A stretch of DNA of 64,000 bases from Nitrosarchaeum koreense MY1 (lineage in GTDB: Archaea > Thermoproteota > Nitrososphaeria > Nitrososphaerales > Nitrosopumilaceae), in NCBI RefSeq assembly GCF_000220175.1, contig NZ_AFPU01000001.1, positions 841,512-905,511 on the forward strand, read 5' to 3'. Under the pieces are notes generated by a model that made no database searches, was not told where the DNA came from, and worked only from the letters and a program-made list of their open reading frames with translations. The translations under genes were made by a program, and so were the position numbers. Within the stretch, counting starts at the first letter, position 1. Each line of letters opens with the position of its first letter. Positions 1-64,000 of this stretch are shown here, one piece after another.

Positions 1-355
1 TAAGATGATATGATTTTGTCCAACCAAATGGAGAGTGAGATACTTCAAGTTCAGTTGCAGAAGACTCCATCTCTTTAAGTAAAGATAATGCAGTTGATGG
101 GGCCGCTAAATTTGAGCTAAGATGAGCATATGGATATAACAGTAGTTTTTTACATCCAATTTTTGCCATGGAATTTTTTATTTGTGAAATTGCACTTTGA
201 ACAACGGATGAATCGTCACCATTTTCGATTGCTACAAAAACAACAACAACTTCTTCTAATCTTTTTGTTTCAGGAACAATCTCTTCAGCACTTTTGATCT
301 CTTTTTTTGTTGGAGTATATTCTATGCTATCACAGTGCAGTTGCAGTATACGCAT
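1..355 (-). CDS. thrS: Threonyl-tRNA synthetase, N-terminal editing domain (partial)
   Basis: The reverse strand reads from an ATG at 355 off the left edge of the window, giving about 118 residues beginning MRILQLHCDSIEY and reaching HSPFGWTKSYHL. This matches the archaeal ThrRS N-terminal editing domain, a D-aminoacyl-tRNA deacylase-like fold that removes serine mischarged on tRNA-Thr. The 'PFGW.KS' segment and the 'HCDSIEY' start are typical of that domain. The catalytic and anticodon-binding domains would lie outside the window, so a stand-alone editing protein cannot be excluded. Confidence 0.85.
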   Translation of the reverse strand, partial: MRILQLHCDSIEYTPTKKEIKSAEEIVPETKRLEEVVVVFVAIENGDDSSVVQSAISQIKNSMAKIGCKKLLLYPYAHLSSNLAAPSTALSLLKEMESSATELEVSHSPFGWTKSYHL

Positions 356-491
356 AATCTCAAACCAAATAATAATTGAATTAAATCTTTGGCTATTTTA
401 TTCTCACATAGTAATGAAAAAGGTTTAGATCGTGCCTAAATTTACCAAAAAAATTAGTTAAGAGGATTTTAGAAAAAATAGAATTCTATCA

Positions 492-893
492 TCAGCCCCA
501 TTCATATATAGAAAATGAAAATTCTTCTTTAGCATCTTTTTTAATTAGATTTTTTTCTAGTATGACCCTACAAATCAAACTGGGATCAGTTACGATTTCT
601 AAGCCTTTTAGAGCGTCTTTCTTGGTGGACATTTCCTTACCAAGGATTTTAACGACTGCATCAGATAGACCAGAAAGATCCTTTTTTGAATATTTTGCCT
701 TGTGCAGATAAAATACAATACTAATAGACAGTTGTTTTTCGGCACATCTCTTCTGCACATTACTGATGTTTTTACCCAGTTTAGTTAGTACTGCTTCACG
801 AATTAGTAATTTGGTCTCCTTTGCTTTTTTTCCCGTGGATAATGGAACAAATCCACTAACTTTGATATTTTGTAATAATACATCGCCTTTCAT
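492..893 (-). CDS. Hypothetical protein, possibly RusA-like
   Basis: This 133-aa protein has no confident family. It has a beta-rich N-terminus (VLLQNIKVSGFVPLS), a basic helix, the segment 'ISIVFYLHKAKYSKKDLSGL' followed by a helix, and 'EIVTDPSLICRVILEK'. That order (strand, KKDL.GL.DAV helix, later acidic D) is faintly like RusA-type Holliday-junction resolvases, whose core is a D-x-D-N-L motif. Here the motif is 'DLSGL', so catalytic acids are not all visible. It stands alone between thrS and a hypothetical gene, all on the minus strand. The coding call is good but the function is unknown. Confidence 0.6.
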   Translation of the reverse strand: MKGDVLLQNIKVSGFVPLSTGKKAKETKLLIREAVLTKLGKNISNVQKRCAEKQLSISIVFYLHKAKYSKKDLSGLSDAVVKILGKEMSTKKDALKGLEIVTDPSLICRVILEKNLIKKDAKEEFSFSIYEWG

Positions 894-1051
894 AATATTA
901 CTAAAAACAAGTGGAATTTAATCCGGGATCATAATAAAATATGATTGAAAAGTTTACTTTTTGAATTATTTGATGCGATATTATTTTACATTAAAAATAA
1001 AGAACTTGGTACAGGCATGAAGCGGCATTAATTTTTTCAAAGTAAAAATCA

Positions 1052-1396
1052 TCATTTTTGTTTTTCAATCTTATCTCTTAACGTAATTATTGAACGTAAA
1101 ATCAATCCAGAGATACCCAAATTAGATTTAAGAAATTGTACTGTACGTTTAAGAGAATCAGCACCACGGAATCCTTCATCATAAATCATCTCTACTGAAC
1201 CCTTATCAGTATCAACAAAAGATGTAATTAACGAATAATGTCCTAATCGCTCATCAATTTTTTCAAGATATAATCGGAGTTCCACAGTGTTTATCAAAAA
1301 TCCCTGTTCAGCAAAACCACCTGCTGAAATCAACACCTCAACCTCATCAGGACTTCGGTTTATTCTTTGAGGGTCATGTAAATCAATTATATTCAT
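1052..1396 (-). CDS. Conserved hypothetical protein (114 aa)
   Basis: A 114-aa soluble protein beginning MNIIDLHDPQRINRSPDEVE and ending in a basic helix (LRDKIEKQK). I do not recognise the family. The next gene upstream on the same strand (rhodanese-like, ending at 1403) stops six bases before this start, so the two form a short operon and are probably cotranscribed. The composition is mixed alpha/beta, with no signal peptide, membrane segment or cysteine cluster. Confidence 0.6.
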   Translation of the reverse strand: MNIIDLHDPQRINRSPDEVEVLISAGGFAEQGFLINTVELRLYLEKIDERLGHYSLITSFVDTDKGSVEMIYDEGFRGADSLKRTVQFLKSNLGISGLILRSIITLRDKIEKQK

Positions 1397-1402
1397 TATG
1401 TA

Positions 1403-1759
1403 TTATAGGTACTCTGTTCCCACATAAGAAATATTTGTAAAATAAAGCCGATATGGCCAATTGTTTATTCCACCTATCAAATAATGGGCATCAATATCAT
1501 GAGAACGTAGAGTGATTGTCATCTGTTTTGATTGTTTGTCGTCTTTACTTATCAAAATTATCTTTGAATGTTTTGGAACATCAATTAAACACCCTTCAAC
1601 ATATTTTACTAAACTAGATTTTTTGATATGTCCTTTAGCAAACTCTTCTTTTTTTCGCAAGTCATAAATTGCAATATTATTATCAGTTTTAATAAAATTC
1701 AATAATTCAGACGGCGTAAGTCCAATATCAGAATTTTCCATTTTAATCTTAACTATCAA
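1403..1759 (-). CDS. Rhodanese-like domain protein, catalytic cysteine absent
   Basis: A single rhodanese fold of 118 aa. 'LTPSELLNFI' and 'IAIYDLRKKEEFAKGHIKKS' are the typical N-terminal half, and 'HYLIGGINNWPY' is the typical C-terminal 'L.GG...W' motif. The active-site loop after 'KIILIS' reads KDDKQS where active sulfurtransferases have Cys-R-x-G-x-R/S, so the protein is probably not a sulfurtransferase and may bind or regulate instead. It is the first gene of a two-gene minus-strand unit with the following 114-aa hypothetical gene. Confidence 0.8.
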   Translation of the reverse strand: MIVKIKMENSDIGLTPSELLNFIKTDNNIAIYDLRKKEEFAKGHIKKSSLVKYVEGCLIDVPKHSKIILISKDDKQSKQMTITLRSHDIDAHYLIGGINNWPYRLYFTNISYVGTEYL

Positions 1760-1887
1760 TTAATTGTTCTGGTTTAAAGATTAGTCCAAAAATCACATAA
1801 TGGTCAGAGCAGATCATCAGTATAACATATTTATTTTCTGACTACATGCCACAAACTTAATCAATAGGGATTCTAGGTGAAGCATGA

Positions 1888-3690
1888 TTGTCTCAAGAGA
1901 ATAATCAGACAGATTATTTTAATAAAAAAGTATCGCAATATTATAGAACGAATATTCTAATGTTATCAGAACATGTCAGGGTTTCTGAAGCATGTACAAT
2001 ATTAAAAAAAAAAGATCTAGATGAAATTATTGTAGTGGATGAATTGTATAATCCACTAGGGATAGTTACAGATGAGGATATTTTGACAAAATTAAGTGAG
2101 TCATTTGTCAATCCAACAAAGACCACCCTAGGAGACATCATGATATTTCCATTAATCACAATTAGAGAAAATCAAACAATTTCTGAAGCACTTGCAATAA
2201 TGCGTGAGAAAAAAATTCGAAAATTAGCAGTATTATCAAACAGCGAGATGGTGGTCGGAATGCTTTACTTGGATACAATAGCAAGTCTTGTCAAAAGATC
2301 ATTGATCAAACAACAAAAACAATCCACATTTTTAGGAATTATTTGGAATCTCGGCGTCATATTGCAATTTACTGGTGTATTGATGTTCATTCCAGGAATT
2401 GTTGCAACAGTACTAAACGACTCTGTTGTTGCAACTGGAATATACCTAATGTCAATTTTATTAATAATTTCTGGTTTTTTCATGAATTCTTATGGCCAAA
2501 AACATCCTTTGACATTAAGAGGAACTGCAATTCTAGTTTTTGCAAGTTTCATAATTTTAGTATTGTTTGGTATGATACCTCAACTTTTTGTAATTGATTT
2601 TGAGTCTAATGATCTTCTAGAATTATTTGCAGATGGATTTTTTGAAAGTGCTGCCGGATTTACAACTGGAGGGTTTTCTCTTGTACAAAATCCTGAAGAC
2701 TTACCAAGAAGTTTTACATTTTATCGTGGATATGCCCAGTTTGTAGGAGGTTTGAGCTTTATCTACCTGATTGTAACTGTGTTTTATTCAGAAAGACAAA
2801 TCAAAATGATGAGAGGGTTAATTTCAGGAAATGTTCCACATCTAAAAAATTTACTTGCAACAATCACAATAATTTTTTCAATTTATGCAATATCAATTGC
2901 TTTACTATTATTTTATTTAGGCGAAGGTGAAATATTAGACGATTTTGCATTAGCATTTAGTGCATTATCAACAGGCGGTACTAGTCCAGATTCTAAGATA
3001 TTTGATGATTTTACTACACCAAAATACATAGTATTGATGGCTGCAATGATACTTGGGTCACTGCCATTTAGTGTACATTATGCATTTGTTAGAAAAAAAT
3101 TTCTTACAATTAAATTAACTAAAGAGGCATTAGTGTATCTAAGTCTACTAGTTATTTTTTGTATTACATTCACGTTATCAATGGGGCTAAATTGGCAAGA
3201 AGGGATATTTAACATGATTTCAGCAAGTACAACTACAGGATTTCAAACAGTAAATCTAGAGAACATAAATCCACTTGCACTTACAATAATCACCACTGCC
3301 ATGGTAATTGGAGGATGTGGATTTTCTACAGCAGGAGGTATCAAGATTTTCAGATTTATGCATCTAGCAAAAATCAGACATATCTTTAATCGAAAAAACG
3401 CACAGATATCTGAATCAGATAAAAAAGACATCATAGTTGGAATTATAATTTTGGCAGTATCTGTGATTGTTCCACTTTTAATTGCCACATACATGTATAC
3501 AATAGGATATGATTTTCAAAATGCATTTTTTGACGGAGTTTCTGCCATTACAACCACTGGACATGGGGCAGGAACTGTCAGCTCAGAGTTGGATCCTACA
3601 ATGACGATAATATTTGGATTTTTAATGATACTTGGAAGAATTGAGATAATTTTACTAGTGTATTTATTCATTCCAAAACTAATGAATTAA
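1888..3690 (+). CDS. TrkH-type potassium transporter with N-terminal CBS pair
   Basis: This 600-aa protein has two CBS domains (about residues 20-135) followed by a TrkH/KtrB ion channel with eight or more membrane segments. Four pore-loop signatures are visible: 'AAGFTTGGFS' (about 255), 'ALSTGGTSP' (about 359), 'ASTTTGFQT' (about 446) and 'AITTTGHGAG' (about 553). Each has the filter glycine. The family moves K+ (or Na+) across the membrane and is usually gated by a separate TrkA/RCK subunit. Here nucleotide-binding CBS domains are fused in cis and no trkA lies nearby. The start is TTG with AGGTGA seven bases upstream; no in-frame ATG fits better. Confidence 0.9.
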   Translation: MSQENNQTDYFNKKVSQYYRTNILMLSEHVRVSEACTILKKKDLDEIIVVDELYNPLGIVTDEDILTKLSESFVNPTKTTLGDIMIFPLITIRENQTISEALAIMREKKIRKLAVLSNSEMVVGMLYLDTIASLVKRSLIKQQKQSTFLGIIWNLGVILQFTGVLMFIPGIVATVLNDSVVATGIYLMSILLIISGFFMNSYGQKHPLTLRGTAILVFASFIILVLFGMIPQLFVIDFESNDLLELFADGFFESAAGFTTGGFSLVQNPEDLPRSFTFYRGYAQFVGGLSFIYLIVTVFYSERQIKMMRGLISGNVPHLKNLLATITIIFSIYAISIALLLFYLGEGEILDDFALAFSALSTGGTSPDSKIFDDFTTPKYIVLMAAMILGSLPFSVHYAFVRKKFLTIKLTKEALVYLSLLVIFCITFTLSMGLNWQEGIFNMISASTTTGFQTVNLENINPLALTIITTAMVIGGCGFSTAGGIKIFRFMHLAKIRHIFNRKNAQISESDKKDIIVGIIILAVSVIVPLLIATYMYTIGYDFQNAFFDGVSAITTTGHGAGTVSSELDPTMTIIFGFLMILGRIEIILLVYLFIPKLMN

Positions 3691-3817
3691 ATCTAAAATA
3701 TAACATAACTTGTTTGGAAAAAACTATTCAGTAAATATTAGTTCCAAAAATAATTTCAAAATATTGTGTAAATAGAAGAGCGCAAGTATTATTTACAGTT
3801 AAATTTCGCATATAGAA

Positions 3818-4921
3818 GTGGACCCACACAAATTTCATGGTAAGGATATTCCTCACATAAAATTAGATCCAAATATGACAATTGAGGATCTGGTAGATGT
3901 TTTTGCAAGTTCAGGATACAACGGTAGACAACTTGGAGAAGCTGCAAAGCTGTTTGCAAAAATGATCAAAGAAGATGCAACCATATGCCTAACGGTATCA
4001 GGAGCAATGACACCTGTAGGGTTTGGTGGAATTATCAAAACTTTGATAGAGCGAGGATTCATTGACTGGATCATAACAACTGGTGCCAATGTCTATCACG
4101 AAGATCATTTTGCTTGGGGCTTACCTGTTAAACAAGGACATTTTGATGTTGACGATATGAAGTTGTATGAAAATGAAATTGTACGAATTAGAGACGTATA
4201 CATAAAATTTCATGAGACATTAGAAGCTGAAGATTTAATCATTCAGAAATTATTTGCAAATGATTTTACAGATAAACCGTTTACAACTGCAGAATTTTGT
4301 AATTTGTTGGGAAAAATGAGTAAAGAAAAAGCCAAACATCCAGAAAAAAGCTTTATCACAACAGCATACGAGTATGATGTTCCTGTGTACATTTCCACAA
4401 TGAAGGATTCATCTATAGCAATGAATCTAGCAGTGCATAGATTACATGATAAGGTATACAAATTAGATTTTGTCAAAGAGATAATCGAACAGGCTGCGAT
4501 TTTATATAATTCAAAAAAATCAGGCATATTGGAGCTTGGAGGAGGAGTTCCAAAGAATACTGCTCAGCAAACAGGCCCAATGTTAGACCAGATATTGCAA
4601 AGAAATGATGGAGGTCAAGACTACGTAATACAAATTACAGATGCAAGACCAGACACAGGAGGTTTATCAGGTGCAACATTACAAGAAGGAAAAAGCTGGG
4701 GCAAAGTGCAAGATGCGCATCACGATATGATTACAGTGTATGCAGATTCAACAATTGCATTTCCTATTTTAGCATTATATGTTCTCAGTAATCAAAAATC
4801 AAGAGAACCAAAAAGACTGTACAAGAAATTAGGAAAATATTATGACAAGCTTCAAGCAGATTATTTGAAAAAACCTACTGAAACTAAAAAACAAAAAACA
4901 AGAAGAGTAAAGAAAACCTAA
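3818..4921 (+). CDS. dys: Deoxyhypusine synthase
   Basis: This 367-aa protein aligns along its length with deoxyhypusine synthase, which uses NAD and spermidine to modify a lysine of aIF5A. 'LTVSGAMTPVGFGGIIKTLIE', 'WIITTGANVYHED' and 'ILELGGGVPKN' are family signatures, and the catalytic lysine lies in 'SWGK' (Lys296). The start is GTG. The stop overlaps the stop of the convergent small zinc protein. The C-terminus is a lysine-rich tail. The substrate could be another aminopropyl acceptor, since archaeal DHS-like paralogues exist, but the active-site motif is intact. Confidence 0.93.
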   Translation: MDPHKFHGKDIPHIKLDPNMTIEDLVDVFASSGYNGRQLGEAAKLFAKMIKEDATICLTVSGAMTPVGFGGIIKTLIERGFIDWIITTGANVYHEDHFAWGLPVKQGHFDVDDMKLYENEIVRIRDVYIKFHETLEAEDLIIQKLFANDFTDKPFTTAEFCNLLGKMSKEKAKHPEKSFITTAYEYDVPVYISTMKDSSIAMNLAVHRLHDKVYKLDFVKEIIEQAAILYNSKKSGILELGGGVPKNTAQQTGPMLDQILQRNDGGQDYVIQITDARPDTGGLSGATLQEGKSWGKVQDAHHDMITVYADSTIAFPILALYVLSNQKSREPKRLYKKLGKYYDKLQADYLKKPTETKKQKTRRVKKT

Positions 4922-5130
4922 AACTTGTCAAAACGGGCACGTTCTAGATCTCTATCATCTTTAGATTCTTTTTTCCATTCTTTGTAATGTTCTTTACAAA
5001 GAACCGTTTTTTTGCCTACAGAAACTACACGGAATCCGGCATTTTCTACTTTGGTCGTATTTAATGAACGGGCTCCTTCTTTGTCACAGCCATCGACATT
5101 ACATTTTGCACCTTTTGAAACAATACCCAT
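4918..5130 (-). CDS. Small zinc-binding protein (70 aa)
   Basis: A 70-aa basic protein with 'CNVDGC' near the N-terminus and 'VLCKEHYKEW' later, a Cys4-type or Cys3-His site (C-x4-C ... C-x2-H) expected to bind zinc. The C-terminal third is highly charged and helical. It converges on deoxyhypusine synthase and overlaps its stop by three bases. The function is unknown; DNA or RNA binding is possible but unproven. Confidence 0.7.
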   Translation of the reverse strand: MGIVSKGAKCNVDGCDKEGARSLNTTKVENAGFRVVSVGKKTVLCKEHYKEWKKESKDDRDLERARFDKF

Positions 5131-5258
5131 GATTATGGATAAATTTGATGTTATTTATATTTGAGAAAAATCAACTTTATCAATATGGTTTTTTAATATA
5201 TGATTTAAAAAATCAATATTATACATCGTTTATAAGAGGAATATTTTTTTCTGACAAC

Positions 5259-5588
5259 ATGGGTGGAACAAAAAAAGTCAGTCCAGCAAAACAGGACAAG
5301 ACTCAAAATTCAAAGGATGGAAAAGATCCAAAAGATTCAAAGAAGAGTCGAAAAGATAGAGGTGAGAGTGGTCCACGTAAAGCAGAGATTACAGTAATGG
5401 TAAATGAAGCAGAAGCAATCAAAATAATCAAAAACTCTAAAGTTGTAACAGTTCATGATCTTGCAAGACAAACAGGAGTTAAAATTTCAGCAGCAAACGC
5501 ATTTTTAATAGAGTCAACAAAGAAAGGGATTGTAAAACGTACCGGTGGGTATAGCGGACATTACATCTATCAAGCAGTTTCCTCATAG
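5259..5588 (+). CDS. rps25e: 30S ribosomal protein S25e
   Basis: This 109-aa protein has a low-complexity Lys/Asp/Ser-rich N-terminus followed by the S25e winged helix: 'KIIKNSKVVTVHDLARQTGV', 'AANAFLIESTKKGIVKRTGG' and 'GHYIYQ'. It is a small-subunit protein of archaea and eukaryotes. The frame is open from 5145, but the ATG at 5259 fits the family length, and a TATA-like TTTATAA lies about 25 bases before it, as for a leaderless mRNA. It converges on the cyclophilin-like gene with a short overlap of the 3' ends. Confidence 0.92.
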   Translation: MGGTKKVSPAKQDKTQNSKDGKDPKDSKKSRKDRGESGPRKAEITVMVNEAEAIKIIKNSKVVTVHDLARQTGVKISAANAFLIESTKKGIVKRTGGYSGHYIYQAVSS

Positions 5589-5956
5589 AGACAAAAAACA
5601 TCTCCAGATTTCACATCTTTTAGTGCATCAATGTTTTCTAACATCTTTCCAATAGGAGTCATAATTTTTCCAGGAGAAGCATCATCAATAAAAAAACAGA
5701 TACTGCCAGTAGAAGATAAAAAAGCAATATCTCCTTTTTTGAATTCTTTTGTGGATCTTTCGATTCCAGAATCAAGTGTCGTTTCAAAATAAGCAATATG
5801 TTTTCCCAGAAAATGAGCGTGTCCTTCTAATGGCAAAGATCTCATTATCGTTCCAACTGTCCTTGGAGATAAATGGCGTTTTAGATCACAGTGGATCTTT
5901 GTTTTTCCCTTAATTTCCAAAATTAGCTGTTTTCGCGAGACTGAAGGCGAGCTCAA
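5570..5956 (-). CDS. Cyclophilin-like (TM1367-type) protein
   Basis: The recognisable domain runs from 'LILEIKGKTKIHCDL' through 'GHAHFLGKHIAYF' and 'GDIAFLSSTGSICFFIDD' to 'DVFCLYEE', matching the archaeal/bacterial cyclophilin-like fold of the TM1367 type. Members look like cyclophilins but lack a proven isomerase role. The frame stays open to 6124, inside the divergent rpoK gene. I chose the TTG at 5956 because a TATATAA element at about 5979-5986 lies some 26 bases upstream; a TTG at 5920 is an alternative. The 3' end overlaps rps25e by 19 bases. Confidence 0.78.
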   Translation of the reverse strand: MSSPSVSRKQLILEIKGKTKIHCDLKRHLSPRTVGTIMRSLPLEGHAHFLGKHIAYFETTLDSGIERSTKEFKKGDIAFLSSTGSICFFIDDASPGKIMTPIGKMLENIDALKDVKSGDVFCLYEETA

Positions 5957-5962
5957 TTTGTA

Positions 5963-5986
5963 GTTTAAAATTATTGGATTATATAA
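5963..5986. promoter_or_regulatory. Divergent promoter pair for rpoK and the cyclophilin-like gene
   Basis: TTTAAA at 5963-5968 lies about 26 bases before the rpoK TTG at 5991. TATATAA at 5980-5986, read on the other strand, lies about 26 bases before the TTG at 5956. The two boxes therefore face opposite genes across 34 bases, an arrangement expected of two leaderless divergent transcripts. This is inference from spacing and base composition. Confidence 0.5.
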
Positions 5987-5990
5987 CGCT

Positions 5991-6524
5991 TTGAGAGAAT
6001 TTGGGTACTTGTCGGATTCTAACGAAGCTGAATTAATTGTAGAAGAACCAGAAGAATATGTAGAAGCTCCTGAAGTAGAGGAAGTTTTTGAAGGAGATGT
6101 AGAGATAAACACGGGATTAAACAAAGCATTAGATACTTATCGAAAATTAATTGAAAAAAATGAAGGTCTAGAACCATTAACTGAAAAACAACAAGAAGCA
6201 CTAGAAAAAAGAATTAAAGAGATTGAATCACGAGAAGTTGTTGAAACAATTTCAGAACATGATCCAGTAGAAATCCCATGTGAAAAAGGCAAGATAACAA
6301 TTGGCCCTCCAACACTAACAAGATTTGAAAAGGCAAGAATTATGGGAGCAAGAGCATTACAATTATCATTAGGAGCACCTCCATTCATTCCAATTCCAAA
6401 AACTGCCAGAATATCACTAGATATATCCATGGAAGAATTAGAACAAAAAGTGATACCAATCACCATAAGAAGAGTACTCCCTAATGGAGATTATCAAAAC
6501 ATACCAATAGAATACTTTGATTAA
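5991..6524 (+). CDS. rpoK: DNA-directed RNA polymerase subunit K (Rpb6 homologue)
   Basis: Residues 109-177 carry the RpoK/Rpb6 signature ('LTRFEKARIMGARALQLSLG' and 'ELEQKVIPITIRR.LP'), a universal assembly subunit that clamps RpoA1. Archaeal RpoK is often under 100 aa, whereas this one has an acidic N-terminal extension of about 100 residues rich in Glu (E-E-P-E-E-Y runs), as in eukaryotic Rpb6. The start is TTG at 5991 with TTTAAA at 5963-5968, consistent with a leaderless transcript. It is divergent from the cyclophilin-like gene and upstream of alba. Confidence 0.9.
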   Translation: MREFGYLSDSNEAELIVEEPEEYVEAPEVEEVFEGDVEINTGLNKALDTYRKLIEKNEGLEPLTEKQQEALEKRIKEIESREVVETISEHDPVEIPCEKGKITIGPPTLTRFEKARIMGARALQLSLGAPPFIPIPKTARISLDISMEELEQKVIPITIRRVLPNGDYQNIPIEYFD

Positions 6525-6579
6525 GTGAATCAATCGTCGATAAAACTTAATAGAACACAAAATTGCGAATTATTGAATA

Positions 6580-6894
6580 ATGCTCATGGAAGAGATTAAA
6601 AAAGAATATGGTCAAGAGCAGATCAACAAACCTGAGACGACTATACTTCACATCAGAAACGACCCAGTAATGCAAGTAGCTCTAGATGTATTACCAATTT
6701 TAGGAAATAAAAAGAAAGTAATACTTCGAGCAGTTGGAAATTCGATTCCAAATGCAGTTGCAGTTGCAAATATTATTACTGAAAAGATGTTACATGGGAA
6801 TTCAAAAGTCGAGAAGATAAAACTAGACACTGAAGCAGCTGCGGGGATTGGAAGAATGACTTCAAATATAGAAATTATTTTAATTAAAACCTAG
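6580..6894 (+). CDS. albA: DNA/RNA-binding protein Alba
   Basis: This 104-aa protein has the Alba fold: 'VILRAVGNSIPNAVAVANII' is the conserved helix-strand unit containing the nucleic-acid-contacting segment, followed by a beta-hairpin and the C-terminal strand 'SNIEIILIKT'. Alba dimers coat chromosomal DNA and also bind RNA. ATG codons at 6580 and 6586 are both possible. The gene shares a palindromic CTAG (6891-6894) with the convergent HTH gene, so both stop codons lie in the same four bases. Confidence 0.93.
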   Translation: MLMEEIKKEYGQEQINKPETTILHIRNDPVMQVALDVLPILGNKKKVILRAVGNSIPNAVAVANIITEKMLHGNSKVEKIKLDTEAAAGIGRMTSNIEIILIKT

Positions 6895-7307
6895 TATACG
6901 CTGCCAGGACCCTTTAGAAGCATGTTTTCACATTCTTTACAAACTTGTTCATCTATATCAGATTCTAAATTATGATGAATTTCACAAATCAACAAGCTTG
7001 ATTTGATATAATTACAAAGACCAATAAATTTTGAAAGACTAGATGGGGTATAAGCCATATCAGAAGATAAACTATCAGTTAACTCATCAATTAGAGTAGA
7101 GACTTGTTTTTCTGCCAAAAGTTTTGCAATCAAAGATGGATCACCACGAGTTCCACGAATGTAGTTGCTAATAGCTGCTTGTGTAACTCCAAGCATTTTT
7201 GAAATTTCGTCTTCACGAATATTATGATCTTCAGCTAATTTTTTAGCAAGAATTGCACGTAATGCAGGAATCAATGTCTTTGATTCGATTTCTGCTGGAA
7301 GTAACAT
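6891..7307 (-). CDS. HTH-type transcriptional regulator
   Basis: From the ATG at 7307 this is a 138-aa protein: 'LIPALRAILAKKLAEDHNI' leads into an XRE/lambda-repressor-like helix-turn-helix 'EISKMLGVTQAAISNYIRGT' (about residues 33-52), then a helical C-terminal domain ending with 'VCKECENML'. The arrangement resembles archaeal predicted regulators that lack a metabolite-binding domain. The frame extends to 7379, but a TTTAAA on the minus strand at about 7331-7336 is correctly placed for a leaderless start at 7307. The target is unknown. Confidence 0.78.
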   Translation of the reverse strand: MLLPAEIESKTLIPALRAILAKKLAEDHNIREDEISKMLGVTQAAISNYIRGTRGDPSLIAKLLAEKQVSTLIDELTDSLSSDMAYTPSSLSKFIGLCNYIKSSLLICEIHHNLESDIDEQVCKECENMLLKGPGSVY

Positions 7308-7427
7308 CACTCCACAAAGTTTCGATAAAGGATTTAAAGTTTGCAATGCATAAAGTTGCCTAAACGGTAGATTAATCAATAATTAATTAGGCTAACCTAT
7401 TTTAGTTTCAAAAATATAATTGACTCA

Positions 7428-8372
7428 TTGGAAGATATTTCTAAAAAATTGTATGAAATTTTAAAAGAATCATGTGAATCATGCAAATCAAACTCAATAG
7501 CAATATCAGGAGGATTAGATAGTACAATCATAGCATATTTTATAAAAGAACGAAAACCAAAGCCAATTGCAATAATAGCAAAAGACTTTGTTGCAAGTGA
7601 TCTTACATACTCTCAAAGAGTATCAAAAGAATTTAACATACCATTAACAATCAATCAAGTAAGCACCACCGATATTTTAAATGCCATAGAAGAAACCATA
7701 AAAATTCTAAAAAACTTTAACGATATTGAAATCAGAAATAATGTGGTCATGTACCTAGCAATAAAGTGGGCAAAGGATCAAAACAGTTCAGGAATTATTA
7801 CAGGTGACGGCGCAGATGAGTTATTTGCAGGATATAATTTTTTGATAAAAAAATCCGAAGAAGAACTAGAAAAAGAGATACAAAGAGTATGTTCTGTAAT
7901 GCATTTTCCAACACATGAGATAGGTAGAGCATTAGGAATAACAGTTGAATCACCGTTTTTGAATGAAAATGTCATAGAATTTGCAAAGACAGTTCCATCA
8001 AACCTCAAAGTTAGAGAAGAAAAAACAAAGAGGTATGGGAAATGGATTCTCAGAAAAACATTTGAGAAAAATATTCCAATGCAAATAGCATGGAGAGAAA
8101 AATCCCCCATGCAGGATGGGGCAGGTACCGCAGGACTTTCAAATTTATTTGATTCTGTGATAAACGATCAAATATTTTTAGAAAAGAAAAAGAAAATACA
8201 AGATGCAGATGAAGTCACAATAAGGACAAAGGAATCCATGTATTATTATGAAATTTATAGAAAATTATATCAAATACCTACAAAGAAACAAGACTCCGAG
8301 TCATGTCCTTATTGCAATTTCAATGTAGAAGAATCAAAATTTTGTCGTATGTGTGGAGCTTTTCCAATTTAG
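7428..8372 (+). CDS. Asparagine synthase-like PP-loop protein with C-terminal zinc ribbon
   Basis: This 314-aa protein consists of the asparagine-synthase/PP-loop ATPase domain without the N-terminal glutaminase. The PP-loop 'SGGLDST' is at residues 27-33 and 'GIITGDGADELFAGY' is the second nucleotide/substrate motif. The end adds a zinc ribbon, CPYC (293-296) and CRMC (306-309), not part of AsnB. Without a glutaminase it would need free ammonia or another partner, or may adenylate a different substrate. The start is TTG at 7428. Homology is clear; the reaction is not. Confidence 0.83.
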   Translation: MEDISKKLYEILKESCESCKSNSIAISGGLDSTIIAYFIKERKPKPIAIIAKDFVASDLTYSQRVSKEFNIPLTINQVSTTDILNAIEETIKILKNFNDIEIRNNVVMYLAIKWAKDQNSSGIITGDGADELFAGYNFLIKKSEEELEKEIQRVCSVMHFPTHEIGRALGITVESPFLNENVIEFAKTVPSNLKVREEKTKRYGKWILRKTFEKNIPMQIAWREKSPMQDGAGTAGLSNLFDSVINDQIFLEKKKKIQDADEVTIRTKESMYYYEIYRKLYQIPTKKQDSESCPYCNFNVEESKFCRMCGAFPI

Positions 8373-8527
8373 ATATTTTTCTTCCATTTTTTTGGTTTTC
8401 GAATAAAAATTTTCCTGCATCCATTACAACAAAAAAATAGTTTCTTCCCATCATATTCATGAGTTACTGCTAATTCTTCAGAAAGTTCAATTCCACAAAC
8501 TGGATCTACTGGCACAAATTTTTTCAC
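8369..8527 (-). CDS. YHS-domain mini-protein (52 aa)
   Basis: The reverse strand from a GTG at 8527 encodes 52 residues: 'DPVCGIELSEE' followed by 'YDGKKLFFCCNGCRKIF' and a basic tail. This is a complete YHS domain, a short metal-binding module found at the ends of heavy-metal transporters and in lone proteins; the Cys residues at 11, 33, 34 and 37 are candidate ligands. It converges on the asparagine-synthase-like gene with a four-base overlap. A metal-trafficking role is inferred from the domain only. Confidence 0.75.
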   Translation of the reverse strand: MKKFVPVDPVCGIELSEELAVTHEYDGKKLFFCCNGCRKIFIRKPKKWKKNI

Positions 8528-8580
8528 AGATCATTTCTATTTATAGATATGTTGAATTAGATCAGAAGGCAGGGTGAAAA

Positions 8581-8946
8581 TTATGAGTGAATTATTTTCA
8601 ATATTTTCTTTGGAAGTACACCATAATCAGCGTCAGGTTCTGAAACAACATACAAAATATCATCATTAATGAGAAAACTAATTGCTAATGCACGTTCTCT
8701 TGATGCTAATGCAAAATTTACTGGGCCCAATTGTTTATCAAATTCTTTTCTCATTTTTACTCTCAATGCAAGTTCCATAAAGATCATCTCGTCATCTTTT
8801 TCATTTTCTAATGGCTCAACATTTTCTTTCATTCCACCAGCAACCAATCTTCCTCGCTCATTAATTACTCCAGCAAATCTAATTTTGGGGTCTAATGACA
8901 AAATTGTTTTACAAATAGCAGAATAATCAAAAATCTTAGAAGACAA
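8581..8946 (-). CDS. Conserved thaumarchaeal protein (possible DUF6659 family)
   Basis: A 121-aa protein with 'YSAICKTILSLDPKIRFAGV', 'INERGRLVAGGMKE' and 'RERALAISFLINDDILYVVS'. The alternation of helix and beta-hairpin resembles profilin-like or roadblock-like sensory folds ('RFAGVINERGRLVAGG' is a typical hairpin). I believe it belongs to a family restricted to ammonia-oxidising archaea (tentatively DUF6659), but the function is unknown. It is transcribed singly. There is no membrane segment. Confidence 0.68.
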   Translation of the reverse strand: MSSKIFDYSAICKTILSLDPKIRFAGVINERGRLVAGGMKENVEPLENEKDDEMIFMELALRVKMRKEFDKQLGPVNFALASRERALAISFLINDDILYVVSEPDADYGVLPKKILKIIHS

Positions 8947-9031
8947 ATTTCTGATTATAATCTCAGATTACCCATTTATTATCTTTCCATAGAATTCATA
9001 GATTTAACACATGAATAAACAATTTTTGAAA

Positions 9032-10132
9032 TTATGAAGTTAGTTTCTTAACTAATGCAAGAAACTCATCTTCAGGCATTGGAGGAATTTTCATTATTTC
9101 AAGATTTTCAGAAACGTGTGATGGGGATTTTTGTCCTACCAGTGGAGATATTACACCTGGAGATGAACGAATAAACTGCAAGGCACGAAGTGATGGTTTT
9201 AGTTCATTAAATTCTGGCATTGCACCTGGTGTCAACAATCGTCCTTGCATTAACGGCACACTTGTAAACACTCCAACATTTAATTTGGATGCGGCTTCTA
9301 ATATTGAAACAGGTTTTCCTGCAAGTGTTTGGTTCTTTGTAAGTAATGCTTGATCATAGTACATGTTAAACGGAAGTTGAATGAATCTAAATCCATGATT
9401 TTCACCACCAATAGTTTTTGCCAATTCTACTGTATCTTCTAATGAAAGATATTGTGAATTATCAAAAGAAACTCGAAAACATTCCCATGTTGCCATACCA
9501 TAAAATTTTATTTTTCCTTCTCTTCGTTTTTGCTCATATAATTCAAAGACTAGTTTTAGATTTTCCAAAAACTTTTCTTTTGAGATATCTTTGATTTGAC
9601 CCTCTACAGCATTATGCAAATATATCAAATCAACACAATCTAAACCAAGATTTTTCATACTACGTTTTAGTTGATCATCAAGGTACCTAGGAGTCATGCA
9701 ATGGTATCCTGATGACACATCACCTTCTTTCAGTATCCCTTTTTGAGTATATTCGGTTTTAATATATTCCCAAAATTCTTGTTTTACATCAGCGTCATTT
9801 GTGATATATCCATTTTTTGTACTAATGAAAAGTTGATCACGAGTAATTTTTCCTTCATTGATTAATTCAGAGATTGCTTTTCCAACAGAACGTTCAGCTT
9901 TTTGTGCTCTATAATTAATTGCAGTATCAATCACATTAATTCCAGATAAAACAGATTGTTTTACTGCATTTTTTACAAGTTCGTCTGTCTGTTCATTTGG
10001 ATCTCCAAGATAGGTGCCAATACCAACATTAGACAATTCAAGGCCATGTGTTTTCTTAAAATTTAATGAATTTACGCTTGAATTTTTAGCAAATTTGGCT
10101 GTACCTTCAGATGTAGCAAATCCGGTAATCAT
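9032..10132 (-). CDS. Aldo/keto reductase
   Basis: This 366-aa protein (from the ATG at 10132) has the aldo/keto reductase barrel: 'GIGTYLGDPN', 'GINVIDTAINYRAQKAERSV' (Asp and Tyr of the catalytic tetrad), 'FISTKNGYI' (Lys), and 'LDCVDLIYLHN' (His region). It should reduce a carbonyl with NADPH; the substrate is unknown. It is longer than typical (about 320 aa) because of an insertion after the catalytic Lys. The frame opens at a TTG (10144), but a TATA-like CATAAATTC about 26 bases upstream favours 10132. Confidence 0.88.
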   Translation of the reverse strand: MITGFATSEGTAKFAKNSSVNSLNFKKTHGLELSNVGIGTYLGDPNEQTDELVKNAVKQSVLSGINVIDTAINYRAQKAERSVGKAISELINEGKITRDQLFISTKNGYITNDADVKQEFWEYIKTEYTQKGILKEGDVSSGYHCMTPRYLDDQLKRSMKNLGLDCVDLIYLHNAVEGQIKDISKEKFLENLKLVFELYEQKRREGKIKFYGMATWECFRVSFDNSQYLSLEDTVELAKTIGGENHGFRFIQLPFNMYYDQALLTKNQTLAGKPVSILEAASKLNVGVFTSVPLMQGRLLTPGAMPEFNELKPSLRALQFIRSSPGVISPLVGQKSPSHVSENLEIMKIPPMPEDEFLALVKKLTS

Positions 10133-10162
10133 AAAAATCGTCAAACGTTACTGAATTTATGT

Positions 10163-11062
10163 TTAGTTGATCAATACAGCATCAAACAAAAAACTTAGTA
10201 CAAACAATGCACCAGTGATTCTGCTAAACTTTAGTGTATTAGACATTGAGGGAATCAATTCATCCACAGTATCAAAATTTTTCTTGAGTTCAAGACCTGC
10301 CTTTATCAATAACGGAATACCAAGTATTGTAATAATGGACAGTATTGGAAAAATTCCTAAAGAGATTCCAGTAAAAATTACAAAATATGAAATTAAAGGA
10401 AAAATCCAAAAAACAAATGTTGCCCTTTTTTTACCTAATGCTATCACCAAAGTTTTTCGTCCTTTAGATTTATCTGCATCATGATCCGGAAACGATGCAA
10501 TAAACAAGACCAAAGAAGACAAAACTCCTACAACTATTCCTCCTAAAATCGGTTCAATGGTAATTTGATTGGATTGTATAAAAAAAGTTCCAAGCACTAT
10601 CATCGCACCTTTTACTGTAACAAAAAATTCTGCAAGTCCAGAGTCTACAATTTTTGTAGAGTAAAAATAGATAGATAAAATTGCAAATCCCAAAATTGTA
10701 ACAATAATTATTCCATCAGTAAATACAAAATAAAATCCAATTATGGAACCTAAAATCAAAAATCCAATTCCGGCACGATAAACAGATGATGGTTTGAGTA
10801 ATCCCTCTGGCAAAACACCTGTTCCTCCACTCATTTTGGTTCGTTTAGTAGAGGTGTCTATTCCTCTTTTGTAATCCCAGTAATCATTTAACAAGTCAAC
10901 ACTAGCATGAAGCGCCATTACACCAGCAAACGTCAAAAAAGCATCAAAGGGATCAATAGTCGAATTTAGACGCCAACTTATTGCTAGACCAAGCGACACA
11001 GCTATAACTGAGGCTAAAAGAAACTTGATCCGTATCACTCTAAGCCATACAGAGATCATCAA
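10163..11062 (-). CDS. UbiA-family prenyltransferase (MenA-like)
   Basis: This 299-aa integral membrane protein with about nine helices has both Asp-rich motifs of UbiA enzymes: 'NDYWDYKRGID' (residues 59-69) and 'DHDADKSKGRKT' (about 190). The first is followed by 'MSGGTGVLPEG', typical of 1,4-dihydroxy-2-naphthoate prenyltransferase. Nitrosopumilales make menaquinone, so MenA is the most likely role; digeranylgeranylglyceryl phosphate synthase or a haem/protohaem transferase are alternatives. It lies upstream of the aldo/keto reductase, separated by 30 bases. Confidence 0.83.
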   Translation of the reverse strand: MMISVWLRVIRIKFLLASVIAVSLGLAISWRLNSTIDPFDAFLTFAGVMALHASVDLLNDYWDYKRGIDTSTKRTKMSGGTGVLPEGLLKPSSVYRAGIGFLILGSIIGFYFVFTDGIIIVTILGFAILSIYFYSTKIVDSGLAEFFVTVKGAMIVLGTFFIQSNQITIEPILGGIVVGVLSSLVLFIASFPDHDADKSKGRKTLVIALGKKRATFVFWIFPLISYFVIFTGISLGIFPILSIITILGIPLLIKAGLELKKNFDTVDELIPSMSNTLKFSRITGALFVLSFLFDAVLIN

Positions 11063-11196
11063 AGATTGAAAACAAACACAATATAATATCTCTATGTAAA
11101 AACATAATAAAAAATAGAATAATTTTTAATATAAAAAGTACATTAAAACATCAAATTCAAATTATAAATTTAGTAAAATAAAAAAAGAAAAAAAGA

Positions 11197-11820
11197 TTAA
11201 TCGTACTTGTTCTTATCATCGTACTTGTTCTTATCATCGTACTTGTTCTTATCGTAGTGATCATTATGATCATCATATTCATTGTCATGATCATCATTAT
11301 GATTTCCATAATGATTATCATCTTTAACGTCATCATCCATAGGATCTGTAAATGAATAAGTAACATCAATAATTCCAGTATCAATTGAATTACATTCAAC
11401 ATAGATTCCATTAATTCCATTAACATTTGCCAGAGTCACAGTTGTGCATTCGGGAAAATTAACAATGTCATTAATGTCTGTTGGGAAGTTATTTTGTTCG
11501 TAGACGTTAACGGCGATTAAGGTTCTTGTATTTAGTAGTGCAGGATCTGCAATAAACACATCATCGTGGTTATCAGGATCAAATGGATTGATCAAGATAC
11601 AAGGCGGAGTAATTAGATCACAGCTATCAAGACTAGTGGTATTTTCATAATTAAAAGACAATGAATTCACATACAAGTTAGCATTAGAACTGCTTTGTCC
11701 TCCATTTTCACGATGTTCGTTTTTGTCATATGTTGCAAAGACATTGCTACTAACTGACACAGAGCCAATCAAGATTCCAGCAATTACAAATATCGACATA
11801 AGATGTAATGTATTAGTCAT
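11197..11820 (-). CDS. Secreted protein with Asp/His-rich C-terminal tail
   Basis: This 207-aa protein has a Sec signal peptide (residues 1-29, ending SSNVFA), a central globular region with two Cys pairs (LDSCDLITPPC and 'FPECTTVTL ... YVECNS'), and a C-terminal tail of about 45 residues made almost only of Asp, His, Asn, Tyr and Lys, ending in three DDKNKY-type repeats. The tail is a plausible divalent-metal-binding region (Cu, Ni, Zn or Ca) on the cell surface. It lies downstream of the 868-aa adhesin-like gene on the same strand. The function is unknown. Confidence 0.72.
   Translation of the reverse strand: MTNTLHLMSIFVIAGILIGSVSVSSNVFATYDKNEHRENGGQSSSNANLYVNSLSFNYENTTSLDSCDLITPPCILINPFDPDNHDDVFIADPALLNTRTLIAVNVYEQNNFPTDINDIVNFPECTTVTLANVNGINGIYVECNSIDTGIIDVTYSFTDPMDDDVKDDNHYGNHNDDHDNEYDDHNDHYDKNKYDDKNKYDDKNKYD
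11203..11256. repeat. Three tandem 18-bp repeats
   Basis: The unit gtacttgttcttatcatc occurs at 11203-11220 and 11221-11238, and as a slightly diverged copy at 11239-11256. In the secreted-protein frame it encodes the DDKNKY repeats, so the repeat is coding and may vary in copy number by slippage. Confidence 0.9.
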
Positions 11821-11895
11821 TAAAAATAATCACAATAGATAGTTATTATAAAAATGTGAGTTCTAGATGAACAACATTTTTAAAAATTTATTAAA

Positions 11896-14502
11896 TTAAA
11901 GTTCTTCTTCTTCCCAATCTTCTTCTAATGGAGCTTTTGATTTTTTCAAAAACAATACAACTAGCACACCAATCAAAAGTATTGCAGCAATAATTACATA
12001 AACAATCCATTCAGGCAAATCAAGATCCACGGTATTCAAAGTTTTATCTGGAGAATCAACGTTAATTGTTAATGTATCCTTTCCTTCAGAATAACCTTCA
12101 GCAGTTGCAATAAGATTCAATGAGATGCTAGGACCGTTTGTCGCAGTCAATCTAACAACTGCACTCCCATCAGGACCTGTTTGTATTACATCAGGGACAA
12201 CCAGAGAATTTCCATCGGTATTTATTTTAATAGATGCGCCTGCAACAGATTCGGCATTTTCATCATCGATAAATAATTTAATTTCAACAGGTTCATCAAC
12301 AGGAATTTGATCAGCCAAACCACTTGTGAATATTTTCAATTTTGTCAATGAAGAATCAGTACTAATTTCAGATTCAGTTCCTATCACACCTTTTGCACTT
12401 GCTGAAATCACAGAATTACCAATTACGCCAGTAGTTTCAATTGGGAATAATGCATAAGAGACACCAGAAGGAATTACAGCATCATCAATTACTTGCACTA
12501 GACTTTCTTTAGAGGAAGTGATTTTAGACTTTACATCATATGTAGGAATAATTGGATTGCCTTGAAGATCAACAATTTGCACTATGCCAAAATTTTTGTC
12601 ATGATTTGCATTTATTTTATCCATAGGAAGCAACACGGACATCTTAGATGAGGGTTGAGTCACAAAGGTTTTTTTGGTTTCAAGTGATAAATCAGCACCT
12701 TCTCCAATTGGAACCACTTTCAAATCAATAAAATTTTCATCTTCAGTTATTGTAAACGAGTCACTGCGAAGTGTTGCAAATGCAAAAGTTGTGTCCTTTT
12801 TAATTTCAATTATGCCATTGGTAGGCGTAACAAGATACTTTGAATCATGTTTTAGTACTTTTGGCCTATCTTGACTATCTATTGCAATCAAAAATACATC
12901 AAAATTTCCCTCACGATCAAACAATATTGTATTCTGACCCGTTGGTGAGAAAATCCTAGCTTCTTTTTGTTCAAGTGTATTAACAACCTCAGTTAAAACA
13001 GAATCAGATCCTACACCCTGAACTGATGCAGAAATCAAAACAGGTCCACTTTTTTGTCCTGAATTAATTGTAGCAGTACCAAAAGAATTACCTACCTCAA
13101 TTTTACCAATGTCCTTAATTGTAACTAGTTTTGAATCACCAGAGATAACATTTAATTTTTTGACATACCCATCAGCATAATAATTTTCATTTGTTTGGAT
13201 TGGATAAAATTCACCATCTTTTAGATCATCAATAGTTAAAATTATAATATCTTCATCTTCTTCAGTTTCTTCAGTATCTTCAGTTTCTTCAGTAATTGGA
13301 TTTCCATTTTCATCAACATCATCATCTTCTACTGCAATTACTTGATAAGTTACAATACTAGTAGCATTACTAGGAATTCTTTCTGGAATGAATAATTGTA
13401 TGTCTTTTTCAGTTATTTTATCATTATCAATGTTAATTGATTTTCCCACTGTTGAAAATGTATCAGTAGCAATTCCATATCCTTCTGCACTGACACCAAT
13501 TTTGATATCATTGGCAAGTAAATGAGAGAGATCTAAATTCTGTCTGAGATAATAACCAAACTGACCTTTTTTAATTACAGTTTTTACTTCTTTCATAGTA
13601 TCATCTAATTTATCACCAACTGAATATTGATCATTTGAGAAAAAATTTAATTTAATATCTTCAGGAGTGATTGTAGGATTTCCATCAGAATCAACTACGC
13701 TGACAAAAATATCTATTTGTTTTTTAACATCAGCATTAATTAATTTTGGAAAAACGTTAATGGTTAAAGAAGCAGGAAGTGTTGAAGATATCTTTATGCT
13801 TTTTGCAGTATCTAAATTAGATTCATTTTGAATTGCACGTAAGAATGTATTTCCAACTTTTTGATGAGTTTCAAGAGTCCCCCAGGCATAATATTCACCC
13901 TTTTTTATTGTCAGAACATCAGAATTTGGCATAGCTAATGATTTTTCATATTCTAAATTAACATTTACGTCAAATGGTGCTCTAATAATGTAATTATCAG
14001 AGGTTCGAAGATAAACAGAAAAAGGCATTTTAGAATTTACATGCATGTCATCTGAAGGCAGATTTAATTCCAAGATAAGATCATCGGGGAGATGAGTTTC
14101 ATTGTTACCTATCTGAATTTTTTGAGAAGATGTTTTTGAGTTTAATGATGCAGTAATTACAGCATTACCTGTTGAATTTCCAACAGATACATCAAATGAA
14201 GCATATTCTTCATTTGCTTTTAAGATAATTTTTTCCGGAACAGATACCAAAGTAGAGTTATCAGAGAACAGTGTAAACATCACATCTTTAGATGATGTGA
14301 TTGGAGTCCCACTTTTACTTAGAATGAAAATATATCCAATGTGATGAACGCCTTGTCCTTCATCAATATGAGAGGGGGTAATTGATAACTTGATAGAATA
14401 ATCAGTAAGTGAATCAAGATTTTGAGCAGATACAGATTGTAAATGTAGAGGCAATAAAACTATAATTGTTAAAAGAAAGATGAGAGATTTTTTGTGAGTC
14501 AT
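11896..14502 (-). CDS. Large surface-anchored Ig-like (adhesin-type) protein
   Basis: This 868-aa protein has a signal peptide (1-26, ending SVSA), a long beta-rich ectodomain of repeated Ig-like/invasin-type units ('VSVVDSDGNPTITPEDIKL', 'IVDLQGNPIIPTYDVKS', 'GPDGSAVVRLTATNG'), an acidic Glu/Asp/Thr linker (about residues 395-420), then one transmembrane helix ('WIVYVIIAAILLIGVLVVLF') and a short acidic cytoplasmic tail. It follows four pilin-like genes on the same strand, so it may be a pilus-associated adhesin or an S-layer-linked protein. No enzymatic motif is seen. Confidence 0.8.
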   Translation of the reverse strand: MTHKKSLIFLLTIIVLLPLHLQSVSAQNLDSLTDYSIKLSITPSHIDEGQGVHHIGYIFILSKSGTPITSSKDVMFTLFSDNSTLVSVPEKIILKANEEYASFDVSVGNSTGNAVITASLNSKTSSQKIQIGNNETHLPDDLILELNLPSDDMHVNSKMPFSVYLRTSDNYIIRAPFDVNVNLEYEKSLAMPNSDVLTIKKGEYYAWGTLETHQKVGNTFLRAIQNESNLDTAKSIKISSTLPASLTINVFPKLINADVKKQIDIFVSVVDSDGNPTITPEDIKLNFFSNDQYSVGDKLDDTMKEVKTVIKKGQFGYYLRQNLDLSHLLANDIKIGVSAEGYGIATDTFSTVGKSINIDNDKITEKDIQLFIPERIPSNATSIVTYQVIAVEDDDVDENGNPITEETEDTEETEEDEDIIILTIDDLKDGEFYPIQTNENYYADGYVKKLNVISGDSKLVTIKDIGKIEVGNSFGTATINSGQKSGPVLISASVQGVGSDSVLTEVVNTLEQKEARIFSPTGQNTILFDREGNFDVFLIAIDSQDRPKVLKHDSKYLVTPTNGIIEIKKDTTFAFATLRSDSFTITEDENFIDLKVVPIGEGADLSLETKKTFVTQPSSKMSVLLPMDKINANHDKNFGIVQIVDLQGNPIIPTYDVKSKITSSKESLVQVIDDAVIPSGVSYALFPIETTGVIGNSVISASAKGVIGTESEISTDSSLTKLKIFTSGLADQIPVDEPVEIKLFIDDENAESVAGASIKINTDGNSLVVPDVIQTGPDGSAVVRLTATNGPSISLNLIATAEGYSEGKDTLTINVDSPDKTLNTVDLDLPEWIVYVIIAAILLIGVLVVLFLKKSKAPLEEDWEEEEL

Positions 14503-14535
14503 TTTTGTTTACCATAAAAAGTAAAAAAGGTGGGG

Positions 14536-15096
14536 TTAACCACTTTGTTGACCTGCTATTACTGTCCCTACAAAGACTGCACCGTTAGCTGTTGTCAGCT
14601 TGAACTGTGTATCTCTACCATTTTTGATGTTTTCACCAAGATTCATTACAATAGTTACTTGTTGTCCCGGTTGAAGTTCGGCTGATGATGTACTCAAAAA
14701 TGATCCTGGTCCAGATGTAAGAACACTATATTGACCAGCGATAGGAGTACCAGTGCTGGTATAGTTGTACACTGAACCACCAAATCTAACTTCACCTAAA
14801 GTGACCTTGCCTACACTGTTACTTTGTAGATATACGGATACATCTTCACCTAAGACAAGACCGTTTCCAGGAGTATTTCCAGCTGCAAATGATGTGCCAT
14901 CATGATTTAATAAATTAGTACCATCAGAGGCATCATAACCAGTGAATTTCAGAGATTCGATGTTTGGGGAACCGCTTACTTGAGCAGAACTAAAGAATCC
15001 TTGTGAGAACACAAAGACAATACTTCCACCCACTACAGCGATAGCGACTAAAAGAAGTGTTGCAATGATTGGAGCAACTGCTCTTCTAGAGGTCAT
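14536..15096 (-). CDS. Type IV pilin-like protein (class III signal), 186 aa
   Basis: From the ATG at 15096 the protein begins MTSRRAVAPIIATLLLVAIA, a class III signal peptide with predicted cleavage after RRA and a hydrophobic helix that packs in the filament core. The rest is a beta-rich head of the archaellin/pilin type ('ELQPGQQVTIVMNLGENI'). The frame extends upstream to 15174 with no better signal. It is the fourth pilin-like gene of the minus-strand run and, being small and with a short n-region, is a reasonable candidate for the major subunit. No archaellum genes accompany it. Confidence 0.8.
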   Translation of the reverse strand: MTSRRAVAPIIATLLLVAIAVVGGSIVFVFSQGFFSSAQVSGSPNIESLKFTGYDASDGTNLLNHDGTSFAAGNTPGNGLVLGEDVSVYLQSNSVGKVTLGEVRFGGSVYNYTSTGTPIAGQYSVLTSGPGSFLSTSSAELQPGQQVTIVMNLGENIKNGRDTQFKLTTANGAVFVGTVIAGQQSG

Positions 15097-15225
15097 TTTT
15101 TGTTTTTTTGACGTTATGTATGTCATTCTTGATTGTATAAAATTAAAAAAGATGTTAAAGAGATCTGTGTTCAAAATGCACTACATTTTGCAAAAGTGTG
15201 CATTTGTAATTAAAAATGAACAAAA

Positions 15226-17001
15226 TTATGAACCGTTTACTTGTAAAACAATCTCATTTAATGGACCAATTGAAAAATTATTGGTAGTCTGTCCTTGCGC
15301 TAAAACATACATTACATACATTTGATCGTTTGTGACATTGGGAGCTTTTGCACTAAATTGTATTGTATCTGCTTGGTTAGATGCATCTCCCAAATTGGTT
15401 GAAGTTGTACCGATTATTTGAGTAGAACCATCACCGAAAGTGGTAATTGTCGGAGGATTTACAAAACCGTAGTTATTTACAATTTGCACATCAGTCCAAT
15501 CTTTTGGAACATTAATAATTAATTGCGCCCCAGATTTTATCCAAGTACTAGTACTAGTATCAAGATCAGCAAAAACAACATTAAATGTTTGAGTGCTACC
15601 TGGAACTATCCCTGTTCTTGTAGATTGTATATCAGCATTATTTCTAGAATCTACAATACTAGAAAGATAGACATTACCAATTACTTCAGTACCATCAAAC
15701 ATAGTAGTCTGATATCCAGATTTACCAAATGAACCAACTGTTGTAAATACGGATGCCTGCACCACTACAGTTTCTAGAATATTTTGTCCAGCAATAGTTC
15801 CTGGCAAAACCCTTACAAGAAATTGCTGGGTGGAGTTTGGAGCAATTACTACAGGATTAGCGTAATTTTGCCACATAATTACATTCTCAGAAGGACAATT
15901 CCAACTATTTGTTCCAGTTGGAAAAATATTAACTGCACCACAGCTTGCAGCAAATATTTTATCATTGTTATTTGCCCCAGGAGCAAATGCAGTGATGGAT
16001 AATTTACTTACTTCCATTGGAGCATTTACGGGGTTAGCCACATTGATACCCCATAATGCTTTATCATTTGAATCCCCTTGAGGGGAAGGAATTATTAAAA
16101 ACAATTTTGGTCTGGCAAGTAAATCTTCATTTATGATATTGTAATTCTGGTCTCCTTCCGTGCTTTCTGTAGGTAATCTCAATATACTTACATCAGAAAT
16201 TGTATTACTGATAATAGTAGGACCGTTAAGCTCTATACCACTAGCATAACTAGAAAAATTAACAGGATCACCATTTGAACCAGATATTGTATAATCCCAA
16301 GAAAACAAAACAGATTCTCCAGGCGTAAGATCAACAGATACGGGAATTGGAGAAGAGGATGCAACAATTGCAAGTGCAGGAGTAACAGTTAGTGGACCAG
16401 GTGAAACATCTTCAATGATTGTAGAACCAGTATTAGTCACTACCATTGCAATAGTTACATTTTGTCCAATAATGACATCTGGAGGATTTGTGATCAGTTC
16501 TGCACGCAACCCGCTAGAAGAAGGTCCAGCACCTATAGTTAGTTCCGCAGTTCTAACAGTACCCAATGTAGAAATTACCTTTACATCATATGTGTCAGGA
16601 ACGATGTAAAGCGGTTGAGTGGACAAAACATTGGATGTAAAACCAGTTGGAACAAAAGCATCATCAGAAGTAACAGTGAAAGGTGTTGCAGGTTGAGTTG
16701 GCAAAGTTTTATTTGTAATCCATATACGAGATATCTCTACTGGGTTTTGGCCGTTATTATCAACTGAGACATTTAAGATATTATCGGCATCTGCAAAAAC
16801 TGCAATTCCAAATTGTTCTTGTTGTTTTTTTAGTTCAATATCTGCAACCACTCTTTGTGTATTTACAATATCAGTTTGAGAATCAAGAGCAAGACTCATT
16901 GCAGAAAAACCAGCAATCATCAAAACAGTAAAGATTAACGCACCTACAACAGATGAAATTCCACGCCTAGAATTGGAAGTATGTGAGAAAATACGGGTCA
17001 T
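15226..17001 (-). CDS. Oversized pilin-like surface protein, 591 aa
   Basis: The N-terminus carries a class III signal: a basic stretch 'SNSRRGISSVVG' followed by a hydrophobic helix 'ALIFTVLMIAGFSAMSLAL' and a heptad-like amphipathic segment 'VVADIELKKQQEQF'. The remaining 520 residues are beta-rich domains with Ser/Thr/Asn, resembling CARDB/Ig-like repeats ('LRAELITNPPDVIIGQNVTI'). Ordinary pilins are about 100-250 aa, so this could be a tip adhesin or minor pilin. It overlaps the upstream pilin gene by four bases (ATGA), so translation is probably coupled. Confidence 0.78.
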   Translation of the reverse strand: MTRIFSHTSNSRRGISSVVGALIFTVLMIAGFSAMSLALDSQTDIVNTQRVVADIELKKQQEQFGIAVFADADNILNVSVDNNGQNPVEISRIWITNKTLPTQPATPFTVTSDDAFVPTGFTSNVLSTQPLYIVPDTYDVKVISTLGTVRTAELTIGAGPSSSGLRAELITNPPDVIIGQNVTIAMVVTNTGSTIIEDVSPGPLTVTPALAIVASSSPIPVSVDLTPGESVLFSWDYTISGSNGDPVNFSSYASGIELNGPTIISNTISDVSILRLPTESTEGDQNYNIINEDLLARPKLFLIIPSPQGDSNDKALWGINVANPVNAPMEVSKLSITAFAPGANNNDKIFAASCGAVNIFPTGTNSWNCPSENVIMWQNYANPVVIAPNSTQQFLVRVLPGTIAGQNILETVVVQASVFTTVGSFGKSGYQTTMFDGTEVIGNVYLSSIVDSRNNADIQSTRTGIVPGSTQTFNVVFADLDTSTSTWIKSGAQLIINVPKDWTDVQIVNNYGFVNPPTITTFGDGSTQIIGTTSTNLGDASNQADTIQFSAKAPNVTNDQMYVMYVLAQGQTTNNFSIGPLNEIVLQVNGS

Positions 17002-17696
17002 CTTGCATTACCACTCTCAATTAAAAATTCTACAAGGCTAATACTACCAATATTTAGAAAAACACGTATTCCCTTATTTAACAAAATATCTGAATCGTCA
17101 TCACCAAGCTTAATCAAAAGATTAACAGTTTCACCACTTTTAATTTCATTAGTAATAGATTGAACAGTTGATGAATCAGAAATTATGGAAAACATTCCAT
17201 CATGAGGATAGTTACCTCCAGAAGAAATATCCTGCAAAGTGTTCAAAGTAGCACCAGATGTTTGGATATCCCAAGAATGATGTACATTATTTAATTGAAT
17301 ATTCTCCAAAAAGACTGAATTGATACTGTTGTTTTTAATTTTAATTATAATAAATTCAGAACCACCATTTGATGGAATCTTATCTGAATTTATTACAGAA
17401 CATGTACCACCGCATAATTTACTATCAAATTCATTATCAAGATTAGATATTTGCAACAAAGTAGTAGAATCACGTGTGTCATATCCCAACAATTTGATTG
17501 ATTTTGTTGCAGTATCTAACGATGAAGCAGTAGCCAAATTTCCAGAGATAAATGAATCATTTACAAAATAAGTCAGAGTTGTGGCACCAGCTACAGTAAT
17601 CCCCATAAGCAACATTGTCGAAATGATATCTGTGATACCTCGCCGTTTAGATCCACGAGATTGTTTTCTCAATTTTAACATCAAATAATTTTTCAT
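16998..17696 (-). CDS. Type IV pilin-like protein, 232 aa
   Basis: The n-region is long and basic (MKNYLMLKLRKQSRGSKRRG) and leads to 'ITDIISTMLLMGITVAGATT', a typical prepilin hydrophobic helix with cleavage expected after KRRG. The head domain contains one close Cys pair (CGGTC). It overlaps the following 591-aa gene by four bases and follows the 169-aa pilin after seven bases, so it is part of one operon. It is probably a minor pilin; the length and sequence are unlike the other three. Confidence 0.78.
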   Translation of the reverse strand: MKNYLMLKLRKQSRGSKRRGITDIISTMLLMGITVAGATTLTYFVNDSFISGNLATASSLDTATKSIKLLGYDTRDSTTLLQISNLDNEFDSKLCGGTCSVINSDKIPSNGGSEFIIIKIKNNSINSVFLENIQLNNVHHSWDIQTSGATLNTLQDISSGGNYPHDGMFSIISDSSTVQSITNEIKSGETVNLLIKLGDDDSDILLNKGIRVFLNIGSISLVEFLIESGNAR

Positions 17697-17703
17697 TTCA
17701 ATC

Positions 17704-18213
17704 CTATGTGTTGTACGGACTAGCTACAGTAGAAAAGAAATTACCTTTTGAGGTGGTGATAGAAATTTTATATTCAGATGTACGATATGTTGGATCATCC
17801 CAAGTTTGTGAATTTAGATTTGCATTGATAATAACAGGATCACTTGATTCTTTTATCTGGATGGTAGTACCAACACTCTCATCCCAATTTACAAGAATAT
17901 TTTGAGTATCAATCTTTACAACAGTTATGCTTTCGATTGTGGATTCTGTCGTGCCAATATTTGCCAGATATAGTATGATTTGATCAGTTCCAGGCTCAAA
18001 TCGGACATGCTCAAACATCAGATTTTCTCGAAATGCCTCGTTTTTTGGTTTGTCATGAAAAGTCAAATCATATGAAAATGCATTGATTTGATTCATGCCA
18101 TTAAACAGAACTACAGAACCGATAGACGTAACAACTCCCAAAATTACAACACTACCCATGACTTGACTTACTGCGCGTCTTTTTTTTAGTGAGTTAGATA
18201 ATGTGCATTTCAT
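17704..18213 (-). CDS. Type IV pilin-like protein, 169 aa
   Basis: The N-terminus 'LKKRRAVSQVMGSVVILGVV' has the basic R-R-A cleavage context plus a hydrophobic helix, marking it as a prepilin. A beta-rich head follows ('RFEPGTDQIILYLANIGTTE'). It overlaps the end of the upstream 374-aa zinc protein by four bases, consistent with coupled translation. It is the first of four pilin-like genes in the operon. Confidence 0.78.
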   Translation of the reverse strand: MKCTLSNSLKKRRAVSQVMGSVVILGVVTSIGSVVLFNGMNQINAFSYDLTFHDKPKNEAFRENLMFEHVRFEPGTDQIILYLANIGTTESTIESITVVKIDTQNILVNWDESVGTTIQIKESSDPVIINANLNSQTWDDPTYRTSEYKISITTSKGNFFSTVASPYNT

Positions 18214-19334
18214 TTACGACCACCAATATTTGCATACCAAACAGAAACAAATTCCTCTACACGTGAAATAATTTTTGAAAAATCAGGATCAGAAATCAAG
18301 TTTATTCCATAATGTGTTGCCAAACTTTCTACTCCATCTTTAACATCAGATACGGTAACAAAGAAAGTATTTTTGGGATCAATATCTAATTTAGGAATTA
18401 AAACAGAATTCATATCAGATTCATCGACTCCGGAAGATTGATTTTTAATAAAAATTAAAATTGAATCGTCATTTGATTTACTTTTACCAAAAATTGGAAT
18501 TTCATGCACATTTCCACTCTTCCCTTTAACACGAGCGTTTAATTCGGCAGAAAAATTAAAACCATTTAACAATTTCATCAATTCATCTTTTATTTGAGTG
18601 GTATCAGAAACATTAGAGATGTCAGAATTCTTTAATTTGTAACAAAATGTAGTTATGAATTTTCCTGAATTTGTATCAAAATCATGATCATGATTTCTAC
18701 AATGAAGTTTTATAACTGCATTATCAAATTTCTCTATACAGTCTTCACATTGATACCACATTGCAGGAACACGAATTTCTTTATCAAAATTTTTGATTTC
18801 TTTCATACAAGAGGGACAAATTGAATGCGCGGTGTTTGAAAAATCAAACTTCTTGCTTTCAGCGATATAGCCACATTTTTTATGTTCAAACAAGTTTAAT
18901 TTTTCTACATTCATAGAATGGCATTTAGGACAATACAATCTCATGCTTGATGAAAAAACTGTAGGATGTAATGGGCAGACGATTAATTTTTCATAGATGT
19001 GTTTAGCTAAAATTCCATCTGAGACTAGATCATCTAAATACAATACATTGTCATGAGGTTCTCCTATTTTGGACAGAATTGGATAGTAGATGTGACCCTT
19101 GGTATAATCAATGAATGGTTTAATCGTTTTATCATCTAATTTTTGTACCTCCTGAATCAGATTCACAGATTTACTAGTTGAGGGTCTAGGTAAATCAGGC
19201 TCAAAATTTGCGTTTGGGGTAAGTTCTTCATTAGTATCTGATTCCTTTTTTAAAAACGAAGAAATTCCACCAGCGTGTGGAAATTTAGAATCGGGTTTGG
19301 ATTTAGATCCACTAGGTTTTCGTCCAAACATCAA
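18210..19334 (-). CDS. Zinc-finger protein heading the pilin operon (unknown, TackOD1-like?)
   Basis: A 374-aa soluble protein. The N-terminal 50 residues are low complexity. The centre (about 135-210) contains several Cys/His knuckles: 'CPLHP', 'CPKCHSMNVEKL', 'CPSCMKEI' and 'CEDC', enough for two zinc sites. The C-terminal part ('SILIFIKNQSSG', 'FFVTVSDVKDGVESLATHYG') is alpha/beta. Zinc-containing output domains of this kind occur in thaumarchaeal signalling proteins (TackOD1 is a tentative match). It overlaps the first pilin gene, so a regulatory or assembly role is plausible but unproven. Confidence 0.68.
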   Translation of the reverse strand: MMFGRKPSGSKSKPDSKFPHAGGISSFLKKESDTNEELTPNANFEPDLPRPSTSKSVNLIQEVQKLDDKTIKPFIDYTKGHIYYPILSKIGEPHDNVLYLDDLVSDGILAKHIYEKLIVCPLHPTVFSSSMRLYCPKCHSMNVEKLNLFEHKKCGYIAESKKFDFSNTAHSICPSCMKEIKNFDKEIRVPAMWYQCEDCIEKFDNAVIKLHCRNHDHDFDTNSGKFITTFCYKLKNSDISNVSDTTQIKDELMKLLNGFNFSAELNARVKGKSGNVHEIPIFGKSKSNDDSILIFIKNQSSGVDESDMNSVLIPKLDIDPKNTFFVTVSDVKDGVESLATHYGINLISDPDFSKIISRVEEFVSVWYANIGGRK

Positions 19335-19469
19335 GTGTCCACCTCACAAGATAAGAGCGTAACACATACCATGGCTACATGTATTAACTAAAACCACAGT
19401 AAAAGCAAAATGTTGTTCAAATGAACGAACAAGCGTTAAAAGACAAAGAGGTTATAAAAATACCTAAAA

Positions 19470-21086
19470 ATGAGGCTAAATATATTTAAGAATAAAATTT
19501 CAGCAGTACAAAAAATACAATATAACCATAAAAATATTGTAAAATCAAATGAAAATAAAATAGAAGACACATCTCAACCTGTTAAAGAAAATGAAAAGAA
19601 AATTCCACAATTTATGACACTTTCAAAGTTAGATTGGGATAATAATGAGATTCATGCAGGAATAATAAAAGATCCAACAGCAAAAGGAGGATTAAGGTAT
19701 CAAGTTATAGAGCCAGCATTAACAGAAAGAGACCAAAAAGCTTTTGACATTATTAAAAAACTGTTAATGACAGAACTTTCAGTATCACTTGGAGACATTA
19801 AATCAAAAAAAGATGCAGAGAGAAGACTAAAAAATAAAATTGCAATAATGATTAAAAAATACAGATTAAAAATTCCACCAAAAAATATTGAAAGGATAAA
19901 TTATTTTGCAGTTCGAGATTTCGTGTATCTTGGAAAAATTGAACCACTTATGAGAGATCATATGATTGAAGAAATAAGTTGTGATGGGACAAATATTCCA
20001 ATTTATGTATGGCATAGAGAACATGAATCAATTCCAACAAACATAATCTTCAAAAATGAAGCTGAATTAAATAATTTTGCAAGAAAAATGGCATATGTTT
20101 GTGGAAAACATGTATCAGTTGCAGATCCAATCATAGACGCATCGTTGCCGGGTGGAAGCAGAATCAATCTAACACTAGGTCATGAAATTACAAAAAGAGG
20201 TAGTACATTTACAATCAGACGTTTCAGAGCAGATCCAATTACAGTAATTGATTTAATCAAATTTGGAACAATGTCAGTAGATATTGCGGCATACATGTGG
20301 TATCTCGCTGAAAAACGTGCTACAATGCTTATTGCAGGAGGTACTGCAAGCGGAAAGACTACTGCTCTAAATGCCCTTGCGACATTTATCAGACCTGGAC
20401 AAAAAGTAGTCAGCATAGAAGACACGCAAGAATTGAATCTGCCTCATGAAAATTGGATTCCAGCTGTTTCAAGGCAGAGTTTTACAGATACACAGATTGG
20501 AGAAATCAATCAATTTGATCTACTCAGAGCGGCACTTAGACAAAGACCAGATATAATTATTGTAGGAGAAACTAGAGGAAGAGAGGCTTATACATTATTT
20601 CAGGCAATGGCGACAGGTCACGGAGGATTTTCGTCAATACATGCTGATTCAGTTGATGCAACATTAACAAGATTAACATCTTCGCCAATGGACGTTCCAA
20701 AATCGCTCATTTCAAACAGTCTTGATTTGATCACATTGCAGCTAAAAATCAGAATTGGTGAAAAATCGGCAAGAAGAATAATTCAAGTATCAGAAATAAA
20801 CGGTATTGATGAAAAAACTGGAGAAATTAAAACCCATGAGATATTCAAATGGAATCCAAAAGAAGACAGACATGAATTCATGGGAGATAGTGTAGTGTTT
20901 AGTAAAATAAAAGAAAGAGATGGGGATACAGATGAAAAGATCAATTATGAATTAACAAAAAGACGACTAGCGTTAGAATGGATGGCAAAAAAAGACATTC
21001 GTGATCACAAAGAAGTCTCAAATAACATCATGGAGTATTACTCGGATCCTGAAAGATACTATGAAAGAAAGAGGTTAGAGATGTAA
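19470..21086 (+). CDS. TadA/VirB11-type secretion and pilus assembly ATPase
   Basis: This 538-aa hexameric ATPase of type IV filament systems has Walker A 'GGTASGKT' at 290-297, Walker B 'DIIIVGETRG' about 363-372, and the Asp/His boxes 'SIEDTQELNL' and 'GHGGFSSIHADS'. The N-terminal domain precedes the ATPase core. It powers pilin polymerisation at the membrane. It is followed after one base by two platform genes and lies divergent to the pilin operon. Archaellum FlaI would come with FlaH and FlaJ, which are absent. Confidence 0.92.
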   Translation: MRLNIFKNKISAVQKIQYNHKNIVKSNENKIEDTSQPVKENEKKIPQFMTLSKLDWDNNEIHAGIIKDPTAKGGLRYQVIEPALTERDQKAFDIIKKLLMTELSVSLGDIKSKKDAERRLKNKIAIMIKKYRLKIPPKNIERINYFAVRDFVYLGKIEPLMRDHMIEEISCDGTNIPIYVWHREHESIPTNIIFKNEAELNNFARKMAYVCGKHVSVADPIIDASLPGGSRINLTLGHEITKRGSTFTIRRFRADPITVIDLIKFGTMSVDIAAYMWYLAEKRATMLIAGGTASGKTTALNALATFIRPGQKVVSIEDTQELNLPHENWIPAVSRQSFTDTQIGEINQFDLLRAALRQRPDIIIVGETRGREAYTLFQAMATGHGGFSSIHADSVDATLTRLTSSPMDVPKSLISNSLDLITLQLKIRIGEKSARRIIQVSEINGIDEKTGEIKTHEIFKWNPKEDRHEFMGDSVVFSKIKERDGDTDEKINYELTKRRLALEWMAKKDIRDHKEVSNNIMEYYSDPERYYERKRLEM

Positions 21087-21087
21087 T

Positions 21088-22005
21088 ATGACAATGACAA
21101 AAACAAAACAAAAACAACAAGAAGAATCAGTGGGAGTCATTCATGTTTACAGCTACAAATTACTTAATGAGCATATAAAATTTCTATATCCAAAATTCAA
21201 ACCACTAGAAAAATCAATCAAACAAGCAATGATGCCAATTCCTTTTGAAGTATACGTTTCAAGCATGGTTTTCTTTAGCATTATTGGTGGAGTTTGCGGT
21301 GCAATAATAGGACTAATTGCATCGCAATTAATCAACATACAACCTGTGATTGTTGGTTATCTTCTTCCTCCAATTGCAGGATTAGTCTTAATGGCAATGA
21401 CATTTGGGGTTCTACAAATCATTCCCCCAGTTAAAGTAAAAAATAGATCAACAAAACTGTTAGAAGAAATTCCACATTTTATTGGATACATGTCAACGCT
21501 TGCAACAAGTGGGTTATCATTAGAAGATATTTTCAAAGCAATATCAAAAGAAGAAACAGATGAAGACATTGTAAAGGATGCACGTTTCATTACCAGAAAC
21601 ATTGAGATTCTTGGAATGGATTTAATCACAGCTGTAAAAGATCTAATTAACAGAACACCACCAGGACCATATTCAGAATTACTAGAAGGAGCTATTGTTA
21701 CATCTCAATCAGGAGGAGATTTAAAAGAATACTTTAACGCTACAGCAAAAGTTCAGCTAGAAGAAAAAAAGATGCTCTTACAAAAAACCACAGAATCGCT
21801 TGGCTCTGTTGCAGAAATATATACAATTTTGTTGATAGTGTTTCCATTACTTGCAGTTATTATGTTATCAATTATGGGAATTATGAGTCCGAGTTTAGGA
21901 GGTTTTGACTTGCTTACACTAATGAACATACTCACATTTGCAGTAATTCCACTAAGTGGGGTATTGATGTTAGTAATGATGGATACTATGGTGCCAAAGA
22001 GGTAA
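21088..22005 (+). CDS. TadB/TadC (T2SS-F-like) pilus platform protein 1
   Basis: This 305-aa membrane protein has transmembrane helices at about 55-80, 88-112, 242-265 and 270-300 flanking a cytoplasmic four-helix T2SSF domain ('LEEIPHFIGYMSTLATSGLS', 'RTPPGPYSELLEGAIVTSQS'). It should form the inner-membrane platform for the ATPase encoded one base upstream. It belongs to the short, single-T2SSF class, as expected when TadB and TadC are separate genes. Confidence 0.88.
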   Translation: MTMTKTKQKQQEESVGVIHVYSYKLLNEHIKFLYPKFKPLEKSIKQAMMPIPFEVYVSSMVFFSIIGGVCGAIIGLIASQLINIQPVIVGYLLPPIAGLVLMAMTFGVLQIIPPVKVKNRSTKLLEEIPHFIGYMSTLATSGLSLEDIFKAISKEETDEDIVKDARFITRNIEILGMDLITAVKDLINRTPPGPYSELLEGAIVTSQSGGDLKEYFNATAKVQLEEKKMLLQKTTESLGSVAEIYTILLIVFPLLAVIMLSIMGIMSPSLGGFDLLTLMNILTFAVIPLSGVLMLVMMDTMVPKR

Positions 22006-22008
22006 AAC

Positions 22009-22923
22009 ATGCAAAAAATCGATAGAAAACCAAAAGAAATTTCAACAAATGAAATAATGCCAAAAAAGTCCATTTTAAAAAATGAGATTGTAAAATCAAT
22101 CATGTTTTCAATTGTTGCATCAATTAGTGTAATTATAATTAGTTTAGAAATTTCAAGCGTAGTTGAATCAACTATGATCAAAGATGTCGGAATAATATTT
22201 GGAATTATGGTTGGAGTCATTCCATTAACAATTCATCAATTAAGAGAAGTACAAAGAAGAGATAGTGTAGATAGAAACATGCCAGTGTTTCTATTAGCAT
22301 TATTAAGTTCTGTTCAAAGTGGCTCTAATCTTATCAAAGCAATAGAACAAGCAGCAGATAGAAACTTGGGAGCATTAACTCCTGAATTAAAGAATCTCAA
22401 AGCAAACATCAGTTGGGGAACGCCGTTAGAAGATGCGTTTGAGAATTTTGCAAAGAGAACAGGCACAAGAGTATCACGACGTGTAACTGTATTACTTGAA
22501 ATGGCCATGAAGATAGGAGGAGATGTCAGTGAGAACTTGGAAATGATCCAAAAACATGTCTCAGAGATGCAAAACATTGAAAAAAGTAGAAAGTCAGCTT
22601 TGCAGCCATACACATATACAATTTACATTTCATTTGCAGTATTTTTAGCAGTTGCAGTATTACTAACTACTAGCTTTTTCACCGAGATTGAAAAAGTTCA
22701 AGATGGACTATTAGCTGCAGGTAGCGGAAAAGACGGGCTATTTGGATCATTGGCAGATATGGATGTATCAAAATTAGAATCGGCATTGTTTAACATGGCA
22801 ATAATTGAAGCAGTGTTTGGAGGAGTAGCAGCAGGGAAAATTGGATCGGGATCTTATGTTGCAGGAACAAAACATGTTGTGGTAATGATAATCATGGCAG
22901 TGATTGCATTTAATGTATCATAG
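22009..22923 (+). CDS. TadB/TadC (T2SS-F-like) pilus platform protein 2
   Basis: A 304-aa paralogue of the preceding gene, with two N-terminal helices, a T2SSF domain ('VFLLALLSSVQSGSNLIKAI', 'TGTRVSRRVTVLLEMAMKIG') and C-terminal helices. The two platform genes probably form a heteromer, as in Tad systems. It starts three bases after the previous stop. An inverted repeat (acaata-attt-tattgt) about 50 bases past the stop could end transcription. Confidence 0.88.
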   Translation: MQKIDRKPKEISTNEIMPKKSILKNEIVKSIMFSIVASISVIIISLEISSVVESTMIKDVGIIFGIMVGVIPLTIHQLREVQRRDSVDRNMPVFLLALLSSVQSGSNLIKAIEQAADRNLGALTPELKNLKANISWGTPLEDAFENFAKRTGTRVSRRVTVLLEMAMKIGGDVSENLEMIQKHVSEMQNIEKSRKSALQPYTYTIYISFAVFLAVAVLLTTSFFTEIEKVQDGLLAAGSGKDGLFGSLADMDVSKLESALFNMAIIEAVFGGVAAGKIGSGSYVAGTKHVVVMIIMAVIAFNVS

Positions 22924-23183
22924 TGTCATTTCAGATATTTTTGATTACAAATGTATGAAATGTAATTATCAAATACAATAATTTTATTGTAATAATTTAG
23001 AAAGACATGAAAAATACTGTCAGTAACATTCAGAACGAGCAGATCTTTTAGTGATCATACATCAAGATAAAATTATAAAAATGAATGTAATAAAATATGA
23101 TAAACTAGACAATTATGCGCAAATGCTAAATGCAATCACTCAAAAAATTCTCATGCGAGAAGTACAGGAGAGAAAATAGCTTG

Positions 23184-24029
23184 ATGACATTTCAAGATCA
23201 AATAACAGGCATTGCATCAGAGTTAGAAATGATTTTGGATCTTGATGAATTGGAAGCCAAAGTATACCTGAATTTATTGCGAGCTGGACCAATTACAGCA
23301 AGTGCACTAGCAAAAGAGCTTGATATAGACAGAGCAAGAATGTACAGAACAGTAGACAAGCTAGTAAGTAGAAATATAATTTCAACTACATTATCTAGTC
23401 CAAAATTATGTATTGCTGCAGAACCACAAGATGCATTAAAAATTGCATTAAGAAAAAAAGAAGATGAAGTAAACAGAATTAAAAAAGATGGAGAAGCAAT
23501 CATAGAAAAAATCAACAGGGAAATTACAACTAAACAGGGCACAAACGCGCCTACATTTAGAGTGGTACAAGGAAGAGGAAATATCTATGCAGATATTGCA
23601 CAGCTAATTGAAAACTCATCAGGAATAATATACATTTCAACTACACTTGAAGATATTTCCAGAATGTATCATAGTGCGATACCTGAAAAGATCACCGTAT
23701 GTGAAAAAAGAGGTGGCAAAGTAAGATTACTTGTAGAGCTAGACGATCCAAAATTAATTTCATTTGTTAAAAGATTCAACGCAACTGAAACTAAAATTTG
23801 TAAACTACCATCAAAGGGAAGAATGGTCGTTCAAAAAGATAAACAAATGATCATGTCAGATTCAACATCTGCAAGTCAAATGTCTTCAAATTCAGAATCA
23901 GATTTTTCATTATGTACAAATTCATCTGAAATGGTAAGTAACATACATAGTCTGTGTAGTCTTTTGTGGGATACAGCACAGCCAATAACATCACTTGATG
24001 TAAAAAACTATATCACAAAAACAAAGTAA
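23184..24029 (+). CDS. TrmB-family transcriptional regulator
   Basis: The N-terminal winged helix 'LDLDELEAKVYLNLLRAGPI' and 'ALAKELDIDRARMYRTVDKL' is the TrmB DNA-binding domain, followed by a coiled-coil linker and a phospholipase-D-like regulatory domain. The protein is 281 aa from ATG 23184, which has AGGAGA 12 bases upstream; the frame extends to an ATG at 23130. It lies downstream of the pilus genes but is separated from them by about 260 bases. The effector and targets are unknown; TrmB proteins usually sense sugars. Confidence 0.85.
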   Translation: MTFQDQITGIASELEMILDLDELEAKVYLNLLRAGPITASALAKELDIDRARMYRTVDKLVSRNIISTTLSSPKLCIAAEPQDALKIALRKKEDEVNRIKKDGEAIIEKINREITTKQGTNAPTFRVVQGRGNIYADIAQLIENSSGIIYISTTLEDISRMYHSAIPEKITVCEKRGGKVRLLVELDDPKLISFVKRFNATETKICKLPSKGRMVVQKDKQMIMSDSTSASQMSSNSESDFSLCTNSSEMVSNIHSLCSLLWDTAQPITSLDVKNYITKTK

Positions 24030-24089
24030 TTTTAAAATTTAAATCAAAAAAGAGGGGTTCAGTTTTTTATAACTAAAATGAAATAGAGA

Positions 24090-24590
24090 TTAAAGAATCT
24101 CAGATGGTTTGTAAACAACGTTGTGATTTTTTAATCGTTCAAATCGTTTAAGAACGAACTCAGCAGTTTCTCTCACATCATGACTAGGATCATTTAGTGC
24201 TTTTCTAATCAAAGGTTCTGCTTCAAATGCACGCATAAGTCCAAGAGATTCAATTGCTTCATGTTTTGCCAATATACTTGCATTGTGTAATGCAGTATTT
24301 ACCAAAACAGGAATTTTTTGTCTCATATTCCTAGCAGCAACTTGAAAACATGCTTCATGTTTTACCACTCCGTTATCATCATTGTTTAAGACCCATTCAA
24401 TCACATCAGATACTTTATTGAACATTGGATCATTTTCGTCTTTGTTTTCAGCTAATTCTCCAATTAGCCATACTGCATCCCAACGTTTTGACTCATCTTT
24501 TTCATTTTTTAACGTCGTTTCACATATTGAGAATCGTTCATCATCTGGAAGTTCTCGCATGTTATATTCATCAAACACTTCTATTGGCAT
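24090..24590 (-). CDS. HEAT-repeat protein
   Basis: This 166-aa alpha-solenoid has repeated units such as 'RWDAVWLIGELAE', 'VVKHEACFQVAARNMRQKIP', 'AKHEAIESLGLMRAFEAEPL' and 'HDVRETAEFVLKRF', typical of short HEAT/PBS-lyase repeats. These act as protein-interaction scaffolds and sometimes in phycobilin or Fe-S protein maturation. The ATG at 24590 is preferred over an earlier in-frame ATG. It stands alone, so no partner is suggested. Confidence 0.82.
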   Translation of the reverse strand: MPIEVFDEYNMRELPDDERFSICETTLKNEKDESKRWDAVWLIGELAENKDENDPMFNKVSDVIEWVLNNDDNGVVKHEACFQVAARNMRQKIPVLVNTALHNASILAKHEAIESLGLMRAFEAEPLIRKALNDPSHDVRETAEFVLKRFERLKNHNVVYKPSEIL

Positions 24591-24655
24591 AAAAAATAAT
24601 CTCAACACACATTAATAAAAATTGCTTCAAAGATATTGTTCATACCTTATGAAAA

Positions 24656-25522
24656 TTGAGCCTAAAAAAAAATATGAGCAAGACAGATTTTATTAACCTA
24701 TGCAGATTATACATTATTCAAACAACAAGAAAATCAATGTCACAGCCAGATATAGTACCAGATAAAATCAAGAGTCCATTCGATTATAGAATTCTTGCGG
24801 GGATAGCTACACTGGTAATTTCAGTCCATATTTTGATCAATTATCTTATAATTCCTGATGACGCAGATACAGTCGTATCAATTTTTTCATTTCTGAATCC
24901 TCTCATAGTTTCAATAATAGGGTTTTTCATAGCAATTAGATATAGAAGATCATTAATTTTTGGAAAATCTTACATGGCATTAGCAATTGCATATTTAGGA
25001 ATTTTTCTTGGCGAAGTAACGTATATGATATATGACATTGTTTATGATATCGAACCATACCCATCAATAGCAGATGTTTTCTTTTTCATACAATATCCAC
25101 TATTACTAATGCATCTTGCTCTAAACATCAAATTCTTCAGTCCAAAAATTAACAAAATAGCAAAAATTTGGATCATAGTTATGCCAATTACAGTCTTAAT
25201 AGGATATTCAATATTTTACATAATAGAAGATGGAAGAGGTTTTTTAGAATTTGATTTTATATATGGAGTAATTTTTGTTTATTTTTCAGCATTAACATTA
25301 AGTTTAGCAGTTATTGGTGCAATAATTTTCAAAGAAGGTGCCATCGGAAAAGCATGGATTCTTCTAGCAATAGGAATTTTATTTAATACAATAGGGGACA
25401 CGTGGTATTACAATTTAGAATTGTTTGAATCATATGATCTTCTTCATCCAGTTAACATGTTTTGGTATGCCGGATATTGGCTTGTTATGTATGCATTAAT
25501 TAAACATAATAAAATAATATAA
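24656..25522 (+). CDS. Multi-pass membrane protein
   Basis: This 288-aa protein has eight or so hydrophobic helices and short loops (e.g. 'ILAGIATLVISVHILINYLI', 'AIAYLGIFLGEVTYMIYDIV'). No transporter or enzyme signature is recognisable; polar residues within helices (E, D, W at 'GDTWYYNLELF') hint at a ligand site. The start is uncertain: TTG 24656, ATG 24674 and ATG 24737 are all in frame, and a TTATAC box supports 24737. Confidence 0.65.
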   Translation: MSLKKNMSKTDFINLCRLYIIQTTRKSMSQPDIVPDKIKSPFDYRILAGIATLVISVHILINYLIIPDDADTVVSIFSFLNPLIVSIIGFFIAIRYRRSLIFGKSYMALAIAYLGIFLGEVTYMIYDIVYDIEPYPSIADVFFFIQYPLLLMHLALNIKFFSPKINKIAKIWIIVMPITVLIGYSIFYIIEDGRGFLEFDFIYGVIFVYFSALTLSLAVIGAIIFKEGAIGKAWILLAIGILFNTIGDTWYYNLELFESYDLLHPVNMFWYAGYWLVMYALIKHNKII

Positions 25523-25594
25523 TCCAAAACACACACCAATAATCAACAATAAAGAAAAAAATATTTAGAAAAAATTGCAGTATTTAATACAATA

Positions 25595-26209
25595 TCAATT
25601 TGAAATAACTTGTAATACTACACTTTCTTGGATAGATGTTTTTTTAAGTTGAACCTTAACTACAACTACATTTTTTTCAATATCCATCTTTACATTATCA
25701 AATATAGATTCATATTTTTTTATTTTTTTACCATCATGTGCTATCTCATATCCATTTGAAATCAATAATCCGGAATCAATTAATTGATTTATTTTCCTAT
25801 AACCAGATGTTTGAGGCACATTACAAACAGATAAGATATCAGCGATTATGAGAGAAGTATCTAGAACAGCTCCAATAATTGCTTTTTTGTCTTCATCTGC
25901 AAATGATTCTAAAAATACTTTTGCTAATTCTTGATCTTTAATTATAATCCAGTTATCAATTGCTTTCTTTTGTTGTTTAAGATCAATTATATTTTGTAAG
26001 AATTTCGTTTCCAATCCATCTGCACCAGCTCCAAAAAATTCTCTTAAAACACCATCAAATTTATGAAAATCTTTTATTGCCTGAACAAGGCCCAATCCAT
26101 GACGTTCCATTAAACGCTGTTCAATTTTATTTAGTGTTGATTTACCAAGATTAATTTCGATCGACTTACGTAGCGTTGGAGCCAATAAATTATCCAAACT
26201 GTTTGTCAA
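25595..26209 (-). CDS. NitrOD5-like output-domain protein with winged helix (paralogue A)
   Basis: A 204-aa protein in two parts. The N-terminal half ('IEINLGKSTLNKIEQRLMER', 'FHKFDGVLREFFGAGADGLE') is an output domain resembling NitrOD5 (tentative). The C-terminal half is a winged helix with 'LSVCNVPQTSGYRKINQLID' as recognition helix. The gene at 32228 is a close paralogue with the same two halves and the 'QTSGYRK' core. These proteins are probably regulators in the signalling cluster, but neither a receiver domain nor a ligand site is attached. Confidence 0.72.
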   Translation of the reverse strand: MTNSLDNLLAPTLRKSIEINLGKSTLNKIEQRLMERHGLGLVQAIKDFHKFDGVLREFFGAGADGLETKFLQNIIDLKQQKKAIDNWIIIKDQELAKVFLESFADEDKKAIIGAVLDTSLIIADILSVCNVPQTSGYRKINQLIDSGLLISNGYEIAHDGKKIKKYESIFDNVKMDIEKNVVVVKVQLKKTSIQESVVLQVISN

Positions 26210-26521
26210 TGTTCGTAAGTAAACACCATATCTATTAAACTAATTGTCATAATTATTTTGAAATAACACATTGGAAAAACATCATAAAATAATACAATAA
26301 TTATTCACAGATGTACATTTTTAAAAAGAATCGCTTAAAAAAGTTGCAAATAATTTAGATGAACACGCACACATAATTACATTTCAACACAAGTAGGCAT
26401 TATGTAGTAATTTGTACAAAGTAGTAAGTGTTTCAACATAACATACCAATGCATATCACCAAAAGTGGAAATAAGTAGTTAGAAACATGAATTTGGCATA
26501 TAGAAAAGGAGATCGGATCAG
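26210..26521. other. Intergenic region without a recognisable gene
   Basis: This region of about 310 bases is very AT-rich and lies between divergent regulators. I see no ORF longer than 20 codons with a plausible start, no tRNA and no long repeat. GGAG at 26508-26511 is the ribosome-binding site for the gene at 26522. Promoters for the divergent genes must lie here. Confidence 0.6.
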
Positions 26522-27076
26522 TTGACATTACAAGAAAACGGCATACTAAGAAAGACAGACAATGTGTCTATCAGAATAGATTCAGACCTGAGTAACAAAC
26601 TACACGAAAAATCAAATGAGCAGAAAATTAGTCTCAACACATTGATTAATCATCTTTTAGAAAAACAAGTCAATTGGAATGAATTAGCAAATGAGATGGG
26701 ATGGGTATCTATGTTTAGATCTACATTTAGAGAATTAATGGATTCAAATACAAAAGAAAAAATTCAAAAAATTGCTGAAACTACTGGAACAATTGATCTA
26801 AAAAACTCTTTAAATTACTTTTACGGACACATCAATCTAGATTCAATTTTAGATCTCTTCAAGAAGAGATGTCAAAGTATGAATGTACAGTTAAGAATTA
26901 TTCCTATCAATACCTCAATCAAAATTATCATTCAGCATGATCTTGGCAAAAATTGGCCATTGTTTATAATCAAACAGATGAATTCAATACTAAATGAGAT
27001 AGAGTACAGAATCATCAATGAGGACTATAACAATCAAGGGTTCTCATTTGAAATCGTCAAAATAGGAGATGAATAG
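26522..27076 (+). CDS. RHH-like DNA-binding protein with C-terminal output domain
   Basis: This 184-aa protein begins with 'DNVSIRIDSDLSNKLHEKSN' and 'ISLNTLINHLLEKQVNW', a ribbon-helix-helix pattern (beta strand, helix, helix), followed by a longer alpha/beta domain of the kind attached to regulators in this lineage ('LDSILDLFKKRCQSMNVQLR'). It starts at TTG 26522 with AAAGGAG ten bases upstream, one of the few clear Shine-Dalgarno sites here. It is a single gene and the target is unknown. Confidence 0.65.
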   Translation: MTLQENGILRKTDNVSIRIDSDLSNKLHEKSNEQKISLNTLINHLLEKQVNWNELANEMGWVSMFRSTFRELMDSNTKEKIQKIAETTGTIDLKNSLNYFYGHINLDSILDLFKKRCQSMNVQLRIIPINTSIKIIIQHDLGKNWPLFIIKQMNSILNEIEYRIINEDYNNQGFSFEIVKIGDE

Positions 27077-27152
27077 AAAATATAGGCTCAAGAAAACTCA
27101 AATTTTCTAGACTCAAAGGATAATATTCTTAAGGATCGGCACATTTCCAAAT

Positions 27153-28223
27153 ATGGGAATGAGCGTACTGGATATTGTCAGAAAATCCCATTATGGATAT
27201 TACTTTATTATCATAGCTGCGGCATTAGCCGCGTTAGTTCATGTACTTAGTAAACCAATGCTAGGAATTGGAACCAGTCAAGTTGAGATTAATCCCATTG
27301 TTATGGCATTTTTAGTATATTTTATCTGTGGAATATTCTTTACACCACTTGTAAAAAAATCACCGAAAATTTCCAAAGTAAGCAGAAGAGATATCACGTT
27401 TATGTTGTTGATTGGGATCACAGAAGGAGCAGGATTAATTACTTATTTTTATGGAATAAGTACTTCTACTGCAGTAAACGCATCTATATTCAGCAATAGT
27501 GAGATCATTTTTGCGCTAGTTATTGCAATGTTAGTATTCAAAGAGAGGCTACACATCAAAGAATGCATACCTTTTTCAATGATCATCATAGGAATGATGA
27601 TAATTCCAATAGGAAATGATCTTTATCAAAATGATTTTAGTTTTAGTTTAGTAACAGGAGATTTATTAATAATATTTTCAGGATTATTATACGCCATAGA
27701 CATAACTTTGTGTAAATATCTAAGTGAGCGATTCGATGTTAAAAAAACAGTACAGATGGTCTCATTTACATGTGCCGCAATTACAATCTCAATTATTGCA
27801 CTATTTCAGATTCCAATGGATATTGAATTGGCACAAGTTCCAAACATTTTGATAATGTCAATAGCAGGTACAGGAATGTCTACATTGTTTTTCTTGATGG
27901 GTTTAAAGCTAATAGGAGCAGTAAGAACAATATTGTTATATTCAACAACATCGGTATTTGGAATTATTTTTTCAGGGTTAATTCTTGCAGAAGTAGTTAC
28001 GTACACAGATATCATATCAGTAGTTCTAGTATTATCAGGAATATTTTTACTTAGAAATAGACTTGCAGAGACAGAATCTATTGGTCCAAAACATAAAACT
28101 AGTACTCATGCAAACCATGTGTCGTTTACAAAGAAGAGAAAAACATCTAGCGTTTCTAAATGGATTCACAATAAAGTTGCTGAAAAGGTCAGTCAAGTAT
28201 TTCCAAATTCAGGCATAGGTTAA
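27153..28223 (+). CDS. EamA-family (DMT) transporter
   Basis: This 356-aa protein has ten transmembrane helices arranged as two EamA repeats ('ITEGAGLITYFYGISTSTAV' and 'GTGMSTLFFLMGLKLIGAVR'), each with the 'S...A.....P' style kink of drug/metabolite exporters. An extra C-terminal basic tail of about 40 residues faces the cytoplasm. The substrate is unknown; exporters of amino acids, nucleosides or sugars share this fold. It is a monocistronic gene. Confidence 0.83.
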   Translation: MGMSVLDIVRKSHYGYYFIIIAAALAALVHVLSKPMLGIGTSQVEINPIVMAFLVYFICGIFFTPLVKKSPKISKVSRRDITFMLLIGITEGAGLITYFYGISTSTAVNASIFSNSEIIFALVIAMLVFKERLHIKECIPFSMIIIGMMIIPIGNDLYQNDFSFSLVTGDLLIIFSGLLYAIDITLCKYLSERFDVKKTVQMVSFTCAAITISIIALFQIPMDIELAQVPNILIMSIAGTGMSTLFFLMGLKLIGAVRTILLYSTTSVFGIIFSGLILAEVVTYTDIISVVLVLSGIFLLRNRLAETESIGPKHKTSTHANHVSFTKKRKTSSVSKWIHNKVAEKVSQVFPNSGIG

Positions 28224-28390
28224 TCCTAAAAAATACCATCATTACCACATAATGAAATTAGGCTCAAAAAATAATTTTATAAAATCAGTTTCAATGCATT
28301 ATAAAAAATACATATCATGTTCATTTTACTTTAAGATAAAACAGGCATGAATGATTCAGAAAATAATTCAAATGTAGTGAAGTGTATGTA

Positions 28391-28422
28391 TGTGTACACA
28401 ATTACGCGATCAGAGTTATAAG
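28391..28422 (+). promoter_or_regulatory. Palindromic operator candidate and TATA box before a TrmB-like gene
   Basis: TGTGTACACA at 28391-28400 is a perfect ten-base palindrome. TTATAA at 28416-28421 lies about 26 bases before the ATG at 28445. A palindrome just upstream of the TATA box would suit autoregulation or activation by the TrmB protein. Confidence 0.45.
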
Positions 28423-28444
28423 CAAAAAATAATCATTTCCAATA

Positions 28445-29287
28445 ATGGAAACAGCCACGAGCATGTTACAATTAGGTAATTTCCCCGTAGATAAAGCCAA
28501 TTATGAAGAAATAAAAGAATATTTTAGCACATTTGGATTGACCCCAAATCAAGTAAAGGTGTTTTTTTACCTTGGAAAGGTAGGTCAACGATCAGCATCA
28601 GACATTGCCAAGGCTGCAGACATTCCAAGAAGCGAAACATATCATTTGTTAACTGCATTACAAAACAAAGGAATAGTTTCTGCAACGTTTGAGCATCCAA
28701 TTAAATTCTCAGCATTGCCAATACAAGAAGCAATTCATGTTTTGGTAAGTACAGAAACTGAGCGTTTAAAAAAATTAAAAAAATCAGGTCCAATTTTAGA
28801 AAAATTATGGGAAAAAATTCCAGGATTCTCAGCAGACCCAAATGAAGAACCCGAAGAGAAATTCCAAGTACTTCAAGGTGGTAATCAAGTAAACAGTAAG
28901 ATATTTGATATGATATTAAATGCAAAAAATGAATGCAGAATACTCGGTTCAGAAAAAGACATGATAAAATTTTATCACGCAAATTTCTTAGAAGCATTAA
29001 AAGAGCGCAATATTGATTATAAAATACTATCACCTGTTTCAAAAAAATCTCAATATATTTTCAAAAATATGGATAAAACAAAAATTAAAGAATTATGCTC
29101 AACTGTAAAAGATAATTTGTGCTTTCTGATCAAAGATGATGATGAAGTATTATTTTTTATTAAAAATTCAACAGGAAGTAACAGAGAGATGAGAGCGATT
29201 TGTACCAATTCAGAGACAATAATTTATTCAAAATCTTTATTGTTTAACAATTATTGGTCAAACGAAAGCATAGGAGATTCAAATTGA
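28445..29287 (+). CDS. TrmB-family transcriptional regulator
   Basis: This 280-aa protein has 'FGLTPNQVKVFFYLGKVGQR' and 'IAKAADIPRSETYHLLTALQ' as a winged-helix DNA-binding domain, then a coiled coil and a regulatory domain with few conserved residues. It is similar in layout to the gene at 23184. The ATG follows a TATA box by about 26 bases, so a leaderless transcript is likely. Its 3' end overlaps a tiny Cys-rich ORF. Confidence 0.83.
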   Translation: METATSMLQLGNFPVDKANYEEIKEYFSTFGLTPNQVKVFFYLGKVGQRSASDIAKAADIPRSETYHLLTALQNKGIVSATFEHPIKFSALPIQEAIHVLVSTETERLKKLKKSGPILEKLWEKIPGFSADPNEEPEEKFQVLQGGNQVNSKIFDMILNAKNECRILGSEKDMIKFYHANFLEALKERNIDYKILSPVSKKSQYIFKNMDKTKIKELCSTVKDNLCFLIKDDDEVLFFIKNSTGSNREMRAICTNSETIIYSKSLLFNNYWSNESIGDSN

Positions 29288-29388
29288 GTAGATGTAGTTG
29301 TGGATATTGTACAGATGACAAAGACAGCTTTGCACTACACTTAGTTAATGGATGGTATGATCTTAGAAAAGACCATTCATTAAACTGA
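29284..29388 (+). CDS. Tiny Cys-rich protein (34 aa)
   Basis: A TTG overlapping the TrmB stop codon opens a 34-codon frame: MSRCSCGYCTDDKDSFALHL and on to a TGA at 29386. The 'CSCGYC' cluster resembles one half of a zinc site. The four-base overlap with the regulator suggests coupled translation. No homology is claimed; the composition and overlap support it but do not prove it. Confidence 0.42.
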   Translation: MSRCSCGYCTDDKDSFALHLVNGWYDLRKDHSLN

Positions 29389-29399
29389 TAAAAATAGTT

Positions 29400-29801
29400 C
29401 TAAACCAAAGACTCGTCACTTACTTCAATGGGTTTTCTTCCCATAAATCCCGAATCTTTTTCATGCCAAAATTTTATTTCAGTTTCACCGTATTTCCAAC
29501 AGAGCCAAACTTCTTGGTCAAATCTCTTAGATGGGAAATCAAGTAACCCTTGCTCTACACTTTTAACCACAACCCCAGTATTTTCAAGCATTTCTAGCGC
29601 TTCATAAAATGCAGTAATTGCAGAATTGAGTTTTTGTTTAAGTAAGACATAGACTTCAAATGAGTCAGTAGTAGCTATACTTGTTTGGATTTCATGTTCT
29701 AATTTAGAAATCTCGTTCTTTTTTGCTAGTGTAAACTCAAATTTCTTGATGACATCTGGCAGGACCTGATTTGCTTCATTTATGGTAAAATATGAAAACA
29801 T
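29400..29801 (-). CDS. DUF2203 family protein
   Basis: This 133-aa protein begins 'YFTINEANQVLPDVIKKFEF', a helical middle follows, and it ends with 'VWLCWKYGETEIKFWHEKDS' and 'GFMGRKPI'. This is the DUF2203 pattern (division/cell-cycle-associated in some annotations, but the function is not known). Full length for the family. Confidence 0.83.
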   Translation of the reverse strand: MFSYFTINEANQVLPDVIKKFEFTLAKKNEISKLEHEIQTSIATTDSFEVYVLLKQKLNSAITAFYEALEMLENTGVVVKSVEQGLLDFPSKRFDQEVWLCWKYGETEIKFWHEKDSGFMGRKPIEVSDESLV

Positions 29802-29872
29802 GTTGTAACCACTTTGTACTTGATTAAATATCTTAGGTGCAAATTTATTATCATTAGTTTTGATGAAATATT

Positions 29873-30151
29873 ATGAATGAAGAAGAAATTGAAGGGTTAA
29901 TTACTCAAACAATCAACGGGGCAGCGTTAACAATTCCTGCATATCTAGAAGACATAAAACAAAATCAGGAATCACTTAAAGTAGAAAACCCACAAGAATT
30001 TGTTTATGGAATGATTATGGGTATGGCACTTGGAATGACGGGAGCATTATTAAGCACACAAACAGAAATGCCTTCAGCTGAAGAACAAATGAAAGTAAGA
30101 GACATCATATACAAATACATCCCAGAGATAAGAGAAAAGATCTTTAGTTGA
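29873..30151 (+). CDS. Conserved small protein (92 aa)
   Basis: A 92-aa protein with an amphipathic 'VYGMIMGMALGMTGALLST' segment in the middle (Gly/Met-rich) and charged ends. I do not recognise the family. The hydrophobic stretch could be a membrane hairpin or a buried helix. The next gene overlaps its stop (TTGA), so the two are translationally coupled. Confidence 0.62.
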   Translation: MNEEEIEGLITQTINGAALTIPAYLEDIKQNQESLKVENPQEFVYGMIMGMALGMTGALLSTQTEMPSAEEQMKVRDIIYKYIPEIREKIFS

Positions 30152-30552
30152 TAAAATTTACCAAAGATGAAGAAGTATTTCTTCAATCGATAGAAGAAGC
30201 GAGAATTGCAACATCTCATTCAGATATCCCACATGTAAAGCCAGTATCATATATTTTTCATAATGGATTTATTTTCATTGCAACAGATTATCAAACTAGG
30301 ACATTTAAAAATTTGAAGATAAATCCAAAAACAAGTGTAACAATCGATATTTATGAGTCAGGAAAGCACAAGGCAGTTTGCATTCAGGGCAGAGTGGAAA
30401 TACTAGAAAAAGGAAAAGAGTTTTTAGACACATACAAAAAATTTGAAGATAAATTCTCATGGGTCAGAAATGATCCATGGAAAGAAAATGAAGCACCGTT
30501 TCTTAAAATTATTTCTACAAACAAAACAAGTTGGGGAATAAATAAGAAATAA
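30148..30552 (+). CDS. Pyridoxamine 5'-phosphate oxidase-like flavin-binding protein
   Basis: This 134-aa protein of the PNPOx/FMN-binding split-barrel family has 'ARIATSHSDIPHVKPVSYIF', 'GFIFIATDYQTRTFKNLKIN', 'KTSVTIDIYESGKHKAVCIQ' and 'GRVEILEKG'. It may use FMN or F420. The start is TTG overlapping the previous gene. True PNPOx activity is unlikely because the protein is short; F420-dependent reductase or haem utilisation relatives share the fold. Confidence 0.8.
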   Translation: MIKFTKDEEVFLQSIEEARIATSHSDIPHVKPVSYIFHNGFIFIATDYQTRTFKNLKINPKTSVTIDIYESGKHKAVCIQGRVEILEKGKEFLDTYKKFEDKFSWVRNDPWKENEAPFLKIISTNKTSWGINKK

Positions 30553-30568
30553 ACGGAAAAATTAAAGA

Positions 30569-30934
30569 TTAAGTTGCAATTTCAGGTTCTATTTGAGCCA
30601 AAAGACTTTGAACCGAAATGGGTTTTTGGTGTGTTGAACGAACGCCTAGTTCTTTGAGAAATTTAATCTGATATTTATCAAGTTCAAGAGCGCTTACTAC
30701 AACAACTTTTCTAATTTCAGAAGATTTTTTATCATTTAAATCCAGAAGAAAATCAATTCCACTATAATTAGGCATGCACATATCAAGCAAAATCAGATCA
30801 TAGTTATTTTTCAACACCATATTCAGGCCTTTTTTTCCATCAGTTGCACTTTCAAAATGATGATTTTTAGTCATAAGTATATCTGCAAATACCTCACTGA
30901 TTTCTGGAACATCTTCTATGTGTAATATTTTCAT
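30569..30934 (-). CDS. Stand-alone response regulator receiver domain
   Basis: A 121-aa receiver domain with acidic pocket 'HIEDVPE', phosphorylatable Asp in 'LILLDMCMPNYSG', the Ser switch 'VVSALEL' and Lys in 'HQKPIS'. No output domain is attached. No histidine kinase lies in the window, so it must be served from elsewhere, perhaps by phosphorelay. It converges with the gene at 30148. Confidence 0.88.
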   Translation of the reverse strand: MKILHIEDVPEISEVFADILMTKNHHFESATDGKKGLNMVLKNNYDLILLDMCMPNYSGIDFLLDLNDKKSSEIRKVVVVSALELDKYQIKFLKELGVRSTHQKPISVQSLLAQIEPEIAT

Positions 30935-31038
30935 AGTGTTCTATGCAGAGATATATTCATAAAAATTAGTTTGTGCATTTGCGCAAACTGAAATTTAATT
31001 TAATGTTGCAGATAAAGATTACGCACGAAAGATAACAG

Positions 31039-31269
31039 TCAAGTGTTTTCAGCTAATTTACGAATATGACTAGTATCTTTTTGATATGCCAAATCAAGAG
31101 CTCGTTGAATTTCATCCAGGCTTTTTTTTGTGGTTGTTTCATTTCCTTTAATTATTTTGCATTCCTGAATTATTGGCAGTCCACAGAAATTTCTATACTG
31201 AGCATATGAAACTACGCAGTGATAGATTTGTGGGTCGTCATTAAATTTATACTGAATCTTAAAAGGCAA
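31039..31269 (-). CDS. Hypothetical protein (76 aa)
   Basis: A 76-aa protein beginning 'MPFKIQYKFNDDPQIYHCVV' and ending in a charged helix. No family is recognised. It lies between two receiver-domain genes on the same strand, so a link with signalling is possible by position only. Confidence 0.55.
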   Translation of the reverse strand: MPFKIQYKFNDDPQIYHCVVSYAQYRNFCGLPIIQECKIIKGNETTTKKSLDEIQRALDLAYQKDTSHIRKLAENT

Positions 31270-31327
31270 TCAAAATTATGATAATTGATATTATTAATAA
31301 CTTTTGAGACAGGTAGTTAAAAGAATA

Positions 31328-31717
31328 TCAAGAGGGAATAGGATTCTTTATAGACTTTAAAAGACTCACTAGTTTTTCAACTGGATATGGTTTTTCTAAA
31401 ACCATGGTCGGTTTTAATTGCATAATTTTTTGAGTTATTGATTTATCACTATTTCCAGTCAATACTATTACAGAAGCATTTGAATCAATTTTTTTGATGT
31501 GTTCTAGACCATATAATCCATCATAATTAGGCATTGCAATATCCATCAATACAAAGTCAGGTTTTAATTTTGTATACAAATTAACTGCTTGTAATCCATC
31601 AGTGCCAGTTCCCATAATATTAAAATCTTCAAGAAGGAGATATTCAGAGAGTAATTCCAAGATATCTTCGTCGTCGTCAATTAGTATTACTGAGCCATTC
31701 ATACGATAATTTTTCAC
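31328..31717 (-). CDS. Stand-alone response regulator receiver domain
   Basis: This 129-aa protein (or 124 aa from an internal ATG) has the acidic triad 'ILIDDDEDI', phospho-acceptor Asp in 'FVLMDIAMPNYDG', Thr switch 'VIVLTGNS' and Lys 'LEKPYP'. It is a complete receiver with no output domain. It is the second of three such proteins within 2.7 kb. Confidence 0.88.
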   Translation of the reverse strand: MKNYRMNGSVILIDDDEDILELLSEYLLLEDFNIMGTGTDGLQAVNLYTKLKPDFVLMDIAMPNYDGLYGLEHIKKIDSNASVIVLTGNSDKSITQKIMQLKPTMVLEKPYPVEKLVSLLKSIKNPIPS

Positions 31718-31840
31718 ATATGCCCAATATTCTACCGTATGTTATTTTATTAAATAACATAAGATTTTCATAAGTTAAACATTGAAAAAGTTATTCCAAT
31801 AAGACATTACAAAACATACTAAAAATGGTAAATTAGATGA

Positions 31841-32056
31841 TTAATTACTAGAAGGAAAGTTATTTGCATTTTTATAGATATTTTTTGATATTACGTTACA
31901 GCGATTTCTAATTTGTTGAAAATACATCGTTGTTTCATCATCAAGAGATTTTTTAAATCGAAGTTCAAGCATTTGAGCAGATAGTCCTATAACAGTGACA
32001 TCATCAATAATCTTATTTAAAAAAACAGGTAATTTTGCGATCTTTGTCACAGTCAT
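31841..32056 (-). CDS. Hypothetical protein in signalling cluster (71 aa)
   Basis: The preferred start at 32056 gives a 71-aa helical protein ('TVTKIAKLPVFLNKIIDDV', 'LELRFKKSLDDETTMYFQQI'). No family is recognised; the frame is open to 32089. Helical and charged, it might dimerise. Position suggests, but does not show, involvement with the neighbouring receiver. Confidence 0.5.
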   Translation of the reverse strand: MTVTKIAKLPVFLNKIIDDVTVIGLSAQMLELRFKKSLDDETTMYFQQIRNRCNVISKNIYKNANNFPSSN

Positions 32057-32227
32057 CCTATTAATAATCAAAATAAGAGAATATAACAAATATTTGCCAA
32101 AATTGGAAATGATAGTATGAAGAAGGCTTTGATATCGTCAATATCATATCAAAATGAGTAAAAAATAGATTCATCAGTTAAAAAATATTCAACTAAGATT
32201 AATTAGTATGAATATCTTAATGTAATC

Positions 32228-32836
32228 ATGCCAGGATTAGATCATCTTATTTCAAAATCATTAAACAATATAATTAAAGAAAATTTAGGAGTAAAAACCA
32301 TCCAAAAGATCGAAAACAGATTATTTGAAAAATACGGGATTTCGTGGAATCAATCACTTGAAGAATTTGAAAAACTGGATTTTGTTTTAAAAGAATTATT
32401 TGGCAATATAGGTGCAAAAGGTCTAGAACAACGATTTTGTAATGCCATATTTGATACAAAATCAAAGAAAAACACAGAGAATTGGATTATAATTTGTGAT
32501 CCAGATATTAATTCTAGCATAATTCAAACATTTGGAGATTTAGAAAAAAAGAAAATTATAGAATCAGTAATGGAGTCACCAAAAATAATCTATGAGATAA
32601 TTAAAGACTGCGGGTTATCTCAGACATCAGGATATAGAAAAGTCAATGCATTAATTGATGAGGGATTTTTAATTTCAACCGAATTTGAAATTAAAGAAAA
32701 TAAGCGGATATACAAGTACTCAAGCATAATTAAGAATCTGAAAATAGACATAAGCTCAAACAAAATCAAAGTTAGTGTTTTACTAAATGAACCACAACAA
32801 GATCATTGTTCATTTTTACAAATTGTTACAAAGTAA
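32228..32836 (+). CDS. NitrOD5-like output-domain protein with winged helix (paralogue B)
   Basis: A 202-aa paralogue of the gene at 25595: 'IIKENLGVKTIQKIENRLFE' and 'FEKLDFVLKELFGNIGAKGL' in the N-terminal half, then winged helix 'DCGLSQTSGYRKVNALIDEG'. Both halves align without large gaps. It lies just before a receiver-domain gene on the same strand, so a receiver protein may act on it in trans. Confidence 0.72.
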   Translation: MPGLDHLISKSLNNIIKENLGVKTIQKIENRLFEKYGISWNQSLEEFEKLDFVLKELFGNIGAKGLEQRFCNAIFDTKSKKNTENWIIICDPDINSSIIQTFGDLEKKKIIESVMESPKIIYEIIKDCGLSQTSGYRKVNALIDEGFLISTEFEIKENKRIYKYSSIIKNLKIDISSNKIKVSVLLNEPQQDHCSFLQIVTK

Positions 32837-32922
32837 TACAGATCAACACAAATGCATTTGTTGTATAAATAGCGATCATCATAATTTTGAAGAGTTATTT
32901 ACTCTAAAAAATGTGAAAATAT

Positions 32923-33291
32923 GTGAAAAAATCCAAACGAGTAGTAATTGTTGATGACAATATTGACATTACAGAAGTTTTTGCAGATATTTTTGAGTTA
33001 ACAGGTAACAAAGTGGTAGGGATCGGTCACGATGGGAGAGATGCTTTAGAATTATTTCTGAAGCACAAACCGGACTTTATTTTCATTGATGTAATGATGC
33101 CTGTGATGAATGGAATAGAGGCCTTGAAAGCAATTAAAGAAAATGAGCCAAACGCCAAGGTAATAATGGTCACCGCGGATAATAGCACAAATACAATAAA
33201 GGAATTAGAAAAACTTAATGCAACGGCAATAATCTTCAAGCCGTTTAAAATTGAAGACATTATTAACATCATTGAAAAATTTGAAGATTAA
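32923..33291 (+). CDS. Stand-alone response regulator receiver domain
   Basis: This 122-aa receiver has 'VVIVDDNIDITEVF' at the acidic pocket, phospho-acceptor Asp in 'FIFIDVMMPVMNG', 'VIMVTADNST' with the Thr switch and 'IFKPFK' with the Lys. The start is GTG. It lies 86 bases after the NitrOD5-like gene. This is the third lone receiver of the cluster. Confidence 0.88.
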   Translation: MKKSKRVVIVDDNIDITEVFADIFELTGNKVVGIGHDGRDALELFLKHKPDFIFIDVMMPVMNGIEALKAIKENEPNAKVIMVTADNSTNTIKELEKLNATAIIFKPFKIEDIINIIEKFED

Positions 33292-33328
33292 AAAAGAAAT
33301 AAAAAGATGAATTAGTGTTTCACAAATT

Positions 33329-33607
33329 ATGTCAAATAAAATCAAATGCTCTCATATTTTAGTAACAAAACAGAGTGAAGCAATTGTAATACATGAACGT
33401 CTAAAAAAAGGCGAAAAATTTGGAAAACTAGCCAAAGAGCTATCCATTGATTCAGGTAGTGCAAAAAGAGACGGCAATTTAGGATATTTTACAAAAGGAA
33501 TGATGGTAAAACCATTCGAAGAGGCTGCATTCAAATTACAAATTGGAGAGATGTCTGAACCAATTAAATCAGAATTTGGATATCACATCATTAAAAGATT
33601 CGGATAA
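33329..33607 (+). CDS. Parvulin-type peptidyl-prolyl isomerase
   Basis: A 92-aa minimal parvulin: 'KIKCSHILVTKQSEA' at the start, 'GKLAKELSIDSGSAKRDGNL' and 'GYFTKGMMVKPFEEAAFKL', ending 'SEFGYHIIKRFG'. This covers the whole catalytic domain with the conserved His, as in single-domain thaumarchaeal parvulins. It has no signal peptide, so it is cytoplasmic. Confidence 0.9.
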   Translation: MSNKIKCSHILVTKQSEAIVIHERLKKGEKFGKLAKELSIDSGSAKRDGNLGYFTKGMMVKPFEEAAFKLQIGEMSEPIKSEFGYHIIKRFG

Positions 33608-33615
33608 AGAGCGAA

Positions 33616-33783
33616 TTATGTTTTAGTTTTTAATTTTTGAATCTTATCAAAATCATCAGTAATTTTTTCACTGATTTTTTTATAGTCTTGATGAATTTCT
33701 TTATGAAGTTTCTTTTCTTTTTTTAGCAGATCCTGCATTCGTTTTACTTTTAATGTACTTTTAGGCACTATCATTTCTAGCAT
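33616..33783 (-). CDS. Small basic coiled-coil protein (55 aa)
   Basis: The reverse strand from an ATG at 33783 reads MLEMIVPKSTLKVKRMQDLL and continues as a Lys/Glu-rich helix to a TAA at 33616. It lies between parvulin and the helicase and is convergent with parvulin. Heptad-like spacing of Leu/Ile suggests a coiled coil. It could be a real small gene; the evidence is composition only. Confidence 0.45.
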   Translation of the reverse strand: MLEMIVPKSTLKVKRMQDLLKKEKKLHKEIHQDYKKISEKITDDFDKIQKLKTKT

Positions 33784-33855
33784 GGAGAGATTTTAGAGAT
33801 ATAGAGCAATTTTCAATACCCAAATTATCAAAAATAAAGACATTAATTTTTAAAA

Positions 33856-35367
33856 CTACAAAAATGCGTCTAAACCTTTTTTATTAGATTCAATACCTTG
33901 ATTTTTTTCTAGCACCTTTGTCATTTTTTCACCCATTGATTTAGCAGAAGTCATTTTTCTTTTTCCAATCCAATAATATGTCTCATCGATTGTATCTTTT
34001 GCAATAAGTACAACTAGCTTACCAGTATCTTTTCTTCCAGTTCTACCTCGTCTTTGAATATATCTAATTGAGCTTGGTACATTATCATAAAAAATCACTT
34101 GATTAACTTCAGAAATATCTAGTCCTTCTTCACCTACACGTGTTGCAACTAAGACTCTAAAAAGTCCGTCACGAAAGTCTTGAACTGTTTGGATTTGTTT
34201 TTTTTGTTTTAAACCGGTCTCACCAGACTTTCCAATCAATATTCCAGCAGAGATGCCCATTTCAGTCAATTTGTTAAAAATTACATCTACTGAATCACGA
34301 TAGCTTGTAAATATCAAGGCTTTACCTGGAACTGATTCAATGATTTCTTTTAATTTTAAAATTTTAGAATGTTCTATTCCTTTTGATTGTGCATCATTTG
34401 CAAGATGTATTGCTCTTGTAAAATTAGGATCAATTTCAAATAGATCTTTCACACCAACACCTTTTTTTATTTTTGCACGCTCACAAAACTTCAAAAAAGA
34501 GGTAACACCGTGAGCTTCCAAAATATTTAATGCATAATGAATTCGAATTGCAGTGAATAGTGGTTTTGCAGATCGTCTGTTTTGGTTTAACACAAATTGC
34601 CTAATACGTAACAATGCAGATAATGATTTTTGATCTGCTAGTTTTATTCCATTTTTTCTAAGAATGTCATATCGTTCATCTAAAGCTAATTTGAGCAATG
34701 TCTGAATTGCCTTCATTTCAGGAGGAAGCTCAACATTTATCCATTCAGTGTTTGTCTCTTGAGTATAGGGTTTTACATCAGGACTGTCCTCGGTTCTTTC
34801 AGCAACACTTGAGATACGCAATCGGATTAACAATTCAGTTGCTTTGTCTTTTTCACTTGGAAGTGTTGCAGTCATTCCAAGAATTCTCAGATTAGAATTT
34901 GCAAATCTATCGGCAATTCCAGAATATGCATAATCACCAACAGTTCGATGAACTTCATCAAAAACCACTAAACTAAACTGATCTTGAGAAACTATTTGTC
35001 GATCTAAATCATTTTTTGCAATTTCAGGAGTTGCGCATATTACACTGTTGCCCCAAAGTTTTGTTCGTTTTTGGATTGGATCTTCACCAGTAATCAAAGC
35101 GATGTCATCAATGGCAAGATGCTGTTTTAGGAATTCATAATGTTGGTTAACTAAAACTCTAGTGGGGGCTAAAAACAAGACACCACCAATACCTTTTGAT
35201 AGATATTCCGCAATTACTTGTAACGCTATAGCTGTTTTTCCCAATCCAGTTGGTAGTACTACAATACAATTTTCTTGAATTGCCTGATTCGCAAGATTTA
35301 CTTGATAATCTCTTTTTTCAATAGAATTTTTTTGTACATATTTTCTGTTTAGATATTCCAATTTCAT
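33856..35367 (-). CDS. Hef-type superfamily 2 helicase (helicase domain only)
   Basis: This 503-aa protein carries the SF2 helicase core with Walker A 'LPTGLGKT' (39-46), the DEAH-like box 'VVFDEVHRTVGD', motif III 'MTATLPS' and motif VI 'YIQRRGRTGRKD', plus the helical insertion found in Hef/FANCM. Euryarchaeal Hef has an XPF nuclease at its C-terminus; here the protein ends after the helicase, as expected in this lineage. The last residues 'KKGLDAFL' look like a PCNA-interacting peptide with Lys in place of Gln. It likely processes stalled forks. Confidence 0.86.
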   Translation of the reverse strand: MKLEYLNRKYVQKNSIEKRDYQVNLANQAIQENCIVVLPTGLGKTAIALQVIAEYLSKGIGGVLFLAPTRVLVNQHYEFLKQHLAIDDIALITGEDPIQKRTKLWGNSVICATPEIAKNDLDRQIVSQDQFSLVVFDEVHRTVGDYAYSGIADRFANSNLRILGMTATLPSEKDKATELLIRLRISSVAERTEDSPDVKPYTQETNTEWINVELPPEMKAIQTLLKLALDERYDILRKNGIKLADQKSLSALLRIRQFVLNQNRRSAKPLFTAIRIHYALNILEAHGVTSFLKFCERAKIKKGVGVKDLFEIDPNFTRAIHLANDAQSKGIEHSKILKLKEIIESVPGKALIFTSYRDSVDVIFNKLTEMGISAGILIGKSGETGLKQKKQIQTVQDFRDGLFRVLVATRVGEEGLDISEVNQVIFYDNVPSSIRYIQRRGRTGRKDTGKLVVLIAKDTIDETYYWIGKRKMTSAKSMGEKMTKVLEKNQGIESNKKGLDAFL

Positions 35368-35637
35368 ATACTGAACTAAACTTGGGTTTTATCGATTTTA
35401 TGCTTTCGTGTAGTAAAGTATTAGCTAGTGTGTGCTTTTCTACTATCAAAGGAGACCACGTGCCTAAATCAGAATTATTTGGAAGTGTAAATCATCAAAA
35501 ATGAATTACAAGCCAATTTAGCATCAATGTGTGAGATTACCAAATCAATTCTTTTTGTTAATCGGTCAAATCTTCAAACCATGATGTCTTTTTGAAGTCA
35601 TATAACAAAAAAAAGTTAGAAAAAGAGATGCAAGAAA

Positions 35638-36909
35638 TTGGAAACCAGTAAAAAATGGATATTTTTTGTATTGCCGTCTAGCATAACAGCTGAAGGACTC
35701 CACATAGTTATACCTCTGTATGTGCTTTTTCTTGGGGGTAATGTAGTCGATGTCGGTATTGTTGTAGGACTTCATTATGCATTATCTGCTATTGGTGCAG
35801 TTTTTTGGGGAAAAATTATCGATAAATATCACATAAAAAGATCAATTCTGATTACCTGTTTTTCAGCCATTACAATTTGTAGCATCGGATTATTTTTTAC
35901 AACTAATTTGAATTTAGTTTTTGTAATTTCGTCAATTGCAGGATTTTTCATCATCGGAAAGAGTCCAGTAACACAAGTACTTGTAATGGAGTCAGTGCCA
36001 AACAATCAGTGGAGCAGATTATTTACACAAATTTCAATCATAACGAGTTTTGGAAGTCTAACTGCATTTTTAGCAGGTTCGATATGGGATTCTTTTTTTG
36101 ATCTGAGACCATATTTCCTTTTTTGTGCGATTATGAGTTTTGCTGCAACAATTCTAAGTATCAAAGTGGGCAGTAAAAGCACCATTGAGAGACATACAGT
36201 AGTTCATTCAATTCATGGAATTAGGCATATTTTCAATCATAATAGATTACATTTTCAGCTAATCTTCACAAAGATTCCCCATCCACATGACTTTAAACCA
36301 ATCATATCAATTTTCCAAAGAAAAATATCTCATGAAATAGGAATACTATTTCTTACAAATTTTTTATTTTATTTTGGTAGTAATATTTTCTTTACAGCAT
36401 TTATACCATTTTTAAAAGAATTCAGATTTACAAATTCTGAAGTGTTTCTAGTATACATGGTTCAGACAATAGTATTACTTGTGATATTTTTCTTTGTTCC
36501 TCGTTTGATTTCAAAAATAACAGAAGAGCGGGCAACACAGATAGCATATTTACCAAGAATTTTAGGAATCATAATTGCTGTATCATTAATTCCAAGTATG
36601 ATTGGAATCAATTCTTTACTAACAGCAATAGTTTCAACTAGTTTGATGGTTTCGGCATTTTCGATTTTTAGTGTTTCAAATTCAATAATTCTTTTCAAAG
36701 CAATCCCCAAAGGTTTCGAAGGAAGGTATTTGGGGGTCAATAGTTTCATGGTCGGAGTCGGGATATTTTCAGGAGCATTAACTGCAGGTTACGTTTCAAA
36801 TGCATTAAGCTATTCAGCTGCATTCCTAATTGCAATTTCTATTTTATTATTTTCACTTTTAATGTTTAGAATATATCTAAAACACAGATTATCTCACAGA
36901 GTCGTTTAA
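35638..36909 (+). CDS. MFS transporter
   Basis: This 423-aa protein has twelve hydrophobic helices and the MFS loop 2-3 motif region 'GAVFWGKIIDKYHIKRSIL'. A longer central cytoplasmic loop (about 180-245) is His-rich ('IHGIRHIFNHNRLHF'). The substrate is unknown; the ends resemble multidrug or sugar efflux pumps. The start is TTG; no in-frame ATG or GTG is nearby. Confidence 0.82.
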   Translation: METSKKWIFFVLPSSITAEGLHIVIPLYVLFLGGNVVDVGIVVGLHYALSAIGAVFWGKIIDKYHIKRSILITCFSAITICSIGLFFTTNLNLVFVISSIAGFFIIGKSPVTQVLVMESVPNNQWSRLFTQISIITSFGSLTAFLAGSIWDSFFDLRPYFLFCAIMSFAATILSIKVGSKSTIERHTVVHSIHGIRHIFNHNRLHFQLIFTKIPHPHDFKPIISIFQRKISHEIGILFLTNFLFYFGSNIFFTAFIPFLKEFRFTNSEVFLVYMVQTIVLLVIFFFVPRLISKITEERATQIAYLPRILGIIIAVSLIPSMIGINSLLTAIVSTSLMVSAFSIFSVSNSIILFKAIPKGFEGRYLGVNSFMVGVGIFSGALTAGYVSNALSYSAAFLIAISILLFSLLMFRIYLKHRLSHRVV

Positions 36910-36974
36910 CAAATACCAAACTTATAGAAAAACAAGAATATAGATAAAAAGATTTTATTAAAAAAATTACTAGC

Positions 36975-37781
36975 CTACAATCGTGGCATTATGCTTAATC
37001 TAGATTTTGCAGACACTGCAATTATTGAGACAATTGCTACTGCTAGAATCATCACTGCAACAGTACCAAATTCTGGAACTACAACTCCATTATCTATTTC
37101 AACTTTAATTGATTGTTTATGTTCTGATGAGAGTCCTTGATTAGCAGTGATAGTGTAAAAACCATTTTCTTTCCAGAGAGGACCGCCAGATTTCATCTCA
37201 AGAGAAAACTTACCTGTATTGTCAGGCGTGATTTGGGCAATTGAAACCAAGTTTCCTTGAGGCGAAGTTACAATTAAGGTAATATCAGTTATAGAACTAG
37301 TGGTACTGCCAGATACAAGAATTCTATCACTACCAAATTCAGTGTCAGCGGATAAAGTAATGACACTTGGTTTTGTAGATATTATTCCAGAATCAGATGA
37401 TTTGACTGGGATTCCTTTTGGTGGAATCGTTGAACCAATTACCGTGAATTGTATTTCTGCAGTTTTTTCAGCATCAGGATGACTTGCAATCACAGTGTAA
37501 GTTCCATCCTTAAAACTTGGAAGTGTTGGATGAAACAATCTTTTGAATATACCGTCTTTATCAAATGATATTTGTGGAGCATAAACAGTTTCACCGTCAG
37601 GTGAGATAACAGTCAAAGTAAGAGGTTTGAACGTAGCAACGTCAGTTATTTTACCGGTAACTAAAACAGAATCCAAAGAATGAATTTCAGACTGGGTAGT
37701 TGCCAATTCGATCATAGGTTCTGCAAAAGCAGAGATTGGAATGGACATTGCAATTAAAACTAGCAAAACAGTCTTGAGCAC
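36975..37781 (-). CDS. PEFG-CTERM surface protein with Ig-like repeats
   Basis: This 268-aa secreted protein has a signal peptide (1-20, ending AFA), two Ig-like beta domains ('SVLVTGKITDVATFKPLTLT', 'RILVSGSTTSSITDITLIVT') and a C-terminal sorting signal: 'VPEFGTVAVMILAVAIVSII' (PEFG at 236-239) followed by a basic tail. PEFG-CTERM marks proteins processed by an archaeosortase in Thaumarchaeota. Probably a surface-anchored structural protein. Confidence 0.86.
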   Translation of the reverse strand: MLKTVLLVLIAMSIPISAFAEPMIELATTQSEIHSLDSVLVTGKITDVATFKPLTLTVISPDGETVYAPQISFDKDGIFKRLFHPTLPSFKDGTYTVIASHPDAEKTAEIQFTVIGSTIPPKGIPVKSSDSGIISTKPSVITLSADTEFGSDRILVSGSTTSSITDITLIVTSPQGNLVSIAQITPDNTGKFSLEMKSGGPLWKENGFYTITANQGLSSEHKQSIKVEIDNGVVVPEFGTVAVMILAVAIVSIIAVSAKSRLSIMPRL

Positions 37782-37868
37782 TTCATATATTGTAAACTGT
37801 TTCTATATTAATTATCCTATACAAATCAATTAAGATCTGCCAAAATTAGGATTAAAGTAAAACAAAGA

Positions 37869-38432
37869 TTATCCGTATGAGATCAATTTCTTTTCTTCTA
37901 ACATTGAATGAATCTGATGAATCGCGTTAAATGCCTGTTCAGATGATTTGCCACCTGTACAAATTAATTTACCAGATGCAAATAACAACATCACAGTTTT
38001 GGGATTAAGTTGTCGATGGATAAGTCCAGGAAATTGATCAGGTTCATACATACTACGAGGGAGTTTTGTAGCTGCTTCCTCAATGAGAATTTTTCCTCCT
38101 AAATTTACAGCTGTAACTACGTTTTGGATCATAATATCTGCATCATTTTTAATTTGGATATTTTTTGAACGTAGTAGATTTATGACGTTATTTAGAGCAA
38201 TATACGCATGTTTTTCTGATTTTGCACCGGTACATACCATATTACCAGTCCTGAAAATTAATGTCGTCGTTCTTGGTAAATTTATCTTAAAAACTGCGCC
38301 TGGAAATTGCTGTGGATTATAGCTGGAATCAGGAAATTTTCTTTTAATCTCATGTAAATCTAAACTTTGATCAATAGTTGCAGTTGCAACTACATTTTCA
38401 ATGCAAACAAGTGGGATAGTAAATGCCAGAAT
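37869..38432 (-). CDS. tbp: TATA-binding protein (non-canonical start)
   Basis: The coding frame gives a full two-repeat TBP saddle of 187 aa: 'IENVVATATIDQSLDLHEIK', 'YNPQQFPGAVFKI', 'LIFRTGNMVCTGAKSEKHAY', then repeat two 'IQNVVTAVNLGGKILIEEAA', 'YEPDQFPGLIHRQL', 'LLFASGKLICTGGK'. All four DNA-kinking Phe positions are present, so it looks functional. No ATG, GTG or TTG occurs in frame between an upstream TAG (38433-38435) and Met65. The expected start falls on ATT 38432 (or CTG 38429). The preceding frame is a C2H2 zinc-finger ORF ending in that TAG. Confidence 0.87.
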   Translation of the reverse strand: MLAFTIPLVCIENVVATATIDQSLDLHEIKRKFPDSSYNPQQFPGAVFKINLPRTTTLIFRTGNMVCTGAKSEKHAYIALNNVINLLRSKNIQIKNDADIMIQNVVTAVNLGGKILIEEAATKLPRSMYEPDQFPGLIHRQLNPKTVMLLFASGKLICTGGKSSEQAFNAIHQIHSMLEEKKLISYG

Positions 38433-38540
38433 CTACGCTCCAATTTGATTAAAAGGATGATTTGTTATATCATGGTGTATAGCAGCGTGTTGTTCTTGTT
38501 TGAATGTAAGATCACATCTATAACATTTCCATGATTTCAT
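38433..38540 (-). CDS. C2H2 zinc-finger mini-protein in frame with TBP
   Basis: An ATG at 38540 opens a 35-aa frame: MKSWKCYRCDLTFKQEQHAA, then a His-rich helix and a TAG at 38433-38435. The C-x2-C-x12-H-x5-H spacing (Cys6, Cys9, His22, His28) is a classical C2H2 finger. It is in the same reading frame as TBP and ends at the codon directly before TBP's first codon. It may be an independent micro-protein cotranscribed with TBP, or the N-terminus of a readthrough fusion. Confidence 0.65.
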   Translation of the reverse strand: MKSWKCYRCDLTFKQEQHAAIHHDITNHPFNQIGA

Positions 38541-38673
38541 AAATAATAGATAATGGTTTTTGAATATAACAATCACGTAGAAATCATTCACATAAATGAT
38601 CAGAATGTGCTAAATACAACTTAACAATTTAGATTTAAATTTCAAAATAAGAAAAATGATTTAACTAACAGAG

Positions 38674-39597
38674 TTAATTAAAAATTTTAATTGTTTGATT
38701 CATCAAAGTTTTTGTTGGAATTACAATACTCTCATTTTGGTCATTTGTAACAATAACATGTAGTAAATGTGCAGATGTAACTGTTCCAGAGACATCTCCA
38801 ATTTTGACTTTTTGCCCAACCTTTAGAATAGAACGTTGAGTTGAAGCACCCATGATGGATGCAGGAATCAAGTCTTTTAGTGCAAATCCCAAACCAATTG
38901 CAATTGATGCGCCAATAGCTACTGCGATGCTCCAAGAAAATGCAGACACCAGTATTGGAATAATATCTTGACCAACACCTAGTTGTGTGAAAGCAATTGC
39001 AAAGATTATTCCATAAATTACTGCTTTAATTACAGATATTATTAATCGTGGACTGCCAATATGATGATCCAATAATTGGTGCTCAATCCATTTACTAACA
39101 AAATTAACAACAATAGAACCAACAACAATTATCAATACAAAGGCAAGGAGATTTGGAACCCACAGCCATAGGCTTGTAAGAGCAGTTGATAGTTGCTCAA
39201 ACTGCAATGCATTAACTGCTGCAACTATAAAGAACAAATAAACAAACCAACGGATGGTTGCTGAAATTAGATTTACAGAGTTAAATTTACCATATACTTC
39301 TTCTGCCAGGTTTAGTTCCTGATTCTTTTGGCTGGTTTTTTGGAGTATTTTTGTTACAGCCTTAGTTGTAACTCTGCCTACGATTTTACCAGTAATAAAA
39401 CCAATGATTAGCAAAATAGCCGCTGCAATTATTTTTGGAGTGCTGTCTGCAACGCTAATTGCAAATTCTTTTAATGCCTCAGTTGTAGGTACATAGATTC
39501 CTTCAACAAAGCTTTCTTGGGCAAATGCAGAATTAAAACTAGTTAAGATTAACGAGATAGACAATATCGCTATCAAATATTGTTTTGAGCTTTGCAT
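38674..39597 (-). CDS. MscS-type mechanosensitive channel
   Basis: This 307-aa protein has an N-terminal signal-like helix, three to four transmembrane helices, and the MscS pore/beta domain: 'ASIAIGLGFALKDLIPASIM', 'LKVGQKVKIGDVSGTVTSAH' and 'IVIPTKTLMNQ'. It releases osmolytes on membrane tension. The cytoplasmic C-terminal alpha/beta domain of MscS is missing, so this is a short form. No partner gene is adjacent. Confidence 0.85.
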   Translation of the reverse strand: MQSSKQYLIAILSISLILTSFNSAFAQESFVEGIYVPTTEALKEFAISVADSTPKIIAAAILLIIGFITGKIVGRVTTKAVTKILQKTSQKNQELNLAEEVYGKFNSVNLISATIRWFVYLFFIVAAVNALQFEQLSTALTSLWLWVPNLLAFVLIIVVGSIVVNFVSKWIEHQLLDHHIGSPRLIISVIKAVIYGIIFAIAFTQLGVGQDIIPILVSAFSWSIAVAIGASIAIGLGFALKDLIPASIMGASTQRSILKVGQKVKIGDVSGTVTSAHLLHVIVTNDQNESIVIPTKTLMNQTIKIFN

Positions 39598-39652
39598 GGA
39601 TTTCTTCGTGAAAGATGCCGGGTTATTATACCTTGTGAGTAAAAGTTGTTAT

Positions 39653-39775
39653 CTAGACAACATCTTTACATTCACATTTTTTTTGTTTGTCTGAACGTGT
39701 ATACTTTAGTTTATGACAAACTTCACAGTATAATTGATTTGCCACATTCATACAAGCACATCGTAGTATATCCAT
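39653..39775 (-). CDS. Tiny zinc-ribbon-like protein (40 aa)
   Basis: From an ATG at 39775 the minus strand encodes MDILRCACMNVANQLYCEVC and a basic stretch ending 'KKCECKDVV'. Three C-x-C or C-x2-C pairs (CAC, CEVC, CEC) provide six cysteines. An ATG at 39787 would add four residues. Likely a small metal-binding protein; nothing is known of the function. Confidence 0.55.
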   Translation of the reverse strand: MDILRCACMNVANQLYCEVCHKLKYTRSDKQKKCECKDVV

Positions 39776-39817
39776 CTTTATCTTCATATTTTTGACATAC
39801 TAGATTGTAAAATTATT

Positions 39818-40363
39818 TTACCTTTTTTTAATTAACAATGTATTTTGTATTTCATGAAGACTGTTGATGAATTTTTGTTTTGCTTCAAACTCATCTTTAA
39901 CAGCAATAACTATCTCAGTTGGAGATAGCATTACATCTTTAACAACAAGAGGAGAGCTTAGACCCAACATCTCACATAAGATATCAAAAACGTTTTGGAA
40001 TTTTGAGTTATCTCTATACTTGTAAACAGTTTTTCCATCAACTATTTTTGGACTTGCATCTAGAGGTATTATCAAATTTGGAGAGCTTACCTCAGAGATG
40101 AAAGTGTTGATATCTTTATCGATTATATTTCTAAGATCAGTTTTGGTTCTTTCTAGTTGTTCTTTTGCTTTTTCTAGCTCAACTAATTTATCATCATAGC
40201 CAACGCCTATCATTTTTGCAAAAGTTGATTCGGTTGAACGCTTAAGGGGAATCTCATGTAGTTGGACGTTCACATTAGATAGTGAATCTTCTACATCATG
40301 TAATTTAAGACGGTTTTCCTTAATTTGGATGCCTAGATTTTCAAGAAATTCAAAATTTGACAT
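39818..40363 (-). CDS. Coiled-coil protein downstream of artubulin
   Basis: This 181-aa protein has an N-terminal helix pair ('LGIQIKENRLKLHDVEDSLS', 'KLVELEKAKEQLERTKTDLR') with heptad spacing, then an alpha/beta C-terminal half ('NLIIPLDASPKIVDGKTVYK'). I do not recognise the family. It starts six bases after the artubulin stop, so it is almost certainly cotranscribed and may be a cofactor or regulator of that polymer. Confidence 0.72.
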   Translation of the reverse strand: MSNFEFLENLGIQIKENRLKLHDVEDSLSNVNVQLHEIPLKRSTESTFAKMIGVGYDDKLVELEKAKEQLERTKTDLRNIIDKDINTFISEVSSPNLIIPLDASPKIVDGKTVYKYRDNSKFQNVFDILCEMLGLSSPLVVKDVMLSPTEIVIAVKDEFEAKQKFINSLHEIQNTLLIKKR

Positions 40364-40369
40364 ATCTTT

Positions 40370-41755
40370 TTAGCTAAATTGGTGGACTACATCCATCAAG
40401 CCCTGTTTAAATTCTTCAGTTGAGAGACCCCATCGACCATATTCATCTTTGTATCCATCCCATGCTTCTTCAGCTTCTTTTGCAATCTCCAAAATCTTTG
40501 GTCCAATCGCCTTTGTATTTACAAGAACGGCAATACTTGCTTGTTCCCCATCCATTATTGGGATTTTTACAAAGATCATTCTAGACTCTTCAATGTTGAA
40601 CTTATCCTTGATTATTCTTTTAATGGCCTCTCTCTCCTTAATATCAAATTCACCTTTCACTTTAACTAAAACACAACAAGAATCACGTGAGCTTCCATTG
40701 TTTCGAATATCATTTTCATCAATATCAAACAGTAATGCATCTTCTTTCTTACCAAGTTTATTTAGAACGTCCTCCATTGTGTTATTTTTTGTAGATGTCA
40801 ACATGTCTTTGCCCCATTGACTTTCAGATGGGCTAACTGGCATAATCCAAGGAATTGCAAATTTTGGTTTCTTTGTTGCAAGCCATGTACGATAATTAGA
40901 CATATCCCATTCAGTTTCTCGTGCAAATGAAGAAATAAACATCGAAATAGTGTTTGCAGCTATCAAATTCATTCCCTTGTAATCTTTCCAACCAACTTCA
41001 TGTTCTTTTGGAAGATCATCTATAATAGAAGGAATTTTTTGTAATTTCTTGTCATGTTGATGAGCAAGTTTTCTTAGTGCTTTATTTGAAACCAAGATAG
41101 AACAATCGCTGTATTTGATTTGGTATTCTAAATTCATTACAATGTTAATTGCAGCTGCCTCGAAAATTACGGGATCCCATCCAAATTCAGGCATTAATCC
41201 AAAAGTGGCAATTGTAGCATGTTCTTTGGTATTGGTTTTTATGTATTCAATAAACGCACTTGAAAATGAGCTTCCAGTTCCACCACCCATAGCAAATGGA
41301 ACAACATATCCTCTTACTGGTTCTGGGGAAATTGCAGATAGCTGTTTTTTGATATCAACTTTAGTCTTCATTTCTTCAAGGAATCTTGTCTTTCCTTCTG
41401 CCCAATTTCTTGCTGCTCCTCCTGCGCCATGAATTACATGCTGATCACGTAAAGCAAAAAGGTCAGGATATGATTGTAAAATTAGATTAGCAGCTCTTGG
41501 ATCAAGATCAACAAGCAGTGCCCTTGGAATAAGTGGAATATCACCATCACCGTATGATGGGGAAAATCTCAAAATTGTGCTTCCGTATCTTTTTAAAACT
41601 CGCGATTCATCTTTTGAATTCAATGTTGGCTTTAGAGGGTCTGCTCCAACATCTAACAGTAACCTTCGATATGATTCAGCCCCAAGTCCTATTCCACAAT
41701 GACCAAAACAGATCATAAGAACAGGTGCTGGTGGAAGAGGTGCTAATTTAGACAT
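40370..41755 (-). CDS. Tubulin-like GTPase of the artubulin type
   Basis: From ATG 41755 this is a 461-aa protein that follows eukaryotic tubulin rather than FtsZ. T1 'GHCGIGLG' is at 18-25 (tubulin GQCGNQIG); 'RALLVDLDPRA' is at 78-88; 'GAGGAARNWAEG' is at 110-121; the T4 signature loop 'GGGTGSS' is at 157-163; T7-like 'EWDMSNY' is at 282-288, with Asp284 present but Asn287 where alpha-tubulin has a catalytic Glu. It should bind GTP and polymerise. It follows a CdvB-like gene on the same strand. Confidence 0.9.
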   Translation of the reverse strand: MSKLAPLPPAPVLMICFGHCGIGLGAESYRRLLLDVGADPLKPTLNSKDESRVLKRYGSTILRFSPSYGDGDIPLIPRALLVDLDPRAANLILQSYPDLFALRDQHVIHGAGGAARNWAEGKTRFLEEMKTKVDIKKQLSAISPEPVRGYVVPFAMGGGTGSSFSSAFIEYIKTNTKEHATIATFGLMPEFGWDPVIFEAAAINIVMNLEYQIKYSDCSILVSNKALRKLAHQHDKKLQKIPSIIDDLPKEHEVGWKDYKGMNLIAANTISMFISSFARETEWDMSNYRTWLATKKPKFAIPWIMPVSPSESQWGKDMLTSTKNNTMEDVLNKLGKKEDALLFDIDENDIRNNGSSRDSCCVLVKVKGEFDIKEREAIKRIIKDKFNIEESRMIFVKIPIMDGEQASIAVLVNTKAIGPKILEIAKEAEEAWDGYKDEYGRWGLSTEEFKQGLMDVVHQFS

Positions 41756-41882
41756 GATTACTTGACCTAAAATGCTATTACGCTGCTCATTAATAAGAGA
41801 GTAGAACAAATTATACCAACCATATCGTGTTTAGATACTTTTTTACTTAAAAATTGTTTAAAAATATTGGTTTTTTAATTGT

Positions 41883-42503
41883 CTATTGAAGACCGATAGA
41901 GTTTGAAGATGAAATCCCAGTTGGAATTGATGGGAATTTATCACCAACACGAGTTCCAGCAACGGCAGCTGCTTCTTTAAGGATATTTTCAGTTTCTTCG
42001 TTTGATGCACCATCAAATTCAAAGCTTCCTTCAAATGAACCAGAGATGGATTCATTGAGAATACCAAACAACGATTCAAATTCACGGCTTACCTCTGGCA
42101 TGATTTTTCCCAAAGCTGGCTTTAATGCATTCATGGTTGCCATAACGGGGCCTAATGATGCCATTGCATCACCTAAATCAGATACGGTAGATAATCGTAG
42201 ATTAACTTGTTCTAAGGAGATCTTCATAGTGGTTAGAATTTTTTTGTTCTTTCTTATTTCCACTAATTCATTTGCAAGAACTCTGCCAGTGGAAATATCA
42301 TGGTTCTTTTTTGCCATTACAATTCTGTTAAATAATTTTGTATCTTTTTCATCTAATGTTTTTACTTTATAATCAAGAGTAGATACAGTTTTGTTTAATT
42401 GTACGAGAGAGTTTTGAATTCTTGGTTTAATTGGTGCTTCTTTTTTTAGACCACGAATATGGTCTGAAATTCCTTTTGATTGAGGATTATTCCAATTTGT
42501 CAT
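41883..42503 (-). CDS. cdvB: CdvB/ESCRT-III (Snf7-like) protein
   Basis: This 206-aa protein has the Snf7/ESCRT-III helical core: 'PRIQNSLVQLNKTVSTLDYK', 'DISTGRVLANELVEIRKNKK', 'LEQVNLRLSTVSDLGDAMAS'. ESCRT-III forms membrane-constricting filaments in archaeal division. The C-terminal part is low complexity with no winged helix, so this looks like a short paralogue rather than the main CdvB. It lies upstream of artubulin on the same strand. A cdvA or Vps4 gene is not present in this window. Confidence 0.85.
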   Translation of the reverse strand: MTNWNNPQSKGISDHIRGLKKEAPIKPRIQNSLVQLNKTVSTLDYKVKTLDEKDTKLFNRIVMAKKNHDISTGRVLANELVEIRKNKKILTTMKISLEQVNLRLSTVSDLGDAMASLGPVMATMNALKPALGKIMPEVSREFESLFGILNESISGSFEGSFEFDGASNEETENILKEAAAVAGTRVGDKFPSIPTGISSSNSIGLQ

Positions 42504-42656
42504 GAAATTCTATTTTATATGATTAAACAAGATCATAATCAAATGAGTTGAAGATATTATACAAACTAGATAGTTTTGTGGAATGAGAGCTATTCAGACA
42601 GTCAAAATTTAACGAATTGTATGAATCAATATATTGAACAAATAGGCATGATTTGT

Positions 42657-43184
42657 GTGAGTAAATCTTTTGAGAGGCCAAATTGGGATGAATATTTTAT
42701 GCTTCAAGCAGAATTGGCAAAACTTCGTTCAAATTGTATGACTAGACAAGTAGGTGCAGTAATTGTTCGTAAAAATAGACAGTTAGCAACAGGGTATAAC
42801 GGAACACCTCCAGGAATTAAAAATTGCTTTGATGGAGGATGCAAACGTTGTCAACTAAGAATGGAGGGAAAGATAGAATCAGGAGCATCGTTGGACAGGT
42901 GCCTTTGTAATCATGCAGAGGCAAATGCAATAATGCACTGTGCAATATTAGGAATTGAAGCTGGCATAGCAGGAGCTATTCTATACACAACATTTGTCCC
43001 ATGTTTAGAGTGTACAAAGATGGCAATAACAATTGGAATTAAAAAATTTGTATGTCTTGATTCGTATCCAGAAACTGATTTTGAATTATTAAAAGAAGCG
43101 GGAGTTGAAGTGATTCAATTAGATAAAAGTAGAATCACTAAGTGGGCAAAGGAGCTAGTAAGCAAATACGAAAATTCTAAGTGA
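42657..43184 (+). CDS. dCMP deaminase (ComE-like)
   Basis: This 175-aa zinc deaminase has 'RQVGAVIVRKNRQLATGYNG', catalytic 'CNHAEANAI' and 'VPCLECTKMA' (PCxxC). It converts dCMP to dUMP for thymidylate synthesis. The frame is open from 42576, but GTG 42657 fits the family start ('KSFERPNWDEYF') and follows an AT-rich TATATT box by 26 bases. It is followed four bases later by DNA polymerase B, so the two may share a transcript, coupling precursor supply with replication. Confidence 0.88.
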   Translation: MSKSFERPNWDEYFMLQAELAKLRSNCMTRQVGAVIVRKNRQLATGYNGTPPGIKNCFDGGCKRCQLRMEGKIESGASLDRCLCNHAEANAIMHCAILGIEAGIAGAILYTTFVPCLECTKMAITIGIKKFVCLDSYPETDFELLKEAGVEVIQLDKSRITKWAKELVSKYENSK

Positions 43185-43188
43185 TCAT

Positions 43189-45747
43189 ATGCAAGTGGAC
43201 ATTAAAGAAACTGAAAAGATAACAACAATGCCACCATCAATGTTAGTATCTGCAACATATGACAACATAACTAGATCAGCGGTTTTAAAATTCTATGAAC
43301 CTACATCACAAAAATTAATTTTATGGAATGATGAAACAGGACACAAACCATATTGTTATTCAAGATTAACTCCAGATGAGCTTGACTTTTTACAAGAGAG
43401 AGATGACATTTTAGAGATTAAATCAGAGAGAAGACATGATTTAATGAAAGATGAAGAAGTAATTCTTTCAAAAATAATAGTAGCTGACCCACTAACAATA
43501 GGAGGAACTGCAGGAGACAAAAGTATCAGAAACATAATTGAAACATGGGAGTCAGATATCAAATATTATGAAAATTATCTGTATGATAGATCATTAATTG
43601 TTGGAAAGTATTATGAAATAATTGATGGAAAAATAAAACCACATGATTTAGAAATATCAGACGAAGTCAAGCTTGCTCTGAAAAGTTTGTTGTGGGATAA
43701 AGTAGATAGCGAGAATATGGTGGACCCAAAAGAATTCAAGGAGTTAATTTCCGATTGGGCAGATTTGCTGAATCAACCAATCCCCAGAATCAAAAGATTA
43801 AGCGTAGATATCGAAGTTGAGGCTGAAATTGGAAGAATTCCAGACCCAAAAATCGCAGAAAAAAAAGTTACTGCTGTGGGTCTAAAAGGAACAGACGGGT
43901 TTGATAAAATTTTTGTATTAAGAACTGAGGGGACTGAAGAAGGCGTAAACGAGCTCGATAAAAATATCAAAATTGTATTTTATGAACCAGACAAAGAAAA
44001 AGAGATGATTTTAGATGCTTTTAAGATAATTGAAGAGTTTCCTTTTGTACTAACATACAACGGAGATGATTTTGATTTACCATATTTGTTTAACAGAGCA
44101 GAAAGACTTGGAATTAAAAAAGAGGATAACCCATTATACATGATGAAAGATTCTGCAACATTAAAACACGGAGTTCATCTTGATTTGTATAGAACTTTAT
44201 CAAACAGATCATTTCAGATTTACGCTTTTAGTCAAAAGTATACAGACTTTTCATTGAACAGCGTATCAAAAGCACTCTTAAACAAAGAAAAAATTGATTA
44301 TGGATTAGATTTTGATCAACTTACACTCTATCAAACTGCAAATTATTGTTACAATGACGCATTACTAACATATGAGCTATCAAGTTTCAACAAAGATCTT
44401 TTGATGGACTTGCTTGTAATCATAGCAAGAATTGGCAGAATGCCTATAGATGATATTGCTCGAATGGGTGTATCGCAATGGATTCGAAGTTTACTGTATT
44501 ATGAACACAGACAAAGAAATGCGCTAATTCCAAAAAGAGATGAATTAGAAAGAAGATCAGAAGGAGTAGCATCAGATGCAGTAATCAAAGATAAAAAATA
44601 TCGCGGAGGCCTAGTAATTGATCCAAAAGAAGGAATTCATTTTGAGGTAGTAGTAATGGATTTTGCAAGTCTATATCCAAGTATAATCAAAGTGAGAAAC
44701 ATATCATATGAAACTGTAAGGTGTTCACATAGCGAATGTAAAAAAAATACTATTCCTCAAACTAACCATTGGGCATGTACCAAAAGAAATGGGCTAACAG
44801 CGATTATCATTGGATCATTACGAGATTTAAGAGTAAATTACTACAAGAGTCTCTCAAAAAAGGAGACACTTACAGATGAACAAAGACAGCAGTACACAGT
44901 AGTCAGTCAAGCACTCAAAGTTATCTTAAACGCAAGCTATGGGGTGATGGGTGCGGAGATATTTCCACTATATTTTCTCCCTGCAGCAGAAGCAACAACT
45001 GCAATTGGAAGATTCACCATTTTAGAAACAATCAAAAAATGCGAGGAGATTGGAATCGAGGTACTATACGGCGATACAGATTCATTATTTATCAAAAAAC
45101 CTACAGATGAACAAATTCACAAAGTAATAGAACAGGCAAAAAAGGATCATGGGGTTGATCTAGAGATAGATAAAGTGTATAGATACTGCGTACTGAGTAA
45201 CAGAAAGAAAAATTATCTTGGTGTAACTAAATCAGGAACAGTAGATGTCAAAGGACTTACTGGGAAAAAATCACATACACCGCCATTTATCAGAAAATTA
45301 TTTTATGAGTTACTAGATGTGTTATCAACTGTTCAAACAATAGAAGACTTTGAAAAAGCAAAACTAGCTATCGCAAACAAGATTGCAACATGTGCAAAAA
45401 AAGTGGAGTCAAAAGAGATTCCACTCCAAGACTTGACATTTAATGTAATGATTAGTAAGGCACCATCTGAGTATACCAAGACAGTTCCACAGCACATCCG
45501 GGCTGCCAAATTGCTTGAATCAATCAGAGAGGTAAAAAAAGGAGATAAAATATCATATGTTAAAATCATAAACAAACCAGGAGTCAAACCAGTGGAGCTA
45601 GCTAAAAAAGAAGAGATAGATTCAAAGAAATACATGGAATTTATGGAATCCACATTGGATCAAATTACATCTTCAATGGATTTGGATTTTTCAACTATGT
45701 TAGGAAAACCGAAACAAACAGGATTAGATGAGTTTTTCTGGAATTAG
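43189..45747 (+). CDS. DNA polymerase B (family B)
   Basis: This 852-aa replicative polymerase has exonuclease motifs I 'SVDIEVE' (Asp207), II 'TYNGDDFDLPY' and III 'YCYNDALLTYE', and polymerase motifs A 'MDFASLYPS' (Asp491), B 'KVILNASYGVMG' and C 'YGDTDS' (Asp629 and Asp631). All catalytic residues are visible. The last ten residues 'QTGLDEFFWN' are a consensus PIP box (Q843, L846, F849, F850) for binding PCNA. It starts four bases after dCMP deaminase. Confidence 0.96.
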   Translation: MQVDIKETEKITTMPPSMLVSATYDNITRSAVLKFYEPTSQKLILWNDETGHKPYCYSRLTPDELDFLQERDDILEIKSERRHDLMKDEEVILSKIIVADPLTIGGTAGDKSIRNIIETWESDIKYYENYLYDRSLIVGKYYEIIDGKIKPHDLEISDEVKLALKSLLWDKVDSENMVDPKEFKELISDWADLLNQPIPRIKRLSVDIEVEAEIGRIPDPKIAEKKVTAVGLKGTDGFDKIFVLRTEGTEEGVNELDKNIKIVFYEPDKEKEMILDAFKIIEEFPFVLTYNGDDFDLPYLFNRAERLGIKKEDNPLYMMKDSATLKHGVHLDLYRTLSNRSFQIYAFSQKYTDFSLNSVSKALLNKEKIDYGLDFDQLTLYQTANYCYNDALLTYELSSFNKDLLMDLLVIIARIGRMPIDDIARMGVSQWIRSLLYYEHRQRNALIPKRDELERRSEGVASDAVIKDKKYRGGLVIDPKEGIHFEVVVMDFASLYPSIIKVRNISYETVRCSHSECKKNTIPQTNHWACTKRNGLTAIIIGSLRDLRVNYYKSLSKKETLTDEQRQQYTVVSQALKVILNASYGVMGAEIFPLYFLPAAEATTAIGRFTILETIKKCEEIGIEVLYGDTDSLFIKKPTDEQIHKVIEQAKKDHGVDLEIDKVYRYCVLSNRKKNYLGVTKSGTVDVKGLTGKKSHTPPFIRKLFYELLDVLSTVQTIEDFEKAKLAIANKIATCAKKVESKEIPLQDLTFNVMISKAPSEYTKTVPQHIRAAKLLESIREVKKGDKISYVKIINKPGVKPVELAKKEEIDSKKYMEFMESTLDQITSSMDLDFSTMLGKPKQTGLDEFFWN

Positions 45748-45756
45748 TGATGGATA

Positions 45757-46041
45757 ATGGAAATTGATGGTACTTTACTTACCATATTGGGAATCGCTGC
45801 AGGAATACTGATTTTATCTGGTTGGGTAGACCAAATCATCAAAGGTTACAAAACTAAGAGCCTCAAAGACATTTCAAAATATTTGATGTTATTTATCTCA
45901 GGTGGCTCAATTTTGTGGCTAATTTATGGAATGGTTGTTTCAGACATATTTATCATTGGGACAAACATCGCAGCAATCTTTCTTATGATGACAGTATTAT
46001 TTATGAAAAAAAGATATGAAAAAGCTACAAATGCAAACTAA
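45757..46041 (+). CDS. SemiSWEET/PQ-loop sugar transporter
   Basis: This 94-aa three-helix protein has the SemiSWEET layout: 'IKGYKTKSLKDISKYLML' (PQ-loop region without the Pro) between helices one and two, then 'GGSILWLIYGMVVSDIFIIG'. Dimers make a sugar or amino-acid facilitator. It lies nine bases after polB on the same strand. Confidence 0.8.
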   Translation: MEIDGTLLTILGIAAGILILSGWVDQIIKGYKTKSLKDISKYLMLFISGGSILWLIYGMVVSDIFIIGTNIAAIFLMMTVLFMKKRYEKATNAN

Positions 46042-46120
46042 TAAAATAACAAGTATTGGAAAAAAATTAAAAATAATTATATTCAATACACAAATTAGTC
46101 TCAAAAATTCTTACAATAGA

Positions 46121-46129
46121 TTATAAAAT
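46121..46129 (+). promoter_or_regulatory. TATA box for tpiA
   Basis: TTATAAAAT lies about 25 bases before the GTG at 46150. No ribosome-binding site lies upstream of the GTG, so a leaderless transcript starting at the GTG is likely. Confidence 0.5.
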
Positions 46130-46149
46130 AACATCGACCACATCTAAGA

Positions 46150-46809
46150 GTGTTCATAATTAACTGTAAAAACTATGAAGAGATTTCAGGAGATAAAATA
46201 CTAAAGTTTGTTAAAATTGTAGAAAAAGTTTCAAAAAAATACAAGGTAAAAATAGCAATTGCACCTCCTCAGCACCTAATTGGCCTAGTATCAAATAGCA
46301 AAATTCCAATTTTTGCTCAACACGTAGACAATTCTAAAGTTGGTAGTACTACAGGATATGTGATTCCTGAACTATTAAAAAAATCAAAAGTAACGGGATC
46401 ACTGATCAACCACAGTGAACATAGAATTTCAAGTGAAGATATCTCAAAACTTGTCATGAAGCTACGTGAATTAAAAATGATATCAGTAGTTTGTGTAAAA
46501 GATGTTGTAGAAGCAAAAAAATACTCAAAACTTAATCCAGACTATATTGCAATTGAACCACCAGAACTAATTGGTTCAGGAAAAGCAGTATCAAATGAAA
46601 AACCAGAGATAATTATCAAAGCTGCTGATGCAGTAAATAGTGCAAATAACAATACAAAGATACTTTGTGGCGCAGGTATTGTATCAGGCCAAGATGTTTC
46701 AAAAGCATTAGAATTAGGCTCTGAAGGAATTTTAGTAGCAAGTGGGATAATCAAAGCAAAAAACTGGAAAAAAATAATTGAAGAGTTTTCAAAAGCAATG
46801 AATAACTAA
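46150..46809 (+). CDS. tpiA: Triosephosphate isomerase
   Basis: A 219-aa archaeal-length TIM barrel (bacterial enzymes are about 250). Catalytic residues are Lys7 ('NCKNYEE'), His88 in 'INHSEHR' and Glu136 in 'AIEPPELIG'; phosphate-binding 'CGAGIVSGQD' follows. It interconverts dihydroxyacetone phosphate and glyceraldehyde 3-phosphate in gluconeogenesis. GTG start. Confidence 0.95.
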   Translation: MFIINCKNYEEISGDKILKFVKIVEKVSKKYKVKIAIAPPQHLIGLVSNSKIPIFAQHVDNSKVGSTTGYVIPELLKKSKVTGSLINHSEHRISSEDISKLVMKLRELKMISVVCVKDVVEAKKYSKLNPDYIAIEPPELIGSGKAVSNEKPEIIIKAADAVNSANNNTKILCGAGIVSGQDVSKALELGSEGILVASGIIKAKNWKKIIEEFSKAMNN

Positions 46810-46840
46810 GAATTAACTATTAGATAGACATATAGAGTTT

Positions 46841-47302
46841 TTACAAATAATACTTTTTTCTAATTAGATCTAAATGATCCAACTTAATTTCTTCTTCGAT
46901 TTCAAATAATATTTTTCCATGACTTTGAATCTCATAAACTCGATAAAAAATTTTCCCATTCTTATCAAAATTTGCAGAGATTACTTTTTTGTCATTTAAA
47001 ATAGAATATCTATTAAGAATTGTTCCTACAAGACTTCGTTTCTGAAGCAATTCATTAACAACTAAATTAGGCAGTTGATTTCTATCAAATTTTATTATTG
47101 CTCGGATTATTGGCAATCCATCCGTAGATACAACAATTTTTCTTTCAAATTTTGTACCAGGTTTTGGAGTATTTTGTTCGATTAAATCTATACATATTTT
47201 ACAATTTAGATTCTCACCTAGTACTGTAACTACTTGCCCCAATGGGGCATCAAGAATTTTTTTCATGAGTATATCATTTTCATCGAATTTTGAAATAGAC
47301 AT
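46841..47302 (-). CDS. Chorismate lyase-like/UTRA-fold protein
   Basis: This 153-aa alpha/beta protein has 'DAPLGQVVTVLGE', 'KIVVSTDGLPIIRAIIKFDR', 'NELLQKRSLVGTILNRYSIL' and 'RVYEIQSHGKILFEIEEEI', a pattern of the chorismate lyase/UTRA superfamily (DUF98-like). In archaea such proteins can make 4-hydroxybenzoate from chorismate. Activity here is inferred from fold only. Convergent with tpiA. Confidence 0.6.
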   Translation of the reverse strand: MSISKFDENDILMKKILDAPLGQVVTVLGENLNCKICIDLIEQNTPKPGTKFERKIVVSTDGLPIIRAIIKFDRNQLPNLVVNELLQKRSLVGTILNRYSILNDKKVISANFDKNGKIFYRVYEIQSHGKILFEIEEEIKLDHLDLIRKKYYL

Positions 47303-47480
47303 TCTAATGCCTCAAATATCTCAATGTGTGGACAGTAAATTTTACAACTGATTCGGTAGCAACTAACATAATCATCATAATGATATTATTTTAGATAAAT
47401 ATAAGGGATATATTGATATTTCTTTAGATTCATTAAGACATTAAGCATAATCTTAAATATTTATTCATATTATATGAAAT

Positions 47481-47924
47481 ATGGAATTTGATGAAACCGA
47501 TACAAAAATTATCAAGAACCTACTTGTTGATGCGAGATTATCAGCTAGACAGCTTGCACATAAAATTGGATTATCAACTGTCACAGTGCTTAGTAGAATT
47601 AAGAAACTTGAGCAAAAAAAAATAATCACAGGTTATACTGCACGATTGGATCATCAAATACTGGGGTATGACCTAACAGCAATAATAGAAGTTAAAACGA
47701 CTAAGGGTAAAATGTTAGAGATAGAAAGCAAAATTGCAGAAAATGAGAATGTATGTGCAGTATATGATGTAACAGGTCCAGCAGATATTTTAGTGATAAG
47801 CAAGTTCAAAAACAGAAATGAGTTAAGCAAATTTGTTAAAAGTCTATCAACCATAGCAAATGTTGAAAATACAGAAACTCATATCGTATTAAACAGTGTT
47901 AAAGAAGATTTTCGATTATCATAA
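47481..47924 (+). CDS. Lrp/AsnC-family regulator
   Basis: A 147-aa protein of full Lrp length: HTH 'LSARQLAHKIGLSTVTVLSR' followed by a RAM domain ('LDHQILGYDLTAIIEVKTTK', 'VYDVTGPADILVISKFKNRN'). The ATG is preceded by CTTAAATAT about 25 bases upstream. Usually regulates amino-acid or central metabolism; its neighbours at 49108 and 49642 are RAM-only proteins of the same superfamily. Confidence 0.88.
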   Translation: MEFDETDTKIIKNLLVDARLSARQLAHKIGLSTVTVLSRIKKLEQKKIITGYTARLDHQILGYDLTAIIEVKTTKGKMLEIESKIAENENVCAVYDVTGPADILVISKFKNRNELSKFVKSLSTIANVENTETHIVLNSVKEDFRLS

Positions 47925-48683
47925 GATGTAAATAATTTTAATTTAACATGGAATCCTCAATAAATTTTAAGAGTAGATTATGGGTATTTTAAATTCAAGA
48001 TATTGAATGAAAAATTATGAATAAATTAATTACTACAAACCATAGAATAAGAAATACGATATCTTTATTGTGATAGTTAGTGCGATAGATACACTTGTAT
48101 TATTTTCAAAATAATTATCTGAATATGACGATAAACTTTATCTAATTTTAAAATGTAAGTCAATCTTTTGTCACTAATGATAAATCATTTCATAAAGGAT
48201 CATGTATAATGCAAAATTTAAGTTATTTAATAATGAGTTAATTAATTCACATTTATTTTTTACATATTGATAATAGTCAAAGCATTAAATGAATTACATT
48301 TTCCAAATTAGTTCCAAAAGTTTTAGCGAATAATAGTATATTCGCGTAAGTGTCTAAATAGAACTGTAACTACCGGGGACAGATTATAGTGTAAAGATTT
48401 ATCAGTATTGTTTCAAATTCTCTATCTAGATTATCTTTGTAGATATCGTGATAGATTCCAAACATGATATCAAGTAAATGCCATTACTTCGTTTTTATCC
48501 ATTTTTTCTTTTAGTTTTTCTTTATCTCGTTCTTTTTTGTCTTTCATGTAAAATATTGATTTAATTGGAATTTATTATCTATTGTATAAAATATTAACAA
48601 ATATACAAATAATATTGATATAAATAAACAATTTTAAAGAATTTTAAATATTAATTATAATATTATAGATTCATAACTAGAGC
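47925..48683. other. Long sparsely coding region
   Basis: About 760 bases between the Lrp gene and the tiny zinc proteins contain no ORF of normal size. It is strongly AT-rich; one GC-richer island (accggggacagat at about 48373-48385) stands out. A 25-codon basic ORF lies on the minus strand at 48470-48547. No tRNA, CRISPR or transposon end is evident. It could hold an ncRNA or decayed coding sequence. Confidence 0.5.
48470..48547 (-). CDS. Possible 25-aa basic/acidic peptide
   Basis: From ATG 48547 the minus strand reads MKDKKERDKEKLKEKMDKNE and ends with a TGA. It is charged and helical. It may be chance in AT-rich DNA, as no upstream signal is clear. Confidence 0.2.
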   Translation of the reverse strand: MKDKKERDKEKLKEKMDKNEVMAFT

Positions 48684-48788
48684 GTGTATGAGATTTTAAA
48701 ATGTGAATGTCATTCAGGTTCAAAAAGTTACGAAGATAATGACAGAATGCAGAATTGTATTTCATGTAATGGATGGATTGATGTGTAG
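48684..48788 (+). CDS. Tiny zinc protein 1 of 3 (34 aa)
   Basis: A GTG opens 34 codons: MYEILKCECHSGSKSYEDND and 'CISCNGWIDV' to a TAG. Two Cys pairs (CEC and CISC) suggest a zinc knuckle. The next tiny ORF begins two bases after the stop, and a third follows, which supports a real operon of small metal proteins. Confidence 0.5.
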   Translation: MYEILKCECHSGSKSYEDNDRMQNCISCNGWIDV

Positions 48789-48790
48789 AA

Positions 48791-48943
48791 ATGAACTCAA
48801 AAGCAGTTCTAGAAAAAAGAGAGCAATACACGAATTGTAGTAAATGCCACTTACCATTACCACATTGTCATTGCGTGTGTCCATATTGTGGAAATCGTGA
48901 TGAATGTGAATGCGCTTTATTTGACACAGTAACAGGAGGTTAG
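48791..48943 (+). CDS. Tiny zinc protein 2 of 3 (50 aa)
   Basis: An ATG opens 50 codons containing 'CSKCHLPLPHCHCVCPYCGN' and 'CECALFDTV', nine cysteines and three histidines: two treble-clef or ribbon-like zinc sites are easily built. It overlaps neither neighbour but is spaced two bases from the previous and three from the next, so all three are likely cotranscribed. The internal AGGAGGT near its end serves the next gene. Confidence 0.6.
   Translation: MNSKAVLEKREQYTNCSKCHLPLPHCHCVCPYCGNRDECECALFDTVTGG
48934..48940 (+). promoter_or_regulatory. Strong Shine-Dalgarno site
   Basis: AGGAGGT lies inside the end of tiny zinc ORF 2, six bases before the TTG at 48947. It fixes the start of the third zinc protein and supports its being translated. 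Confidence 0.7.
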
Positions 48944-48946
48944 AAT

Positions 48947-49105
48947 TTGAATATCTACAACTCTAAAACAATTAGATGTGTTACATGCGACAAAGCAATC
49001 GGAGAGGTTGATTTTGATGCTGAAATCATTCGTCCAAAATGTGGGCAGGGTTCAAATCCAACTCCAGACACCAAAGATAAAATGCCATATTTGATTTATC
49101 ACTAG
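48947..49105 (+). CDS. Tiny zinc-ribbon protein 3 of 3 (52 aa, one ligand lost)
   Basis: A TTG with a strong AGGAGGT opens 52 codons: 'IRCVTCDKAIGEVDF' is the first knuckle, then 'IIRPKCGQGS' where a Com-like ribbon would have C-P-x-C. The first Cys of the second knuckle is Arg (CGT); a TGT would restore the four-Cys set. So it may bind zinc weakly or with another ligand. It converges on the RAM-domain gene. Confidence 0.55.
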   Translation: MNIYNSKTIRCVTCDKAIGEVDFDAEIIRPKCGQGSNPTPDTKDKMPYLIYH

Positions 49106-49107
49106 AA

Positions 49108-49638
49108 TTATTTAGTAAAACCCTGATTCCCAACTACATTTAGAGTAATTGTGGATTTTATGTTTGAAATTTTTCGTATTTTTTTGCTAATGATGTTAGA
49201 AATCTCGTTATAAGTAGGAGCAGCTAGTTTGCAAATTATTTCAAAAGAACCAATTAGATTGTCAGCTTCCAGTATTTCAGGTATTTTTTCTAATTCCTGT
49301 AAAATTGATGATTCGTGTGATCTGCTACAGTGAATAATTACGAAAGCTTGCGCCATGTATTTATCTAAAATTTCTTTTTCACTTTTTGTTACTTTTTTAA
49401 AACTTAATTTTTCATTTACCAATAAGGTTAACGTGGAAGAAATTTTTTTGATTTTTCTGATTCCGTGTGAAATGTCATTTTGAATTTTTTGCTCGTCACT
49501 TGATTCAAGTTTTGTTAAAATATCATAAGAACCAAAAGTTCCATGTGCCTCTTTTACACTCTCAATATGATTCAGATAGGATAAAATGGAATCTTCAGTT
49601 CCAGATTCGTTAGATAGCAAGACATACGCTTTAGACAT
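49108..49638 (-). CDS. Tandem RAM-domain (Lrp ligand-binding) protein without HTH
   Basis: This 176-aa protein contains two RAM/Lrp effector domains back to back ('AYVLLSNESGTEDSILSYLN', 'KEAHGTFGSYDILTKLES' and 'AFVIIHCSRSHESSILQELE', 'EADNLIGSFEIICKLAA'). No DNA-binding domain is present, so it may sense a small molecule and act by oligomerising with Lrp proteins. It starts three bases after the stop of the 79-aa RAM gene upstream. Confidence 0.8.
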   Translation of the reverse strand: MSKAYVLLSNESGTEDSILSYLNHIESVKEAHGTFGSYDILTKLESSDEQKIQNDISHGIRKIKKISSTLTLLVNEKLSFKKVTKSEKEILDKYMAQAFVIIHCSRSHESSILQELEKIPEILEADNLIGSFEIICKLAAPTYNEISNIISKKIRKISNIKSTITLNVVGNQGFTK

Positions 49639-49641
49639 ATT

Positions 49642-49881
49642 CTAGTTTTGTCCCTCAATTCCTACAAGGGTAAGTGTTGATCGTATGTGTTCCATTTTTC
49701 TAATACTCCAAATAATCATTTCACGCAATTTCTCTTTTTCAGTATGTTCCATTTTTGCAAGAATATCATAAGCCCCAAAAGTACCTTGAACTTCTTTGAC
49801 AGAATCTATATGTTTTAGATTTTCAATGACAGACTCTTCTTGCCCAAGATCACAATTAATCAAAACATAAGCCACTGCCAT
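49642..49881 (-). CDS. Single RAM-domain protein without HTH
   Basis: From ATG 49881 this is a 79-aa protein with one RAM domain: 'AYVLINCDLGQEESVIENLK', 'KEVQGTFGAYDILAKMEH' and 'IRSTLTLVGIEG'. It is closely related to the first domain of the next gene, so one arose by duplication. Frame open to 49899. Probably an effector-binding partner for an Lrp regulator. Confidence 0.8.
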   Translation of the reverse strand: MAVAYVLINCDLGQEESVIENLKHIDSVKEVQGTFGAYDILAKMEHTEKEKLREMIIWSIRKMEHIRSTLTLVGIEGQN

Positions 49882-49980
49882 AACGGTATATCTAATCATA
49901 ATTATTATTTAAGATAAAATATCACTTCATGAAAATTTGTATCAATTACAAGTAATTTTCAAACAAATTTAATTTAAAAT

Positions 49981-50451
49981 TTATTTAAGATTACCTTTCA
50001 TAAATTCAGCACCAGCTTTTTGAATCTCCTCAAGTGACATTTCTTTTTTTCTGGTAGCAACAGTCCATCTATGACCAAATGGATCGACCAACATCCCAAT
50101 TCTGTCTCCCCAAAATCCATCCATAAGAGGCAACATAGATTGAGCACCCACTGAAACAGCTTTACTAAAAACAGAATCAGCATCATCCACATACAAGTAA
50201 ATTGCTCCGCTAGGCCCACCCGTAGATTTGGGTGACAGACATCCCATTTCAGGCATTTCGTCACAAAGCATAATGGCAGAATCACCAATTCTTATTTCAG
50301 CATGCATGAGGGATTTGCCATCAGGACCTGGAAATCTATAAACTTCTTTTGCATCAAATGCTTTTTTGTAAAATTCTATTGCATCAGATGCTCCACGGAT
50401 AGTCAAAGTAGGAGTAACAGAATGATATCCATCTGGAATTGGTTTTACCAT
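49981..50451 (-). CDS. VOC-family (PhnB/glyoxalase-like) protein
   Basis: This 156-aa protein has 'SVTPTLTIRGASDAIEFYKK', 'GKSLMHAEIRIGDSAIMLCD' and 'FWGDRIGMLVDPFGHRWTVA', the PhnB-like vicinal-oxygen-chelate layout. The His-containing 'DPFGHRW' is typical. No substrate can be assigned; related proteins are often of unknown function or confer resistance. Confidence 0.86.
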   Translation of the reverse strand: MVKPIPDGYHSVTPTLTIRGASDAIEFYKKAFDAKEVYRFPGPDGKSLMHAEIRIGDSAIMLCDEMPEMGCLSPKSTGGPSGAIYLYVDDADSVFSKAVSVGAQSMLPLMDGFWGDRIGMLVDPFGHRWTVATRKKEMSLEEIQKAGAEFMKGNLK

Positions 50452-50592
50452 GAAAGATAATAAAATAGAATCAATTTATCTTTTTATCGATCAGATATTT
50501 TTTCTCTAAAAAAATATTTTTCAGATATTGTAAATATGGTGTAATTTGTTTGATGTACCATATAGAAATCAAAGTAAAATAACTTGTCAATC

Positions 50593-50646
50593 ATGGCAGC
50601 AAAGAAAAAAGCAGCAGCAAAAAAATCAGCAACAAAGAAAAAGTAA
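50593..50646 (+). CDS. 17-residue Lys/Ala peptide, histone-tail-like
   Basis: An ATG at 50593 opens 17 codons reading MAAKKKAAAKKSATKKK, almost only Ala, Lys, Ser and Thr, like a histone H1 or bacterial H1-like tail. A stem-loop with a T-run starts six bases after the stop, which supports a real short transcript. Similar basic repeats end the nearby pyruvate phosphate dikinase. It could condense DNA or bind RNA; neither is shown. Confidence 0.5.
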   Translation: MAAKKKAAAKKSATKKK

Positions 50647-50651
50647 CAATA

Positions 50652-50679
50652 TAAGATATTTTTTATCTTACATTTTTTT
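50652..50679 (+). terminator. Stem-loop with T-run
   Basis: taagata (50652-50658) pairs with tatctta (50664-50670) across a five-T loop, followed by a run of eight T. This is a plausible transcription end for the 17-aa peptide gene. Confidence 0.55.
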
Positions 50680-50807
50680 TATTATAATCCATAATCCAAA
50701 AATCCTAAAAAACGATCTATGACTTGTGTTTCAAAGAGGCAATTTAGAAATCCGCTGCAAGGCAATGCTTTAAAAACCCCTGATTTTGATTTGATAATCT
50801 AGACAAA

Positions 50808-53663
50808 ATGAAACAAGTTTACTTTTATGATGAAGGAGACGGGAAAAACAAGAAGCTTCTAGGTGGAAAGGGAGCGGGTCTGTGTGAAATGACCCAACTC
50901 AAGTTACCAGTACCTCCAGGATTTACAATTACTACCCAAGTCTGTAATGAGTATTACCAAAATGGGAAAAAATTGCCAAAAACATTGATGGCAGAAGTAA
51001 AAAAGAACATTACAAAAATTGAAAAAAGAACAGGGAAGAAATGGAATTCTAAAGAAAACCCATTACTAGTTTCAGTGAGATCAGGCGCTGCAATATCCAT
51101 GCCAGGAATGATGGATACTATTTTGAATTTAGGATTAAATGATGAAACTGTTGAAGGATTAGCAAAGAAGAGCAACAACCCAAGATTCGCGTGGGATTCT
51201 TACAGAAGATTTGTTCAGCTGTTTGGCAAAGTGGTATTTGGTGTTGATGATAAAAAATTTGATGTGGTTTTAGAAAATGCAAAATTAAATCAAGCAGTCC
51301 AGGCAGATAGCGCATTAAATGAAAAATCGTTGAAGTCAGTAGTTACAGAATACAAAAAGATCTGTGAAAAACATACAGGGATGCCATTTCCTTCTGATCC
51401 TTTTGAGCAATTAGAATTAGCAATAAAAGCAGTGTTTGGAAGTTGGATGGGAGAAAGAGCAATTGTATACAGAGAAAGAAATAACATTACAAAAGACATC
51501 GCAGATGGAACTGCGGTAAATGTAGTTTCAATGGCATTTGGAAATATGGGTAACGATAGTGCTACAGGAGTTGTTTTTACAAGAAACCCAGGAGATGGAA
51601 CTAGACATCTTTTTGGGGAATATTTAGTGAATGCGCAGGGAGAAGATGTTGTGGCAGGGGTCAGAACTGGAAAACCAGTAGATGAAATGAAAATTGAAAT
51701 GCCAGCATCATATAAGCAGTTAGAGCAGACATGTGAAAGATTAGAAAGACATTACAAAGAACCACAAGATATAGAGTTTACAATTGAACGTGGAATATTT
51801 TATTTATTGCAAACAAGAAATGCAAAGATGAATGCAGTTGGAATGGTAAAGACTTCAGTAGATATGGTTAATGAAAAATTAATTGATAAAAATAGAGCAC
51901 TTACTAGATTACACGCCGAGCAATTAGAACAACTACTCCACAAAACAATTGATTCAAAATCTATTAAAAATTACACATTACTGGTAAAAGGGATAGCAGC
52001 ATCACCAGGAGCAGCTAGCGGGATAGCAGTACTTGATGTAAAAAGGGCAACGGCTATGGGTGAAAATGGAGCTAAAGTAATTCTAGTCAGAGAAGAAACA
52101 AAGCCAGAAGATGTTCCAGCATTTTTTGAATCGGTAGGGATTCTTACAAGCAGAGGTGGAAAAACATCCCATGCAGCAGTAGTGGCAAGAGGTATGGGCA
52201 AACCATGTATTGTTGGTTGTTCAGATTTGAGAATTGATTATGATAATAAACAATTCAGCGTAGATGATAAAATAGTTCATGAAGGAGATGCAATTACAAT
52301 TGACGGTAGTACAGGTTCAGTTTACTTGGGAGAAATTCCAACAACAGAACCAAAAATTACGGACGATTTTAAAACAATACTAGAATGGGCACAAAAAGTA
52401 AAACAATTAGGCATCAGAGCAAACGCAGACACTCCAGAAGGAGCTAGATTAGCAAGAGAGTTTGGAGGTCAGGGTATCGGCCTATGTAGAACAGAAAGAA
52501 TGTTCAACGGAAGCGATAGAATTGGATTATTTGTAGATATGATCATGGCAGAAAATATTGAAGAAAGAAAAAAAGTTTTGACCAAATTAGGCGAATTGCA
52601 AAAAAGTGATTTCATTGAAATACTAAAAGCGATGGAAGGATATGCAGTTACAATTAGATTATTGGATCCACCATTGCATGAATTTTTACCAAATCCAGAA
52701 GAGTTGAATCAAAAAATCCACAAACTAGAACAGAAAAATGAAATAGCAGAGTTAGAGAAAGCAAAAATCCTACTAAAAAGAGCAAAAGAACTTGCTGAAA
52801 TTAATCCAATGATGGGACATAGAGGAGTAAGAGTAGGAATTACATATCCAGAAATTTATGAGATGCAAATCAGAGCAGTGTTTGAAGCGGCAGCAGAATT
52901 AGCAAAAAATAAAGTTGATGCTCATCCACAAATCATGATTCCACAAATTAGCAGTATTGCAGAATTAAACCATATTAAAAAAATCTACGATAATATCAAA
53001 AAAGAGATGGAATCAAAATACAATATGAAATTAAAGATTAATTTCGGAACAATGATTGAAGTTGTTAGAGCAGCTTTGACTGCAAATGAACTTGCCAGTA
53101 CTGCAGAATTCTTTAGTTTTGGTACAAATGATCTTACACAAGGAACATTTAGCTTTAGTCGAGAAGATGTCGAAGGAAAATTCTTACCAGAATACATGGA
53201 TAAAGAGATCCTAGAAAGAAATCCATTCCAATCAATTGATGTAAACGGAGTTGGAAGTTTAATGAAAATAGGCATCTCAGCTGGCAGAAATATCAAACCA
53301 GATATGGAGATAGGAATTTGTGGAGAGCATGGTGGAGACCCTAATTCAATCAAATTCTGTCACAATGCAAATCTAAGCTATGTTAGCGCATCACCACATA
53401 GAATTCCAATTGCAATAATAGCCGCCGCTCAGGCAGCAATTGAACAGCCAAAGAAAGGAAATGAAGCAAGAAAACCAGTAAAGAAATCAGCAAGAAAACC
53501 AGTAAAGAAATCAGCAAGAAAACCAGTAAAGAAATCAGCAAGAAAACCAGTAAAGAAATCAGCAAGAAAACCAGTAAAGAAATCAGCAAGAAAACCAGTA
53601 AAGAAATCAGCAAGAAAACCAGTAAAGAAATCAGCAAGCAAAAACAAATCTAAAAGAAAATAA
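50808..53663 (+). CDS. ppdK: Pyruvate phosphate dikinase with repeated basic tail
   Basis: A 951-aa PPDK: ATP-grasp domain ('LLGGKGAGLCEMTQL', 'VSVRSGAAISMPGMMDTI'), phosphohistidine domain 'GGKTSHAAVVARG' (His455), and PEP/pyruvate barrel ('GIGLCRTERMF', 'SFGTNDLTQGTFSFSR'). It interconverts PEP and pyruvate for gluconeogenesis. Residues 887-951 are an appended tail of seven ARKPVKKS repeats plus 'ASKNKSKRK', absent from typical PPDK. ATG 50808; convergent and monocistronic by spacing. Core call is certain; the tail's role is unknown. Confidence 0.94.
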   Translation: MKQVYFYDEGDGKNKKLLGGKGAGLCEMTQLKLPVPPGFTITTQVCNEYYQNGKKLPKTLMAEVKKNITKIEKRTGKKWNSKENPLLVSVRSGAAISMPGMMDTILNLGLNDETVEGLAKKSNNPRFAWDSYRRFVQLFGKVVFGVDDKKFDVVLENAKLNQAVQADSALNEKSLKSVVTEYKKICEKHTGMPFPSDPFEQLELAIKAVFGSWMGERAIVYRERNNITKDIADGTAVNVVSMAFGNMGNDSATGVVFTRNPGDGTRHLFGEYLVNAQGEDVVAGVRTGKPVDEMKIEMPASYKQLEQTCERLERHYKEPQDIEFTIERGIFYLLQTRNAKMNAVGMVKTSVDMVNEKLIDKNRALTRLHAEQLEQLLHKTIDSKSIKNYTLLVKGIAASPGAASGIAVLDVKRATAMGENGAKVILVREETKPEDVPAFFESVGILTSRGGKTSHAAVVARGMGKPCIVGCSDLRIDYDNKQFSVDDKIVHEGDAITIDGSTGSVYLGEIPTTEPKITDDFKTILEWAQKVKQLGIRANADTPEGARLAREFGGQGIGLCRTERMFNGSDRIGLFVDMIMAENIEERKKVLTKLGELQKSDFIEILKAMEGYAVTIRLLDPPLHEFLPNPEELNQKIHKLEQKNEIAELEKAKILLKRAKELAEINPMMGHRGVRVGITYPEIYEMQIRAVFEAAAELAKNKVDAHPQIMIPQISSIAELNHIKKIYDNIKKEMESKYNMKLKINFGTMIEVVRAALTANELASTAEFFSFGTNDLTQGTFSFSREDVEGKFLPEYMDKEILERNPFQSIDVNGVGSLMKIGISAGRNIKPDMEIGICGEHGGDPNSIKFCHNANLSYVSASPHRIPIAIIAAAQAAIEQPKKGNEARKPVKKSARKPVKKSARKPVKKSARKPVKKSARKPVKKSARKPVKKSARKPVKKSASKNKSKRK
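53466..53633 (+). repeat. Seven perfect 24-bp coding repeats in ppdK
   Basis: The 24-bp unit starting gcaagaaaaccagtaaag and ending aaatca occurs seven times head to tail without a mismatch (168 bp). It encodes ARKPVKKS. Perfect identity suggests recent expansion and possible copy-number variation. Confidence 0.97.
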
Positions 53664-53677
53664 GTACATAAAACACA

Positions 53678-53685
53678 TTTTAAAA
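53678..53685 (+). promoter_or_regulatory. TATA box for the XRE-CBS gene
   Basis: TTTTAAAA lies about 28 bases before the TTG at 53710, consistent with a leaderless transcript and supporting the TTG start. Confidence 0.5.
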
Positions 53686-53709
53686 CTAGTAACCCATAGA
53701 ACAATATGA

Positions 53710-54267
53710 TTGCTACCAAGAATTGATTCCATTAAACAAATGAGATTAAAGATAGGAATTACACAAAAACAACTTGCAACAATGGTTGGAGTAAGCACGT
53801 CAATGATTAATCAAATAGAATCGGGTAGAAGTCAACCAAGTTATGACACTGCAAAAAAAGTTTTTGATAGTCTTGCAAATTTAGAAGGAAAATCATCATC
53901 TCATAAAGCTGGAGATTTCTGCAGTAAAGATGTTGTAAAATTAAAACCCACCAACACATTACATGATGCAATTAAAAAAATGCATGAATCATCCATTAGT
54001 CAGATTCCTATTTTCAATGGAACTGAACTTGTAGGCGTAATATCAGAAGATGGGATTGTCAAACATCTTGCAGATGTAGGGGAATCTGAACTAAAAAATG
54101 CAAAATTAGCAGATACAATGGAACCAGTTCCACCAATTGTGGATTATGATACACCAGCAAATATTCTTGTTCCATTAATCAGATATTCAAAATGTATTCT
54201 AGTATCAAAAAAATCAAAAATAATCGGAATAATTACGGCATCAGATACGTTAAAGATGATGGAATAA
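53710..54267 (+). CDS. XRE-family HTH regulator with CBS pair
   Basis: This 185-aa protein has an XRE helix-turn-helix at the N-terminus ('MRLKIGITQKQLATMVGVST', 'INQIESGRSQPSYDTAKKVF') followed by two CBS domains ('LKPTNTLHDAIKKMHESSIS', 'GVISEDGIVK', 'LVSKKSKIIGIITASDTLKM'). CBS domains often sense AMP, ATP or SAM, so it may link energy status to transcription. TTG start with a TATA box upstream. Confidence 0.86.
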   Translation: MLPRIDSIKQMRLKIGITQKQLATMVGVSTSMINQIESGRSQPSYDTAKKVFDSLANLEGKSSSHKAGDFCSKDVVKLKPTNTLHDAIKKMHESSISQIPIFNGTELVGVISEDGIVKHLADVGESELKNAKLADTMEPVPPIVDYDTPANILVPLIRYSKCILVSKKSKIIGIITASDTLKMME

Positions 54268-54373
54268 ATTCAAATTTTAAAAACTTTCTAAATCACTATT
54301 AAAACAATTAGTATCAATCATCAGTAGAAATTCTCAGTAGACTAGATATTCTAAAAATATAGTTGTAAGATCA

Positions 54374-55231
54374 ATGCTTAGAAAAACACTATTTGTAATG
54401 CTTTTTAGCATAATGATTACAGTCTCAATTTCATCGAGCCAATCTTATGCTGAAACAGACACAAAGTTCACAAAAATCCAAGGAAATGACTTGGAAAACA
54501 ATCCAATTACAAAAAACATCTTAAAGAACATCGAAATTGCAAGAAAACAATTTGCAGCCATAAAAGAAAAAGAACAGAAAGAGAATGAATATCAAAAACA
54601 CATCAATGAACAAAGAATAGCTGCTCAAGCCAGTTTAGACCAAGCTGTGACTAGAATGAATGACGCCTATGAAGAGTTTACACCAAGAAATGCTTTTGCA
54701 AAATATGTATCAGGATTCAATGCCACTCATCAAGCAATATACTGGGATCAATTTGATTATCTCAATGCCAAGATAACTCTTGCAAAAGATGCTAAAGATA
54801 CAGTTCTTAAAAATGGTGGTACATATTTTGATGCAATGAAGGAATATTCAAAATATGCAAAGATGACAAAAGTTGAAATGTTAAATGTCATAAAAGATTT
54901 GAATATCAAACATAACTTCACGGACAAAAAAATACAATCATATTTTGATGCAAATGGCAAACTACCAAGAGTAGAAAATGATCTAAATGCACCTTGCTAT
55001 AACTGCAAAGCAACCATCACAAAAGTAAAGGCATCTGCAACTGAGACAACATCAATAACTGCTGAAAAACTAAAGCCAATTTTACAATCAGATCAAATTG
55101 TGAATCTAAAAAACAAGCTTTCTGAGATTCAAAAAGACTTTGTAAGTTCAAAGAACATCATTGAGCAAAAAAAGATGGTACAGGATATGAACAACATCTT
55201 AAAACAAATTCAAGAATCAGGTGATTCTTGA
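54374..55231 (+). CDS. Secreted helical protein of unknown function
   Basis: This 285-aa protein has a signal peptide (about 1-27, ending QSYA) and a mostly helical, charged mature region (coiled-coil-like 'NEYQKHINEQRIAAQASLDQ'). One Cys pair 'CYNC' (about residue 213) may form a disulfide or bind a metal. No family recognised. Transcribed alone; convergent with the methylmalonyl-CoA epimerase. Confidence 0.68.
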   Translation: MLRKTLFVMLFSIMITVSISSSQSYAETDTKFTKIQGNDLENNPITKNILKNIEIARKQFAAIKEKEQKENEYQKHINEQRIAAQASLDQAVTRMNDAYEEFTPRNAFAKYVSGFNATHQAIYWDQFDYLNAKITLAKDAKDTVLKNGGTYFDAMKEYSKYAKMTKVEMLNVIKDLNIKHNFTDKKIQSYFDANGKLPRVENDLNAPCYNCKATITKVKASATETTSITAEKLKPILQSDQIVNLKNKLSEIQKDFVSSKNIIEQKKMVQDMNNILKQIQESGDS

Positions 55232-55272
55232 TATATTTATTTTTTATTTTTTTATTTATTTAAAAATTAAAA

Positions 55273-55668
55273 TTAATTTGGATGAGAGCATAATTCGGCA
55301 AGAACGCCGTTAAGTGATTTTGGATGAATGAATGTGACTTTGGTTCCAGCAGAACCAGGTCTAATTTTTCCTAGGAATTGAATTCCACATCCTTCCATTC
55401 TTGAAACCTCGCCTTCAATGTTATCAGTTTCTAATGCCATATGATGAAGACCTGGTCCTTTTTTATCAAGGAATTTTTTAATTGGACTAGCATCATTTGT
55501 TGGTTGCATTAATTCAATTCTTCCATTCTCAAGATGAATTATTGCAACTTTAACACCTTCAGTTTCTACTGTTTCAAATTCAACTTCATGAACTCCTAAC
55601 GCTTCTTTGTAAATTCTAGCAGATTCTTCTACATCATTTACTGCAATTGCAATATGATCAATTTTCAT
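55273..55668 (-). CDS. mce: Methylmalonyl-CoA epimerase
   Basis: This 131-aa VOC enzyme has 'KIDHIAIAVNDVEESARIYK' (metal-binding His), 'ENGRIELMQPTND' (Glu), 'KGPGLHHMALETDNI' (His) and 'GVLAELCSH' (Glu). It interconverts (S)- and (R)-methylmalonyl-CoA. It starts at the base before the mutase large-subunit stop, so these genes form one operon serving the 3-hydroxypropionate/4-hydroxybutyrate cycle. Confidence 0.92.
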   Translation of the reverse strand: MKIDHIAIAVNDVEESARIYKEALGVHEVEFETVETEGVKVAIIHLENGRIELMQPTNDASPIKKFLDKKGPGLHHMALETDNIEGEVSRMEGCGIQFLGKIRPGSAGTKVTFIHPKSLNGVLAELCSHPN

Positions 55669-57279
55669 CTAAAAGACCTCTTTTGGGTGGTACTCGCCAA
55701 ACACTTCTCTAAACGTATTGCTGATTTCGCCAGTTGTAGCAAATGCTCTTGCAGAGGCAATAATATATGGCATTAGATTTTCATCAGTATCAGCTGCACT
55801 CTTCATTGCAGATAATGCTTTTTCGAGTTTCTTGTTGTCTCTAGTTGCTCTAAGTTCTTTGAGTGCTTTCTTTTGTTGGATTTCAATTCTATCATCAATT
55901 CTTAATAATTCAGGAGGTTTTTCTTCTATCTCAGAGTATTTGTTTACTCCTACGATTACTCGGTCTCCAGCATCTGCTTCTTTTTTAAGACGATATGCAT
56001 TTTGTCTGATTTCTGACTGGAAGAAGCCTTTTTCAATCGCCTTAATAGAGCCACCCATTTTTTCAATTTGTTTTAGATACTTCCAAACATTTTCTTCTAT
56101 CTGATCACATAATTCCTCAAGATAGTAAGAGCCGGCCATTGGGTCAACAGTCTTAGTTACCCCACTTTCATGTGCAACGATTTGCTGTGTTCTAAGAGCA
56201 ATTTTTGCAGATTCTTGCGTAGGTAATGCCAGTGCTTCATCTCTAGAATTGGTATGAAGGGATTGAGTGCCACCAATTACTGCAGCCATTGTCTGTATGG
56301 CTACACGTACAATGTTATTATCAGGTTGTTGAGCAGTTAATGATTCTCCACTTGTCTGGGTATGGAATTTTAGTTGTAACGAACGAGGATCTTTTGCATG
56401 GAATTTTTCTTTTAGGATTTTTGCATATACTTTTCTTGCAACTCTAAACTTTGCAACCTCTTCAAAGAACTCAATAGTACAACAAAAGAAAAAAGACAGT
56501 CTCGGTGCAAAGTCATCAATTTTTAGTCCTCGATCAATGCATGTTTGGATATATGCAATTGCATTTGCAATTGTAAATGCAATTTCCTGTGTGGCTGTAC
56601 AACCAGCTTCTCTCATATGATATCCAGAAATTGAAACAGGATACCATTGTGGAACTTTTTCAGCGCAGTATCCAATCATATCACCAATTAATCTCATTGA
56701 TGGTTTTGGAGGATAGATGTATGTGTTTCTTGCAATGTATTCTTTTAAGATATCATTTTGTGTTGTACCTCTTAGTTCAGTGCTTTTGAATCCTTGCGAT
56801 TCACCTACAACAATATAGTATGCAAGTAAAGTTGACGCAGTAGAATTAATTGTCATAGAAGAACTAACTTTTCCCAAAGGAATTCCATCAAAGGCAATCA
56901 TCATATCTTTAAGTGAAGCAATAGAAACTCCAACTTTTCCTACCTCACCTTCAGCGGGGGTAGAATCAGGATCATGTCCTATTTGTGTTGGAAGATCAAA
57001 AGCCATACTGAGTCCAGTTTGTCCTTTTTCAAGCATGAACTTGAATCGCTCATTAGTTAATTTTGCATCTCCAAAACCAGAATACTGCCTCATTGTCCAA
57101 AATCGTTCACGGAACATTTCGGTGTGAATTCCACGAGTATATGGGTATACTCCAGAATCTTCTTTAACATATTTTTTAGAGGATCTTTGATAGATTCGTT
57201 TTACTGGAAAATTAGAATCAGTAACAAAATTCTTTGGTGAGACTTTTTTACTAGTTTGTTTTTTTACCATCTTTTTCAC
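55669..57279 (-). CDS. Methylmalonyl-CoA mutase, large (substrate-binding) subunit
   Basis: This 536-aa barrel subunit lacks the cobalamin domain, which is encoded separately at 61241. 'RQYSGFGDAKLTNERFKFML', 'GLSMAFDLPTQIGHD' and 'VVGESQGFKSTELRGTTQND' are family motifs; 'TNSRDEALALPT' is the conserved later segment. A short Lys-rich N-terminal extension precedes the core. It overlaps the MeaB gene upstream by four bases. Catalyses interconversion of (R)-methylmalonyl-CoA and succinyl-CoA. Confidence 0.95.
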   Translation of the reverse strand: MKKMVKKQTSKKVSPKNFVTDSNFPVKRIYQRSSKKYVKEDSGVYPYTRGIHTEMFRERFWTMRQYSGFGDAKLTNERFKFMLEKGQTGLSMAFDLPTQIGHDPDSTPAEGEVGKVGVSIASLKDMMIAFDGIPLGKVSSSMTINSTASTLLAYYIVVGESQGFKSTELRGTTQNDILKEYIARNTYIYPPKPSMRLIGDMIGYCAEKVPQWYPVSISGYHMREAGCTATQEIAFTIANAIAYIQTCIDRGLKIDDFAPRLSFFFCCTIEFFEEVAKFRVARKVYAKILKEKFHAKDPRSLQLKFHTQTSGESLTAQQPDNNIVRVAIQTMAAVIGGTQSLHTNSRDEALALPTQESAKIALRTQQIVAHESGVTKTVDPMAGSYYLEELCDQIEENVWKYLKQIEKMGGSIKAIEKGFFQSEIRQNAYRLKKEADAGDRVIVGVNKYSEIEEKPPELLRIDDRIEIQQKKALKELRATRDNKKLEKALSAMKSAADTDENLMPYIIASARAFATTGEISNTFREVFGEYHPKEVF

Positions 57280-58190
57280 TTTACCAATGACTTTGTAATT
57301 TTATCAGCAGCTTCAAAAGGATCCATCTGTTTTGATTGTATTTTTTTGAGATATTTTGAGAATGTTTTATCAGAACTTAGCATCACTTCGATCTTTTCAC
57401 TCATATTATTTAAAATAATATCTTTTAATTCAGTTTCCAGTCTAACCATATCTTTATCATGTTTATGTTTATTTTTTGTAGTCATCATTTCTTTTAGTGT
57501 CTTGGCAAATTCGGATATTCCAGAGTTTTTTTTAACCGAAGTCTTCAAAAATACAGGATTCAAATTAGTAGAGCCAATATATTCACGAATTGCATCAAAG
57601 AGTTGATTGGCTCCATCAAGGTCGCTCTTGTTAACAATATAGATATCGCCAATTTCAGTCAGACCAGCTTTTATTGTTTGAATACTATCACCCGTATTTG
57701 GATTAAAGACAACTACTGTAACATCTGCAATGTTTGAAATTTCAACTTCAGTTTGACCTGCACCAACACTTTCAATTATAATTGGATTAAATCCGGCATA
57801 TTCCAAAATCCTAATACTATTTCTAAGTGATCTTGAAACTGCGCCAGTGGCGCCTCTTGATGCAATACTACGGATGTAAGTTCCAGAGTCAGTGGATTCA
57901 GTCATTCTAACTCTATCTCCAAGTATTGCACCACCAGTTACATGACTTGTTGGATCTATTGCAAGAATTGCAGGTTTTGTATGAAGTTTCTTTAATGCAA
58001 TAGATGTTTTGTTAATGAGTGAACTTTTACCGGCACCTGCAGGTCCAGTAATTCCAATGATGGATGCATTACCAGTCTCTTTGTATATTTTTTTAAGCAA
58101 TTTTTTTGCTTCCGAAGGATTGTTTTCAACAATACTAATCGCTTTGGCAATTGCACCTCTCTTGCCTTTTTTTAAATCAGAAATATCCAA
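57276..58190 (-). CDS. meaB: MeaB/ArgK-type GTPase, mutase chaperone
   Basis: This 304-aa G3E-family GTPase has P-loop 'GPAGAGKSS' (49-57), 'AILAIDPTSHVTGGAILGDR', 'IIIESVGAGQTEVEI' and guanine-specificity 'VNKSDLDG'. MeaB protects and reloads cobalamin-dependent methylmalonyl-CoA mutase. Its stop overlaps the start of the mutase large subunit, so it is first in the mutase operon. Confidence 0.94.
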   Translation of the reverse strand: MDISDLKKGKRGAIAKAISIVENNPSEAKKLLKKIYKETGNASIIGITGPAGAGKSSLINKTSIALKKLHTKPAILAIDPTSHVTGGAILGDRVRMTESTDSGTYIRSIASRGATGAVSRSLRNSIRILEYAGFNPIIIESVGAGQTEVEISNIADVTVVVFNPNTGDSIQTIKAGLTEIGDIYIVNKSDLDGANQLFDAIREYIGSTNLNPVFLKTSVKKNSGISEFAKTLKEMMTTKNKHKHDKDMVRLETELKDIILNNMSEKIEVMLSSDKTFSKYLKKIQSKQMDPFEAADKITKSLVK

Positions 58191-58235
58191 TATAAGATAA
58201 TTTTTGATAGCTGCAATAAAATCTTGTGTGTGATC

Positions 58236-58640
58236 TTATGGAGAACCATAGATAATTGGAGGCGCATCTTCTCCAAATGAGTGAATTTCAGTTTTTAGAG
58301 AAACTTTACCAAGGTCATGATGATCTATTAAAAATGTAACAGGATGAACTTGCCAACCATGTTTTGGAAGTATTGGAAAGGGAACTGTCTCGACAAATTT
58401 AGAACCAGATAAAGTCTTTTGAAAAGATTTGTCCATCCCTAAAACTTCCAGTACGACGTGATTTGTCTTTGAAGTTTTATCGAGATATGAAATCTCAACG
58501 TATCCTTCATCATAATAAGTGGCATCAATTTCAAATGTTGATTTTAAAACGTCGTGATTAGAACCAGAATCAAAAATAAAAAATAAACCCAATACCGTGA
58601 TTACTATAATAGAAATCAATGGAATGATTTTTTTTGCCAT
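58236..58640 (-). CDS. Membrane-anchored extracytoplasmic protein
   Basis: This 134-aa protein has an N-terminal transmembrane or signal-anchor helix ('IIPLISIIVITVLGLFFIF'), then a small beta-rich extracytoplasmic domain ('EIDATYYDEGYVEISYLDKT', 'WQVHPVTFLIDHHDLGKVSL'). The domain has several His residues but no known signature. It lies between the aminopeptidase and meaB on the same strand. Confidence 0.65.
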   Translation of the reverse strand: MAKKIIPLISIIVITVLGLFFIFDSGSNHDVLKSTFEIDATYYDEGYVEISYLDKTSKTNHVVLEVLGMDKSFQKTLSGSKFVETVPFPILPKHGWQVHPVTFLIDHHDLGKVSLKTEIHSFGEDAPPIIYGSP

Positions 58641-58645
58641 ATTAA

Positions 58646-61141
58646 TTATGAAAATTCTTTTCTCATATTACGCAAAAATTTAGAGTTTATTCTAATTCTT
58701 TCCAGAGTTTGCTCTTGAGTTCTTTCAGTTCCTGGAGTAGGATTCTTTTTGAAGAATTGACGAATCTCTTTTTCCATGGAATCATCAGCAATTGATGAAA
58801 TACTTGCAACAATTCTATTAAACAGTGGATTACCACGACCAACTTTTTTACTTAATTTTGGCCAGTTATTCTTTAGCCAAGGCCAGAGTATTTTTTTACC
58901 ATAAGGATTTCCTGCAACCTTCATAATTGGAAGCTGCATGTTTTGGGAGCGAACCTCAGAGGTTTGAGAAAAATTCAGCGATTTGAGTAATAATTTTGGA
59001 TCCTTAAAACTACACATTGCTCCAAGGAAACGTAGTTTTTCTTCAGTTGTTTTTGCATTTCTATAAAGACGAGTTAATTCAGCATGTGTTTTAGAATTAC
59101 CATTCCATGCCATTACAGAACATACAGGCTCAACTAGATCAGGAGGGAGAGAATTTTGATTTTTCAAGAATTGCTTATAGCGATTTTCAGATTCGATTGT
59201 AACTTCTTCATCATTTAGTTTACCTAATGTAAAAATTACAAATCCACGCATCAAGGCATCTGTATGTTTATCTGTTTTTTTAGGATCCCATCCAAGGTCA
59301 TGCAAGATTTTCTTTAGATATTTTACAGTGTAATTTTTAATTTGATCAGAAAAGTCTTCATCAAATGCTCTAAAATACAAAGAGGTTAGATTATGTGCTA
59401 CATTTACTGTTGCCAAATAACTGTCTTCATCATAATATGCATCAGAGAAATCAAGATAGTTACGTACTGTTTCATCACCAGATACACATAAAGAAAACAG
59501 ATCATTTTGAATTGCCCATCTGTCGATTGCAGGAATTTGTTTTTGGTCTATTAGCATTTTAAGATCTATCAAAGTTCCTTCATCATACTTTACACGATAG
59601 AATCCTTTTCTTCCAAAATTAGCTACAAACCCAATATTGTCTTTAGGTAGTTTTACTGACATTGATTTTTTTGTAAACAGTTTTTGAAATAACTCATTTT
59701 GCAATCCTATAGAAAGCGGAATGAACCACAATCCTTTGGTTGATTTTTTATCAGATTCTAAAACATATCGTCTTTGTTTAAGATGTAATATAGAATCTCG
59801 TTTTTCTATCTCAACTACAGGAAAGCCAGGTTGCTTTAACCATGTCTGAACCATTGAACGAACTGGCATTTTAGAAATTTTTCCTATTGCATCCCAAAGA
59901 TCTTTGCCTTCAGCGTTTTTGTATTTGAAACCAGCAAGATATTTTTTTAATCCTTTTTGGAAATTTGATTCACCAACATAATGTTCTAACATTCTTAAAA
60001 CACAACCACCCTTATCATAAGAAATCGCATCAAATATTTCACGAATTTCAGATGTAGAATTAACTTTAACATCAATTGGATGAGTATTTTTCAATGAATC
60101 TAGCGCCATAGCATTATTCATCGCATCATCAACAAATTGATTCCATAAATCCCATTCCGGGTAAAACTTGTCTACAAATTTTGTTGCCATAAATGTTGCA
60201 AAGCTTTCATTTAACCACAAATCATTCCACCATTTCATAGTGACTAGATTTCCAAACCACTGATGTGCAATCTCATGAGAGATGACTTCTGCAATGTATT
60301 GTTTTGTTCTGGTGGAAGACGTTTTTGGATCATATAGAAGAATCGTTTCTCTAAATGTAATTGCGCCCCAATTTTCCATCGCGCCTGCTGCAAAATCAGG
60401 GATTGCTATCAAATCCAATTTAGGCAGAGGATATTTTATGCCAAAATATTTCTCATATGATGAAAGCAATTTTTTTCCAAGTTCCAGAGAATATTTTCCT
60501 TTAGACTTGTTTCCTTTTGTAGTAATTACACGAACCTGAACTTTACCAATCTTGCCTGTAAGATATTCAAATTCACCAACACCAAGATAGATAAGATATG
60601 TAGACATTATTGGAGTTTTTGCAAATTTGTACAGCGTTTTATTCTTTAATCTTTTTTTAGACATTATTGGCATGTTTGAAATTGCAGTGAATTTGTTTTC
60701 AGCAATTATAGAAATTTCAAAGGTTGCTTTTGCTTCTGGTTCATCCCAACATGGAAATGCTCTTCTGGCATCAGCTGCCTCAAATTGTGTTGTTGCAAGA
60801 TATTTTGTTTTGCCATTTTGTTTGTATTGACTTCTATAGAATCCCAACAATCTATCGTTTAAGTCTCCAGTGAATTCAATTTCAATAAAAGCACACCCTT
60901 TAATTTTATTTTTAATGGTGATTACAAGTTCTTCTTTATTTGCATCTGTTTTAGTGACTGCTTTTTGAATGACATCATTATTGATTACTCTACATGATTT
61001 TATTTTGATCTCAGCACAATGCATAATGATTGTGTTTACTGAGTCTTTGCATTCTACAGTGATTATTTCCTTACCAATGAAGGTAAAATTTTTAAAAATA
61101 GGCTCAAATTCAAGTACATAATTTACAGGAAATACCTTCAC
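58646..61141 (-). CDS. M1-family aminopeptidase
   Basis: An 831-aa zinc metallopeptidase. Substrate-binding 'GAMENWG' and the zinc motif 'HEIAH' (residues 289-293) with Glu312 in 'WLNESFATFMA' are intact. N-terminal beta-saddle, thermolysin-like domain and C-terminal helical ERAP1-like domain give the full PepN/TRF3-type length. Cleaves N-terminal residues from peptides; likely cytoplasmic as there is no signal peptide. Confidence 0.95.
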   Translation of the reverse strand: MKVFPVNYVLEFEPIFKNFTFIGKEIITVECKDSVNTIIMHCAEIKIKSCRVINNDVIQKAVTKTDANKEELVITIKNKIKGCAFIEIEFTGDLNDRLLGFYRSQYKQNGKTKYLATTQFEAADARRAFPCWDEPEAKATFEISIIAENKFTAISNMPIMSKKRLKNKTLYKFAKTPIMSTYLIYLGVGEFEYLTGKIGKVQVRVITTKGNKSKGKYSLELGKKLLSSYEKYFGIKYPLPKLDLIAIPDFAAGAMENWGAITFRETILLYDPKTSSTRTKQYIAEVISHEIAHQWFGNLVTMKWWNDLWLNESFATFMATKFVDKFYPEWDLWNQFVDDAMNNAMALDSLKNTHPIDVKVNSTSEIREIFDAISYDKGGCVLRMLEHYVGESNFQKGLKKYLAGFKYKNAEGKDLWDAIGKISKMPVRSMVQTWLKQPGFPVVEIEKRDSILHLKQRRYVLESDKKSTKGLWFIPLSIGLQNELFQKLFTKKSMSVKLPKDNIGFVANFGRKGFYRVKYDEGTLIDLKMLIDQKQIPAIDRWAIQNDLFSLCVSGDETVRNYLDFSDAYYDEDSYLATVNVAHNLTSLYFRAFDEDFSDQIKNYTVKYLKKILHDLGWDPKKTDKHTDALMRGFVIFTLGKLNDEEVTIESENRYKQFLKNQNSLPPDLVEPVCSVMAWNGNSKTHAELTRLYRNAKTTEEKLRFLGAMCSFKDPKLLLKSLNFSQTSEVRSQNMQLPIMKVAGNPYGKKILWPWLKNNWPKLSKKVGRGNPLFNRIVASISSIADDSMEKEIRQFFKKNPTPGTERTQEQTLERIRINSKFLRNMRKEFS

Positions 61142-61240
61142 ACTGAGAGTGCTTTTGTAGCGCTTTATCTAAATTTCTAATAACAGAAAAAGACGAAAAT
61201 CAAATAAAGCCTTTAAAATAATGAATCATGATCACAAAAC

Positions 61241-61663
61241 ATGAAACAAAAGACTGCTTCAAGACGTGTTAAGATCCTAGTTGCCAAGTTGGGCTTAGAT
61301 GGTCACGATAGAGGAGCTCTTGTATTATGTAGAGCATTTAGAGATGCAGGGATGGAAGTAATTTACTCGGGTCTATTTGCAACCCCAGATAGAATTGCAC
61401 AAATTGCAGAAGACGAAGACGTGGATGCAATTGCAATGAGTTTACTTAATGGTGCACATGGAACATTATTTCCAAGAGTAGTTCAAGCATTAAACAAGAA
61501 AGGAATCAAAGATGTACTAGTAGTTGGAGGCGGAGTAATACCCGAAGTAGATAAAAAAGATCTTAAAAAATCAGGTGTTGATGAGGTATTTGGTCCAGGT
61601 ACACCATTAAATGAAATAATTGATCATATCACCAATGGCGTTTCAAAATTAAGAAAATTATAA
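61241..61663 (+). CDS. Methylmalonyl-CoA mutase, small (cobalamin-binding) subunit
   Basis: This 140-aa B12-binding Rossmann protein has 'KLGLDGHDRGALVLCRAFRD', where His22 is the lower cobalt ligand, then 'MSLLNGAHG' and 'VVGGGVIPEVD'. It pairs with the large subunit encoded at 55669. The two subunit genes are on opposite strands, with meaB, a membrane protein and an aminopeptidase gene between them. Confidence 0.95.
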   Translation: MKQKTASRRVKILVAKLGLDGHDRGALVLCRAFRDAGMEVIYSGLFATPDRIAQIAEDEDVDAIAMSLLNGAHGTLFPRVVQALNKKGIKDVLVVGGGVIPEVDKKDLKKSGVDEVFGPGTPLNEIIDHITNGVSKLRKL

Positions 61664-61667
61664 TAAA

Positions 61668-62678
61668 TTATTCTGTAGAGTCGGGCCACATCATCTTACG
61701 CATTTGCTTTCCAACTTTCTCAATTTGATGGGCTTCAGTCTCTTTCATGTATTTATCAAATGAATCTTTACCATGTTTCTGATATTCATCAATCCATTCT
61801 TTATTGAAAGTTCCATCCTGAATCATTTTTAGAACTTTTTTCATGTTGTCTTTACTTTCACTAGTAATTACCATTGGACCACGTGTTAAACCACCATACC
61901 TTGCAGTCTCACTAACACGTCTCCACATTCCATTGATTCCATATCTTTGAATCATATCTACAATTAATTTTAGTTCATGTAATACCTCAAAGTATGCAAT
62001 TTCTGGCTGATAGCCTGCCTCAACTAAAGTCTCAAATGAAGCTTGTATCATAGATGCAGCGCCGCCACAAAGATCTGCTTGTTCTCCAAACCAATCAGTT
62101 TCAACTTCTTCTTTGAACGTGGTTTGAATTAGCCCTGCACGTGCACTACCAATTGCCTTTGCAATTCCTAGTGTTCTATCCCAAGCTTTTCCAGTGAAAT
62201 CTTGATGTACTGCAACAATCGATGGAGTACCAAAGTTTTCAAGATATGTCTCTCGTACTTTGGAGCCAGGTCCTTTTGGGGCAACCATGATAATGTCAAT
62301 ATCTTTTGGAGCATCAATCCATTTCCAATGAATTGCGGCCGCATGTGAAAATGATAACGCCTTTCCTTTAGAGAGATTAGGTCCAATTTCAGATTTGTAA
62401 ACTTCTGATTGGATCATGTCTGGAAGTAAAACGTGAATTATATCGGCTTTTTTGCATGCATCAGATACAGACATTACTTTATGACCATCAGATTCTGCTT
62501 TTTTCCAGCTGTTTCCACCTTTTTTAAGACCAACAATTATGTTAAGACCAGAATCTTTCATGTTATTTGATTGAGCATCCCCTTGTATGCCATAACCAAT
62601 TACGGCTATTGTTTGATCTTTTAATGGATCTAAGCTGATGTCTTTATCTTTCCATGTTTTTGCCATATAATTACTCAA
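61668..62678 (-). CDS. ilvC: Ketol-acid reductoisomerase
   Basis: This 336-aa class I KARI has NADPH-binding 'AVIGYGIQGDAQSNNMKDSG', 'APKGPGSKVRETY', the Mg-binding helix 'DWFGEQADLCGGAASMIQAS' and 'GYQPEIAYFEVLHELKLIVD'. It makes dihydroxy acids for valine, leucine and isoleucine. It converges on the mutase small subunit, four bases apart. Confidence 0.96.
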   Translation of the reverse strand: MSNYMAKTWKDKDISLDPLKDQTIAVIGYGIQGDAQSNNMKDSGLNIIVGLKKGGNSWKKAESDGHKVMSVSDACKKADIIHVLLPDMIQSEVYKSEIGPNLSKGKALSFSHAAAIHWKWIDAPKDIDIIMVAPKGPGSKVRETYLENFGTPSIVAVHQDFTGKAWDRTLGIAKAIGSARAGLIQTTFKEEVETDWFGEQADLCGGAASMIQASFETLVEAGYQPEIAYFEVLHELKLIVDMIQRYGINGMWRRVSETARYGGLTRGPMVITSESKDNMKKVLKMIQDGTFNKEWIDEYQKHGKDSFDKYMKETEAHQIEKVGKQMRKMMWPDSTE

Positions 62679-62705
62679 AATATTGCAAATATTAACTATA
62701 GAATT

Positions 62706-62825
62706 TCATATTTCAATAATTTTGTTGCAACCACGACACTTTACTATGACCTTATCTCCAGGCAGTCGATGAAATCTCTTTGAGCCACAATGAGGGCAAA
62801 TGGGACAAGCACGTATTGGTTCCAT
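62706..62825 (-). CDS. Tiny zinc-ribbon protein (39 aa)
   Basis: An ATG at 62825 overlaps the NMN adenylyltransferase stop by one base (TAATG) and encodes MEPIRACPICPHCGSKRFHR followed by 'VKCRGCNKIIEI'. CPIC/CPHC-type and CRGC pairs make a four-Cys zinc ribbon. Coupled translation with nadM is likely; the function is unknown. Confidence 0.68.
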   Translation of the reverse strand: MEPIRACPICPHCGSKRFHRLPGDKVIVKCRGCNKIIEI

Positions 62826-63355
62826 TAGTGTTCAGTTGGTTTTGTATCGGACTTTGATATTATTTCCAGTCTTTTTTTGCCATTGATCTTTTGTAAAAAT
62901 TTAGCAACCGCCTCAGGAACAAGTATTTGCCAGTTATCATCAGATATTATCATTTGACGGATATGAGATGCATTGTATTGTGATCTTTCTAGAAATTTTG
63001 GGGTTATTACATCAATTGAAGAATCGGCAAGTAGCATTTTGACATAATCATTTCCACTGTATACTTTATCAAAGTGAGGCAATGCAGATTTTAGAAAGGA
63101 TGACCAAGTTGCAATATTGAATTGATTTTCAATTGCAACAATAAAACATCGAGATAAATTAATTTCAGATTCTTTTAATGAATCATGTATCATTTCAATT
63201 CGCTCACCAGCGGTAAAAGGATCTTTTTCTAAATAATTGAATTGAGAGCTAGTAATTGCAATAATTACCTCATCGCATTGATCAAGAATTTGTTTTACCA
63301 AATCTAAATGCCCCAAATGGAAAGGCTGAAACCTGCCCATCATCAATCCACGCAT
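62825..63355 (-). CDS. nadM: Nicotinamide-nucleotide adenylyltransferase
   Basis: This 176-aa archaeal-type nucleotidyltransferase has 'MGRFQPFHLGHLDLVKQILD' (HxGH), 'EVIIAITSSQFNYLEKDPFT' and 'AGERIEMIHDSL'. It joins NMN to ATP to make NAD. The C-terminal 'NASHIRQMI' replaces the ISSTxxR-type motif. It is followed by the overlapping zinc ribbon. Confidence 0.93.
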   Translation of the reverse strand: MRGLMMGRFQPFHLGHLDLVKQILDQCDEVIIAITSSQFNYLEKDPFTAGERIEMIHDSLKESEINLSRCFIVAIENQFNIATWSSFLKSALPHFDKVYSGNDYVKMLLADSSIDVITPKFLERSQYNASHIRQMIISDDNWQILVPEAVAKFLQKINGKKRLEIISKSDTKPTEH

Positions 63356-63389
63356 AAATTATGATAATTTTTGATTTAATTAAATGAGT

Positions 63390-64000
63390 CTATTTGATTG
63401 GGCCACTACCAAGAATTCTAATGGTTGTGGATTCGGGTTTTAAAATTACTGCAATATCATCAGCATTGTAAACTATTGGTTTTTCAAATTTTAGTTTCAA
63501 AGGAGCAATTGATGAAAATTTGGCTGCTTTTATTTGCAGGCCTACACTAACAAGACATCCTTGATTTTCAGCAATGTCAGTTTTATAAAATGGACTTTTA
63601 GTAAAATCAAGCTCAATTTCAGATTTAACACTAACGGTTCCTTCCTTTGCAATAACATCACCTCGTCCAACCTCATCTGGTTTTGCACCTTTTACTGCAA
63701 GACCTACTCTTGCAGGACAAATAGATTCCTCAACTGGGTCATCATGCATTTGAATTGATTTTATCATTACATCAATTCCTGCAGGGTATAGTTTGAGGTT
63801 ATCATATTGTTTGATTGTTCCACATGTTACTTTACCAAGAATTACTGTTCCAACACCTTTAACATCAAAGCATTGATCAATTACCATTCTTGGAGGATCA
63901 GTGTTTGAAGTTGGCTGAATCTTGTCCATTTCTTCTTTGAGTTTGCCCTGTTCAACTTTAAGGTATTTTTCAACTACAGTACCTTTTATCATTGAATTTA
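63390..64000 (-). CDS. SelB/EF-Tu-like translational GTPase, C-terminal part (partial)
   Basis: The minus strand reads in from beyond 64000 with no stop. The visible 200 residues are EF-Tu domain 2 ('DVKGVGTVILGKVTCGTIKQ', 'RVGLAVKGAKPDEVGRGDVI') and domain 3-like beta barrel. The pattern is closest to the SelB/EF-1A-related GTPases present in archaea without selenocysteine. The G domain lies outside the window; a role in translation or tRNA handling is inferred. Confidence 0.8.
   Translation of the reverse strand, partial: NSMIKGTVVEKYLKVEQGKLKEEMDKIQPTSNTDPPRMVIDQCFDVKGVGTVILGKVTCGTIKQYDNLKLYPAGIDVMIKSIQMHDDPVEESICPARVGLAVKGAKPDEVGRGDVIAKEGTVSVKSEIELDFTKSPFYKTDIAENQGCLVSVGLQIKAAKFSSIAPLKLKFEKPIVYNADDIAVILKPESTTIRILGSGPIK

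Follow-up and report, generated by a model that had tools for sequence, protein, structure and literature searches.

The artubulin gene of Nitrosarchaeum koreense belongs to a conserved gene pair with a downstream coiled-coil gene, independently of its ESCRT-III neighbour

Introduction

Artubulins are among the few tubulin-like proteins of archaea and have featured in discussions of how tubulin originated, although their placement in trees has never been fully resolved (PMC13394414). Those of two Nitrosarchaeum genomes, N. limnia and N. koreensis, were reported by Yutin and Koonin in 2012 with MFS, TBP, Snf7, dCMP deaminase and DNA polymerase genes in the neighbourhood, and cooperation between artubulin and ESCRT-III in cell division was predicted (PMC3349469). 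A 2023 study repeats the Snf7 link and states that coiled coils are frequent in genes near archaeal tubulin-like proteins (PMC9871819). The artubulin–Snf7 neighbourhood is thus already known from 2012 and 2023 (PMC3349469, PMC9871819). A further artubulin, that of Nitrosotenuis uzonensis, is reported to be ~79% identical to the Nitrosarchaeum proteins and to be encoded away from Snf7 (PMC3835317).

Here, we analysed a 64,000-nucleotide stretch of the N. koreense MY1 genome, referred to as the window, in which an artubulin gene lies between genes for an ESCRT-III protein and a coiled-coil protein (hereafter, the coil protein). An initial annotation had read these three genes as a combined tubulin/ESCRT module in which the coil protein links or regulates the polymer. 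We compared the locus with other genomes of the order.

Results

Three genes and their family matches

The region 39818-42503 contains three minus-strand open reading frames separated by gaps of 127 and 6 bases, as had been annotated:

39818-40363, minus strand: coiled-coil partner gene, 181 amino acids, beginning 6 bases after artubulin; AlphaFold model obtained
40370-41755, minus strand: artubulin, a tubulin-like GTPase of 461 amino acids; Tubulin PF00091, E 6e-17; top PDB sequence matches are Asgard tubulins
41756-41882, minus strand: 127-base gap between cdvB and artubulin, examined by sequence and by leader comparison
41883-42503, minus strand: CdvB paralogue (ESCRT-III, Snf7) of 206 amino acids; Snf7 PF03357, E 2e-9

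The artubulin length was counted from a conserved ATG; the longest frame starts at a TTG at 41809. All three genes are intact in relatives, so they are not chance open reading frames.

Two other features of the region were recorded. At 39653-39751, the interval from the coil gene to the MscS gene holds a 32-codon minus-strand frame with cysteine pairs (MNVANQLYCEVCHKLKYTRSDKQKKCECKDVV), and a similar frame is visible in L163, a locus without artubulin. The TBP gene at 37869-38240 is matched in G000, G001, G007 and G006 and in part in G016, and is unmatched in several other Nitrosarchaeum genomes where the region is covered.

The GTPase is of the tubulin type

The Pfam match of artubulin to PF00091 was above the cut-off. 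The GTPase domain alone was recognised, and no match to Tubulin_C was found in Pfam at E values up to 1. In PDB sequence searches, Asgard tubulins ranked best both with the single sequence (E 1e-17) and with a profile of 29 artubulins (E 5e-22). They were followed by gamma and other tubulins, and the best 60 matches were all tubulins or tubulin-like proteins. The NCBIfam FtsZ model TIGR00065 matched none of four artubulins, whereas a true FtsZ and a CetZ-like protein, used as positive controls, were both matched. In a profile comparison with one CetZ-like protein, 75 columns aligned with a probability of 58%. An AlphaFold model built with 29 sequences was of low confidence (pLDDT 49); tubulins were the top Foldseek hits with it, which lends weak support. 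The motifs GHCGIGLG, RALLVDLDPRA and GAGGAARNWAEG are all present and fall within strongly conserved stretches of the family. The assignment of the GTPase as an artubulin, tubulin-type rather than FtsZ-type, is supported, in agreement with the initial annotation.

In a weak hhalign alignment (probability 5.5%), D284-M-S-N287 of artubulin is set against the D-F-A-D of the FtsZ T7 loop, and the stretch W283-D284-M-S-N287 is invariant in the 29 artubulin sequences. This alignment suggests that Asn287 takes the place of the second catalytic Asp of FtsZ. An invariant Asn at this position in turn suggests slow or altered GTP hydrolysis, and it is tempting to speculate that the coil protein might modulate it.

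Distribution of artubulin

A search of 400 genomes of the order detected artubulin in 95. In a phylum-wide sample, artubulin and the coil gene were found in this order only, with the same pairing in family f1. Two artubulin-bearing contigs titled Gammaproteobacteria bacterium or bacterium (L208 and L268) are probably mis-binned archaeal contigs. Within Nitrosarchaeum, the genomes lacking artubulin fall on three branches of a PolB tree, which suggests two or three losses.

This patchy distribution with repeated loss would be expected if artubulin and the coil gene were a dispensable accessory or a selfish cassette with no role in cell structure. We regard this explanation as very improbable, as artubulin is strongly conserved (93-100% identity within Nitrosarchaeum, 53-57% between families) and no mobility genes were recognised among the neighbours of the pair that were checked. 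An attempt to estimate dN/dS met saturated synonymous sites.

Artubulin and the coil gene are linked, and are present and lost together

The coil gene was present in every artubulin genome (95/95), and lay directly downstream of artubulin on the same strand wherever the contig reached far enough. In a redundant set of loci, 120 were scored as adjacent, 4 were not assessable and 8 were scored otherwise; in these 8, the stop-to-stop frames overlap and the coil gene is still directly behind artubulin. The linkage is kept in f1, f3, f10 and f13, although the rest of the neighbourhood differs by lineage, and it persists in deeper families in which the coil protein is just 21-30% identical to that of the window. 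The annotated tie between the coiled-coil gene and artubulin was therefore upheld by co-occurrence, a comparison in which CdvB fared differently (see below). Pairwise distances of the two proteins were correlated (r 0.97 overall; 0.88 and 0.92 within groups), as expected from joint inheritance.

Some lineages carry further genes beside the pair. In genus g9, a gene of ~99 amino acids with a weak SHOCT match lies directly upstream of artubulin (L111:5860-6159 and others). At most loci of family f10 (L073-L087), the coil gene is followed on its own strand by a gene of ~310 amino acids with no assigned function, and f10 loci have a divergent von Willebrand A domain gene upstream.

Losses also affected both genes. 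G010 (Nitrosarchaeum) and G204 (from a genus with Nitrosotalea-type synteny) have no artubulin and retain only decayed remnants of the coil gene. Artubulin and the coil gene are thus lost together. Such strict linkage could arise from joint transfer or neighbour loss rather than from interaction, but its persistence in several families whose surrounding genes differ speaks against this.

The coil protein and its relatives

The coil protein was modelled confidently (pLDDT 90.6) as a helical hairpin (about residues 4-92) followed by a small alpha/beta domain (about 100-180). Pfam and NCBIfam searches at E values up to 1 assigned it to no family, and Foldseek returned no match at E <= 0.001. A second structure comparison returned helical hairpins with Z about 7, among them seryl-tRNA synthetase, the CHMP4B hairpin and tubulin cofactor A, and these resemblances may merely reflect a common arrangement. 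When the coil profile was searched against PDB sequences, all matches were to coiled coils.

Relatives of the coil protein occur without artubulin in families f2 and f8, those of f8 being shorter and encoded beside EMG1 and Rpr2 genes. The coil protein therefore need not be tubulin-specific in origin. It might be an older protein with another role, beside which artubulin was added, the linkage then serving expression or transfer rather than interaction. The unrelated surroundings of the artubulin-free relatives (Radical SAM, EMG1 and Rpr2 genes) are in keeping with this. In family f1, however, the genomes with an intact coil gene are those with artubulin, no intact coil gene without artubulin being found among the genomes listed, and coil remnants remain where artubulin has gone. 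On balance, we consider this origin unlikely as an account of the pair.

CdvB adjoins artubulin in one genus

The third gene matched Snf7 above the Pfam cut-off. Its match to the NCBIfam CdvB1/B2 model (E 2e-43) was below the model cut-off, and the equivalog cut-offs of the CdvB and CdvB1/B2 models were not reached (148 bits against 350; 81 against 370). In an order-wide search, CdvB adjoined artubulin on the same strand at all 11 Nitrosarchaeum artubulin loci. It was absent from every artubulin locus read outside this genus. Moreover, six Nitrosarchaeum genomes that lack artubulin carry a CdvB orthologue (81-87% identical) at the corresponding position. These genomes are spread over the three branches of the PolB tree; in five of them the orthologue lies between dCMP deaminase and MscS genes, and in the sixth the contig ends. 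One of the six is G010, with its decayed coil sequence. Thus, the pair was lost together while CdvB stayed. The adjacency of CdvB and artubulin derives from one placement in one genus and represents a single evolutionary event, not repeated co-occurrence. On one f13 contig (L094), CdvB lies 3 kb from the coil gene, a proximity that by a rough estimate is about the chance level given several cdvB copies per genome.

These neighbourhoods bear on the proposal, made in 2012 (PMC3349469) and again in the initial annotation, that artubulin and CdvB act as a single module in division, linked by the coil protein. The constant adjacency within Nitrosarchaeum, the predicted cooperation (PMC3349469) and the role of Cdv proteins in division of these archaea, as known from N. 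maritimus (PMC3349469, PMC3835317), all favour it. Against it stand the absence of CdvB from the artubulin loci read in other genera, the reported lack of Snf7 near the N. uzonensis artubulin (PMC3835317), the persistence of CdvB where artubulin is gone, and the leader stretch in the 127-base gap between the two genes. A tubulin/ESCRT operon as a conserved unit is ruled out by gene neighbourhood, and ESCRT-III probably does not belong to a conserved artubulin machine. We therefore hold a shared division module to be decidedly improbable, and the Nitrosarchaeum CdvB is best regarded as a neighbour by position. A recruited, genus-specific interaction between artubulin and CdvB may nevertheless exist within Nitrosarchaeum. 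Overall, the artubulin identity and the coil linkage in the initial interpretation stood, and the conserved tubulin/ESCRT module did not.

A conserved leader precedes artubulin

The gap at 41756-41882 consists of a T-rich run past the cdvB stop, followed by a leader stretch kept within Nitrosarchaeum (GGTATAATTTCTTCTACTCTCTTATTAATGAGCA type). No promoter-like motif above chance was found in the gap of the window. At ~50 loci, a block of ~55 bases (ATGTCTAYAACRATCAAG...TTAAAG) begins 75-88 bases before the artubulin start (e.g. L231:4916-5000 and L012:2890-2965), and it is kept in Nitrosotalea, Nitrosotenuis and relatives. A conserved small peptide was rejected, since the stretch is interrupted by in-frame stops and varies at every codon position, and so was a folded RNA, as there were no consensus pairs; Rfam gave no match in the leader stretch of the window. 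The block is perhaps a regulatory site.

Discussion

The function of artubulin has so far been guessed from its Snf7 neighbour, and the present comparison weakens that guess. The coil protein, encoded beside artubulin in every lineage examined, becomes the candidate partner instead. We propose, as the reading we moderately favour, that the functional unit is a two-gene cytoskeletal module of artubulin and the downstream coil protein, with ESCRT-III outside it. Whether the coil protein is further an obligate, dedicated partner, co-inherited and co-lost with artubulin across Nitrososphaeria and working without ESCRT-III, we rate as an even chance.

In the proposed two-gene module, artubulin would most likely bind GTP and form tubulin-type protofilaments. 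The coil protein would most likely bind artubulin or its filament, and anchor, bundle or regulate that filament. We infer co-transcription of the two genes, physical interaction of their products and a cytoskeletal role.

By sequence, the nearest relatives of artubulin with solved structures are the Asgard tubulins (AtubA/B; PMC13394414), although the match is confined to the GTPase half. OdinTubulin is reported to be encoded beside coiled-coil genes resembling ESCRT-like or microtubule-binding proteins (PMC9871819); its neighbours are unrelated to those in the window, and the likeness to the coil gene is one of description. The coil protein is not named as an artubulin partner in the text of the cited papers, although Figure 6 of PMC9871819 may draw the same gene. 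For the artubulin of Nitrosotenuis uzonensis, the available portion of PMC3835317 describes no partner, and its position away from Snf7 agrees with our result for CdvB. The artubulins of N. limnia and N. koreensis (PMC3349469) belong to the same protein family and have the same neighbours as the window. To that description, the present analysis adds a constant companion gene, that of the coil protein, along with many more lineages and the finding that artubulin is independent of CdvB.
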